From contig OZ024798.1 in the NCBI GenBank assembly GCA_964017045.1, forward strand, positions 7,833,793-7,897,792: a stretch of DNA of 64,000 nucleotides. The letters run 5' to 3'. The notes beneath the pieces were generated by a model, which was given only the letters and a program-made list of their open reading frames with translations, was not told where the DNA came from and did not search any database. Of this stretch, positions 1 through 64,000 are shown piece by piece; positions within the stretch are counted from its first letter, which is position 1; every line of letters begins with the position of its first letter. Position numbers and translations under genes: made by a program. The DNA comes from Omphiscola glabra (Eukaryota > Mollusca > Gastropoda > Lymnaeidae).

Positions 1-487
1 AATGACAAAGGGAATGTGAAGCTTCTTCTCTTTGACCCTGGAACTCCAAAAGATCAGATAGCAGCACAGATAAAGGGTCAAATGTCATGGAAAGACATGA
101 GATTTTTTAGGCGTACACAAGCTGGTTTCAAAGCCAAACAATACCAAATTGTAACTATTGTAGGAACACTAACAGATCAAGAGTATCAGGTACCATAATT
201 ACAATTACATAAACTTTGAAAGATTGAATATGAGAGCTTCAATTGAGAAAGTGGCCGACACACAAAATTAAAGGGGAATGTGATTACCTCGTAGCTCCTT
301 TAAAGTCTGGGTGATCAATATAAGGTCTAGATTCTCATATTACTTTTTAATTTCATTTGTAAATCACATTGAATGACATTACAATGTATATTTTAATATG
401 TCGAATTACCCGGTACCCCTTTGTTATACTGTATTTTTTTTTTCTCTCCAGGAAAGCAAAATACTCAAATCAGAGCGAATATACTGA
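1..487 (+). CDS. ZUP1: ZUP1/ZUFSP-like ubiquitin protease, C-terminal two exons (partial)
   Basis: The open frame from the left edge to 189 and a second exon 452-487 join in phase 0 (CAG|gtacca ... tctctccag|GAA) to give a C-terminus ending SKILKSERIY, stop TGA at 485-487. The segments LLLFDPG and KQYQIVTIVG match the end of ZUP1, a K63-linkage-selective deubiquitinase of peptidase family C78 that acts in genome stability. The Asp of FDPG (bases 34-36) should be the catalytic Asp of the Cys-His-Asp triad; the Cys and His lie upstream of the window. The start is not visible. The gene is convergent with the ZMYM gene on the other strand. The family call is from recalled similarity; the splice junction and stop are seen directly. 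Confidence 0.78.
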
Positions 488-776
488 AACTTAACAACTG
501 TGGTAGTGAGTTGCTGCCATTTATACTGGTATCTTCAAATGAAATATTTTGGGTGAGGTATTTATAATATATACCGGGTATGTCTGTACTTGTGAGGTAT
601 TTTTAATTTGAATCTGAGTTCCAGGAGTCTGTGAATGTGGCAAGTCCATCATCTTATTAAATGTTCAATATTTTAGGTTGCACACCAAGTCTTGGCAGTC
701 TTTTTCATTTTAGGAGTAATTCTTATACGGTATTTTATTACTAATTGCTATAACTTGTGAGTTTTTAAAAAAAAAG

Positions 777-782
777 AATAAA
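777..782 (+). terminator. AATAAA polyadenylation signal, probably for the ZUP1-like gene
   Basis: A canonical AATAAA lies 290 bases after the stop codon at 485-487, downstream of an AT-rich 3' UTR. Another AATAAA-like hexamer occurs near 967. Which one is used cannot be told from sequence. Confidence 0.45.
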
Positions 783-1918
783 GATGTTTATAAATTTTAT
801 TATGTTAAAACATTTGTATTGGCTTCTCATTAGTATGCATGAAACAATATGCTTGAAACAATATGCTTGAAACAATATACAAACTAATTGTTATATTTTA
901 AATTTTACTTCATTTTCAGTCTTAAATTAATATTAATAGAGAACTTTCTTTTTCCAAATTTATCTAAATAAAGAGGGTAAGTTTGACATTTTAAAAAAAT
1001 GTACCAGGAAATCACTTTCAAGGGAAGTTTATATTTTGGCTGCATATTACAACTAAATGAGCATAGAAACAGACAAAGCTTTCATGTAATGCAAAATCAA
1101 ATTAGAGGGGGGGACGGGTGTTGGGTAACATGAAATGACTTAAAAGCAATAGTAATTTTTGGAAATGTTTTTTACAGAAATAATGAATTATGTACACTTG
1201 TTGAAAAGGTCTAGTTCTATCGTATTTTCTTTTTACACAATTTTGAGTTAGCAGTGATCAATAATAACTATACAGTGTATAATAAAAGATTTCCCTCACA
1301 GTACAGGATACAAATATTCAAATGAAATAAAGGTCAATTTTTTTAAAAATGCAAATAATGCATTTAACTAATTTAAGCAAATAGTCATTTTTACTCAATT
1401 CCTCATCACCGTTAGAGAGAATCCCACTTAAGTTTTCCAATAAAATTCAATAACCATATTCATGTTTACTTGTTGTTGGTTGTTGTCTGATGGCTTCTTG
1501 AATTAATTCAAGTGAATTTTAGGTGAACTCCTTTTATACATAGCAACATCACAATATACATACGTAAGATCATTAAGCACCTTATAAACATAAGTTCATA
1601 AAATGGTTATTCTAAGGAAAAAAAGTACAGGTAAAAATCCTTAAAATGTTTTGCACCAAAACTGTCAATACATTGTTTTTTTTTATTATAACCTTAACAA
1701 ACAACATTATTAAATAGTGTTCATCTTTTAACATTATCAAATGTTAAAAAAATATGTTTCCACACTTAAAAACAATCTATCTCATGAGCAGATCAAAATT
1801 TAACCTGTCATGTGGGAGAGTAACAAAGTTGAGCATTGCATAATGAAGCAATTTTGTTTACAGCTTTCAGTCCTGACCTTCTGAACAAATATTTTGTTAT
1901 TACCAAAACGCCTCCTTA

Positions 1919-2040
1919 GACCAGTGGTCAGCAAATGCTCTTTAGCGACCAGTGCAGCTTGGCCAGTCGGCCACAAATTGGTTTTGACATATTTTTTAAT
2001 TCATCCTGTTGCTGATTTTTGGCTCTTTTGACTGAGTTTT
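1919..2040. mobile_element. Fragment of hAT-like MITE family D
   Basis: Starts with CCAGTGGTCAGCAAATGC and shares the blocks GGCCACAAATTGGTTTTGAC and GCTGATTTTTGGCTCTTTTGACT with copies at 40430-40560 and 41490-41711. Only one end is present. Terminus and length are like non-autonomous hAT elements; the superfamily call is inference. Confidence 0.5.
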
Positions 2041-2440
2041 AAAACAAAAGATTAACAGCTAATCAAAATTTTCATTAGTATTTTTTCCTCTTTAAACTTT
2101 AGGTAGCTACAGGTATTTTTCTTTAAATAAAAATTTTAAAAATCTTTATCACCATAATGCAAACATATTTTGATTTCATGACCCTAAATGAGAATTTTTT
2201 CATATAAGATGGATATCTTTTATTTGAGATTGAAGTAACATAACTAAACCATTCCTGCCAAATGTATGAAGATGTTAAGCTAAAACACTTCAATCTTCTG
2301 AAAGAAGCACAAACTATGCTACTCTTTTTTTTAAGTGATTGGCAATTTAGAAAATCTAATAGACTTGATGATTACCAATTACCAAGAGTAACAAAACAAA
2401 TTTAAAACAATAAATTGTTACATTGTGCAAATAGTCGTAA

Positions 2441-2594
2441 TTAGAAATGGAAATGAGCAAAACAAAGTCTTTCTTGCTGTCCTCTCAAAAACTACATTTC
2501 AGCAAATTTTTATTTAATTACTGTTGTTTGTTTGATGATGAAGGCTTTTTGGAGGTTTTCCCATACTTTGTTTCGCTCATTTCCATTTTTCTAA
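2441..2594. mobile_element. 154-bp MITE (family F) with about 27-bp terminal inverted repeats
   Basis: The left end (TTAGAAATGGAAATGAGCAA) is the near-exact reverse complement of the right end at 2566-2594 (CTTTGTTTCGCTCATTTCCA onward). A second copy of interior and right end lies at 24728-24905. It encodes nothing. No target duplication was recognised, so the superfamily is unknown. Confidence 0.65.
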
Positions 2595-2665
2595 CTTGAT
2601 TGCAGTCTCTCCCCCTTACTACCATAATTAAAAAAAGAGTACCAAATTATTCTAAAACAAGTACA

Positions 2666-2685
2666 CCCCCCCCCCCCCCCCCCCC
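2666..2685. repeat. Poly-C tract, 20 bases
   Basis: Uninterrupted run of 20 C. It is one of seven G or C runs of 16 or more in the window. Confidence 0.95.
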
Positions 2686-3529
2686 GTATTAAAACTAACT
2701 AAAACCATGCCTGAAAGCTAACTGAACTGCTAATACCAAACATGGCCTCATGATATCTATGCATCAGCTTATGGCCTTGCCAAGAGTTGCAAAGCATGAT
2801 AAAATTAGGATAATTGCGTAACATTCCACTAAACATCGCCATAGCTCAGCACACTAAAAAAAAGTGTTCATTTATAATTTGGCAGGTAAGGTTATGCCAT
2901 TTTTCTATCTAGTTTGACATCCAAATTATGTTTATGGACCTGCTTAGGAGTAATGTTGATTTTCATTGTGATGTACAGCCCTAGAAATTGTAAAGCTTTG
3001 TCTAAAATTATGATAAATTTTTTATGCCAAACTGCTGATAAATGGAGCATAAAAACCGAACACCCTATTGCACTACAAAAATATAATTATGAAGGTATGC
3101 ATTAATTTGAAATACATTCTGCAATGCTTGAAAAGTGGACACAGTAGGAGTAATTTACAAAGTTGCAAATGTCTCATATAGGGAAAGGTTAAACAAAAAA
3201 AAATGTTCTTTTAATACCAATGTAGAGATAGCTTTGTAACTGATTAAACCCAGTGCAGATTTCCTTAAGAACATTTTCGTGCAGTGGATACTTGTGACAT
3301 CATTAGAACTAACAAACCTGCAGGTGTTTGCCCATCTAGGGAGTTTTCTGTTTAGGAATTGTTATAATTGTTGGGTACTTGTTTAATTTGTTTATAGTAC
3401 TGGTACCACAATTTCTTGTTGGGTAGCCATACGAACTTTCTGACCAAAAGGTGATGTTATTTCATTGGTTTTGACCAGCCAAAAAGCAGTGGTCACCTGA
3501 ATCAAAGGATTCATAAAACTAAAAGATAA

Positions 3530-3719
3530 TTACAAATAGATTGGCTGGGCATGCAGATGAGCTTCCTGTATTTCCCTAACCAACAGGACTCTGGTCAGCA
3601 TTTTATCCATTGTGTGAATGTCAATAGACTGGGTTGAATACCACACTGGGCTATCAGGAACACAGGATCTTTCAGGCACAGGGTAAAAAATGTCATTACG
3701 GTTCTTTATACTTTCTGGG
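3530..3719 (-). CDS. ZMYM last exon: DUF3504 part 5 and stop
   Basis: Acceptor gtctttttcag, phase 2 in. It encodes PESIKNRNDIFYPVPERSCV and PDSPVWYSTQ, ending HAQPIYL and TAA at 3530-3532. The PERSCVPDSPVWYST block is diagnostic for ZMYM2/3/4. The conserved end and stop show that the gene is not truncated. Confidence 0.93.
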
Positions 3720-6700
3720 CTGAAAAAGACATGAAAAAAAAATGTGTTATTTGTGAATACTGGTATTCAGTCTGGGGGGGGGGGGGGGGGGAGAGAAGGG
3801 TTTTCCATAAAATGTGATAGCCTCTCCCATTAGCAAATTTCTAATATGTAGATAGTAATTAAAGGACTGCATTCAAGCTATGTGAATGAATAAAACAAGG
3901 TATGTTGAAGCTTGAATCAAAAGACAGGACAATAAGATATGAACGTTTCGGCTTAGAGCCTTCTTCAGCGAACATGAAAAAAAGAAGTATGACCAAAAAA
4001 AAGAGCACAATAAAAAACTTTGCTGTTGCCGGAAGTAGGATTACAGGAAGTAAAAGAAAATAAATATTGGTACAGTGAAAACTAAGGTAGAGGATTATAA
4101 CGGACCAAACTATTTAGGGACATATATAATATCTAAGGAATAAAAGAAATACAGGAAAATTGAAAAACATTAATAAGAGAGTATTCTATTAATATTTCTC
4201 AATATTAATATTTCTCAATTTCGCTGTATTATTACTGTCAATTGCAAATTCAACTCTGCAACATATGGCAAGATAAAATAAATACAGCTTTTATTCGTTT
4301 TGAAATTTGTTTAATGGTTCAACAGACATGCTGCCTTAATTATTAATAAACAATGATGTTAATCTTCCATTAAAAGTAAATACAAATATTTAGTCAAAAT
4401 TAGTCGTACCACTTGGACAAAAAAAACTCATATAACTTTACAGGACAGCGAAGGGGATTCTCAAAATTTTCTGTCACTTCATATACTGGCACACCTTCTT
4501 TATTCTTTCTTGCTGCCAGACCATCTGAAAAGATAACATGTAACAAATGATTTTTCCAATCTATCTGCCAGACCATCTGAAAAGGTAAAGTAACAACTGA
4601 TTTTTCCCATGTATCTATAAGATATCAATATATGGGCACTAAGGCAAGGGATAAAAATGTCCCATTGTCGAGTTTAAATTATGAATCTATAAATCACAAT
4701 TTAAGGCACCTTTTTTTCCATTAGCCAAGCAATAAAATCTAAGCGAGACATTCTTTCCACTTGCTGGAGGCTGGCCTTTCAGTGGTACACCTTTCTTCCA
4801 ATGTTTAAGAATCTGTGCAAATGATAAGGACATGTGCTCTTGAGCAGTCTTTAAAATGAAATGCTTGGTATGAAAATAAATAAGGGTGTTTAATAAGACA
4901 AATGGTGAGTGAGCTCCAAGTTGCTTGCTTTCCCACAAATGTTCCTCCTCAATCCGACATAGCATCTGACCTGTAAATGAAAAAAAAACTTACTTTCGGC
5001 ATTTAAAAAGTATGAAAGCCAAAATATAACTTCATTGATTTAAGTTATATCTTTTTTGTTTAGCAATTTACAAATTTCTTAAGGGTTATTGAAGTGAGCT
5101 AAATTAAAGAAGGAAATATTTTAATTGACAATGATACAGTTTACTTTTGTCTTCTTTATTTAACATAATTTTTTTTTTAGTTGGACGCCCCCACCCTCCC
5201 AAAGTTGATTTTCAACAAAATCACCATTTATTTTCCTATTTGTAGCCCAAGTTTAATGACCCTAAAAGGTTATCTCATGTTAATGGGGTCTGAACAGAAT
5301 CAGAAAATGAAATAATGTCATTCAGATAAATAATTAATAGTTATATTCTGAGAATTCCGGTCAATGAAAATCTTTTTAAATACCTATTAATATAAAGTCA
5401 AAGTAAATTAAATAATTTTACCCAGAACTATTTAAGCATTTACCTTATGTATATTTATATATTAAAAATGTCTTATAAAAACTTGCCTTGGCTGTTAACT
5501 TTTGGTTGAAGAGTTTTTAATGTCTCATGTAAGTTGTCCGTGAACTTATCAAAATACATGTCAGTAAATATATTATCAATACGACCATTTTCATATAGGT
5601 ACTGCTGTATACCTAAATAGTAAAAAAAAAAAAGAATATTTCATTAATAATTAACAAAAGTGTGTACAACATAAGGGTGGCGACATAAAATTAGTAATGA
5701 GAGACTGAAATGCCAAAATTAGAGACAAATACATAAGTTATGAAGAGATGATGGGAAAGAATGGAATGGGTGTCATGAATGAGAATGGAGAAACATTGGT
5801 GTTTATAATCTGACCAATGGAGAAAGCATATTTCAACACAAACTTACCCAACCAAGAAACAAATAAACAGGACCACCAAAAACTAATGTACAATTAGACT
5901 TAACCTTCACTGTTAAGCACTATTATAAGTTCTGTATAGTTTTTTTTAATATATCACCAGAAAAAAGAACTTTCATAATTTTAACATGTGGGCGGAAATT
6001 TAAAAAATTTACTGCTTGAAAACATATATCGTAACCTAAATCTAAATTACTTAATCCTGCAATTTAATAGGTAACAAGCTATGGACAGATGCACAAGAAA
6101 GTTAATGACATATTTCAATGAAAAGGCTTACCTAAACAAAGATAATAAATGCTGTCAGGTGAATAGACCTCCCCATTAGGCTTTCTGACCTCCTTGAGAA
6201 ACATGCACAATGTGAAATTAAGTTCATCTGTTGTGCACTTTAAAATATCTGTTGGGAATGTTCTCATGCGGTAACTACCAGTGCTTTGTTTCGTTTTCTC
6301 TATCTGTGCATTTTTGTTGATAACCCAATGACGCCATGCATTAACTCCGTAAGTGAACTTCAGCTTGTAATTAGCATCAGGTGGTGGATCCATCTGAAGA
6401 TCAAGAGTGCATCACAAAATGAATAGAGTTCAGAAAATGAAGTTTTCTAAATATAAAAAAACCCACTGATTTATAAAGCACTAGCGAGTACCCGGCATGG
6501 GTTGCAATGCCACTCAAAGAAATAATGTGTTTGTGTTATATTAGTTATAAATTATGTTTTTGAAGTACTTTTTTTATACACAATTTTTTGTTATGTTTTT
6601 ACTGTCTGATGCGTACTTGAATAAATCAGAGGGTTTTTCAAAACGTGAGCAGGCCAAACACAGCTGTCCATGTGAGAAGCATGGATTTACAAAATTTAGT

Positions 6701-9700
6701 CCACACACTTGTAGCGATTGTCCTTGTGCCTTGTCGATGGTCATTGCAAATGCGAGTCACATCGGAAACTGCTAACGTTTGAATTCAAATGGCATATCTG
6801 TTGCATTGGAAACAAATGTGCCATTATTAAGTTTTAATTTATGAAAAGCTTCATGATAAGTGGCACATACTTTACCGTTTACTGTTCTCAATTCTTGGAA
6901 GGACGTTGGTCCACGTACATTGATAAACAGTAATCGCAAGTAAAAGCATTCTGCATTGTTTGGGTAACAGTGCAGAAAATTTTTAAAATCTAATGCATCG
7001 GTTGAATATAAATTGGGGTGTTCTTCAAATACTGTTCGCTGATGTATTCTATGTGTAATATGTTGGCACTTCATAGTAAAATAGCGTCTTTGCAAACATA
7101 TCATTCCAGCACAATGAGAAAAATGCTGTTAACGTTGTTGGCGGAGGTTACAACGCTATTACACGTGCATCTTCTGTTGTGAAGTACATGCACTGTCCAT
7201 TTCCAAGGTGCACTGCCATATTAACTACTGTTGGATGGCGTTCATGGATTTGAAATGATAAAATGCGCCATACTGCTTCATTGCTATTAATGTAGCGTCT
7301 AAGTTGATATTGGTAGACTTCATCGATGGATCCAGTTGTTTTTTCCATTCCAAAAACTGCCAAATCGCTGCCTTTGTTAACATATTTGCAAATGTACTTG
7401 ATCGATTTCACCGGGACGCAATACTCGACATTGATGTGTGCATTGAACGTTTTCCCAACAGACCTTGAATCATGTTTTTGGTGCAGATTTCTAATAAGTT
7501 ATCAATGTCGACATCTGGTATTTTTGCAGAAATGACTTTATCAATTTGATCTGGTTTGACTTTTTCGATCAAGCAAATTAAAATGTGTGCATGTGACAAT
7601 CCCTTTTTGGCCATTCAACGGAATAAATCCAACAGCGTGTCTGTCCAAAACCTTGATGCTTGACAATTCAATCTATTAAAGATTTCAATTTTTGTTTAAA
7701 CACGCGCATTAATATCGTGACGATCCGATGATTGTCCAGTTAACAATTATTTTTGAACTTCATCCCTCGTAGGCTTGCATGTAAAGGTAATAAAATAAAT
7801 CTGGGCGGCCATATGCGCGAACATGTCATTTCATCTTGTGCGTACTGATGCATGCGCAGTAGACTCCCTGTTTTTGTGGCAGGTAGTATACCATTTTCCC
7901 CAGTTCATTTGGATTCACATTGCCTTCATTCACAACTGCATCATGTGAATGAATGTACTCTTCTGAACGCAACTTGCTTTGATTTAATAGAATGTAGAGG
8001 AGTCGGTTGATTTTCGCATACATATTAACAATGTATTGATAGAACAATTGACATTTCAAGATATGATTTTCGGCGCTCTCACGAATCATCAATCGATATG
8101 AATAGTAATTCATGGCACTGACTTTCTTATTCGATTCATCATCTGTTTGTGGATTTCTCAATTTGATGTTGAAATGATATCCATCTTGTCCTTGCCAAAA
8201 TAAAATTGGATATTGCCGTATGAGCGATGAGTTTCTGAGACTCGCCGAACATCACCATTTCTGCGATGCAGAATTATATCATGTGAGTAAAATTCTTTGC
8301 CAACTATAACCACCCCCACTTCAGCAATTGTTGGTGCATTGTATTGTCTTTCCTCTTAGCCGACAGGTGTTTAGACTGCTCCAGCTATAACTTTGTAGTC
8401 ATAAGTTAGCATTTGTTCAAGGACAATTATGAATATTTGAATTAATTCGTTGTGTTGAAAAAATAAAGTTTGCAATGCAGTGACAATTTCTCGTTTAGTG
8501 CCCGTATAGATTTGACAACGTTGATCGAATAGTTCATCAGTATTCCCCATGAAATAAATTTGAAGAAATTTGTGTTCTGCATTCGGCAGTGGAAGTAGTG
8601 ATCCTGCACTATGATAAATTTGCCCTTGCACTTTCAATGTTTGCATGTAATTCTCGCGTAGATATTTGTTGCACCAAACAAAGTCATTTGGAAACATGAA
8701 TTGTCCTTGCGTATGTCCCCCGTTTGCCAAGAAATGTTTCAATTGGCTTGTGTCACCTGACACCAACGTTGATAATGGTTCGGGTGGTGAATCTAATTCT
8801 GACAATTTCCCTTTCCCACCCGCACAGCAAATTCCAGCTGTTTCATTCTTAAATTTGAGGACACTGCAATACACGCATAATTTATCCAATTTTCCAATAA
8901 CCACACTTGGATGAAGACTGTAATCATAATTAGCATTGTAATGGAATGCACTAAGATTTAATTCAGCATTCAGTGTTCGTCTGGATCTAACAGTTCGTAC
9001 TCTATCGGTACCCAGTCATGCTTCCTGTTGCTTGACTGTTTCAGAGGAACAGGTTTGAGCATTGCGTACTCGAACGCTTTCCATTTTTACTTCCCATTGC
9101 TCCCCTGTGTCAAACTTACAGGTTTGAGCATTGCGTACTTGAGTGGTTTCCATTTTTACGTCCCGCTGCTCCACTGTGTCAAACATATGGGCTTGAGCAT
9201 TGCGTACTCCAGTGACTTCCAGTCTTGCCTCCCGTTGCTCAATTGTTTCTGAAGCTCATGATGAAATTTTCTTTCGTGCCAATAGCTTTCCGTTTGGTGG
9301 CATTATTGATTTGACAGCGAAAGAATTGCTTTGTGACGAATATTAAAAATGCATGCGATATCTATTATTAGATGTTGATTAACAATGGGAATTTCACAAT
9401 TAACACCACGTATTACGTCACACACAAAATGATATGTCGCTGTTTGTATTTGATTAAATTAATTTACGACATTCCCAACATTAATCATTTTCACAAGTTA
9501 GGATCTACCATCTTTTTACATGAAAACCTCCCGCAATAGGTAAGTTTATTGATGGCAGTAGAATTCCAGTTGTATAGGGGTTACATTACTTTATAAATCA
9601 TAAATTCCAGTGTTAAAATCTAGATATTACCATTGTTCAATACCTTTGTTGTCTAGGGGGTAATTTGATTACTTAACAAACCATCGATTCATGTCAAATG

Positions 9701-12700
9701 TCTTTTTACAAAACAAAACAACTCTGAAATTCTAACACTCCATTATAGAATTACTCAATCATTGCTATTAAAAACCAAAATCATATAGATTCTAAAATAT
9801 GTCACAAAATTCAAGCTTATTTATAAAAAAAAAAAAAAATACTCTCTACACTAAACATGCATGGACGTGTTTTCTCTACTCTTACTACAATTTTGCAGTC
9901 TGTTGGCATTTGTTCAAGGGCGGTTATGAAAAACCGAATGTCGTGTTGATAGCTCTGTTTGAAATTATATTGATGAAGCTCATTTAAGAAAACAAAACGA
10001 ATTTAAAGCCCCCGGCCCAAACAAAATATTGTAAAATGGTTGCATTAATTCAGAAACCTACTTATTATGTAACACAGCAACTGAAATGTCGTTATTTGTA
10101 TTTGATTCAATTTCATCCACTCATGCAATAGCTTTGTTTGAAATTATATTATTATAGTTCAAATAAGAAAAAAAAGGAGTTTCGGCCCCCAGCCCCTGAC
10201 GGAATATTGTAAAATGGTTGTACAAAATTAGAAACCTTTGCGGGCGTGCGCATAACCTCTCGCCAACTTCATATCGTAATTGGGTAAATGGTAAAGGGAC
10301 GCAAAAGAAAATTATATTTTTATAGCACAAATACAGTAAATAAAAAAGAATGTAGCCCCCCCCCCCAAAAACAGAATATTGAACAATGGTGGTACTAATT
10401 CAGAGCCTACTTACTATGTAACATACAAATTGAAATGTCGCTCTTTGTATTTGATTAAATTCAATCCACCTATGCAATAGCTCTGTTTGAAATTATATTT
10501 ATATAGCTCTTATAAGAAAAAATGAACATAGGGTCCTTGGTTCAAAACAGAATATTTTAAAATGGTTGTAATAATTTAAAAACTTTTGCGGGCATGCTCG
10601 CAACATCTCACCAAAGTTATATTGCATTTGGATAAATGGTATAGGAGTGCATAAGAAAATTCTTTTTTACAAAGCTCATATAAGAAAAAAACTAATTTAT
10701 GTCCAACGCCCACAATGGAATAATTTAGAAGGGTTGTAATGACTCAGAAAAATGCGCTAGATTGTGGGCAACAATTCACAAAAGTTTTATCGCAATCGCG
10801 TTTATGGTATAGGAGCGCAAACGGTTTGAAATTATATTTATATTGCTCATATAAGAAAAAACGAACATAAGGCCCTTGGCTCAAAACAGAATATTTTCAA
10901 ATGGTTGTAATTATTCATAAACCTTTGCGGGCATGCGCGCAACATCTCACAAGTTTTATCGCATTCTGATAAATGGTATAGGAGCGCTCACTGAAATTAC
11001 TTACAAAGCTCATATAAGAAAAAAACAAATTAAGGGCCAACGGCCCCAAACTGAATATTTTAAAAGGTTTGTACTGACTCAGAAATGTGCGCGGGCTTGT
11101 GGACAACAACTCACCAAAGTTTTATCGCAATAGCATGAGTGGTGTAGGAGCGCAAATGGGACATACATACATGCATACAGACATTCATTTTTACATTATA
11201 TATATAAATTTTATTGAATTTGAAAAAAGCTTAGGATAAGTACATCCACCAAATCTTACAGAGTGAGATTGTTGAGACTGAGAAGACATTGAATCATCTT
11301 CAGTGTACGAATTTCTGTCTGTTCGCTGCCGTTTTGGTCTGGATAGTGGTGGACGACCTCTACCTTGCCTTTTGACTCCCCGACCCCTTGAAGACCTTGA
11401 GGGAATATAGTCTTCATCTATTTGATCTTCATAAGTGGTAACAGTTTGTTGCGAATGCTGCCCGGGGGGATCTGAAAAAAAATTAATCAATTTCTGAATA
11501 GCTCATGTCAAATGAAAATAAAATTCTGATAAAAAAATATTTAAAATTCAAATACTGATTCCCAGATATACAATTTCTACCTGAGTTAACAGCAACAGGT
11601 TCAACAGAGCTTTCTAAATCCTCTATGGGTCCAGACATCTCTTCAGCCATTCGTAAGGCCATTTGAATCATGTCTTCCTCTCCTTGCCCATCTCTTTTTC
11701 TCACCATCATTGATACATCTTCTTTTTGACTTGGTCTTATGTCTTCATCCTCTGTTATTTATATATTAGCAAAAAAATTAATTGATTTTGCTAATAAAAT
11801 TTGTTGGCACAAAAAAATCTAAAATGTACAACGGTATCCTTACAATTTCTTAAATATTTGTTCTCAACATACCATTGCCCACTTCTATTCAAATGTACTT
11901 ATCCCTTACATAACTTCCACAACTAGGATATCTTTAGATAATTTAAATTACCCGGTACTCACTTACTTCATAAATCCCATTTCAAGTGTTACCTGTCGTT
12001 CCAAAGTCATCAACAGTGTTGTCAACTTCAGAATCTGTGTCACTGTCTCCCGGTCTTTTATCTGCAGCAACAGCTTCTGCCATCATCAACAGCTCTGCCT
12101 CAAGTGGGTCAGCAGGCATTCTCTCAACTATTTCCTGTTTAAAACAATATAATTCCCTTTGGATTAAAATTATTTTTTTTCTTTTCCGGTAAAAGTAATA
12201 TTTTCATATTATATTTATAGTAAATGCATTTTTTTTTAAACAAGCATGATTTTTAAATCAACAAGATCAAGGCTGACTCATAAACTAGTATCCCGATAAT
12301 GTGTGAACTCAACTGCCTAGAGCAGTGCTGTCCAACCCACATTTAAATGGCCCACCAGAGCTTGAGACATTTTTAACATTTGTGTAAAAAAATAAACATG
12401 TTAGATTTAGATGAAAAAGAAACCAAACTTTTCAGTGATTCAGTATTGTTGGGAAATCGCATGAGAGCACAGAAGAAGTGGTGACATTCGAAAAAATAAG
12501 GTTTGTGGCAAAAGGAGAGGGGTACTTGACAGATAGCAATAATTTATTTTAAGCGCAGATCAACAATGTGGGAACATGGGGTGACATGAAATCAGATACT
12601 AACTTCTTCTTTTTTCTGCTGCTTCGACACAGGGCTTTTTTTATTTTTAAAAAAAAAAAGGGGGGGGGGGGGGGGGTACAGGTATAATTACTAGCAGCGT

Positions 12701-15700
12701 TATTAGCGGAAAGATGAATTTGGAAACTTTAAGTACGGTAACTTAGCTGGTCATGGTAAAAAGTCCATACACACCAACGAGGCTGGTTTAAATAAATTAG
12801 ATATGTGAGCACCACTGAGCTTTAGAGGATAATGATAATAACACAATAGTTAACAAGATAACATCAGGGGTGCTAAGGGTGTTGCAAATGATTTGAGGAA
12901 AATGTGAACCAGTTGAAACAAAATAGGCAGTCTATCCAGGTGGGGGCAGTATGTCCATGCAGTATTTTTTAACCAAAATCAAGACTAAAACCTGGTATTC
13001 AGTGATCCGAATCCGAGTAGCGTCAATTCCAGGAGTAGAAAGCAGGATAAAAGCTGTGTTTGTAGTTAGTGCACTTAAGTCAGGGATAAATTATGAGAGA
13101 CAGTACGTACGATTCTTGCAAGTATTTTTATTTCTTAAAAGATAAAGCCAAAATGGCAAGTAAAAAAAAATGGAAAGTTGCAGATGAGAAACATGCTTTT
13201 AACACTTCACTGGAACTGAAATTTTTGATTTCATTGTTTAATGAAAAGCCAGTATGTTTGATAACACTTTTATTTCTGTTATGAAAAAGGCTAATTTGCA
13301 GAGACACCACAAGTCAGTGCATGCAGATTTTGAGAAAGATTATCCATTTGGAACAAAGTTAAAAGACGACAAAGTTATTTCTTTAAAAGAGAACCTGAAT
13401 GGCAGGCGAAATGTTTTTCATCAGATTATGACCTCAAGCAACTGTGCCACTGAAGCATCTTTGAATATTTGCTGAATTAAAAATATTAGCTCCGCAGCAA
13501 AAACTAAATTTAGGTTGTGAAACTGTTACAAGAATGTACAGATATATTATTTGCTGAAGTATGAAGAATAAATATTTTTAAAAATATTTGATCTTTAGCT
13601 TTCTCACTACACTGTAGTAAGACGTGCTGAAAGTATGTCTGGGGACATATTTGTCTGGGGACATATTTGAGCATTTACTTCATGACTTGAAAAACCAGTG
13701 TCGGTTTGCATTGGATGAATCATGTGATTTCACTGACATAGTACAAGTTAATGTTTGGGTAAGATTTGTATTGATTTGAAGAAGCTTATTTCCTTTACAG
13801 ATGATGCTCCTGCAATGGTGGAAGGAGAGTTGGCCATACTGTAAATTGGTTTGCTGATGGCTATTAAGGATTTTCCATACATTTAAATGTATCATTGTAT
13901 AATTTACCAGCTATCTCTTTGCTAAAAGCTGCAAAATGATGCTGGTACTGAAAAATGTCAATGTCAAGAGTAGTTAAATGAAAATTATTAATTTCATTCG
14001 CACTAATCCATTAAATTACAGGCAGTAAAAGACTTTGTTAGAAGAATATGAACAAAATTTTGCAGATTTTGTTCTTTATACTGATGTTTATTGGCTGAGC
14101 AAAGGGAAAGTCCTGGCAAGATACTGGGATCTAAGTGAAGAAATGAAACTGTTTCTCAGGTCCAAAGCAAAGGGCGATTTATATGGAAATGCCTGAGTTT
14201 ATTGTAAGGCTAGCATTTCTAATGACATTACAAGTCACCTTAATAAATTAAACTATAAATTTGTGTTTTAGAAACAAACAGCTGAAATTCTTCATTACTC
14301 AACTGAATCAGTCAAATTCTGCAAAGGCTGCACAACACTTCTCTGGTCACAAGTGTGATTCAATCTATTGTTAAAAAAGTTGAAGTTAGATTTCTCAGAT
14401 CATTTTAAAAGTTATTCGCAGCCTTACTCATGTTTTACTTTTTGTTGAAAATCCCTTTACTTGTGATATCTACATTGTAGCCACGAAGATAGCATTATGA
14501 GGAGCAGCTTGAAATCATTGAAATTCAGCATAACATGGCTTTTCCTAAAGAACAAGAATGCCTCGCCAACTGAATTCTGGATGACCTATGTTTCTTCAGA
14601 TGAGTTCCACAACTATGGAAATGTTGTAAAAAGATATTGACGATGTTTGGAGGCACCAACGACTGTAAAGTTAGATAATCTGTAATGACCAACATCAAGT
14701 GCAAAATGAAACGCTTTGAACGAGGAACATTTCGGAAACCTTATAAGTGCAGCAGTTAGTGAATAACAGCCGCAAATTAACAATATTGCAAAGTCAAAGC
14801 CAAATATGGCATTAAAGATGTTGAGATGATACTGCTAATGGATATTTATGGATTCTTTACGCATAAGGTTAGAAGCATCAATAAATTGAATAATTTTTTA
14901 AAACTTTTTTTTTTTTTTTTAATTCTTTTGAGGTGTCATGTGCGACCCTTGGCTTTGCAGGGGAAAAAAATTTGGCCCCCTGGGTCAAAAAGGTTGGATA
15001 GCACTGGCCTAGAGCATTTAATGAAATACGACATTTCAATTGTTTTCTCCTTACAGAACCTCTTACCCTAATTGCTTTTGAAATCCCATTGGCAGATTTT
15101 CTAGTAGTTGGTATAAATATTGGAACTGGGATAGGAACAGGAAATGGAACTATTTTAGGAGTAGGGGCTGTGTACATGAGAGTAGGCATTGGTATGTAAA
15201 TAGGAACTGGAATGGGAATAAGCACTTGCTTGGGCTGAACTTCATCTGAGAAAGACACAAAAATCATATATTTATGTAATATACCAAATTATTTTAATGA
15301 ATTATTAATAGATGCAAGATATTAATTTATTGGATAATTTGGTGCCCAACTTTTAATCTTAAGAAAAATGCATTATTCTTATTTACCACATGAAGAGTTC
15401 ATTTTTTTAAAAATATGATTAACATTTAGATATTTGTTTAAAAATTCCTAAGTAGATGTATTAAAATAAGTAAAATTCACAAAAAACCTGCCAGGGGCAA
15501 TTACTTCATATGGTAAAATACATATAGTGCAAATAATGACCTGTTTGAGTTTCCTTAGTTTGTGAATGGGGCCTGCAAGATGTGGCTTTTGTCTGTGTGA
15601 ATGGCCTACATTGTAAAGACTTGTTCTTTGCTGTCTTAGGAGTTGGAGTTTGTATTAATATTTGATGCTTTCCATCCCCACTTGGCACCATGTTATTGGT

Positions 15701-18700
15701 CTGCAACACAATATATTTTTAACACTTTAAATCAATAGATTGATAAGAATTTTTTTTAAATTAGTTAAATTAAAACTTTTTGGTAAAAGAATCTGCACAA
15801 AAAATTAGAATCTTATAATAGCCAAATGTTAACATTTTTCAATCAGATCAAACCCTAGAATGCACCTCAGAAAAGATGGCAGCTGTGTGAGACATCGCAG
15901 TGAGATCTCTACACATTTTCTTGATTTTGGAATGTTTTTCTCAAATTTTATGCATGGAAAGTGTACCCGAAAGTCTCCTGGGCGCATGAATATAATTTAG
16001 TTTTCGAAAATAACTAAGAATTGGTGGACCTATTCTGTGTTTTTCTATTTTATATCATAATTCATATAAACAAAAATAGTCAACAAAATTAAGAAATACT
16101 TCCGGTTCACGAGTCGCTTGATATGCAGCAGTGAAATATCTCCACATTTTCTCCTGTTTGGAATGTTTATCTCAAATTTTTATTCCTGCACTTTGTTTAA
16201 TAAAAAAGAAAACTGCAAGAGTTTTTCGTGGGGAAGAAGGGATCTGGAGACTCAACACCCACAAAGATAGTGCATCAAAATACTGGCGATGTTACCATTG
16301 GACTCATTAATGCGCCGTCATCTGTCTCTCCATGTTCAGAGTTCACGTGCGCCTAACTGGCAGCAGTGAGACCTCTCGAACATTTTCGCACATCGGAGCG
16401 CCGAGAGCATGCTATCATAGCATGGAAATTAGCGCTATATAAGTACTCCAATCAATCAATAATACCAGTAATAAAAGTTTTTTCCAATATATCATTAATT
16501 GTACTAGTATTCATAGTGTGAATGGCAGTATCTAGATGCCACAATAAGACAAAATCAAATGAACAACGCAAAGATATGTTAGACCTGTTTACCCTTAAAC
16601 TCCTAAAATCGTACAATATCGTCTCAAAATCGTACAATATACAGTAACTTAATAGTAAATAAATAAAAATACAACCTACATTATTATTATTATTATTATT
16701 ATATGTTGTCTTATATAGCGCGGTACCCCAGCCTAGGGCTAGGCTCACCGGGCTGTACATAAAAATATTAGCAAAAGAAACATAATCGTGACAATAAAAT
16801 AAAATACATTTATGTAATAAAGAACAGCTGTATAGAGACAAAACAAAAACAAATGCATATTCACCCCACCCACCCCAGAACTTTTACATGTGAAGCCATT
16901 GACGTCGGCCAGCAGCATCGTTTATCGGTCAGATTTGGGGAATCAGTCTGGGTAATAGAGGATAAAGAGATGTGTTTTGAGTGCAGTTTTGAATTATGTC
17001 TATGATACCTACTCGTATAGCGTGTTCAGTGGAATCGAGTTAAGCTGGCGTGAAAAAATTAAAAGCGCCGTAAGAGATAATTATGTCATAAAATTAGGCC
17101 ATACAATGCAAACAAACGCAAAGAGGGTCCATCTAAATAGCATGTACTGGTACCCATAAAATTCAAATTATGTAACCCCCTCCCCTTGTTGAACGGGTAC
17201 ATTTTTACGCCCCTTCCCCCCAATAACAATAATAAAAAATTAACAAAATCCATTATATATTATGATGTTACTATTGTTACAGTAAATAAAATGTGACACA
17301 GGTTTTCACCCCAAGTGATTCGGCCAGCCCAGGCTCGAAAATCGTCTTTAGAAAGGAACTTATTTCGAAGCGTAATTGTAAGAATTTCACACAGGGAGCC
17401 TGGTGAAAACCTAATAAGGCATAGGCGCCGGCAAACGAAAATTTTAGAACCACTGGCGTAGCCTAACAAAATATATGTCACACGCGCGCTGAACATTCGG
17501 TGGACTAAACATTACTGTAATTTCTCTACTACTAAAGTATAGCTAGCGAGTTCATTTGTGAAAATACAACTTGACAACATCACATTATTAAGGATATAAA
17601 AAATCACCCGGTCTCTGAAAAATCGTAGTTTTGGCAGGTCTCGGCGTACAATCGTAAAAAACATCTAAAAATCGTACATTGTACGCCAAAATCGTAACAC
17701 ATATATCTCGTCATTTAAAAGAGAATAATTAAACTCAATTTTCAATATTTTTAGAGAGGGTTAAATTAAAGGAACAGAACATTAATGGTGGACTTTTCAA
17801 TCTTGTGTACATAAATTAAATTTGAGATTTAAATTGAAATATAAATAAACTAATATACCGTATTGGAAGGACCTGGAGCAGACATTAAGAGTGAATAACT
17901 TGCTGGAGACTGGATGTTAACAGGCTGCTGTTTTTCACCTGAAAAAATAATTTAAAATTGTTTTGTTTTAACTTGTTGTAATAGTCTCCTAACAGAATAA
18001 CAATATGTATTTTTTTTTTTCTTCTGGGAAAATTGTCATAGTTTCAGCATAGTTATATCAATCATTATATTTACTGTCTGTGTTTTTAGTTTTATTTACT
18101 GAAAATGAATATGTACAAAGTTATCAAAACACATTTCTATTACTTTAGATCAATAAAAAAAAAACATTATTCATGTATTATTAGGAGTACATGATATATC
18201 ATAACAAAGAAGTTATGATTATTAAAATGTCTACAAATGCTTAAATTTTGAAGTTTTTCATATCTGACATAACTATGCATATATAACACAAATGTACAAA
18301 CATTTTCAAAAAAGTACATTTTCTATATCCAGATCAAATGAGACATTAGGATCAATGAAATAAAATAATTTGATCAAACTGAATCTTGATGATTAACTGT
18401 CTCGTTGTACTGATTATTGCTATGTTTTATGTAATGTTCTTTGGTCTGAATTCTTAAAAAAATTTTAACACAAAACAAAATTCACTTACCACCTAGAGTC
18501 GCCAAAGATACCACATTTGAAATTACTGGAAAAGATGATTCCTGCTGTGTTGTGCCTATAGAAAAAAATTTGCTATATTATTATGCTCTTATTATAATTT
18601 ATCCAACATAAGTTATGGTCATAAGATAACATCAAAATATCACATCAAGGGTTAAAGGGATCCTGTTTCCATCTTATCTATAGACAAAAACTTTAAGTGG

Positions 18701-21700
18701 AACAAGGAATATACAAATAGGGTGTTTTGAATGATCATAAGCATATAATTTCACAAACCAAGCTACTTGAGACAGCGGCTAGTGTAAGGGAAAAAGTTGT
18801 AATGTTGAGCTTTGCACCTTACTGGAGCATGGACACTAAAAGGTTGATCCAAAAATTGAAACCTGAGCCTATATTGTGGTCAGTTTTAAAGAAACCGTTT
18901 CAAGCCTCAAGCAAGAATAATTTCAAGATAAGGTTGCAACTGAAGATTTATTGATTGTGATCACATCAAGCCATTCATTTTAAAAATGGTTATAGTCAAA
19001 CTCAGGTAAATGCTGTACTTTTTGCAAAAACTAGGAAGTTAAAAAGATCTTAGCTATGGCAGTTTAGTTTATTCTTTAGCACCAACCATAAGCGTTATTA
19101 CAGAATTAAGTTTTGTTTTCCTCTCCTTTTTTCTTTTTGACCCCCCTCCCCCACAGTTGTTAAATTTCAATTAAGGTACACATAAATCTGCCTCCTTTTA
19201 TCCCACTTACATAAGTCCTGTAAAACATGGCTTAATGGCCTTTAAAAAAACAGAAATTGAATTTAAAAAATTTCAATTGGAAATGCCTTGTTTGTAAGTT
19301 TGGTAGATAATTGTAATCGTACAATCTAATCAATATATAACAGCTTATAATTATTTTAAATTGTGTCCTGGGAGTACTTTTATTGCCTTAATAGCAGTAA
19401 ATGATATTTACGTCTCTTTCTGCTGCTCGTTATTGAATCAAGCTTTAAAGTTTTATCTTGCATTTCTTATATTGCTTGTCTGCTAATTGTTCATTAATTT
19501 ATTATTCAGAGTTGAACTGATTTTAAAATTGTGTTATTCACACAAATAAACTTGTGGTAGCATTTCATAATGTATTATTAACTATTATTCAGTTTTATGG
19601 CATTATTCATAAGGTGTAGAGCAAACCATAACAGATACAAACAGATGTTTATTACTCTTATATATAATTGAACTGTTATGCCATTGTAACAAAAGGATTG
19701 TCTACAACAATACCAAAAACAAAAGTCATATAACAAACCTTGCCGAGCACGTGACCTCCCACTTTTAGGTCCTGGAGTAGATTTTTGCAGTGGCTGTGCA
19801 AGCTGTTGCTGTGCACCTGACATTACAGGTGACTGTTGCACAAAAGATGATGAATTATGTTTAGCTGCAAACTGAGATTGAAATGTCATAACACACACAT
19901 AGGAACAAAAATTGCGAACTGATGCATCACTCATGGTTAGATGATATTGAGCAGGAACAACCTGAAAGAAAAAGAAGCAATCAGTTCAAATTATAGCCTT
20001 TAAATCCTCATTAAATGTGAAACAATGTTAATTAATATGAACCTTAATTTTTTTTTTTAACACTTCAGTAGATACATACCTTTCGACACTGGTCACAGGT
20101 AATGGCCTGATTTGACTTTGCTTGCAGATTGACACGATAAAGAGATAGGCAGGTCAAAGAACAGAACATTTGAAATTTGTTATCTGAATCCAGTCTTTCT
20201 ATCATGTCAAAGTTCAACTTCTTTGTTGTGCACCAACTACAAGGAACTACTTTGCTGTTGATTCTTCTGAAATCATTCACACACTCATCACTGCAAAAGC
20301 GCTTCATCGTTCCCTCGAACTGGACAAAGTGAGCTTGTACCTCTTCTGCCATGCAAAGCTTTTTACAACGGTCACATTTGTTTAAATCAATTTTATTCAT
20401 GTATTGAAATGCAGACAAGCAGAGGTCACTACAGAGTCTATGCACTTCACCTCTATGTTTAAAACTATATTTTGTGATATATTGCTTTTCGCATACTGTG
20501 CAGGACTCTTGAGAAGCATTGTTTTGAATACTAAGAAATTCAATAGCATTGACTTGCTCCTCCATCTTTTTAAAACACCCCTGAGTACAAAATTCTTTCA
20601 TTTGCCCATGTGAGCCAATCATTGCTTTGAATGATCCCGGCATTGCTGCAATATCCCTCTGGCAGAAGGCACAGAGCCTGAGTTTTTTCTTGAACTCAGT
20701 GACACATCTAGGTTTACAAAATGGGCGCATGTCATTGCCTATCTTAAGGCAGAAGGTGGCCCGCATGTCTAATGGAATATATGCATGACAAAATGAACAT
20801 GAGGTATTTAAGTTGGCTTGAAACTTTCCAAGGCAAGTCTCTCCACAAAAATCAAGCCCTTTCCAGTTGCAGAAGGTACTTTGTGTATTGACATTCATAA
20901 GCTGACATACACTACAGGTCTTGTAAGATGGTGCTTTGCTTGCACTGTCAAGTTGTGTTACAGGAAATGTAGAATTCTTTGCAGATTCTTTTTTGGATAC
21001 AGTTGATTCTTTATTCTTTAAGAAAGAACTTGGGCTCTTGCGAAACTGCTTGAAACAGACATCATCACACAAATGCTTTATGTCACCGTTTCTGACAATA
21101 TTGTATTTGCATCTGCACATCTGCAAATTAACAAAAAATGTAATTCAAATTATTTTCTTAAGTGAGAAAATTTGAACTAGTTTTATGGAATAGCTTTGAT
21201 AGTCAGGTTATGAATTTACTGTACAAAACTTAAATGTGTCCTATGCTAAACCTATTGTTCCTCTGTCTTTGTAAAAAATGACTTGGTATAAGGAGATTAC
21301 AGATTTGGGTCTTACAGCACTGAAAAACTTTATGTGTTATAAATGCAGACCTCTTTACCCTCAAAACTCCTAAAATTGTAAAATACAGTATCTTAATAGT
21401 AAATAAATCCCTCTTAAAGGGAGTCTGACGCTTTCCCGTGATGGGTGGGGGAAGATATTAGGACGTAAATTTATCATCCCAACTCCTAGGAAAGTGGATC
21501 GTGTGCACTGCGTGTATGCGCAGTGTTGGACCGACTGGGTGTCTTTGGGTTGGGGCGGCCTCCAGCAGAAACCCAGATCAAGCGGACTCGGGTAGGGGCC
21601 GTCCTGGCAAAGGGACATCTCCAACATGCCGTCGATTTTTGGGCTTGGTGGGGTGCTTTGGGGAGGGCCTAAGGAGCAATAAGCTCGATGGCCCGCTGAT

Positions 21701-24700
21701 GCCATAACCTAATGTGACATTTCAATAGTAAATAAATGAAAATACAGTATATACAATGTACGGCATACAATGACTGCTCGCATTACTGAAGCAAGGAAAC
21801 GCGTGGAGGGGCCATCTAGAACATACGCAAACAAATTTTCCAACCCCCCTCCCCCTGTTGCACGCATATTTTTTTATGACCACCCCCCCGTGTACGTTAC
21901 AGTGCGATTTCAGCCCCCCCCCCCCCCCCCCCCCCACAAACAAGAAACAACCAACAAAATCAATTAATCTTTATATATTTATGATTTTACTGTAACGTAA
22001 ACAGAATGTGACATGGATTTTCACAACGGGTGATTCGGCTAGCCCTGTGGTTCCCAGAATATACGCCGCATCACCCTGGGTGCTCGTTGCAAAGAACAAC
22101 AGGTGCCAAAATCAGGGTGTCAAAATCGTCTTTAGAGAGGATCTCAAAAGTGAATTAAACTTTAAAATCCTATTTAAATTTACTTCACAATAAATAGTCC
22201 TTTCAATGGTCCACCGAGGCAGGGTGGCACATTTTTCTATATAGATGGCTGTGGCTTCCTCACAGGGGCATTGCAAAATAGGACAAAATTTTTATTATTT
22301 TATTTCCACTTTTAATCTATTGTGACAACTTTTGGTCATTGTGCCAACAGTAACCCACTTGAGTAACTACTGCTTGCAGTTACTAGATGGCGCTAGTGAC
22401 CTACATACATGTTATATTTATTTTTCCCCAACCCTTTATTTTATTTTGTTTAATTATTTTTCATAGTGTACTTGTTATAATTTCACACAGTGAACCTGGT
22501 GAAAACCTAAATTGGGCATAGGTGCCAGGAAACAAAAATTGTAGAACCACTGGCATAGCCCAAGAAAATATCCGTCCCACACACAATGAGCATACGGTGG
22601 ACTAAATATTATTGTAATTTATATCTCTACCACTGAGTATTATCTGAGTATAGCTAGCAAGTTTGTTAAAATACATGGAAACATCACAATGATAATTCCT
22701 ACTAAACATTGGGTGATATTTTACAGCATTCGAGATATAAATAAGCTATTTTTGGACTTTCAGAGTTTCGGGATGAATATTGTAGAACAGTGCTGTCCAA
22801 CCCTGGTTTTAAATGGCCCACCAGGGCTTGAGACATTTTTATCATTTGTTTCAAAAATAAACATCTTAAATTTTGATGAAAAAAAACAAAACAAAAAAAC
22901 AAAAACAAAAAACGCATTTAGTGATTCAGTATTTTTGGGAAATCTCACAACAGTACAGCAAAATCAGTGGTATTCAAATAAATAATGACTGTGGCAAAAG
23001 GAGAGTGATGCTTCCCAGGTAACAGTAATTTATGCTCAGCGCGGCAGCAGATGAACAATGTGGGAACGAGGGATGACGAGAAATCGTATACTAACTTCTT
23101 CGTCTCTCTGCTGCTTACTTCGACCGGTCATTAAAAAAAAGTTGAGCGGGGCTAGTCGTGGTGTTCAGGTATAATTACTAACGGCGTCACTAACAGAGTG
23201 AAGAATTTGGAAACAACCTAAAGTACGGTAAGTTGATGCGTAGCTAGCTGGTCATCGTAAAATGTCCATGCACACCAAAGGGACTGGTTTAGTTGTACTA
23301 AATATGTCAGCACCCGAGTTAAAATGTCAAGGCTTAATGGTGTATGATGAAAAAGACAGGATGAGATCTGGGGCACTGAAGGTGTCACAAATGACTTGGG
23401 GGTGGGGGGGATTTTGTGAGCCAGTTGAATTGTAATAGGCAGGCTGTCGGGGGGAGGGGGGTTTGTCCATCCTGCACTTGTAAGTTCAAGTCAAAGCCAA
23501 ATATGGCATTTAAGATGTGCTACAGTTTTTATTCGTTGAGATGACATTGTTAACGGATAGAGAATTTTAATACATAAGGTAAGGAGCATTAAAAAATTGA
23601 ATAATATTTTTTTTAAAGAATTTTGCGGCCTTCAGCTTCATGAAAAAAAATGAATTGTGCGTTCAGTCGCCAGAAACGACTAGTCTAAATATTACTGTTG
23701 ACGCTAGTTCACTGTGATACACAAAGCAACAATAAGACAATCATCACCATCAATATGATATGTTGCGGTGATATTTTTATAGCCTTGACACTCCCACCAA
23801 TCCCACTACCCATGCGTCTCGTATGCCACAAATCTCCTTAATCAGCAACCCCCACCCCCCACTTTCAGTGCGAACGTAATATAATGAAAGATGGTCCCAA
23901 CTTTAAAGAAATTACAACCAATCGTTTTTCTCGGTTCATTCACTGTCAGATTTGATTAGAGAGGGTTAAAACCTCAACAACATTTATTTATTTTGCTTTT
24001 ATTTGGAAAAAATTACGCAAATACTTTTCTCACCGGGTCTCTGAAAATTGTGGTTTTGGCGGGACACAGCTTACAATTGTAAAAGACATCTAAAAATCTT
24101 AAATTGTACGCCTAAACCGTAAGAGTGAACAGGTCTGTAAGAGTAAACAGGTGTGTAAATGCTAATTTAAAGTCAATGCAAACATAAAAATACTTACAGC
24201 TCATATTTTGCTTTGATAAGCATATGCTCTTGCTTTCTCTTACCTTTTGACAAACAATGCAAGCCTGAATTTTTGATTTGCTTTGTTTCGATTTAGTTGA
24301 ATCTACCTTGCTATTTGCTGTAAAATGAAAATATAAATGATCCTGTTATTTAAACATAAAATATTGCTGCTGCATTGTTTTCAAAGGTAGAATTACAAAA
24401 TTTATTAAAAATGCAACCTTTAGGACAGTCTATCCAACTGAAGAACCTGAGGTTGTTGTCCCTGTTATTGTTTTTACGGAGAGAGCAGAAAAACAAATTA
24501 AGATTTACATTGAAAGTTTCTGCTACACAACTGATGGCCTGATCAGCAGAGAGTTACAAATGAAGTTTGCTGCAGTATAACTCATATCAGCATTTTTGTC
24601 TGATTGAATACTCACTTTTAAAGGTAAGACTGTTTCTTTGCTACAACTGATCTTAACCCACTTAATTTAGTGGAAATAGTAGGAAAAAAACTATATTAGC

Positions 24701-27700
24701 CTAGGAATGGCTCCTGCAAAAAAAAATCCTCTTGCTGTCCTCTCCAAAACTACATTTCAGCTAAGTTTTATTTTTATTTAATTCTGTTTTCACTGTTGTT
24801 TGTTGGCTGATGAAGTCTTATTGTTGACGTGTTTGTTGTTTTGTTGCATTCTTGTTTTCAGGTTTTCCCATACTTTGTTTCACTCATCTCCATTTTTCTA
24901 ACTTGACAGCAGTCTCTCCCCTTTATTACCATTTTAATTTTATATTTAAATTTAATTTGATTTCTGTAAATTAGCTTATCCCTATCATTGTTTTTAAAAT
25001 TCCGAAGGTATTTAAATCGCTTCATATTTTTAGTGTTATTATGGTTCGGCTAGCTCATTCTTATATAAGAATGGTTCTAAAGGAAGGTAAGATGAATTCA
25101 AATGATATGCAATCAACTAATATGGGTTGTTATGAAATTAGATACTTTTTTGATTATATTATATGAGCATATTTAGACAATGGTCAGAAAAAGAATGAAA
25201 AACATGGATAGCCTTACTTTTTCATGTGATTAATATATAGTGTTATTAGACATTTTTTATAATATGAAGAAAACAAAATGCAGAGATTGAAAACTGTAGT
25301 TAAAAGGATCTGATAGGTTTAGTCATATTTACTATACATTAGAATTAATTGGGCAGTGACAAATATTAATTACAATGCTCCTATTTCTGCTGCAGCAATA
25401 ATAATGATAACAACTCACAATGCTGTTTAAGCTGCAATGGTTACTTTAAACAAACAATTGCAAACTCTTTGATTTGCTTTATATTATAGTATAGAGAGAA
25501 ATTTAGGACTTGATGTGCCTTCATTTTCTTTTATACCTGTCTTTTTGAGTTTTCAGACAAACAAAATCGTCATATTTCATACCGTAACAGATAATGGTTT
25601 ATTTTCAAAATATGATAAATGTATTATACGCCACTTGTATTATTTGTTGATATTAATAGTATTTCTCTTATGAAATACTTGCCTTGTTTTATTTAGTATT
25701 TTTAAATGTTCAAAATTCTAAAATGTCATTATTACTTTTAAGAATACATTTTTAAAAGTCATATCCCAGTATCTAATACAAATTTTGGTCAAATTGCTGG
25801 AAATTATCATATGTGCTGTGCAAATGAATACCACAGAAGGAAATAATAAAGATGTTAACCTAGGCCTTGATACTTTTTTCTCTCTTCCTTTTCTATTCTT
25901 CATGCTTGTACATTGTTGACATTTGGTACTCTAAATAAAAAAAATTCATTCTTTTGCCCTTACATCAAAATAAAAATTAACTGTGATCTAATATTTGGTA
26001 TCATATGATACTTATTTAAATTCTGAATCTAAAGATAATTTTTTGTTTTAAACAATGAATATTAGCAACAAACATTTTTTTTAATCAAATGAATTTTTAA
26101 AAATAATTAATACTCTTTTTTTACAACATATTTTATTTTTTTGAATTTTTTAACAGTGTTATTGTCTTTGATTTTCAGACCCTGTCTGAATAATAAATGC
26201 AATAGATTTTAACAAAAACATCTTGTGCTCTTACTTTACATCAAAATTTTCAAATTCAATACCACCAATTAGTCAATACATATCCCCCACAAAACATAAA
26301 TCCACATGATCACTCTCTTATGCCTATGCACTGGGGTTCATGTAATTTCAAGACAATCGTTAATATTTTGTTGACAAAGAGCTTTGCCGTAAAATCTGTT
26401 AACATGTCATAATTTTTTCCTTGTAAAAGTGAGCGTGTTAGCCTAGAAAAACTCTACCCAGGTTTTTGAAAAGTGTCCTTTAAATGGAATATCAGTTAAA
26501 TAGTGATAAATGTTTTTAAAAATGATTTTTGTTTGCTAATTTTTTGGTGTTTTTTTTTTAATTTCCGTTATGACAAAGCTACCATATATCAATAAAAGAT
26601 TTTTTCCAAACTTAAGAAGAAGTAACAATAACATTATTGCATAACTGGTTTTTAAATTTAGTTCCATAAATACTCCTCAATTAAGTATGATAACTCTTGA
26701 GTGACAAGAGAAGCAATAACCACAGTTACACTGACCTAGAGTTACATTAACTAGCTAAATTACGTATTATAATTTACTCACATGTACTGGATCCCTGAAA
26801 AATATTGTTTTAAAATTGTTTTTATTTATTTAATTTTAAATCACAACAATTTTCTTATCATCAAATAGATTCAGATTATTAAGAACATATTCAAAATACT
26901 AGAATATTAAGGTTTTAAATAAGTGCAATCAATCAATCATTACTAACAAAATAAGAGTGATAAATTCAACAATTAGAAAATACCCCCATAAAATTTAAAT
27001 GCTGCTACAAAAGACTTTCTGAGCAGTAAACATAAAAAAGAAAAACCGTTTTTAATTTCTCTATCCAAAGTCTGAAGTAATAATCAAAATAAATGTCTTT
27101 ACACTGCTCAGATTTTGAACATCACATATCCTTAATATTAAAAACTCGGGGAAAAACAGATAAGTCACCATCAAAAGTTTTAGATAGTTATAAGGTGATC
27201 GTGATATTGTTTCAATAAATGGGCAAAAGAATTAAAATACAAGTCAAGGTAATATAGAATGTGAAAATTTTAATTCAACAAAGCAGATATTCTTAATATC
27301 ATAATTTAAAGGTATTAAAATAACCCTAATACAACCTACCTCATTACTTTCTGCACTGGCATGAAGTTGATGCTGTTGACCTGAAACTTCAGAAATTTGG
27401 ATGCCAAGTCCATTCTCAACAGTCTTCGAGTCCATAGACTCCTTTTTAAAAGGAAAAACTTCACCTTCATCATCTAAAACAACAACATCATCATCATCTC
27501 TGTTTATATCTGGTTCATGCTTTAAATTTTCTGCCTTAATTGAGTCTTTAGATACCGCCATTTCATCAGAAGAACCTTCTTCCTTTTTTATCTCAGTTAT
27601 TTCCATAAGATCATCATCACTATCTTGCTCTTTGGTTTTTGAACTAACTTGGGAGTTAACATCTTTATTCATGGAGCACTCCCCTTCGTTAGCTTCAATT

Positions 27701-29327
27701 GTGCTATTCACATTCAGTAACGGTATGTTAGGATCAGTGTTTTTTGGATCAGTGGAACTGGCTATGCATTTTTCCTTTGCACTTTCAAATTGTACTTCTG
27801 AAGCTTTATTATTGCAAGCCACATCTGACAATCCATGTGATTTATTTTCCAATTGAAGTGACGATCCATTACCATTTATTACATCTATTAAATGAGATTT
27901 AGATATTTCTATATTCTTTATTGCCGATGTCTCAGTGATACTTTCTCTAATTAAATCACTGACATCTGTTAACTCCGTAGGCCTTTGACCATCAGTTTTA
28001 TAAGTTACAATAGATTCATCTTTGTCTTGAATCAAGATTTCTTTAGCTGAATCTGGTATCTCTGAAGTTTGTGTAATGATTAAATTTTGTAAAGCTTTAT
28101 CATCTGTTATTTCCATATTCTCTTTTGTTTTATCTAACATTTCTGTTACTTCAAAGCCAGGAATATTCACTTCTGATTCACTTTGCTCTAATGAAATTTC
28201 AATAGAAGACTTGCTCATTTCAAAATGACCAACAGACTCTTTAACTGTTACAGCACTATCATCCATAGCTAATTGAAGAGGTGTTCCAGTTAAACTCTCT
28301 TGTTTTTCCTGGTGCCCTACAGCCATGGCACTTACATCAAAGTTTGCAGTTTTTTCTGAAATATTCTGTTTATCATAATCATATGCATGCTCTGAAACCT
28401 CATTCATATCCTGATGTAAAACTGATTCTGCATTTACTTTGCAAAATAAACTGCCTTCGATTTTTTTGTTACTGCTAGGAATGTCATCCTCACACAGCAT
28501 TGCCTCATCAGAAAAATTTTTACTTTCAAAATGATTCTTTTGATTAACTTCTTGCTCTTCACCCTCTACAGTTAGAAGATCATTTTCATCGGCATGGCTG
28601 ACTTTAATGTTTTTGCGTTCAATTTGTACATTTTTAGGTTGTTGATGAGAGTTATTGTTTAAACCTTGATTTAGTATTGACCCATGTCTAGTTAGCATTT
28701 CTTGTCCTGGACTTGAACCTATTTGTCCATGTAAGTGACTAGCTGTAGCTTCATCAATTTTAATATACTGACTCACTGTTTCTGAAGTTTGCAGGGTATC
28801 AATGAAGCTTACAGTACTATCGGAATTTAAGTTATCTGTTTCCAGTAAATGCTCTTCAGAAATTGATATTGGTGATAAGCCTTTAGGCTGTGAAATCAAA
28901 CCTGCTGCTGCTTCTGTGGAAATAGATTTTGATTCATACTCATTTTCCAGCAGTAGTGGGTCTGCCATAACAACCCCTGAACCCTCTCCAATTTGACCAG
29001 TTGAGGAATAATTTTCTTGAATGTTTTCATTGCCTGACAGTGACTGATCCAATGGTGGCGCATTAGTCACTTCCAGTACAGGATTATCTGAACTTGTATT
29101 TTCACAGCCTGTCAAAAAACCTTCCTCAGCAACATTTTGCTGGTGTTCATTGAATGAATCATCTATTTCTTCATTTGGTGTATTTAGGTTTGCACTATCA
29201 GATGTAAGGCTGGTTGAGCCATCACGTAGCAACAAAAGATCCCTCTCTCTTATGTTGGATTCTGATTCTAAATTAGAGTTATTTTCATTTTCCATAATAG
29301 CCTCTTCACTTTCCATCTTGGCATCCC
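3530..29327 (-). CDS. ZMYM2/3/4-type MYM zinc-finger protein, complete 17-exon model
   Basis: Joined coding exons give 1763 residues. In order: acidic low-complexity N-terminus (1-659) with VVVLDDE (about 611-617), eight Cys-rich MYM fingers (about 683-1075), a Pro/Val/Ile-rich stretch (about 1212-1260), a GRGRP AT-hook-like motif (about 1412-1416), and the C-terminal DUF3504 domain (about 1447-1760). This is the ZMYM2/3/4 architecture; in vertebrates these nuclear proteins bind SUMO and work with LSD1-CoREST-HDAC repressor complexes. Every intron has AG acceptors and GT donors, except one GC donor, and the reading phase is kept across all 16 introns. The chosen ATG is at 29316; the exon has an acceptor 11 bases upstream, so a non-coding 5' exon is expected (a GTAAGTG donor after 29634 is a candidate). 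At 1763 residues it is longer than vertebrate ZMYM2-4 because of the big first coding exon. Which vertebrate paralogue is closest cannot be decided. Confidence 0.9.
3774..3791. repeat. Poly-G tract, 18 bases
   Basis: Uninterrupted run of 18 G, in the intron 5' neighbour (on +) of the last ZMYM exon, about 55 bases inside the intron on the minus strand. Confidence 0.95.
4410..4524 (-). CDS. ZMYM exon: DUF3504 part 4, with duplicated acceptor
   Basis: Acceptor tatcttttcag (exon from 4524), donor CCAAGTG|gtacga, phase 1 in, 2 out. It encodes ENPLRCPVKLYEFFLSK; the split codon makes the Cys of the conserved LSKCPES. A 52-bp tandem copy of the acceptor region puts a second, equally good acceptor at 4576 whose use would shift the frame. 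Confidence 0.9.
4514..4617. repeat. 52-bp tandem duplication carrying a splice acceptor
   Basis: TGCCAGACCATCTGAAAAG occurs at 4513 and again at 4565, each followed by similar sequence (TAACAAATGATTTTTCC and TAACAACTGATTTTTCC). The duplication copies the polypyrimidine tract, the AG and the first bases of the ZMYM exon that ends at 4524. The second copy has diverged by a few bases. Confidence 0.85.
4710..4970 (-). CDS. ZMYM exon: DUF3504 part 3
   Basis: Acceptor tcatttacag, donor AAAAAAG|gtgcct, phase 1 to 1. It encodes RIEEEHLWESKQLGAHSPFV and LNTLIYFHTKHF, then SFAQILKHWKK, the best conserved stretch of the ZMYM C-terminus. Reading through the donor would add nine residues to a TAG stop, a possible truncated form. 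Confidence 0.92.
5487..5612 (-). CDS. ZMYM exon: DUF3504 part 2, with GC donor
   Basis: Acceptor ttactatttag; the exon ends CCAAG|gcaagt, a GC donor with otherwise perfect consensus, giving a GC-AG intron (4971-5486). It encodes IQQYLYENGRIDNIF and FDKFTDNLHETLKTL, conserved in the domain. No in-phase GT donor fits the next exon. Confidence 0.88.
6132..6393 (-). CDS. ZMYM exon: DUF3504 part 1
   Basis: Acceptor gatcttcag, donor TTTAG|gtaagc, phase 0 in, 1 out. It encodes FTYGVNAWRHWV, CTTDELNFTLCMFLKEVRKP and NGEVYSPDSIYYLCLG, strongly like the DUF3504 domain of ZMYM2/3/4, QRICH1 and KIAA1958. That domain derives from Crypton tyrosine recombinases. Confidence 0.93.
6595..9303 (-). pseudogene. 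Helitron Rep-helicase remnant with internal deletion
   Basis: Minus-strand pieces in order: an N-terminal ATG at 9303 (MPPNGKLLARKK, then an in-frame stop); 23-residue repeats; LNLSAFHYNANYDYSLHPSV; a Helitron N-terminal region (8904-8371); 8161-7826; the Rep HUH-region motif KKGLSHAHILI (about 7614-7580); YICKYVNKGSD (7411 region), the Tyr/Lys motif of the Rep nuclease; FYLRLLFINVRGPTSF (7104-6772). After a stop at 6772 the frame jumps straight to AMTIDKAQGQSLQVCGLNFV and PCFSHGQLCLACSR (6757-6595), the C-terminal motifs of the Pif1-like helicase. Most of the helicase is therefore missing. Several frameshifts and stops: non-functional. Confidence 0.85.
9029..9250 (-). repeat. 69-bp coding minisatellite in the Helitron N-terminal region
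   Basis: GAGCATTGCGTACT recurs at 9057, 9126 and 9195, an exact 69-bp period, with partial units on both sides. Read on the minus strand each unit encodes 23 residues of the form E-Q-R-(x)-V-K-M-E-T-(x2)-V-R-N-A-Q-T-C. The spacing keeps the reading frame. Confidence 0.8.
9304..9940. other. Non-coding part of the Helentron fossil
   Basis: AT-rich sequence upstream (minus sense) of the Rep start. It shares phrases such as GATATGTCGCTGTTTGTATT with the array to its right. Nothing else recognised. Confidence 0.4.
9940..11160. repeat. Composite tandem array, about 340-bp period with two half-units
   Basis: TTTGAAATTATAT recurs near 9958, 10138, 10487 and 10826 (later spacings 349 and 339), and CTTTTGCGGGC-like sequence near 10240, 10587, 10924 and 11088. 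Each unit also has ACAGAATATT and AATGGTATAGGAGCGCA-like blocks. Units differ by many substitutions, so the array is old. Its position beside the Rep remnant fits a Helentron subterminal array. Confidence 0.7.
11260..11471 (-). CDS. ZMYM exon: basic segment with AT-hook-like GRGRP
   Basis: Acceptor ttttttcag, donor CACTCT|gtaaga, phase 1 in, 0 out. Residues about 1405-1425 contain RGRGVKRQGRGRPPLSRPKR: a GRP core flanked by basic residues, as in AT-hooks that bind the AT minor groove, and a likely nuclear localisation signal. A Ser/Gln-rich tail follows. The next intron (6394-11259) carries the Helentron fossil. Confidence 0.85.
11581..11751 (-). CDS. ZMYM exon: acidic and Met-rich helical segment
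   Basis: Acceptor aaataacag, donor TCAG|gtagaa, phase 1 to 1. It encodes EDEDIRPSQ, then EDMIQMALRMAEEMSGPIED, likely helical. No named domain. Confidence 0.82.
11993..12134 (-). CDS. ZMYM exon: conserved IVERMPADPLEAELL segment
   Basis: Acceptor tttaaacag, donor ACGACAG|gtaaca, phase 0 in, 1 out. The segment EIVERMPADPLEAELLMMAE matches a conserved ZMYM2-4 block that follows the Pro/Val stretch; an acidic tail follows. Confidence 0.88.
12660..12676. repeat. Poly-G tract, 17 bases
   Basis: Run of 17 G inside the hAT element at 12323-15006, after an A-rich run. Confidence 0.95.
13153..14835 (+). pseudogene. hAT transposase pseudogene (EPM2AIP1/GTF2IRD2-like type)
   Basis: It opens with MASKKKWKVADEKHAFN and NEKPVCLI, then, after a frameshift, LQRRHHKSVHADF-like sequence (BED-type zinc-finger region), LKENLNGRRNVFH, and later short matches such as RFALDESCDF (transposase core) and SSDEFHNYGNVVKR. 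This matches hAT transposases that gave rise to GTF2IRD2, EPM2AIP1 and related genes. Many stops and shifts. Confidence 0.75.
15067..15245 (-). CDS. ZMYM exon: conserved Pro/Val/Ile-rich segment
   Basis: Acceptor gtctttctcag, donor ATTAGG|gtaaga. It encodes VLIPIPVPIYIPMP and later PFPVPIPVPIFIPTTRKSA, the P-V-P-rich stretch typical of ZMYM2/3/4 between fingers and C-terminal domain. A full-length hAT element starts in the following intron only 60 bases beyond the donor, at 15006. Confidence 0.9.
15541..15700 (-). CDS. ZMYM linker exon (160 nt)
   Basis: Acceptor tgtgttgcag, donor ACAG|gtcatt (weak), phase 0 in, 1 out. It encodes a basic, Gln/Thr-rich linker with RPFTQTK and RPHSQTKETQT, a near repeat of about 13 residues. 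No domain is recognised. Confidence 0.75.
16330..16460 (+). mobile_element. SINE 3' part (fragment)
   Basis: Shares GCGCCTAACTGGCAGCAGTG, GAGACCTCTCGAACATT and GCGCTATATAAGTACTCCAA with the full SINE at 58272-58561. The tRNA-like head is missing: 5' truncated. Confidence 0.75.
16581..17702. mobile_element. Family A inverted-terminal DNA element, copy 1
   Basis: The left end AGACCTGTTTACCCTTAAAC and the right part (GGTCTC, AAATCGTAG, GTACGCCAAAATCGTAA) match the termini of the 150-bp element at 37437-37590 and the long copy at 21346-24137. The last bases of the right end are lost. No coding frame recognised. Superfamily unknown. Confidence 0.65.
16680..16765 (-). mobile_element. SINE-like tail with (ATT)n microsatellite
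   Basis: A run of about eight ATT units is followed by ATATAGCGCGGTACCCCAGC. On the minus strand this reads GCGCTATATAAG then a TAA-rich tail, the same 3' signature as the SINE but with a different body (CCTAGCCCTAGGCTGGGG). Probably a second SINE family sharing the LINE-recognised tail. Confidence 0.5.
17859..17938 (-). CDS. ZMYM linker exon (80 nt)
   Basis: Acceptor attttttcag, donor AATACG|gtatat, phase 1 in and 0 out. It encodes a Gln/Pro/Ser linker (about residues 1132-1158). Support comes from the splice sites and the kept frame. Confidence 0.75.
18490..18555 (-). CDS. ZMYM linker exon (66 nt)
   Basis: Acceptor ttctatag, donor GGTG|gtaagt, phase 1 to phase 1. It encodes a Thr/Gln/Ser/Val linker (TTQQESSFPVISNVVSLATL) without a domain. 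Being a multiple of three with equal phases, it could be skipped without a frameshift. Confidence 0.75.
19739..19961 (-). CDS. ZMYM exon: end of MYM finger 8 and Gln/Ser-rich linker
   Basis: Acceptor tctttcag, donor CGGCAAG|gtttgt, phase 0 in, phase 1 out. It encodes YHLTMSDASVRNFCSY and later CVMTFQSQF, the second half of finger 8, as in vertebrate ZMYMs, then a Gln/Ser/Pro-rich linker. Confidence 0.88.
20080..21120 (-). CDS. ZMYM main zinc-finger exon (MYM fingers 1-8)
   Basis: Acceptor taatttgcag, donor CGAAAG|gtatgt, phase 0 at both ends, residues 689-1035. It completes finger 1, carries fingers 2-7 (each starting C-x-x-C, ending FC...C...F) and starts finger 8 at TCDQCRK. No stop and no frameshift in 347 codons. 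The upstream in-frame TTG at 21126 lies in the intron and is not the start. Confidence 0.93.
21409..21723. mobile_element. GC-rich inserted sequence flanked by 14-bp direct repeats
   Basis: AATAGTAAATAAAT occurs at 21395-21408 and at 21724-21737. In family A copy 1 (near 16650) the same motif occurs once, in continuous sequence, so this is an insertion with a 14-bp target duplication. The 315-bp insert is visibly GC-rich against an AT-rich background and lacks a poly(A). The long duplication suggests LINE-mediated integration. Identity unknown. Confidence 0.75.
21914..21935. repeat. Poly-C tract, 22 bases
   Basis: Longest G/C homopolymer here, inside family A copy 2. Confidence 0.95.
22788..23660 (+). 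mobile_element. Internally deleted hAT derivative nested in family A
   Basis: It starts CAGTGCTGTCCAACC like the 12323 element, shares GGCCCACCAGGGCTTGAGAC (one mismatch) and, near its right end, AAAGCCAAATATGGCATT. The transposase middle is deleted. The right terminus has decayed, so the end is approximate and no target duplication could be paired. Confidence 0.75.
24244..24317 (-). CDS. ZMYM exon: Lys/Ser linker and first half of MYM finger 1
   Basis: Acceptor cattttacag, donor CAAAAG|gtaaga. It encodes residues 664-688, a basic linker followed by ACIVCQK, the first C-x-x-C of finger 1, which is completed in the next exon. It sits just right of the nested repeat complex at 21346-24137. Confidence 0.85.
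24728..24905. mobile_element. MITE family F, second copy
   Basis: CCTCTTGCTGTCCTCTCCAA and CCCATACTTTGTTTCACTCA match 2475-2590. The left inverted repeat is degraded. It is in a ZMYM intron. Confidence 0.6.
24906..26781. other. AT-rich intron sequence of the ZMYM gene
   Basis: No repeat, coding frame or RNA gene recognised, apart from runs of A and T. Confidence 0.4.
26782..26794 (-). CDS. ZMYM 13-nt microexon
   Basis: GGATCCAGTACAT lies between tatttttcag and gtgagt. It is needed for phase: the previous exon ends in phase 0 and the next opens only if one base is carried in. It adds residues G-S-S-T and the first base of the next Ser codon. A cryptic acceptor inside the next exon (AGCAAG|GTAGAT) could also keep frame if the microexon were skipped. 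Confidence 0.65.
27340..29327 (-). CDS. ZMYM first coding exon: acidic N-terminus with SUMO-interaction-like motif
   Basis: Acceptor ttttatag|GGG, ATG at 29316, donor AATGAG|gtaggt, phase 0. It encodes residues 1-659, rich in Ser, Glu, Asp and Asn, with no recognisable fold. Near its end are DDDVVVLDDE (a hydrophobic patch flanked by acids, the SUMO-interaction pattern) and psi-K-x-E-like sites such as FKKE, IKKE and IKAE, the pattern of SUMO acceptor lysines. Low complexity suggests disorder. The exon is unusually long for this gene. Confidence 0.9.
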
Positions 29328-29639
29328 CTATAAAACAAAAATTTAATATATAAATTAGCTTAGGTAAAACCTAAATATAGGATATTGTTTTAGAATGTGT
29401 GTTGATCTAATTTTGCTTCAACATAGAGCTGTAACGTACACCACTTATCCCCACCCCTCCCTTGATTGGGAAAAGGTGGTTTACTTTTGAATAGGTTGTA
29501 AATGGTAAGTAGTTTTTTTTTAGGTGATGCAATTTCAAAAATTTCTTTGCTGGCGAGTTCCATCACCCTCCCTTTAAATATGGCTTTCCCAGGAAAAAGA
29601 TATTTGCTAAGATTGCCAAGACACAACACTTACGTATTG

Positions 29640-30193
29640 GGGCTTTACAAGATTTTACTCTTTGTGTGTTCATAAATTAAAATGTGTATTTTTTATGATT
29701 ATAATTTTTCACTTGCTGTGCTTTAAGTAAATATAGTTTTTATTTGTGTATACTTGATTTTGTAATTTTATTTAAATTTAATAGTATAATTTCATTGAAT
29801 ATTGTTAATATCACTAGCTTTGGAACCGTTTTCTTTGTATACTGGTTTTCAGTCCTTTGTTACCAGTACATATTGTTCATATAACACAATTTTTTAAGAC
29901 AGATTAAATTTGCAAAACCATACCCGGTACCAGTGTCCGTACGTAGCAGTATCATAATAATGATGTAAAAAAAACACTGTAAACATTTGGGCTTTGAATA
30001 TCATTCATGTGGCCTATAATACAATTAAATAATCTGACAGTTTTGCTGTTAGTGTAGAGTGTACAGTGCACATTTTTATATAAATTAAGGAAAAAGTGCG
30101 ATAAAGGTGCACATATTATTTCTGATACAATTTCGTATTTTCGCGTGTAGACTTATGTGTAATCTTCATTAAATTAACTCCAGGCAGTAATAG
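29640..30193. other. Sequence upstream of ZMYM
   Basis: AT-rich. It may contain the ZMYM promoter and 5' exon, but no TATA box or GC-rich core could be assigned with confidence. Confidence 0.3.
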
Positions 30194-30916
30194 TTAACCC
30201 CTTTACCGGTTGTCCCGACTATAGTCGTCTTGATCTATTGACCTTTACACGGTAGACCCGACTATAATCGTCCAAATGATATTATGATCTGCAGTATGCG
30301 GCAGACCCGATTATTCTCGTCCAAAATGCTATGACGTAGTTACAGTGCATGTAGCTGGTTTTTTTCAAAACTATGGGAAGCCATAGGCCTCAAAAATACC
30401 TAAAAATACCCAAAATACTTAAAACACCTATTTTTTAGAAGACTGCAAACAACACTTTAGCAACGTTATATGTGCATAGGTGGCAGTAAATAACAGTGTA
30501 AAAGTGTTTCTTTTTTAGAGTTCTACACAACAACAAATGTCACAGACCTTCCAGGTGTTCAAATCCCTTGAAATATTTTATTTTGATGGTTATGTAACAA
30601 TCAAATTTTTGTGTACACTATGACTTCTTCGGTCTACCGTACTGTTGTTTTCGAGCACTCTGTCCGGTTCCTTGCTTTGAAAGATATCATACTCAAAAAA
30701 ACTTCTGAATAATAGGTTAATGCTCAAGGACATTATCAATGACAATGCTCAAGGACAATAATTATGACAAACGAAAATTATAGTTTTTTGTTAATTGTTT
30801 GGTTTTTTAATTTGAAAATTTTCAACAAAAAAAAATGTACTTTTTTTTTTTTTTTTAGATTTTTTCGCCAAATAAGGGTTAGTTTTAAAATTTTTAGTAC
30901 CCGGTAAAGGGGTTAA
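30194..30916. mobile_element. piggyBac-like MITE, 715 bp between TTAA target sites
   Basis: TTAA at both edges (30194-30197 and 30913-30916) with 12-bp perfect inverted repeats CCCCTTTACCGG and CCGGTAAAGGGG. TTAA duplication plus CCC-starting ends is the piggyBac signature. The left subterminal part has three spaced copies of a GACCCGACTATAGTCGTC-like motif (around 30214, 30260 and 30309). No transposase inside. Confidence 0.85.
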
Positions 30917-31732
30917 CTAACTCTAAATTGTACAGCACTAACTTTTCTTTTTATTTATTTATACAGCCCCCAACGGTGGCACATAGCCTGAAGCGTTAAT
31001 GATCTCTCAATAAGTCGTGGGTTTTTCACCCTATATGCAGTGGCGTAGCTAGGGGATGACACCAAATAGAAAAAAATAATATTTACTGACCACACACTGC
31101 TCAATCCAACTGAAATTCATAAAAGGATAAACGATCTCATGTTAAATTTCCCCACATGTAACCAATCCAAATGAGTGCTTTATTAAAGTTTAAGGTCGAT
31201 GAGCCAGAAATTAGGTAAACCTATAATTAGGTCAGAAAATCAGTTTTGACCATGATTTAACGCGGATCGAAATGTGCTTTAACTTTCGTAAGTGACAGGA
31301 AGCTATATTTATATAAATTCTGATAAATAAAGATTTCCAGTGATTCCAAATACGATGTGATTGGGCTATTCTAAGTATAGTACATAAATGAAATCAGTAA
31401 AAAAAAAATTAATGACTTTTCATCCATTTGATATGGTTAATAAAAAGTTTTAATACCTTTAATAATTAATTTTAACTTTTTTTAAAGGTTTATTATAAAA
31501 CTAATATATCAAAACCCAGAAATATTCACAAATTCATATTTTCACTGATTTGTCACTAGCACTGCCCCTTTCGATTTGATCATGATTGTCATGTTTTGAC
31601 CTCTGGGCTTTACCTGCTTTTTCTATAGTGCTTTTTGGATAGTGCCCTGGCTGTTATTTTGAACTGTCTTAAGTCTTAAATTCGACATAATTAAATCCCT
31701 TTTTATAGCTCAAGATTATTCCGTCATTCCAA
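30917..31732. other. Intergenic DNA between MITE and hAT fossil
   Basis: Near 31039 GCAGTGGCGTAGCTAGGG resembles a widespread hAT-type terminus, but no partner end was found. Otherwise nothing recognised. Confidence 0.3.
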
Positions 31733-34058
31733 ATGACATGCACAAATTTCTCAGTGGCTCTCAGTGGCTGCCAGCAGCGAGAAGCTAAAAGAAAAGATGA
31801 TTGTAACATATTAAAATCAGTACCAAGATCCATGCTTAAAAATGCCAAGAAACCAAACGAAAACCAGAGTTCATCAAAACAAGTTCCTCAGCATACCATT
31901 GATACTGATTCCTTCGATAGCAGCAGCATGCATTCTATAGAACAGCAAATAGTGCAGAAAATGGAAGAGATTGACATGGAAATACAAGTGAGGGTTTGGA
32001 AGCTGATATGGGTGCAGATAATATGGATTCAAACCAAGATACTGTGAATGTGATGCTTAATGAGAAAAACTGGAATATTTTATCAGATGCTTCTTTCTGG
32101 ATGTACCAGTTCCAGATCATTTTCAGTTTGAAATTACCTTGTTTCAAAACAGGGACAGATCATTCAGCGTAGTGACATGGCAAGATGCAAAATATAAAGG
32201 AGGTTTGAGCCAGCTAAAAAAATAATTGTTGTAGCTACAGGTTGATGCCTAAAGGTAAGAAAATACAGCAGTCGTGGATGGTTTATTCACTCGTTAGTCA
32301 GATATTGTACTGTTTTTGCTCCAGATTGTTTGCTGTTAATGTTACAGAAACATACATCCAAATTCATTACTGAGCATTTGATAAGTAGTGGCAACTGAGC
32401 CCCAAAATCATGAGGCATCAGAAGAGCACCTATGTTGCCTTTAAAAATGGAAAACTTGGCAGCTATACAAAACAATAGATGCCCAAAGTATTGCTGTGAT
32501 GGACAGGGAGAAGTAAAGTGGAGGGATATCCTGCACAGGTTGGATATTACATTATTTCTTACAAGGCAAAATCTGGCATTTTGTGGCCACATCGAAGATG
32601 AATCTTCAATGAATAGAGGAAACTTTCTTGAAATGGTTGAGATGATATCTAAAAACAACCCAGTGCTAAAAAAAGCACCCAATTAGACGTAATAGGTGTA
32701 CATCTACAGCAAAAGCATCCGCATCTGATACCTTTCACCAGAAATACAAAATGAATTTATAAATGACCTTGCATATCAAGTGAAGGAGATTCTTATCATG
32801 AATATAAAGGCTGCGAGGTATTTTGGGATAATGTTCGACAGTACACCTGATATATCACACACTGACCAGATGTCTGAAGTGATCAGATATGTGAAAATCC
32901 ACAGTGGGAAAGTTGAAGTGAGAGAAATGTTTCTTTGATTTCTCCCTTTAAGGAGGAAAAATGCTGACGTCAGTTCCAACATTCTTACAAATATAAAACA
33001 CGATGGCCTAGACATAATGAAGTGCAGAGCTCAAGATTAAGATAATGCTGCCACATTGTCTGGAACCCATGGAAGTGTTCAGGCCATTCTGAAAAGAAAT
33101 AAGAAAGCGACTTTTCGTGGATGTGTGGAACATTCCCTTCACTTGGATGCTCAACACTCTTTTGCCAAAAATGCTTTATGTAATAAATTTTTCGGTACTT
33201 GAGAGAATATTTTCCTTTTTTGCTGTATCCACTTATCAATGGGTGGTCTACTTGAGGAAGTTAATCTTACACAGCAGTATCTGCAGACTAACGCTTTACT
33301 TTTGACAAACTGGTGACCTACCTAGAGGCCTTGAGATTGTTTCTGCACAAGAAGTGCTGTCACTTGGTGGAACATGCTATTGAAAAGGCACTTTTAAAAT
33401 CAGACCTATATGGAGTTTCGGTAGAGAGAAGATTAAGGTTTAAGAAGAGAATGGCAGGAGACCAAATAATAGATGCTAGACTCTCTCTCTGCGAGAAGAA
33501 AACAGTAGGGAGAGCTGGGGAGTACTGATTGCTTTCATACTGAACTCCAAATCAGATCATCAGCGATCAAGGAAGTAGCAGATATGTTTGGGGCTTTTCA
33601 ACACAAGAGTCTACTATCAGCTAGTGAAGAAGAGTTATTGGTGTTGATTCCAAAATTAACCTCTTTCTGTGATGTGTTATCAGAAGAAACACTTTTTAAA
33701 CAAATACCAAGGCTTAGACCTAATAGACACCTAAAGGCAGCTGATATTGAATGTCAAAAAGTCATGGACTGGTCAGTATTTGATGTTTTGAAATTCATAG
33801 CTGAATGGGACTTACTAGAATCTCTTAATACTCACTAAAACACGCTCACTGAGCCTTCAATTGTTTCTTACATTATGTGTGTCCGTGGCTCCATGTGAGC
33901 GGAGCTTTTCAAATTTAAGGCTTATCAAAAACTATTTACGATCCACCATGGGACAGTCAAGGCTTTCTGATCTGGCACTACTATCAATTGAACATGATAT
34001 GGTGAAGGATATTGCTTTTGATAAAGTTTTTTTTTTAACAGGTTTGCAGCTTTGAAGA
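31733..34058 (+). pseudogene. hAT transposase fossil, ZMYM1/ZNF862-like type
   Basis: Broken frames in order: REAKRKDDCNILKSVP (N-terminus); KWRDILHRLDITLFLTRQNL (32519 region), TTF-type zinc-finger region; MFDSTPDISHTDQMSEVIRY (32830), typical of the DUF4371/RNase H-like core; VTYLEALRLFLHKK (33310); HKSLLSASEEELLVLIPKL (33590); CVSVAPCERSFSNLRLIKNY and LRSTMGQSRLSDLALLSIEH (33880-34000), the hAT C-terminal dimerisation domain. Stops and at least one deletion near 33250-33310 make it dead. No terminal repeats found. Confidence 0.85.
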
Positions 34059-34574
34059 CCAGGAAAGGAAAATTTTAAATAAAGTAAATTTAATGTAAAA
34101 ACAACTTTAACTTAACGTTACAGTTCTTAAATGCATTTACCTCCTGACCTTCAATGAATTTGTTTTTGTTCTTGTCATTTGATACTAAGGACTTATTTTA
34201 ACAAAAAGAAATCCATAGTGGCAGTGGAAGTCAGGATTTGTTCACCTATAAGTATGTGTGCTAAATGCATTCAGGCATTCGGTTTGAAAATTGAAAACAA
34301 AATGGAGAGATTGTTAACACTACCGGCTATTATATATAGTATAGGCCTAATGTACAATTGTTGGCTGTAGAAATTTATAGTAATTAATAAGAAGCTAGTA
34401 CTGTACAATTAATGTTGGTTAATTATTAATGCCTGGAGTAAATTTAATAAAGAATTCACATAATTTTACAAACGAAAATGTGAAATTTGATCAGAAATAA
34501 TATAATATGTAACTGAACTGCACTCTAACCCATTATTCCACAAGTTCATTAGTAGTCTTTAAATCTAAAAAAGA

Positions 34575-34976
34575 GTGTGGTATATTATTAGCACTGCTAA
34601 ACATAATTTGGGCAATCCTCCAATTTGGGTCGTCTGCTTGGTTGAGTGTTGTAGTGGACGATGTTGGATGGAGGTTATTGGCCGTCGAGATGCACAAACA
34701 CTCGAGCGCATTATCAATAATCATGTGTTACCAGGGACAACTATCGTCACGGACGCTTGTCGAGGATATCAAAATGTCGCTCAGCTCAACAACGGGATTT
34801 ATGCTCATGCTGTCATTGTGCGCGCACGTGAATCTGTTGATTCAGTAGACCAGGACATTCACACAGAAACTATTGAAGGACTTGGGATGCAAGCGAAACA
34901 TAAACTCCACTGTACTAGTCACAGTCTGTTTGCCAGCTACTTGGGGGCTTTTAAATCGCGCAACAGTCACAAGTAG
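34575..34976 (+). pseudogene. Merlin (IS1595/ISXO2-type) transposase fragment
   Basis: One open frame of 133 codons matches the DDE core: PPIWVVCLVECCSGR, RRDAQTLERIINNHVLPGTT, IVTDACRGYQNV (second catalytic Asp) and IHTETIEGLGMQAK, then YLGAFKSRNSHK. The first catalytic region and termini are missing, and the expected Trp of TIE..W is Gly. A 5'-truncated Merlin remnant; the open frame suggests moderate age. Confidence 0.8.
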
Positions 34977-34980
34977 AACG

Positions 34981-35932
34981 TTTTCGGGTGCTATTTCAAA
35001 CTATTTGCAAATGCTATGCTCCAATTAAAATATTTAGTATTTACGGACTGGTTTGTCTAGTGACAGTTATTTGCAAAAGCAATGACTGACATTTCTGCTG
35101 TTTTCTAATAATACACACTGTGCATTGCAATTTTTTTCATACAATTGCCAAAACTTGCTTGCTATTAGTATTACTATTAGTATTGCCATTGCATAGAATA
35201 CACTACTGTCATTGAGGTAAAATACACTTAACAATAAGAACCATCACAACTTGGATTTCCACCACTAACTCCATCCCAACGCCTAAATTAAATGGCAGTG
35301 TCTACAGCGCAGGAGAAAAATGTCAGGCGGGCCTGTCACGTGACCGCCGGACGACTAGTAGGTGTTATTATTCCGTCAGGTCATGTGACAAGAGGTCGCC
35401 GGCAAAATAGTTGCATTGCATATGATAATCCAATATTGTGTACAATAATTACATATATTAGTCAGCCGATCCCTAGATAATAAATAAATACTGAACATGT
35501 TTATATATTCATATGCTATGACTATGAGATACATAAACTGTAAGCTTTTGACTGTGAATATTAACCTAGTCGGCCTATACTAAACTAATAGTAGTACTAG
35601 TATTACTAACTATTTGATTCCGACAAACAAAACAAAAAAAAGTCCGTTATATTGGTTAAACATCTCATTATTAAGCTCTGACTACTGTTACAAATAAACA
35701 CAATAAATAAAATGTAAAATCTACTTTTAATTAAAATAAGAAGAAAAAAAAGAGTAAAATTTGATCCCGATCCAGTAACCTATCACATAAAATAAGGTCG
35801 CTCAGCGTCTTATTCTACCTCAAGACCACACAAGTTCACATTAACTTTAACTGCCTTGCCTTATCATTATCTTAAAACCAGGTCAGTACTGAGAAGTAGG
35901 GTTTGTTACGGCGGTATATTTCAAGAAGTTTT
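34981..35932. other. Intergenic DNA, nothing assigned
   Basis: A short GC-richer patch near 35320-35410 (CCGCCGG, GGTCGCCGGC) has no coding frame or RNA structure that could be named. Confidence 0.3.
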
Positions 35933-37431
35933 GTAGATACTTCGGTAAAGCAAGGGAGACTACTTGAAAATTTGTATCGGAAATGGGCGTCGGCGCATTA
36001 AAATCCGACTTTTTAATTTTTTAATGTGAGTGTCAATCCATTAATAAATGAGTTCTTTTGACATGTAATTGAGTTCCGCTTCCGCCTTTTTACTTTGGAA
36101 GACATATTGGCCTACATTCCCATCCAGCTATTTTGTATTTTCAATCGACCTTTATTTTGAAAATCATTGGTATATATAAGTCATCTTCCCATTCAAAATT
36201 TTTTGTGAAATAAAAAGAAAAGGTCTTTCATATTAAATCTTGAAAAGCAGTAGATATTGAAGTATCTTTGTGCCAATTCTCATTGAAGTAGGTCATGTCT
36301 GACATTAGTTATGCTTGTCTGCGTAACCTGTATTGTCCCTAGGTCGACTAGCCCAATTTCGATTAGGATGTAACCACGCCCCCTTTTTAATGGCGGAAGA
36401 CGCAGATTAGTTTCAGGTCACTTATGTTGTTTTTGTTTTAACATTACAACACAAATATTAAGAGTTGCAACTAGAAATAAAAGTAAAAACTTAATAAATA
36501 ACATTGAATAAACATACTGAATATATATGGGTCATGTGGTAGCTGAGTAATGAAATGAAGAAGTCACGAAGTGACACTGATCAAGTAGTGTGCAACCGTT
36601 GCCAGGGACAACTATGGCCGATACTTAGGAAATATTTAATTATTACCACTATTTACATCAAAATATTTGATAAATTATGTTTTAGAATGAACTTAAATGT
36701 TAATGAAAGAATCATATTTTAATTTGAGGTTAAAAAAAACGGTAGCGTCCATATTATAAATGATCATAATTTGCCGTGTGCAAAATGCCATGCGCATGTG
36801 CAGCCATTCAGTCACTTGCAAAGGGCTATACCGTAGACTACTATCTCATTTTCATTCATAAAAGGTTGCCGTGTGCAAAAACTATCACAACATTGGTCAG
36901 GGAAAGCTTTAATTAATTAGTCATGTGCCAAAGTTGAAAGTTCAAAATAAGTAGATCCCAAACAGTATTTTAGGGGACGCATTGCCTAATATAGACTATA
37001 TAGCATATACCGGTACAATGGACTCCGTAGATTTGGTAAACAGAAAAGCCTTATATTAATACATTATATTAAATTTACTGATATACATAGTGCATAATTA
37101 GATAAATTATAATTTAATAATTTATATATAATTGTATAAAATTATTTTTTAATACAGCATAGTTCTGAAAATAAAAGTTGTATAAAATTAACATTAAAAC
37201 GAGATTTATTTAGCTCATGACGCGAACAACTGAATTGGGTCACAGAATGTGGCGATGCAGTCCATGTTAAAAAAGGACAAACGAAGTCGTACTTTCAAAA
37301 TTCATAACTTTAAAACTACAACAGCTAAAAATATGATTTTGGTGTTATAATTGTGTAAAAAATTAGCTCTATTCAAATATGCCATTGGTTTATTTTTACA
37401 AAATTTTTGAATTTTTTACCAAAGTACCTAC
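35933..37431. mobile_element. Family B inverted-terminal element, copy 1 (about 1.5 kb)
   Basis: The left end GTAGATACTTCGGTAAAG and right end TTACCAAAGTACCTAC are imperfect inverted repeats. The interior shares CCCCCTTTTTAATGGCGGAA and ATTATAAATGATCATAATTT with copy 2 at 47126-48124. No coding frame found; class unknown. Confidence 0.65.
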
Positions 37432-37436
37432 TAAAA

Positions 37437-37590
37437 CAGACCTGTTTACCTTCAAACTCTTAAAATCATACAATACGTTATCTTAATAGTAAAAAAAAGA
37501 TAAACATACTGTATATAAATATATAATATATAATGTATACACCACAAAATCGTACATTGTACACCAAAATCGTAAGAGTAAACAGGTCTG
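37437..37590. mobile_element. Family A short form, 154-bp MITE
   Basis: CAGACCTGTTTACC at the left and GTAAACAGGTCTG at the right, with ends as in the kilobase-scale family A copies but the middle deleted. It directly adjoins family B copy 1. Its flanks show no obvious target duplication. Confidence 0.8.
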
Positions 37591-38359
37591 CTACGGACGA
37601 GTGAGTAGACACATATTCCAACCAGGTAATGAAGTCAAAGTCAAAACCATCAAACAATAATCAACACATTAATTATAAAACCTCATTTTTCAAAACCACT
37701 AAGGCGTGACTAAGGCAAGGTGAAAGTGCAGCGCACTCTGTAATTGGCTGGGCTGATGGTCCCATTTTCATTTGCAACAAGTGATTTTAATTTTTTACTA
37801 CTTTACTTCTCTTCTGTATATTACTACGACGACTACGAGACTACTGATATTTGTAATTTGTAACACAAACAATTTCAATTACAAAACATGAAAAGGTTCA
37901 ACATTATAAGCAATTAAAATGAAAGTGTTGCACTTTCGTAAGTGATCGCATTACCTATTTATTAAATAAATTGAAGTTTCTTTAGTTTTCCTTTTAAAAT
38001 TATTTTTTTCACGAAAAATGGTTTGTTAATTTATATTTGCAATACACCAGTCCGCCAATGTTGATGAATATAGGTCATTAGCCTCGTTTTCAATGAAGAC
38101 AAAAAAATCAACGCCAGTTGCATGCAACCGGCCCTTTAAATTTTCTGGACATGTTTTTGAAAAATGCATAATATTTTATTTTTCCTGTGCCAATTGACAT
38201 TTTATATTTTTAAACTTTAATTGAATTTGTATGTATGAATTTTTATTTAAAAAAATTGATAAGTGTATCTTCTTTTTTTTTTTACAATTTCATTTCGCTT
38301 TTAATTATATGTATATATTCGCTTAATTATAAATAATATATTTTCGATCGAAGTGGCTA

Positions 38360-38620
38360 TTCGTACCCAGTTACCAGAAGTGAAAGGTTGGGATTAAAAA
38401 ACGATTTAAAATATATTTGTTGTGTTTGTAAGACAAAATGAGGTATCAAATAAAAGATATTTGAATGGACTATATGTTTGTAAACCGCACCCGGGTCCCA
38501 TTAGACTCAATGCTATTCGGATGTCATTTGTCAATGATTTGTGGTAGTTTATTTTAGTGTGCCTCTTAAATATCATAGATGATAGGCCCACATCAGCGGT
38601 TCCAGGGCCCACGTTATGGT
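38360..38620. mobile_element. Family E foldback-type repeat, partial copy
   Basis: GGTTGGGATTAAAAAACGAT and ATTAGACTCAATGCTATTCG are shared with the complete inverted copy at 53071-53389. Here only one arm and part of the centre remain. Confidence 0.6.
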
Positions 38621-39194
38621 TTTGTTAATGAATCTTATGCAAAGTCGCGTCACACTCATGAAAATTACGCTTAGGGGGGCGGCCATTAATTATTTCCATA
38701 AAATAGGGGTGGGTGGGGTTGGAAATAATAGCCCCCATTACTGTTTGACTGATGTCTATTGATAATTCTTGTTTTGTTTTACTGATGTATATTCATGACC
38801 CTTGTAGTGTTTGACTGAATCCCACCGCCCCTAGGTAATGCTTACTTTGAGAACCACTGGTATAGACGACTGAAAATATCAGAATGCGGTGGTTGGCCAA
38901 CAGGGTTTCTTGTTTTTCATCAAAGCAATTTAGCATTGCCAGTACGATTATGTGGATTACCAACAGTACAGATGCCACTTTTCGTACAACTACCTTGGAT
39001 CTTAAATGATTCACTGTATACTGTATAGTATACAAAGATAGAAGAGAAACAGTAAGCAAATTAGTAAGCAGCATTTCAGCCAGGGGTAAATAGATTTAGA
39101 TAAATTATAAGCACAAATATTTTTTTATAAAAACATTAACATTCTTTGTCCTGCTCGCCAATTTTAAGACCCTCTTACTCTTTCTGGTTCTGGT

Positions 39195-40426
39195 CCTGGT
39201 AGGGTACGTTGCTGCATCAATGTACTGGCATATTTGCAATGGTTGGGGAAGCGATGCTATCATCCAAACGGCTCTTAGCAGATGACAGGGCAGCTTTGAA
39301 GCTTTCGATAGATGTCGAGTTCACGGCGGTTTGTCCAGGTGGTTCCAAGCGATTAGTGTGCGTGGGAAGAATGATTGTTTATATTGCACTGGGTTACTCT
39401 GATTAATCGACCTGTCTTCTTCTTCTATATATTAAAGTGTGGGGGGGGGGTGAGATAATTGTTTGCTGGGATGGCCGGAACTAGCCCCATGACCACTTTA
39501 TGATATTTTCTCGTTTGTCTTTGAGGGAGGGGATGTCAAATCTGTTTAAGAGGCCAGTGACGTAGCCAGGAGTGGTGGTTTTGTAGTCACATGCTATGAA
39601 GCGCACTGCGTTACGTTGGATTCGCTCCATCTTGTCCACGCCTTGCTTTAGATATGGGTCCCAGATGATCGCACCATATTCTAGTAGTGGACGAACGAGT
39701 GCTAGATAGGCATTTCGTTTGCAGGATGTTGGTCAGTGGCGCAGATTTCTTGGAATGAAACCTAGTGTGGAGTTGGCTTTTTTTTTTTTTTTTTTTTTTT
39801 ATATGGGTTGACCATTTTAGGTTATTTGAGAATAGAATTCCAAGGTATGGATTGTTTGATATTTGTTGGAGGATTATCCTGTTTAGGGAGTACATATAGG
39901 TTGATTTTTTTTCTCTTGAGATGCTCATTGTGTAGTATTTGGTTTCATTAAAGTTCATGCCCCATTTGTCCGCCCAATTCATAAGGCACTTCAAATCTGC
40001 TTGTGGTCATCGAAGTCGATTATCTCTCTGTAGACAAAACAGCCTCACTTGAGATTTTAAAGTATCAGGGAGGTCGTTTATGTGACAGAGAAAGAAAAGG
40101 GGGCTCAGTACTGAGCCTTGAGGAACTCCTGAGTCTACGGTGGCGTTGCCTGATCGGACGCCATCTGCCACTACTTGCACGGTCCGTTTTGTTAGGGATG
40201 TTGAGAGCCAGGAGTGAAGGTTGCCCGTAATGCCGTAGTGGTGGAGTTTGTGTAGAAGAAGGCTGTGTGGGATGATTAATTGAGTTTCTGTGGAGAATCC
40301 AGAGTTTAAACCGTGGTTTAGGTTGGTCAAAATGTTGTAGTGTTCAAGGTGGTTCATGATGTGACGACAGATGATGTGTTCTAGAATTTTGCATGGGAAG
40401 GAGGTCAGGGATGTTGGACGAGCCAC
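39195..40426 (-). pseudogene. Jockey-superfamily LINE reverse transcriptase fragment
   Basis: Minus-strand pieces: MARPTSLTSFPCKILEHI; a collapsed region leading to PHSLLLHKLHHYGI; VDSGVPQGSVLSPLFFLCHI (thumb/palm motif); the FADD box lost at SQVRLFCLQ; MNWADKWGMNFNETKYY; NNPYLGILFSNNLKWSTHI; then QSFFPRTLIAWNHL near 39340, the typical LINE C-terminus. A 23-T run (39778-39800) interrupts it. Frameshifted and dead. Clade assignment below Jockey superfamily is uncertain. Confidence 0.82.
39778..39800. repeat. Poly-T tract, 23 bases
   Basis: Run of T inside the Jockey-type LINE fragment, where the related element encodes ordinary residues; probably a slippage expansion. Confidence 0.95.
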
Positions 40427-40429
40427 AAA

Positions 40430-40560
40430 TCGGTTTTGCCTCCGAAAAACAAAGTCCTTGGCAGGTTCTTGAAAAGAAATTTGGCTCTCATAAAAAATTT
40501 AATCATCCTGATGCTGATTTTTGTCTCTTTTGACTAATGAGTTTGCCGACCCCTACACTA
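40430..40560. mobile_element. MITE family D, partial copy
   Basis: Shares CACAAATCGGTTTTG, GAAATTTGGCTCTCA and GTCTCTTTTGACTAATGAGT with 41490-41711, ending GTTTGCCGACCCCT. It begins at the edge of the LINE fragment. Confidence 0.65.
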
Positions 40561-40652
40561 CACCAATGTAATCTTTAATTTTTGCATACGGCTCGCTCCG
40601 TGTCTTGCCCCGCCTTCGGCAAGACTCTGCAAATGAATGTGATAGGATAGAC

Positions 40653-40833
40653 CAGGCCTGCACAACATGCGACCCGCGAGCGGTCCACTAACACCCACTT
40701 TGTGGCCCGTGAAGTAACGAAATATCCTTTATTTGTATTACTTTCTTAATAGCATCCCCCCACCCGTCCTATTATCTTTCGGCCCGCACAAGTTTTTCAT
40801 AAAGTATTACGCTTTGAGTTGTGCAAGCCTGGG
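40653..40833. mobile_element. hAT-like MITE, about 180 bp
   Basis: It starts CAGGCCTGCACAACATGCGA and ends GAGTTGTGCAAGCCTGG, imperfect inverted ends of about 15 bp. GC-richer than its surroundings. No exact target duplication; the class is inferred from the CAGG ends. Confidence 0.6.
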
Positions 40834-41489
40834 TGCATAAATACCCTGCCTATATGGTAGATGCCATGGGTTTGCTGTCCGGTAAGTGGCCTATCAATCT
40901 GACCAGGAAAGGACCAAGTTCCAACTAACCTAAGGGAAATTAGCTGCCTATGTGTTTAAATTTGAGATTTAACGAAATCTAAATTGTATGCGACGCCGAG
41001 ATTCGATTGTCGAGGGCTGTAACGTAGCGGCCGCTCCCACTGAGACAAATCTCCAAAAGTGGGCCATTTACAAGAGTATCTATTTTTAATTTGTGGAAAA
41101 ATAAATTTGATATAAATATCTTTTTTTTTAATATATTAATAAACAATGTTTCTCATCTGTATAATTTAAGAAAAAAAGTCAGAAATAACGTTATGGTTAT
41201 GTAGCATTAACGAATTTGATTTGTGTAAATCATTTTAAATTTAAGAAGTCTTAAATTATTTCCTACCTTTAGCGCGTTTTAACTCGTCTTAAAAAGGAAG
41301 TCTTTCTTTTTTTAAATTTTTTTTTATTTTTGTTGTTGTTACACGATTTATGTTCAATAAGTTGATGAACATATAATAATAGTCTCGGGTTTCATTTACA
41401 GCGGATTCTGGTTAATTATTATTTTTCTGTATCCGCACGTTCCAAGTCCCAATTAACTAATTTAAATTAGTTTAACTATTACACTACAC

Positions 41490-41711
41490 CAGTCGTCGGC
41501 AATTCGTGGCTCGCCGCGGCTCACGAATGCGGCTACTTAGTCCTTAGCCTTAACTTAGCGACCTGGACCTGAGTGCGGCTTGGCGTTCGGCCACAAATCG
41601 GTTTTGACTCCGAAAAACAAAATCCTCGGCAGAAATTTGGCTCTCAGAAAAAATTTAATTGTTCTGCTGCTGATTTTTGTCTCTTTTGACTAATGAGTTT
41701 GCCGACCACTG
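41490..41711. mobile_element. MITE family D, most complete copy
   Basis: Ends CAGTCGTCGGCAAT and (inverted) CAGTGGTCGGCAAA. The 8-mers on either side, CACTACAC and CAGTATAC, agree at six of eight places, fitting a decayed 8-bp hAT duplication. It lies about 225 bases before the DBHS start codon, so it may sit in or near that promoter. Confidence 0.65.
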
Positions 41712-41937
41712 CAGTATACCAATGTAATGTTTTACCCAACCTATTGTGCTTATTTTACTAGCATTCTCTGTTTAAGTCGTTAGTTTTGTCCGCTTACATT
41801 TAATTTTATTTTGCACTTTGAAATGTTATTTTTAAAAAACCAGCAAAACGGAAATAAACCTCGTTTCAAATCACAAAGGAGAAATTTCGACGGACGACGC
41901 CATTTTTTTGCATTGTGAGCGTGATAAATCTAACAAA

Positions 41938-42402
41938 ATGTCTAAGTCTGGGGTCAGTACAGCCCCAGTTAAACCAGATGGAAATTTATTTAAAAAAGAA
42001 CCTAGGACGCCAAATAGTGGCAGCAACAGTAAAGATGACAGAAGATCGTCAAGCGGGTTTAGCTCAGGTAATCGTGGAAATCAGAATCAAAATTCTTCCA
42101 ACCTGGTCCAGACAAACCAACAGCACGAAAGATCATCAAGCCGAAATGAAAATAGACAGTTTGAAAACAAAAGTGGAACAGAGCCTGAAAAAGCAACAGA
42201 AAAAGACGACAAAGCTGCAGTAGATAATGCATCTGGACCTGGTGCTACCACCGAGAAAAAATTTACCGGAAGATGCCGATTATTTGTTGGTAATCTTACT
42301 CCTGACGTGACAGAAAATGAGTTCAAAAAAATGTTTGAGCCTTTTGGGGAGATCTCAGAGGTTTATGTCAACACATCAAGAGGATTTGGATTCATTAGAC
42401 TT
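41938..42402 (+). CDS. DBHS exon 1: disordered N-terminus and most of RRM1
   Basis: ATG to ATTAGACTT|gtgagt, phase 0, residues 1-155. RRM1 from [15 protein letters not shown] to RGFGFIRL. The N-terminal 110 residues are Ser/Asn/Gly/Lys-rich and probably disordered. The splice falls right after RNP1. Confidence 0.93.
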
Positions 42403-45400
42403 GTGAGTTAAATACTAAACTATCTTATTTCGGTCTATCTGTATCTATTACCTTCACAGCTAATGTGAAGAGATATCACCATGATGTCATTTGCGTGTTT
42501 TATCCCTGGTTCCCATAGTAAACCCAGGTTCCGATAGGGTCAAAACCAAGGTTAGGGATACATTTAGGGTTCAGGTTAGGTTTAGGGATATATTTAGGGT
42601 TCAGGTTAGGTTTATGGATAAATTTAGGACATACGTTCTCAGGATGCGGCAAAACTGTAAAAAAAACGCGTCTTCACATTTACCAAATTCATTTTAACCC
42701 ATTCAATACGTCACAATTTTTTAAGGGAACGCAGTAAAAATATGGGACTAAAATTCTATCCGACCTGATGTTTTTAAACTGAAAAGCTCCATTTTGCTAT
42801 TTATCAAAACTATATAATGCTGCACATCAAAATGTAGGTAATTCGATAAGGAATATGTTTCTAGTATAAAAAAGTGATAAAACATTACCCAAAGAAAATT
42901 TTTGGGGGTATTATTGCAGGTTTATGTTCAAAAAATTATTTAAATTTTTTTTTTTTGCCTTACTCACCAGCTCAGAAATCAGGTAACAATTATCCAATCA
43001 AGTTCATATTTTGGTAAATTATGAGAGATGGGCCCCCCGTTTTTTACCATAGCCGCCATCTTGGTTGCCCCGACCCGTGAACTTTTACGTGTTCACGGGT
43101 CGGGACAACCAAGATGGCGGCCATGGAAAAATAAATAACTCATGTTTTTGCTAAAATTACGAATAAAAAGTTTTTAAAAATGAAAAAAATGATCTAAATC
43201 TATCCCTCACCCTAACCTGAACCCTAAATTCCTCCCTAACAGGGTTTTGACCCTCTCCCTAACAGGGTTTTGACCCTCTCCCTAACAGGGTTTTGACCCT
43301 AGAGGGAACCAGCGTTTTGACACTCTCCTTAGCCTAACGTGGCGCTGGGTTTTGACCCTGAAAAGTAGGAAAATTTTAAAAAAAAAAAAAGAAAAGTGGC
43401 CAAAATTAATTATAAAATAAAGAAGTAATGAAAACCCAACTTACATTTTCATGGAATACACTTTTACACACTTTATTTCAGGTTACAACGAAAAGAATAT
43501 CCAAACATTAATGAAACACGAATAAAACACGTGTGGTCATCTTCTTATGAAATGGCAGACGACATAAAATACTAAATCAGCCAACCAATCAAATTTTATC
43601 GTTATATTTAATCAACCAATAAAAATTTAATTAAAAAACATGCCATCGTAATTTAAGGAAAATGTAACTCTAATAAAAAAAATAAGGGGAGTGAATCCAC
43701 GCAAATGACGTTGGGGCTCCATAACTCAGAATCAGCCCATATTTTTTAAAGATGAGTCATATTATATATCCAAAACAACTGGAAATTTTCATTGCAGTAG
43801 CTCTAAAATTTGTCAAATAAGGAATTTTTTTCCCAAGACACTAGTTTTAAATTTCCAACGGATAATTTTTGTCTCTTTGTAATCGGAGGAATATATTCCT
43901 CATCACTTGTTTAGGTACTTTGACAAATTTTTAAAATATTGTCCAATTGCCACAAATGATACATCATTTTAAAGGGCTAGCTATAAGCTTTGCAAAAATG
44001 CCAATTTCATCTTTCTATCTGTTATAGAAATGAAGTTATGATTTTTTTGGTGAATTTTTTAACCCCCCTTATTTATCTTTGTATTTAACGAAAAAAAGTA
44101 GTGACCAACATTCCATATTTCTGCCTTATTTTGTCCACAACTTTTTTATTTTAAAAGATAATGCCACCAGATTTTCTGGAGACATTCTAAATGCAATATA
44201 CAACACAAAGGACAAGAAAACCTTTACATCAAATTAAGTCTTTGTATTTTGGAAAATTTTATTTGAGCGTTTGTTAGAAAAAACATAAACAGAAAAGTTG
44301 GAAAAATCATGATTTTTTAAAGGAAAAAAAAAAAAATTACAAGTACAAGTTTATTTATAATTTAATGAATTATATTCTTGAGTTAAATTTTAAATCAATT
44401 CTTATATTTATTAAAGGTAAGTAGAAGTCTTTTTAAAAATAATTGAATGCATGAGATGTATAAATAAAAACTACTAATATCACCCATAAAACTATTACAA
44501 GCATACCCGTACCGGGGTATGTCATTAAATTTTAAAAGGTAATGGGGATCTTCTGCCTGTCATTTTCCGGGTAGAATGCCATACAGTGACTACTTTGTCT
44601 TGTTGATGAAGCCCATAAATCTCTCCTTCATAAACTTTGTCACCGCCATCTGCATCTAAACGTTCCGCCTAATTGGATATGGAAGGAATTCCAAGTTTTG
44701 CAACAGAAAATTAAAATTTTCTCTTGCCCCCAAAAGAAGCCTAACTGACATTAACAACTAATCATAATTCTGAATCTATACAATTTTTTGTTTCTTTTTA
44801 ATATTATTCAAGTGATGTGTTTGTTAAAATGTATTTCTTTTTTGTTTATTAAATGTATTTAATTAAAAAGATATTAAATATTTGTTAATATAAATGTTAA
44901 CAGATTTCTAATGCATATATATTTGATAATAGTATATTTTTAATATTAGTATTAGTAGCAACTTCTTTCATTGTGTTATTATTCCATTAATTATAATTTA
45001 TAAATACCACTAATAACTTGCTCTATACTACATATTATAATTATATATAAATCAAGGGACAAAACAAGTCCGAAATTCCCCGGACCACATGAACTACAAT
45101 TATTTAAAATTATTTAATTTATTAGGTTGTATTAATTTCTCATAATGTTTTAAAATGGTTTCCCCTTTATTAACTGGTTAGACTTCCACAGATTATTAAA
45201 GATGAACTATAATGAAAATACTAAAATGTACTAAAATTAAATTGGTAACAAGAACCATTTCCGACAACCCACTTTTTTTGTGAGGGGGGGGGGGGGGGGG
45301 TGACTCGGGTGACTACTAACAATTTTATTTTCTTACACCTCACAGTCCGAAGGGCATAACTTTTGTTCGTTATTGCTATTATTAATGAAGTAAGGTTATT

Positions 45401-48400
45401 AAAATTTGTGAATAAATGAGGCAGTAGTTGAGTTAAACACTACATTAAAAAATAATAAGCAATTAACGTACATACCGATGTAAACAATTAAATGCGTTAC
45501 TATTCACGAACTAAATGCAGCAATTACGGTATCCCCGTGTTTGGAAAAATATGCGCTTTACGTCACCGATAATTTAAGTACTATTGTTAGCAAACTGTGA
45601 CGTAAAACACAAAAAAACGAGATAATCACCGAGACGAATGTTAAAATGGCAGCACAAGTTTTGCGTTATTTTTCGTTATGCGCAGACCGCATGCGCGTGA
45701 GACCTTCGATATCCCTAACTTGTTTCATCAAGTTTCATCACTACGTACACCGCAGCGGTGTACCTAGCAAAACCATGGACTTTGGCTTGCGTACACCGCG
45801 GCGGTAAAAGCAGCAAAACCTTGGTCTTTCAATCAGTCTTTAACTATATGCATGCGGTTCTTGTAAAATTAATGTTAAACTCTTAAAAACTATTTATTAA
45901 AAAATTATTTAATACCTGCAAGATTAAACAAGTAGAACTGATATTTTGATTGTGCGCATGGGCTTGAGCCCTGCTTGAATGCAAGGGAACAACGTTCCTG
46001 TAAAACTGTTTTTTTTTTTTTTTAAATGGGTAATATACATTTTTGTGTGTTCTATTTTGGGGGTTGGGAGGAAGATATTTGGGTAAGTTCCACACTTTTG
46101 TAAAGAGCAAGCATTTCTTAGTATTTTATTGGTCGTATCTGGCCTCTTCGTAAGTGAAACGCATTTACCTAACCTGTGGCGTACCCCCCACAAATATTAT
46201 GATTGCACAGATTTGTAGGTTAAAGTTGGCTTTAACAGATGTATTTGAGTGTCAGAAATTCCAGATAATTATTAAATGTACGTTCTTTGATTTATTTATT
46301 TGAGTACTTATATAGCCCTCATTTCCATGCTATATGTTAACATGCTCACTGGGCTCCGATGTCCTAAAATGTCCTGTCAAGAAATTACACACTGTTAAAC
46401 AACTGAGTTTGTTTTGAGTGAAAAAAGTTCAGCTTCTAAACAGTCCAAGAAACTTTCAGATCCAAAAATATCCAACTATCCAAATGAACATAATAAATTA
46501 AATATAATATAGTCTTTTAGGAGTTCACAGGTCGTGGCAATCAAGATCTCGGTCGTGTTAACCCATTCAATCCCATAGCGGCCGAATCCGGCCAGTACTG
46601 ATTCAATCCCACTACGGCCAAATCCGGCCACTCAATCCTTTGTTTACATGTTGCTAAAAAGAAAGTGGAACTCGCTAGAAACGAGACCAAGGGAGATTAC
46701 TCATTAAAAAATATTTGTATTTATTGGGTGAGGAGTATTCATTATTTTAAAAGCAGATTTTTTATTTTAGTGTTATGATCGTTTGTATTCAAATACTTCG
46801 TCGAAAATTGACTTTTAGGAATTTACACAAGAAAAGCATTAGGAAATAATGTTACACAACACATACAGCAACCATTTATGGATGCAAATCAATTTATTTC
46901 ATATGATTATACTGTTAAATAGATTTGTTTAATTTTTTTTTCAAGGTTGGAGTTGCTCCCCTTTGGTTGGGGTTTCCAGTTATAAAATTTCTGAGCGCTC
47001 TGGATTGAATGGGTTAAAATAAAATAACTAGAGTCTGCTAAAATAAGGAATAAAACGTTAAAATTCAATGAAGAAATAGGTATAGATGTATCCCTAAACC
47101 TAACCTGAACCCTAAGCCTAAATCTAGGTACTTCGGTAAAGCAAAGGAGACTACTAAAAAGTGAGCATGGGAAATGGGCGTCGAGTTTTATAATTTTTTT
47201 ATGTTTGTGCTATTTCATTCATATAATAATTACTATATCTCACAATTGTGTTCCTTTTCCTGTCTTTCGCTTTGGAGGACATCTTGGCCTACATTTTAAT
47301 AAATATCTTTTTTATTTACAATCAGTCAATATTTGAGAAAATCCTTGGTGAATACAAGGCAACTTTCATCTTTAAGAAGTTCAAAATATGTCATTTTCAT
47401 ATTAAACAGGCATCTCGGGCATACCAAATTTCAAAGCGCCATGTCTTTTACGAGAGACGCCATGTTTCTTTGCATGAGTAGTGTACTATGTAGGTCGCAT
47501 TACCCAAATTCACTAGGGTGTGACCACGTCCCCTTTTTAATGGCGGAAGATGCCAACACTTGACAAATATGCAATTATTATCACTATTTGCATCAAAATA
47601 TTTGGAAAGCTTATGTTTTAAAGTGAATTTAGAAGGCATTTAAACAAGAATATCTTACTTGAGGTTTAAAAACCTGGTAGAGTCTATATTATAAATGATC
47701 ATAATTTGCAGTGTGCAAAACTTTGTCCTCGGCAACCATTCACAATCACTTGCATAATGGCTATACCATAATACTATTTTTGTGCAAAAACTATAATTAA
47801 ACCATTGGTCAGTGAAAGCTTATAATTATTCATGTGCCAAAGTTGAAAGTTTAAAATAAGTCAACTCTAAACAGTATTATAGTAATGAGGGGATGCGTTG
47901 CCCTATATAAACTATATATTCATTGCGCATGACGTGATCAACAGAATGAGGTCACAAGATGTGGAGGTTTCGTCCATAGTAAAAAATACCAAACAAACTC
48001 ATACTTTAAAAATTCGTAGCTCAAAAAGTACTAAAGCTAAAAAGTTTATTCTGGTTTCATTATTTTATTTGAAATTTGCTCTAAATGTTATTTAAATTTT
48101 TTTTTTTTAAAAACTGAAGTACCTATCTAAACCTAACATGAACTGAGACCTAAAATAAGCTAGCCCTAAAGCCTCAAGTAAAAAAAACTATAAAAATGAA
48201 AAAAAACAAACATAAAAATAATTGTAAAATAAATATATAATGAAACCACATCTTACAGTTTCCATAGAATACACTTTTACACACTTTCTTTCAGGTTCCA
48301 ACAAAAAGAATATCCAGAAAAGGAATAAAATACCATGCGGTCCATGCACAATCCATTTTCAAATATGGCGTAAAATATTATAAGTACCCAACCAATGAAA

Positions 48401-51400
48401 TTTTAAAATTTTAATAAATCAACATAATATTTTAATACAAAACATAACATCATCATTAGTAACAAAAAACAAGGGGTGTGTGTCCAAAACAGGAACTTAA
48501 CAAAAACACGTATATGATGTCATGGCATGTCCTCTTTTATTTATAATATTTATTTATAATATGGACAGATTTTTAAAGCTCGAATTTAAAATATTTCAGT
48601 TTAAATGTCTTCAAAATGCATTCTGAAACACAAGTTATCAAATATTTTGATGCATATACTTCATACAGTGGTCGTAATTGAATATTTCCTAAGCTTAGTA
48701 TTTGCGTCTTCTGCCATTTAAAAGGGGGCGTGGTCACAAATCTAAAATGGCCTGTGCAACCTTTTTATAATGAGGTCTACATTGAGGTGATTTGCTAAAA
48801 TGTTTTATGAGCTATGGCAATGAAATTTCGAATTTTACCAAGCCTACAGCGTCAATTATACCGGTATGTACTTTGTAGTCTATATGAGGCAATGCGTGAC
48901 CTTGTTTCTAAATTACTGTTTGGGGTCTACTTATTTTGAACTTTCAACTTTGACACATGACTAACAATTAAAGCTTACCTTGACCAATAGTTTGATAGTT
49001 TTTGCACACAGCAAACTCTTATGAATGGACCTCTGAGCAAGATCTACACCAATAAGGCATAGCCATTATGCAAGTGACTGTGAATGGCAGCCCATGACAA
49101 TGTTTTGCACACAGCACATTATGATAATTTATAATATGGGCTCTACTGGGGTTACTCAAATTAAAACATATTTGTTTTATGACAATGGATATTGTTTTAA
49201 GAATTGATATACAACATAAAACTATGATATACTGGTCAAAAATAAGATTTAGGGAATAAAACCATTGAGATGCATGTGTAAGCTATACACTAAGGATATT
49301 AAATAATAATATTGGAACGCTAAGTAGTGCTTTTGAAATTGTTGAGCAGTTTTTGGAAAAATAATTCATCATCATGTCCCTTAGTCCCTGGGCCGTTGGA
49401 TGCCACAGATGACATGAAAACTATCCGTCTCCATTCCTCTCGGTCTTCTGTGCATAGAATCGCCTAGTTTTAATCCCGTCCACTCTTTGATGTTATCTTC
49501 CCATCTTTTCTCTGTCTTCCTCTTCTTCTTCTTCTTCCTCCTCTAGTTGTGCCCTGCATGATTTCTTTGGCGAGCCCTTGTTTTCTGGTCACGTGGCCAT
49601 ACCACTCAAGTTTGCGCTTTTTTACAGACACCAGGAGGTCATCATACTGCCCAATTGCTTGACGAATCTTTTCTTTCACTTGTTCTTTGGTGATATGGTC
49701 TCTATAGCAGATGCCAAGAATGCCTCTGAAAGATCTCATCTCCATCGCCTTTATTATTCTTTCAAGTTCTGCTGTTAATGTCTAGGACTCGCATGCATAT
49801 TAGAAAATTGAGAGGATTAATGAACGCATCAGCCGGATTTTGGTGCTGGGGGCTATATTTTTGTTGTTACATATTTTCTTTAGCCTCTTTAGTGCTGCTG
49901 TTGTCTGCGCAATCCTGGCCATCAATTCAGGCTTGGGGCCTTCTTCCAAGACTATTGCTCCGAGGTACTTGAAGCTGCCAAATGTCTCTAATCTTTCCTC
50001 CCCGACCTATTTCAGTGGCGATGCCAGTGGTGCTATTCTTCATTTTTGTCTTTTCTGCACTGATTTTCATGCCAAAGGACGATGAAGTCTTGTCGAGACG
50101 CTTTACTAGTTTGGCTAGCTCTTCTTCGCTTCCATCCATTCCGTCTATGTCATCCGCAAAGCGTAGGTTGGTGATTGTTCTGCCACCAATGCTGAATGTC
50201 CCTACATGCGCTTCCAGTGCATCTGACATAATTCTCTCCAAGAAGATGTTGAACAGGGTGGGGGAGAGCAAGAAGCCTTGTCGTACTCCAACTGTGGTCT
50301 TGAACCATTCTCCGATGTTACTGTTGAAGAAGACTGCACTGGTGGCCTTATCATAGAGCAGCGGTTCTCAACCTGTGGGTCACGACCCCGTTGGGGGTCG
50401 AATGACCCATTCCCAGGGGTCGCCTAAGACAATCGGGAAACCCATATACTCTATACAGTTATGAAGAGCAACGTGGTTGTGGGTCGGCACAACATGAGGA
50501 ACTGTATTAATGGGTCGCGGCATTAGGAAGGTTGAGAACCACTGTCATAGAGGGTACATATCATTCTGGTTAGGTTTGTGTTGATGTTGTAGTGCCTCAT
50601 GGTTAATGACAACAGCCTAAGAATTAAACTTTAGGAAACATTTGTCTATGTTAAAAGTATGGCACGACTGTCAGTCTCCAGTAAACTGTTTCTGGTCTTG
50701 ATCAAAAGTGTTAATGCATTTATGGCAAGGGTGGGCAAACTTTTTGTGGCGGGGGGGGGGGGGGGGCTGCATATATATATATATTATGTCCACTTTGTTT
50801 ACAGCAACCTATCAGTTATTATGAATTATTTATAGGTTATTAAATATTATAAATAATCAGTTATTGAAATCATACATTATATTTTACAATATGGACTAAA
50901 ACTTTAACTAATTTGTTAACAAGATTTTAATTTTTTTTATTAAAATAATAATTTATTTTTTTTGCATTATCTGTCAGTGGCTTTAGGTTAGACACAATCC
51001 CACTACATTGTCACTAGTTGTTCATTTCTAATGAGATGTATGTAACTGCTTGATCTTTTTGACAATGTTCTTGAAGTCTGGAGCAAGTTTACTTGTTGAA
51101 ATTCGCAAGACAGCATGCAAGTTGCAGTGCGACAATAAAGACCTATTCTTCGATTTGTTCATCTTCAAGCAAGAAAATGCTTGTTTGTAAATGTTATTCC
51201 AAACAATGATAAAAGTTGAGCTGCAAAGTTTTTCAAGTTGGGTAATGATTCTTCTGATAAAGAAACATAGAAATCCAGCAAACCATGTGACTTGAATTCT
51301 GCATGTCCTCTGGCTGTATCAGCTTCTGCACTAAAAGGGGAACTGAGAATGTTGAAATGTGGCTCTAAGTTCTTGGAATCTACTTCTGAATTTCTTCAGT

Positions 51401-54400
51401 CAATGCATCTAATTGGACTTTGTACTTTCATTTTCATCAGAAATGGTTTCTTGTTTCAGCAAAGGGAAGTGACAAAACCTATTTTCACTTTCTTGTCTGG
51501 AGAACAGTAAGACTTTTGCTTGCCTGATATGATTTTACATGTACATATAGTTCATATGGAAACATTAAGTCTAACTTCCACTCTTTATTGACGTTGTTCG
51601 TACCTTTTGAAAGTTACATTCAATGCCCTTCATCTCTAGGAGCATCACCATTTCTTTTCTGAGGTCCCAAACTTGCCTCTACACCCTGCCGAGACTCAGC
51701 CATCGAACACTGGTGTGGTATAAGACATTAGAATGTTCAGTTTCCAAATTGTCAAGTAATGCCTTGAACTGTCTGAGATTAAGTCCTCTTTATCTGATAA
51801 CTGGGTCAATAACATGCTCGTTATTCAACACTTGTTTAACACTTGACATCTTGTTCCAAACCAACCCAGTTTTTTCAATACTGTTAATAACGGCATTGAA
51901 TGTATCATGGCCTGTGGTTGTGTCTTTGAGTGACTAAACACTCGGTAACTCTTCAGAAAGTTTGAAAGAAGTGTTTATTCCAAGTATAAATATTATTAAA
52001 AAATATTTTTTCAATTTATTGATCATTTTGCTCCTGGTTTGAATTCAGAGTTTGCCTTCTCTTAGATGAGTTGTCTTCCAAAGCTAACTGGTCCCATCCA
52101 CCCAGGCAGCTTGGGATATTGGCTTTGGTGGGGAATGAACTTCTTCAGCTATTTGGATTGAGTCAATTTAGACCGCTTGGCCACCCAATAGGGCAGTATC
52201 ATGTACTTCGGTAGTCTCATTCATTGCAAGATAGTACCACAAAAATTGTTGTATCTTGAAGTTTATGCGTCAAATTGTCACTTATCTTGTCATTATGTCT
52301 GACCGCAGTTCTCCTTGATAAAGTTCAAATTGGTTTGATTTTTTTGTTCTGAACATGTTCGATGCTTCTAGCCACCATTCCTTGATGAACTCCCCATGAG
52401 AAAATTGCTTGTTCTGTTTTACAATTCTGTGTGACAGCACAAGACTAGTTTCTGTTGCAGCATCTTAAATCGAAGACTGTTACGTGAAAACAGTTTGCTA
52501 TTTCTCCAAATTTTGCACCAGCTCCAGGCATTGCCTTTCCCTCTCTTTGGTTGTTAAATTGTATCTGAAATCAGAATGTTTTATTTGATTAAGGTCTTTT
52601 TAAATTGTATGCCTTGAAGACTGCCACTAACTCACGATTTGCTACAACTTTTATGAAACGGTTCTTAGTTGCTCATTCCTCATTAAAAACAAGGCACCCA
52701 TCTTCAATCTTATGTTTTGTAGTGACACACATAGTTTTAATAAAAGTATTACAGCTGGAATTTTACAAAACTTTAAAGATGATATGAAACAAAACCTACT
52801 TCTGGCTGCGTGAAAATAAAATATTTGGAAAAATTAGTAGTAAAATCTGAATAGATTTCAGAAATATATCAAGACTTTACAACAAATAAATTAATTTGTA
52901 CATTGTAAACGTGGAAATAATTTATAACTGCTAAGTTTTAAATGTAATATTTCTTGCAAAATTTTATTTATCTGTTTTTCATAATAAATATTTCTATGTA
53001 TTAAAATTGATTGATTCAGATTTTAGCATTACATTACGAAGGTCAAGGACTGTTTACTAAAGGGCTGCACCTATAGGTACACGGGTACAGTACCAGAATT
53101 GAGAGGTTGGGATTAAAAAACGATTTAAAATGACATCCGAATAGCATTAGTCAAAATGGACCCGGACACGCAGCGCCACCATTCGCACCTATGGTACCAT
53201 TAGACTCAATGCTATTCGGATGTCAATTGTGGTAGTTGATTTTAGTAAACTGAAGAATTAACATTTCAAACGTATAGTACATTCAATTATCTTTCATTTG
53301 ATACCTCATTTGGTCTTACAAACCCAACAATAATATTTTTAATCGTTTTTAATCCCAACCTCTCAATTCTGGTACCCGTGTACCTATAGCCACTTGGTTA
53401 CAAAAATAGAAAATGAGAAGGAAATTTTATTTAAAAAATGTTAAATAGCGGTACATGAAATTCTCTAATTTTAAACAAAATAACTTGGAGTATAGAGTTG
53501 AAAGTTCATTAAATTTTTTAAATAGTTATCTCTCTACTTGAATTTCCATCTTATGTGCGGATGGATTGTTATATTTTTCTTTTGTGTTGCTGTGTTCACC
53601 TGGTGATTGGCTTGAAAACTGGATCAATGGAGGCTAATGACAATCACTCAAATTATTGTGGTCTGCTTTGCAGTTGAGTGAGTGGTTGTTATTTAAAAAG
53701 TTTCACGCCTAGGTAAAGAGTTAAGTCACTTCAACCTGGAATTTTGTAAGCATTCAATGTTTATAAAAGTAAATTATTCTACATTTGTAGATAATTTAAA
53801 GATAGCAATTTTAATTCTAAAAAGTAATGTGGAAATTAATATATATATATATTTTTGTTGAAAATATACTTTCTTTCAAGTCAAGTTAAAACGCACTCAA
53901 AAGTAGAAAATAATTTACAACTTCTTACAATGTGTGCAGAAAATATATTAAAAAATTAATATTAAGTAACATTTATTGAGAACCCTTTTGATATGTTGTG
54001 TGTCTTTTTAGTATATTTGTAAAAATAATTTTCATTAGAATTCAAGGCACATACGTATGTACAATAATACACGGAAATTCCCCCTGCATAAGATATGATT
54101 TTTTTTATCTATCAGCTATGCAAGAAACTGCTATGAAGGCTGATTAGAATTAATGTGTTACAAATTTTATATCTCAAAGTGGTTTGAGGAAAAAATTATA
54201 TAAACTATATTATGTTTGGCAGTAATTTAATTATGTAGTTTATGCAAATCATAGTCTTTGGCACACTAATGCTTATTGAAATTATTATTTTTGGTTATCA
54301 CTAAAGGATGTCAGCACAGACTATGCATATTTTTCACCTCTCCCATTTTCCTCATTTGGCTTATCCACCCCCATTTTGGGGACATCCAGAAGCAAACAAC

Positions 54401-57400
54401 ATTTACAGTGGGGAAACCCAGGAAGCATGATTATAAATAGCAAAGACTTACAAGAGTGCATTGTGCCATCCATACATTCCTACGCATGGGGAGAGATTTT
54501 TTTGTACTGGTGTTGCCTTCTAGGTGTTTTTTTTACTTTAAAAAAATGTTCAAAACTTTGAACCTAAAGGAATTTATCTCTGTTGATGACTTTTTTGGAG
54601 AACCTCTATAGAATTTGACAATGCTAAAGTGTCAGTCATTTTGGTGGGGGGGGGGGGGGGGGGGGTGTTTGCTTTCAACATTCCAAGCAAGACATTTGAC
54701 TTAAACTCAGATCAGAAATATTTATAAATCTATTTATTTAAATTCACAAATTAATTTATTGAAATTATTTTAATTTGTTCTTTTGACAGGATTACAGACA
54801 TAATGCTGAGGCAGCAAAGGCAGCATTAGATGGACATCAAAGAAAAGGACGTATTCTCAGAGTTAGATTTGCAACACATGGGGCTGCACTAAAAGTAAAG
54901 AATCTCCATCCTTATGTTTCAAATGAACTTTTGGAGCAATCATTCTCACAGTTTGGAGAATTGGAGAGATGTGTTGTAATTGTTGATGATAGAGGCAAAC
55001 CAACGGGAGAGGGAATTGTTGAATTTGTAAGGAAACCTGGAGCTAATTCAGCACTGCGACGCATTAATGAAGGCGTATTTCTCATGGGAGTGTAAGTTTT
55101 TAATAATAAGAATATTTAACTTAAAAAAATTCTACTTGTTTCTCTTAATTTGAATTTACATTTATACATAGCATGCATTATAATACTTGGTCATGACCTT
55201 CTACCTTGGTCCTAATCATTAACTTTTTTTTTTGTACCCTGTATTTTATTTTCAAATTTCATATTATGTTATCCAACTTTTAGGGATCCAAAGCCAGTTG
55301 CAGTTGAACCACTGGAACAGAAAGATGAAGAAGATGGCATGCCCGAAAAATTCTTAACAAAGACAGACCAGTACAAAAAGTATGTTAAAGATTATTTTTC
55401 TCTTCTTGGAAAAGCATTTCAAGATGGCTGCACCTATTGGTACACAGGTACCAGAATTGACAGGTTGGGATTAAAAAACAATTTAAAATATTTTTATTGG
55501 GTTTGTAAGACAAAATGAGGTATCAAATGAAAGATAATTGAATGTACTATACGTTTGTAAACTAAATTTTTCATTTTGATTAAAATAAACTACTACAAAT
55601 GACATCCGAATAGAAATGTTTCCAAACTCGCAGATTGTCTGAAGATTGTGAAGAAAAATTACAATGAAACAAGGGCAAGCATGAAAGTTGATACTCTTTC
55701 TAACTTGCATGTAACTAAAATCAATTGTAGTGCTAACCTTCTGTTTTCCCAAGAGAGCTGTTGGATGAGTGCAAAATGGCCATTAGCGATATGCTAATTT
55801 GCTGGAAAATTGAACTCTTAGTAAATAAAATGGATATTCTGTGGTGTTCTGTGGTCTCTTTAACTCTGGGTAAACATAGAGCATACAATATTGTTTAAAA
55901 GTGTCATATATCATTACTCACTGGTGCTCATTGGGACTGGGATTCCATAATTCTTAATGTGAGATGTAGGCTTCAATTAACCCTTCCAGTTCCCGGCGTG
56001 TCTTTTTGCAGTGACCTACTTTTTCCCTAAGCCTCAAGGGCGTCTTTTTACCAGCCGATTGTTTTCCCTGTGGCCCAAGCATGTCTATTTGCCGCATAGA
56101 GGGTTATCTCATATAAACACAAAAACGAGGATATAACCTTTCACCTTAGTCTTGGGCAGAATGTTTATTTGTTAGGGGAATAGTTGAATTTTATTTTGCT
56201 TTTTAAATTATGAAAATTGACTAATTGCTGAGTTTTTTGTGCGGATCTGTATTTGTTGTTCTCACGGCGGTACTTAGTGCTAGTTTTGATGACGACTTAC
56301 GCCAACTTGATGAAGCTATTTCTGTTATTGAGCTTTTATTGGGAGTTGATGCTGATGATTGTGATGCTGATGAGGAAGAGGTGGATGAGATTCTTGAAGG
56401 AAATAGGCCTACTATAAGCATACTTAAAAATTTACGCTTACAGGAGCCTGCAGGTTTGACAGGTTTTAGACCTAGTGCGAATGTAGATGTTGATAGAGAT
56501 GAAGATTGACTGGCGGTTTGGAACTACTTATAGTGGGCAATTGCAAATGTTAGCCCCTATAAACATAACATTAACCCCTATGGATTGCTTTGTGACCTTT
56601 GTGTCAGAAACACAAATCAGTATGCTGAAGTAAAGGCAATGTCGTCTTATAAAGGGGAAAATATGTTCCTTGAAGCCTGGACAATCGTCACTAAATATGA
56701 AGTATAGACATTTTTTTCTGTTTTATTATGTATGGGGCTAGTAGTAAAAACTGCCCTAAAAGACTACTGGTGTTCAGAGGGACCAACCGAGACACCATGG
56801 TTTTCAACTGTTATGCAAAAGAATTGTTTTTTTTTTCATTTTGTAAAATTTCCACTCGTCAGACATTGAGGCAGAATATGAACAGCCAATGAGGAGAGAG
56901 ACAAATTGTTAAAAATTAGGCCCTTGATGAATCTCTGTTTAGAAAGATTTAAAGCTGTATATTCTCCGGACCATGACTTTGCCATAGATGGAGCTACGTG
57001 TCCATTCAAAGACCGTTTGTCATTCAAAATCTATAATCCAAACAAGCCTAATAAGTTCGGCATTAAGTTATATACTTTGTGCGAATCAAATTCAGGCTAC
57101 TGTCTGGGGTTTGACATTTGTTCTGCACAAGCATCATTCCTTGATGATTATGCTAGAGATACTGGTCTGGGTGCGGCAGCTACAACCACTGAATAAATTG
57201 TGGTGGGGCTGATTAATTTTTGTGGTTGTCTCTGAAAAGGACACCATGTTTATATGGATAACTATTATTCATCTGTACCTCTGTATGAATTTTTGGCAAC
57301 AAAAGATACCTATGCCCGTGGCACAGTAAGGAGCAACCGGAAAGGGCTTCCAAAAATTTTCAGCCAGGCTAAACTTGAGGAGCAGCAAATTATTACAAGG

Positions 57401-59986
57401 AAAAAAAATCATTTGCTTGCCTTGAAAATTCAGGACAAGAGAAATGTCCACATGTTGAGCAGCCAGTCCATCTATGTCATCCGCAAAACGTATGTTGGTG
57501 ATTGTTCTGCCACCAATGCTGACTGTCCCTACATGCGCTTCCAGTGCATCTGACATAATTCTCTCCAATAAGATGTTGAACATGGTGGGGGAGAGCAAGC
57601 AGCCATATCGTACTCCAGCAGTAGTCTTTGATGTTATTGTTGAGGAAGACTGCACTGGTGGCCTTATCATAGAGGCTACATATCATTCTGGTTAAGTTTG
57701 TGTTGATGTTCTAGTGCCTCGATATGGCTCATAAAGCAGCATACCAAACCCTGTCGAATGCCTTCTTGAAATCCACAAAGACGTGGTATAGGTTTTATTG
57801 GTGTTGAGCATGTTTCTCACATAGTTTTAGGAGGTTTAGGATCTGCTCAGTAGTGCCATGTCATTGCGAGAAGCCCACCTGTTTATTTATGCTAGTAATC
57901 AATTTTTGACAGTAAGGTAATTATATCTGAAATCCACAATGTTTTTCAACGGCTGATTTGCGCAGAATAAGTTTCCAATAATAATTTTTTATTAGTAATT
58001 TCAAATGTAACAATTTAAAAAAAAATAATTTAATCAATGAAACAAATGATTTAAATACAAAGTAAATATGAATGCCCACCCACACAACCCATGGTACTAA
58101 TATGTACCGTTCCTCTATAGTTGGACGTGTAATAAGCAATATAATAAATTCTTTTTTTAATGCATGAAAATAAATACAATCTAAAGATTTCCCATGACAG
58201 AACTTTTCATTATATATGGAGTTTCATCAGCATACATCCTTTAATACAGTAAATAATAGTCCAATAGAGATGTGGGTGCTGGGTGGCCGAGTGGTCTGAA
58301 CTGAGCAAATCTCAAGTTAATGGTCAGGAGCTCAATCCCCGCCAAAGCCCAGTCAAGCAAAAAACACGACTGGGTGGATGGGACTCGTTAACCTTGGACG
58401 GCAACCCATCTAAGAGAAGGCAACTCTGAATTCAAACTGAGATGGGGAGATGGAGTTCACATGCGCCTAACTGGCAGCAGTGAGACCTCTCGAACATTGG
58501 AGCGCCGTGAGCATGCTATCAAAGCATGGAATGAGCGCTATATAAGTACTCCAATTAATCAAAGTTGTTTTTTAATTAGTGTAAGGATATATCAAAATAT
58601 GTGCTCTGGAAGGATTTTCTGTTATTTCCAATAATCTGTTGAACTAATGCACTTCCTCTGTTAATTAAGTCACTTCAGTAAGCTATTCAGATTAAATGCC
58701 CGGCATAGAAAAAAAGGATTGAAATTGAGAAAATGACATAACTTTTATTTTATTACTAACTCTTTTGGTTCATCAACTATGTTTATATCTACAATTTGTA
58801 TAGGGAACGAGACAAAGAACCCAGATTTGCTCCACCTGGCACATTTGAATATGAATTTGGAATGCGTTGGAAAGCCCTAGAAGATTTAGAGAAACAACGT
58901 ATAGATCAAATAAAGAAAGATACTGAAGAAGCTAGGATCAAGTTGGAGGATGAAATGCAAAATGCACTTTATGAATATCAAGCTGAACAAATCCGACAAG
59001 GTCAGTGTTGCAGCATAAAGTGCAATTTATATCTTCTTTTTTGTTATGGCTGAAAGAATGAAACTGAGTTCAGATGCTTAACATGAATGATGAGTTATTT
59101 CAAAGAGTTTTAGTTTAAAGTTTTAGGATCAATTAATTCTTATGTTTCATTCCTTATCTGTTTAAGGGATAGATATGTCATCAATGTCTTGAATAATTAA
59201 TTAGATTGATTTTTAAATATTTGTATTTAGCAGACATTGGAAATAAGAAATACAAATTTTATTTTTATTTTCTATAGATTTATTGCGTCAGCAAGAAGAA
59301 CTGCGCAGATTGGAAGAATTAAGGAACCAAGACAGAATGAGAAGGCAACAAGAATTGGAAATGAGGTACTGTAAAAATCCTTTTTTGTTCGTGAGCCCTT
59401 TATTCGCAGTTTATTCGCTTTTGTCATTTGACAATTTATTAAAAAAAAATGTTACAAATGTAACATAAAAGGGCCGTGAATAATAATGTATTTTACAGTA
59501 TATCATTTTTTGAATGTCTTAAATAATATATGTGATGTTGTTGGCATAACTTCTCCAGATGTGGATTTCTTAATTTTCTCAGATATTCTTAGATCAACAG
59601 AATATATCATTTTAAGACATAAACACATTTTATTACAAGCTCATCAATCATTGATGAAACAAGAATCATAGATTGAGAAACATTATCTGGCCACTGAGGG
59701 TTTATATTTAAATTGACAAGTGAAGTAAAACTAAAAGGTTTGAAAAGTCCATAATTTTGTTGAGTTTACAAATTATCCAAAAACAGTTTTTTTTTAAAGT
59801 GAAGGTTGAAGTTGTGAAAACATCATAATTGTTTTTGTTTTTAGGCGGCAGCAAGAAGAGAGGGACCGTGCTCAACAAGACGACCGTAGACGCACAGACA
59901 TGATGCTTAGTATGAGACAGCAAGAGCTGGCAAGGGGAAGAGGGCCTATTGATGCCCCTGGTTTGAGGAGTAGAGATGATATGTTG
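41938..59986 (+). CDS. DBHS-family RNA-binding protein (NONO/SFPQ/PSPC1; fly NonA), first six coding exons
   Basis: Six phase-consistent exons give 430 residues: a Ser/Asn/Lys-rich N-terminus (1-110); RRM1 (about 112-182) with RNP2 LFVGNL and RNP1 [11 protein letters not shown]2 (about 187-253) from [15 protein letters not shown] (about 257-305) with [16 protein letters not shown]; and a long charged coiled coil (about 300-410). This is the DBHS arrangement; such proteins dimerise through RRM2/NOPS and coiled coil and act in splicing, transcription and paraspeckle-like nuclear bodies. The start is ATG 41938, before which an in-frame TTG also lies; the ATG follows AACAAA. The last exon ends in phase 0 at GATATGTTG|gtatgt, so a C-terminal exon is still needed; vertebrate members suggest 40-100 or more residues missing. 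It was not found before 64000. Introns 1 (12.4 kb) and 3 (3.4 kb) are full of transposons. Confidence 0.93.
43047..43126. repeat. 80-bp near-perfect hairpin with paired YY1-like motifs
   Basis: The left arm CCATAGCCGCCATCTTGG... runs to GACCCGTGAAC, and the right arm GTTCACGGGTC... runs to CAAGATGGCGGCCATGG. About 35-bp arms differ at one or two bases around a loop of some 8 bases. AAGATGGCGGC, present on both strands, is the YY1/pleiohomeotic consensus. Function is inference. Confidence 0.85.
43232..43300. repeat. Three tandem 23-bp units
   Basis: TCCCTAACAGGGTTTTGACC followed by CTC, three times in a row (the last slightly changed), each with its own CCCTAACAGGG dyad. Part of the right arm of the foldback. 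Confidence 0.9.
43711..46282. other. Intron 1 of the DBHS gene, AT-rich unassigned part
   Basis: Contains the G17 tract at 45284-45300 and a CpG-richer patch (45470-45860) with two CGTACACCGC-GCGGT blocks, but no coding frame or recognised element. GCATACCCGTACCGGGGTAT (44502) is a short palindrome-like motif. Confidence 0.35.
45284..45300. repeat. Poly-G tract, 17 bases
   Basis: Uninterrupted G run in DBHS intron 1, sense strand. Confidence 0.95.
46283..46375 (-). mobile_element. SINE 3' fragment
   Basis: Reverse complement reads GGGCTATATAAGTACTCAAA after a GCATGGAAATG block, matching the SINE tail of 58272-58561. The head is missing. Confidence 0.65.
46558..47017. mobile_element. Second piggyBac-like MITE family, 452 bp between TTAA sites
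   Basis: TTAA at 46558-46561 and 47014-47017; ends CCCATTCAATCC and GGATTGAATGGG are perfect 12-bp inverted repeats. The left subterminal region repeats CAATCCCA(T/C)A(G/C)CGGCC and ATCCGGCCA twice. No coding frame. A lone related end, TTAACCCATTCAAT, lies near 42696. Confidence 0.85.
47126..48124. mobile_element. Family B element, copy 2 (999 bp)
   Basis: Ends AGGTACTTCGGTAAAG and AACTGAAGTACCT are inverted. The interior aligns with 35933-37431. It is flanked by CCTAACCTGAACCCTAAG on the left and a degraded form on the right, so it may sit inside a telomere-like arm of a larger repeat. Confidence 0.65.
48600..49190 (-). mobile_element. Family B, inverted and rearranged partial copy
   Basis: Reverse complements of family B blocks (TTTAAAAGGGGGCGTGGTCAC, shortened; TATTATAAATTATCATAATG; ACTTGCATAATGGCTAT) occur here in an order different from a simple inversion of copy 2. 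Confidence 0.55.
49430..50620 (-). pseudogene. RTE-like LINE reverse transcriptase fragment, copy 1 (interrupted by SPIN)
   Basis: The minus frame 50271-49927 has [20 protein letters not shown] and [12 protein letters not shown] (the catalytic F-A-D-D box), then [12 protein letters not shown]. After a shift, 49745-49470 has [20 protein letters not shown] and [16 protein letters not shown], the basic RTE-type C-terminus. The 186-bp SPIN insertion (50359-50544) splits the upstream RT region. The element is 5' truncated. Confidence 0.85.
50359..50544. mobile_element. SPIN (Space Invaders) hAT non-autonomous element
   Basis: 186 bp starting CAGCGGTTCTCAACCTGTGG and ending GGTTGAGAACCACTG, flanked by identical 8-bp TCATAGAG (50351-50358 and 50545-50552). 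Termini and inner blocks (GGGGTCGCCTAAGAC, ACATGAGGAACTGTATTAA, GGGTCGCGGCATTAGGAAGG) match, from memory, the SPIN consensus first described in tetrapods. The second LINE copy has the same site without insertion (TCATAGAG once, 57667-57674). Confidence 0.92.
50751..50766. repeat. Poly-G tract, 16 bases
   Basis: G run directly inside the hAT-like terminus, followed by a (TA)n run. Confidence 0.95.
52031..52192 (-). mobile_element. SINE copy inserted in the hAT fossil
   Basis: Reverse complement carries TGGGTGGCCAAGCGGTCTAA (tRNA-like head), TGGGTGGATGGGACCAGTTA and AACTCATCTAAGAGAAGGCA, as in the SINE at 58272-58561. The 3' tail is missing. Confidence 0.75.
53071..53389. mobile_element. Family E foldback element, complete copy
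   Basis: The left arm CTATAGGTACACGGGTAC and GAGAGGTTGGGATTAAAAAA (to 53130) is matched in reverse by the right arm ending GGTACCCGTGTACCTATAG. A second inner pair, GACATCCGAATAGCATT and ATGCTATTCGGATGTC, nests within. Partial copies at 38360-38620 and 55424-55620. No coding frame. Confidence 0.8.
53390..54645. other. Distal part of DBHS intron 1
   Basis: AT-rich. Contains a short (TA)n run near 53840 and nothing else recognised before the acceptor at 54789. Confidence 0.35.
54646..54665. repeat. Poly-G tract, 20 bases, near the DBHS exon 2 acceptor
   Basis: Run of 20 G on the sense strand, 124 bases before exon 2. Confidence 0.95.
54790..55091 (+). CDS. DBHS exon 2: end of RRM1 and RRM2
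   Basis: Acceptor cttttgacag, donor GGAGT|gtaagt, phase 0 in, 2 out. [15 protein letters not shown] ends RRM1; [19 protein letters not shown] to [13 protein letters not shown] form RRM2. Very high similarity to the family, no damage. Confidence 0.94.
55284..55379 (+). CDS. DBHS exon 3: start of NOPS
   Basis: Acceptor caacttttag, donor CAAAAA|gtatgt, phase 2 to 2. It encodes [20 protein letters not shown] then [11 protein letters not shown], the NOPS entry that wraps the partner's RRM2. Confidence 0.92.
55424..55620. mobile_element. Family E, one-armed copy
   Basis: GCACCTATTGGTACACAGGTAC, shortened here by one substitution from the full arm, then GGTTGGGATTAAAAAACAAT and ACATCCGAATAG. It begins 45 bases into DBHS intron 3. 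Confidence 0.6.
55977..57462 (+). mobile_element. piggyBac transposon, 5' end and transposase, 3' part lost
   Basis: TTAA at 55977-55980 followed by CCCTTCCAGTTCCCGGCGTG, with spaced subterminal motifs of the form GTCTTTTTGC. The transposase pieces are listed separately. Homology stops at about 57462, where a LINE fragment begins, so the right terminus is missing. Confidence 0.82.
56225..57462 (+). pseudogene. piggyBac transposase pseudogene
   Basis: An acidic N-terminal frame (56225-56509), then broken pieces including [10 protein letters not shown], and a good stretch 56906-57196: [18 protein letters not shown] (first catalytic Asp) and [20 protein letters not shown]. After a stop: [20 protein letters not shown] (second catalytic Asp), [12 protein letters not shown], and DKRNVHMLS, where it ends. 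Several stops; it has lost its end, so it cannot be active. Confidence 0.85.
57463..57910 (-). pseudogene. RTE-like LINE fragment, copy 2 (SPIN-free)
   Basis: Minus-strand [34 protein letters not shown] and, upstream, the palm-domain segment around KAFDRVW (near 57775). The DNA is closely similar to 50140-50610 and contains the unoccupied SPIN site. Fused at about 57462 to the piggyBac remnant. Confidence 0.8.
58272..58561 (+). mobile_element. tRNA-derived SINE, most complete copy
   Basis: The head GGGTGGCCGAGTGGTCTGAA looks like the A box of a type II (Leu/Ser-like) tRNA, and GGTCAGGAGCTCAATCCCCG like a B box. A body with TGGGTGGATGGGACTCG follows, and a tail GCGCTATATAAGTACTCCAA. It lies in DBHS intron 3, sense. 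Related fragments at 16330, 46283 and 52031. Confidence 0.82.
58804..59000 (+). CDS. DBHS exon 4: rest of NOPS and start of coiled coil
   Basis: Acceptor aatttgtatag, donor GACAAG|gtcagt, phase 2 in, 1 out. [20 protein letters not shown] is a family signature; a Lys/Glu helix follows ([16 protein letters not shown]). Confidence 0.94.
59278..59365 (+). CDS. DBHS exon 5: coiled coil
   Basis: Acceptor ttttctatag, donor ATGAG|gtactg, phase 1 in, 2 out. [19 protein letters not shown] is a heptad-like charged helix. Confidence 0.92.
59845..59986 (+). CDS. DBHS exon 6: end of coiled coil
   Basis: Acceptor gtttttag, donor ATGTTG|gtatgt, phase 2 in, 0 out. [20 protein letters not shown] then [14 protein letters not shown]; the loss of heptads after GRGPIDAPG marks the start of the flexible tail. 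Confidence 0.92.
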
Positions 59987-60841
59987 GTATGTGCGTTAAT
60001 AAAAAATAAATGTTGATAATTTATCAAAGTCTAATATACACCCAAATTTTGTACTTAACAAAATTATGAAAATGTTCATTTAAATTTCAGGTATGACTTT
60101 CTGTAGGTAGTCCAAATCAACATTTTCTTTACATAGCAGACATATGTAAATAGTTTCACCTGTTGAACTTTTTGTTCTAAGATATAGGCCACTTATTTCA
60201 TGTAGATATCTCAATAAACAAAAAAGTTATGTGATTTTCACATTTGCTGAAAATCTACCAAAAAGGGATCTTTTTCCCTATTGAAAAAGTGCCATGTTTA
60301 AGGAGCTATATTTTCAAAAATAATCAACATAGAAGTCCAAGAATAGGTGTATGCACTCCAAAGTTTACAATATTTAAGCCCAATTTTTTTTCAAGCAGCC
60401 AGATCTATTAATTTAAAAGTTATTAACAAATAAAATATAACACGAATGATTTTTAGTCGTTTTTATTCTTTTGACCAAAAAAGTGTAAAAATAAAAAATT
60501 AAAAAAATTCTTTTATTGACTTACATAAATATGTCATACATTAAATTAAAGATAATTTTAAGCAGAACAACATGCAGTATGCCGTAATATCATCAAGAAA
60601 CATTTAATGGTTCTAAAATAATTTAAAAGGTTCACACTTAACGTTTTTTTTAAAATTAATTTATTAGAAAATACATGTTATCACATAATTGTGATAAAAT
60701 CAAAGGAATATGCATAAATTTCAATTAAATTGTCAGAGAAAAGCGGTCTATCTACTGGGGAGTGACTGTCTGGGTGAGCTTCTGTAACCAAATTTAATAT
60801 CCTTGTTGGTCTTATTCCCCTGTAGCTTGATAAGTGCATTA

Positions 60842-61819
60842 TCAATAGTAATCATCAACTCTAGCCCCAATGTTGCACCCAGGGTCATCATAGGTTCCTT
60901 CGCTGTGGAATAAACAATTAAGCTTAGAAAGCATACAAAATTGTTATAAGTATATCATTTATTACTCACTGGGACTTCCAATTCCATACTTCTTTTTTTA
61001 TCAAAAGAAGTGTGTTTCAATTGTGTTAGAAATATTAACTTACCAGAAGTCAAATCCAAGTCTCAGGATAGCTATCTTCCCTCTCCTCCATTGTTGATAG
61101 TTACTAGATTTAATAATCACAAGAAAAACTTTCATAATTAATTAAACTAGTCATTATTGTGTAGCATCAATGTTGCAAGAATACTTTTTTAAAGCTAATT
61201 AGGACAGCATTTAAAAAAATAAGTGAATTTGTGATTCATAGTTGTAATATTATTATAAAGACTCGATAATAATGTGAGAACTGGGCGAGTCCATATCATA
61301 AGCCTTATAAATAAACGTAAGGTAGTACCGGTAGTACTAGTGAGTCTAAGATGAAATAATATTGAAACAATCCTAACTCAGAAACAAGTTTGATTGAATT
61401 TTAATAAATTATTCTCATTGTCAAGATAAGCTTACAAATATTTGTTCAATTATCTTTTGTTGTAAATGATAAAAATTTGCGTCGTTCCACCATGATGCAA
61501 ACTCGCCGGCATCCATTTTTATTTTCTCGATTGGACAGAAACCTTTTATTTTTAATCTTTTTATTAAAAAATACTAGAAAGATTAAACATTATCATGTCT
61601 ATGAATTTATTTTATCGCTAGACTGTCCTCAATTAAATACATTTTGTCCGATCGACAACATGTCTCCCAGCCAAGTTCACGATAGCTCCAATTCGTTAAA
61701 ATATATCTAATATCTGACACAAATTATGTTTAACTCACTTCTAATAAACATTTTCAGTTACTAATACATTATATGAAACTTTAATTAATTACTTACTTGT
61801 TGAATAAAGGGTTCGACAT
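60842..61819 (-). CDS. Candidate small three-exon gene with a 47-codon frame
   Basis: ATG at 61819 opens MSNPLFN and is cut by a strong donor (AACAA|gtaagt, 61797). Exon 61044-61103 (acceptor aaatctag, donor TTCTG|gtaagt) encodes NYQQWRRGKIAILRLGFDF, and exon 60842-60902 (acceptor attccacag) ends EGTYDDPGCNIGARVDDYY and TGA. Phases agree (2, 2). The start lies in a CpG-richer patch, as promoters often do. No family recognised. It could equally be a non-coding RNA or chance: the last exon has a longer frame in another phase, and similar DNA near 55860-55980 suggests the 3' part is repetitive. Confidence 0.28.
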
Positions 61820-61960
61820 GGCTAAAAGAGCCCCGCCGTGACGCAGAACCAAACGAGCTTTATGTGTCTAGTGGCGGTGTGGAACTGAAAATGGGAGTAA
61901 TTTTGTAAACATCGCGGCTTCGCGCCCATCGTGTCCACTCATGATATTATATAGTAAAAA
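61810..61960 (-). promoter_or_regulatory. CpG-richer patch, possible promoter
   Basis: GTTCTGCGTCACGGCGGGGC (minus sense) and CGCGGCTTCGCGCCC stand out from the AT-rich surroundings and lie just upstream of the candidate ATG at 61819. TGCGTCA is CRE/AP-1-like. No TATA box. The call rests on composition only. Confidence 0.3.
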
Positions 61961-63491
61961 ACCTGATCTTTCCATCGGTGTAAAGAAAGTACTAATATCT
62001 CTATGTTTTCGCTTATTTTTCTTATACGAAAGTTTTAAACCGGCTTTTTCAAAATGAAATAAGCAAGGTAGATATACTTTCTATACATCAAACAAAAGGA
62101 CAGCATCTGCTCTTTCTTATGGTGGTAGAACTATTCCGATAACATAAATAGGCGCGAAGCTGTGGGCGTTTGAAACACCACAGGGTAAACAGGCACTCGC
62201 TAAAATGCCGTAAAATTGGTCAATATTGACACATCAGTTTGAAAAGCCATGGTTATTGGCATTAAAGAGTTAAGCTTCCACCGATTTCCTACTTACACCA
62301 TACGTCTAGAAAAAATGGAAATAAGAAACTGCAAGTTGCTGACAAATATACTTCAAAAGTGTGAAAGAGAATCAATGTAAGGTTTTCTTTGCCATATGGT
62401 GTCATTCGAGTAAATTATTTCTAAATACTTCTTTGTAATTGGTACTCCGATTAAACTCACCAACATAATTCCTAGATTTTATACTTTCCAATAGTTCCTA
62501 GTAACATTTCTATTTTGTGGCTCATTTCCTTTAAAAAATGAGTCCTTTTTCTAAGACATTTATAGCAACATCTGTGTTGATATTTTGTTTTATATTTGAA
62601 ATTTACAAACATCTTTTTCCCAATATTCCCTAATAAACATGTACTGTATATATAAATGTTTTTAAAATATTTCAGGGGATTAAGTTGTGTGGTCGGCTTA
62701 AGAGTAGGACATAAGTGATTTTTATAATTTTCTTCAATTACATTGCGAATAGCTGTGATAGTTTACTGTACAAGATTCTAATACGTTTCCAGAAAGTTTA
62801 AGCTTTAATAATATCTGCAGTTATCATAATCATTAATTTGATTGATTGATTAACTTGAATGATTTATTGATTAACTTGGAAAAAAAAAACGTTTCAATTT
62901 TAAATTTTTTGATTTCAACAACCAATGTTAATTCACTCTCATTGGCCAATGTATAAACAAGATACTGTTTGTAAAGTGTATTTTTAAAAATAGTACAGAA
63001 ATTCTTGAGTAACATTTTATTTATACACACTGGCATATTATTTTAAGTTGTCTGCTTATGAGCAGGTTACATATTTTAGGCAAAGAAAGTACACTTAATA
63101 GTTTGGAAAAAAAATTAATATGTGCATAATAGTTGGCAATTTTGTATGCCAGCTTTTGATGAATTGTTCTGGTTTTAACGGACTCATTTTGTGAAAGTAT
63201 TTTTGATTTTAAATTAAAAAAGCTGATTTACGTTGTTAGCTGGCACCTTTAATACAATATTGCTGTGATGAAGATTTCTAAATATTTATTGAGTACCAAT
63301 GAGAATTTAGTGGTATTTCTGAGCATATTTTGTTTCTAGGTGCACAATAAATTAGTATGGTGCATGAATCCACATAGCACACGTTTTCCCAATCTAAAAT
63401 GCTCGCATCCTGGGTTGCAAGATGGCATTTCAGGGAGTGCAAGTAAAAGGGAACTAAGAACAGAGGAGCAATTGACCTTAAGTTATAATAC

Positions 63492-64000
63492 CAGACCTGT
63501 TACTCTTACTATTTCGGAGTACAATGCATGATTTTGAGGTGTCTTTTACGATGGTACGCCAAGACCTGTCACAACTACGATTTTAAGAGATTCTCTTAAA
63601 TATATATACATTCCGATAGTTTTTCCGATTAAAAAGAACATTTTTGGTTGTTAGTTTTAACTTGCTAGTGCATTCAAAATCCAGCTATGAATGGATAGAG
63701 AAATTCGATTGGTTGGAGACCATTTATAATTAAATTATGTTTGCCCTAAGATTTTGTGTAAGTCAAGTGTGTCAAGATGGGGTTATGGGGGGGATGTCTA
63801 AATAATTATGTAAATATAAAATTAACACCACCAAATTTTCATAATGATGGTTGTGAAGGTCATATTGTTGCATTGTGTTAACATAATACATTGACTCAGC
63901 AACCGTAATATTATTAGCGTAGGCGCCGTAGTGACAATTTGAGTCAAATTTCGGGGGCATCCTTAAAGTAGGTAGGCACTGAGCGGCAAGTTTTTAAAAT
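63492..64000. mobile_element. Family A element, copy 3, inverted, running off the window
   Basis: It begins CAGACCTGTTACTCTTAC, which is the right terminus of the family A copies read in reverse, and continues with GTCTTTTACGATGGTACGCC and GAGAAATTCGATTGGTTG, matching the reverse complement of 23930-24137. The far end is outside the window. Confidence 0.65.

Follow-up and report, generated by a model that had tools for sequence, protein, structure and literature searches.

What is a short element with the look of a vertebrate transposon doing inside a LINE of a freshwater pulmonate snail, and how did it come to be there? The question is posed by a 64,000-nucleotide stretch of the Omphiscola glabra genome (contig OZ024798.1, positions 7,833,793 to 7,897,792; hereafter the window), in which the original prediction had recognised a SPIN-like hAT element and had raised the prospect of transfer between phyla. 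SPIN and SPIN_NA (SPACE INVADERS) are hAT elements reportedly described by Pace in 2008 and Gilbert in 2010 from tetrapods and from Rhodnius prolixus. A further paper (PMC11614815) regards the Rhodnius SPIN as an acquisition from vertebrates. The analysis set out below leads us to regard the window copy as very probably a MITE whose parent in O. glabra is a hAT transposon of SPIN type, within the Buster group, and one that would have been mobilized in trans and acquired horizontally. On that reading the snail joins the hosts of this classic horizontally transferred transposon as an added lymnaeid, with a chromosome-level genome.

A mini-element within a broken LINE

The window copy is 186 bp long, with sharp bounds (Table 1); it is non-coding and carries no transposase, the longest open frame across it (54 amino acids) being one that we judge meaningless. 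Its anatomy is that of a hAT element, with short terminal inverted repeats that start CA(G) and an 8-bp target site duplication, the latter found also in the copies sampled elsewhere in the genome. SPIN termini, an internal block and identical 8-bp flanks had all been claimed for this locus, and all three hold: the 16-nt ends are complementary at 15 of 16 positions, GGGGTCGCCTAAGAC is present in exact form and TCATAGAG lies on both sides. Within the window the family is represented by a single copy, since blastn with the family consensus recovers the element at 50359-50544 and otherwise short, weak matches (best E 0.62). When up to three mismatches are allowed, GGTTCTCAACCTGTGGGTC, a 19-mer taken from the left end, has a single place in the window and none in 100 shuffles, and GGGGTCGCCTAAGAC has one other place, at three mismatches.

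The element breaks a LINE open frame with a reverse-transcriptase domain, the frame extending 6 bases into the element itself. Aligned separately, the LINE parts on either side match a paralogue near 57.5 kb at 88% and 94%; with the element and one octamer taken out, the rejoined LINE agrees with that paralogue at 242 of 272 positions (89%), with no break at the site. The earlier claim of an uninterrupted site at 57667-57674 therefore stands, but the extent given for the paralogue does not, the LINE likeness covering about 57460-57720 and not reaching 57910. This empty site is that of a LINE paralogue in the same window and not the orthologous locus of another animal; a paralogous LINE copy showing the unfilled target is sufficient to define the insertion.

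Table 1. The mini-element, its parts and its target, in coordinates of the window.
Feature	Position	Strand	Details
SPIN-type non-autonomous hAT mini-element (MITE)	50359..50544	+	Ends, duplications, family
Left target site duplication TCATAGAG	50351..50358	.	Form nnnTAnnn; 8/8 same as right
Left terminal inverted repeat	50359..50374	+	16 nt, 15/16 (94%) complementary to 50529-50544
Span of five GGGTCG/CGACCC hexamers	50383..50517	.	At 50383, 50395, 50417, 50481, 50512
Internal conserved block GGGGTCGCCTAAGAC	50416..50430	+	Exact in window copy; 6,408 exact genome copies
Right terminal inverted repeat	50529..50544	-	16 nt, pairs with 50359-50374
Right target site duplication TCATAGAG	50545..50552	.	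Identical octamer to left
LINE open frame, reverse-transcriptase domain, broken by SPIN-type element	49927..50364	-	Pfam RVT_1, E 1.8e-14
Unfilled target site in LINE paralogue	57667..57674	.	Paralogue alignable over 57460-57720

Copy number, divergence and target preference

We searched 744,774,263 bases in 37 contigs for further members of the family. With the window copy as query, 40 of 3,787 first-look candidates were scored and all 40 matched; these best 40 copies, a set that is biased because it was chosen for likeness to the window copy, are spread over 16 chromosome-sized contigs (C1-C5, C7-C13, C15-C18) and yielded a consensus of 197 bp. The window copy is identical to this consensus at 175 of 184 positions with 15 gap columns: 12 bp are missing in one stretch and a single base elsewhere, and 2 bp are inserted. 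A second set, of 21 full-length copies, was drawn from contig C1, where the first 30 places with the core block were taken and 10 of these loci dropped, having no copy that spanned both ends; 19 of the 21 hold GGGGTCGCCTAAGAC exactly, and the other two are neighbours of block copies, in loci L053 and L063.

The number of copies in the host had been left to be counted, and the family proves to be large. Exact GGGGTCGCCTAAGAC occurs 6,408 times in 745 Mb (3,240 + 3,168; backwards control, 0), which sets the count at no fewer than that number of core blocks (at least 6,408), and the 46-bp right end occurs in exact form 422 times (203 + 219; control, 0). By rough extrapolation, the counts of core block and right end together correspond to ~0.088 changes per site and to ~24,000 copies, a figure that assumes an equal mutation rate at every site. 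The Kimura two-parameter (K2P) distance to the consensus, measured on the 21 full-length copies, is of the same order (mean 0.105, range 0.070-0.166). One SPIN-type copy, at locus L046, has ~305 bp of other sequence between its halves, perhaps a nested insertion.

Both sets contain copies without clean duplications. Flanks are identical at 8/8 in 18 of the best 40 copies, the window copy included, and in 9 of the 21 full-length copies; they match at 6/8 or better in 37 of 40 and 20 of 21, leaving three copies and one copy below that level, where misplaced ends, lost flanks or recombination may be responsible. Both flanks carry the dinucleotide TA at positions 4-5 in 35 of the best 40 copies and in 18 of the 21 full-length ones; the frequency of TA in the window is 0.085. 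Buster-group hAT transposons, SPIN among them, have nnnTAnnn as their published target signature, and this is the form that these sampled copies display.

Internal sequence in common with vertebrate records

Our test of the likeness to vertebrate SPIN was indirect: spurious database proteins, predicted across SPIN-like copies, were searched with a conceptual frame of the snail element. Residues 21-60 of the frame through one genomic copy (L006), which is nearer to the consensus than the window copy is, matched all 12 candidate proteins (E up to 1). A Xenopus tropicalis protein on a 154-Mb contig matches this frame with E 1.0e-7, and a Gekko kuhli protein on a 33-Mb contig, in a record flagged UNVERIFIED_CONTAM by NCBI, with E 1.0e-9. 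Over the region that both proteins cover, 27 hand-trimmed residues counted from the element's end, the frame of the snail consensus agrees with X. tropicalis at 24 and with G. kuhli (the flagged record) at 26, in what is a comparison of short conceptual translations with records that carry no SPIN label. The matching frame begins in the right end and continues inward, so that internal sequence is common to the snail family and the vertebrate records; the Xenopus protein goes on into MYFPMVLGNPCER, which resembles MCFPMVLGDPWER, another frame, in the left half of the consensus. The conceptual frame of the window copy itself gave no protein match, and that copy has lost part of the stretch concerned.

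As a second and weaker line, we aligned the snail consensus to an informally reconstructed vertebrate SPIN mini-element consensus, written out with the window copy in view, finding 192 of 197 aligned bases identical with 26 gap columns; 200 shuffles put through the same gapped aligner gave a mean of 0.75 and a maximum of 0.85. The reconstructed consensus includes the 12-bp stretch that is absent from the window copy and present in the genome consensus. Set beside the SPIN of tetrapods and Rhodnius, as represented by that reconstructed consensus, the snail family is alike in its ends, its internal blocks, its 8-bp nnnTAnnn duplications and its nature as a non-coding mini-element; it differs by one missing stretch (the 26 gap columns) and by five aligned bases.

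The SPIN identity proposed for the locus is supported, indirectly, by internal sequence common to vertebrate records and by the agreement with the reconstructed consensus. A family with only the terminal 20 bp in common with SPIN and otherwise an unrelated mollusc MITE, the outcome named beforehand as fatal to the SPIN call, is not what we found, since the internal frame matches vertebrate records. Identity between frog and snail in non-coding DNA is not what descent would be expected to leave, and the likeness to vertebrate records argues for cross-phylum transfer into the snail line, as the original prediction had suggested.

Probable mobilization in trans

A non-coding element of this kind would depend on a hAT transposase made elsewhere, presumably that of SPIN. 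Such a transposase would bind the ends and the GGGTCG repeats, excise mini-elements and reinsert them at nnnTAnnn, where an 8-bp staggered cut, typical of hAT, would leave the 8-bp duplication; by this route the window copy would have entered an older LINE. The hexamer GGGTCG, counted on both strands, occurs six times in the consensus and five times in the window copy, against seven times in the remaining 63.8 kb of sequence in the window and a mean of 0.099 (largest, 2) in 2,000 shuffles of the consensus. Other hAT elements have comparable subterminal repeats that serve as binding sites, and by analogy the hexamers are possibly subterminal transposase-binding repeats here.

The genome holds at least 119 places with DUF4371, a hAT transposase domain (150 scored of 306 candidates). 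SPIN ends bounded the transposase at none of 30 Dimer_Tnp_hAT loci inspected over ~1.5 kb on each side, these loci being a small part of 1,849 candidates, of which 150 places were scored; a near-complete SPIN-type MITE lay near the transposase at 2 of the 30. SPIN ends were likewise absent around the transposase at five of five longer hAT loci.

Origin and timing of the proposed transfer

Related elements have been reported from other snails. A SPIN-like hAT of Biomphalaria glabrata has ~1,000 copies and significant identity with SPIN, and intact transposases were not detected in that assembly (PMC5440852). This element and that of O. glabra are alike in their freshwater pulmonate host and their likeness to SPIN; they differ in that B. 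glabrata belongs to another snail family and that O. glabra has at least 6,408 exact cores, the elements being compared by description. Another paper cites, as earlier work, a hAT transfer that involved vertebrates and the snail Lymnaea stagnalis (PMC4344730). Lymnaea stagnalis and O. glabra are different species, both of the Lymnaeidae. The transferred hAT of L. stagnalis is said to have been identified as SPIN by Gilbert in 2010. Because the Biomphalaria element and the Lymnaea transfer are already in print, the cross-phylum transfer supported here is a smaller surprise than first supposed. What is new is O. glabra as a host and its copy number; the kind of element was already known. The main text of the O. 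glabra genome paper (PMC12553978) holds no transpos-, SPIN or hAT, and that of a later B. glabrata genome paper (PMC10903818) no SPIN or hAT as whole words. Our SPIN literature search, which covered few subscription papers and did not query Omphiscola and SPIN jointly, returned no title with Omphiscola, and we make no claim that the occurrence is unpublished.

These reports bear on when SPIN would have entered. A single invasion of the lymnaeid ancestor, or of an ancestor of all hygrophilans, followed by inheritance, would make the O. glabra copies a common relic and not the product of transfer into Omphiscola, and to this account we give somewhat less than an even chance. It is consistent with the published SPIN-like hAT of Biomphalaria and hAT transfer in L. 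stagnalis, and with the divergence of the 21 full-length copies (mean K2P 0.105 to the consensus), which are not recent. Divergence of ~10%, however, would seem young for an entry that predates the separation of Planorbidae from Lymnaeidae, and copy numbers are unequal, with at least 6,408 cores against the ~1,000 copies reported for B. glabrata. Such an ancestral entry concerns timing and is compatible with SPIN identity. That O. glabra instead underwent a cross-phylum SPIN invasion of its own, apart from those of L. stagnalis and Biomphalaria, and that its ~24,000 copies would rank among the largest invertebrate SPIN bursts, we consider unlikely. With thousands of target-flanked insertions available, the number and timing of SPIN entries become testable through orthologous sites among lymnaeids. 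Parasites offer the proposed route of transfer: L. stagnalis and Biomphalaria carry flatworms that also live in vertebrates (PMC4344730, PMC5440852).

The remaining accounts dispense with transfer of a SPIN element. Ends similar to these are common to many hAT families, and the minus strand of the window has another terminus-like sequence, CAGTGGTTCTCAAAG, at 38859, so an unrelated mollusc hAT MITE with only its terminal inverted repeats in common with SPIN deserves mention; it is very improbable given an internal frame that matches the Xenopus and Gekko records and a 192/197 agreement with the reconstructed consensus that runs, one gapped stretch excepted, along the whole length. Inheritance from an ancestor that snails and vertebrates had in common has no finding in its favour and is scarcely credible, for it would require more than 500 million years of conservation in non-coding DNA, at the level of 24/27 to 26/27 conceptual residues, when copies within this one genome lie ~10% off their own consensus. 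The published distribution of SPIN across animals is patchy. Assembly artefact or contamination, considered since the Gekko record is flagged, has nothing in this genome in its favour and can be taken as negligible, the copy sitting in a host LINE between duplicated target sites and the best 40 copies lying on 16 chromosome-sized contigs.

For the preferred reading, a horizontally acquired SPIN-type MITE, four of four pattern scans with element DNA found no match in viral and prokaryote contig collections, as expected for an animal element, and blastn against phages and plasmids found none. A fast-evolving host exon was also considered, and no homologue was found.

Other transposon remnants in the window

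The window contains several further traces of DNA transposons. A second hAT-like terminus, CAAGGGTGGGCAAACTTTTTG, stands at 50726, followed by a decayed frame, coding on the minus strand and reaching to about 52200, which we take to have transposase likeness; the window yielded no partner end for it, and a Pfam scan of the piece from 50726 to ~52200 gave no match. The terminus at 38859 is SPIN/Charlie-like and seems to be part of some other hAT, a nearby partner end or target duplication having been sought and not found. Helitron-looking frames occupy 6772-9015 on the minus strand, where one piece (7826-8248) resembles Helitron_like_N with E 0.00063, below the cut-off, and three other pieces have no Pfam match. 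Two more traces are on the plus strand. A DUF4371 (hAT transposase) stretch at 32537-33067 is decayed, contains six stops and is one of the DUF4371 places listed genome-wide; an ISXO2-like DDE transposase domain at 34569-34973 (PF12762, E 8.9e-11) is perhaps the remnant of a Merlin-type DNA transposon.
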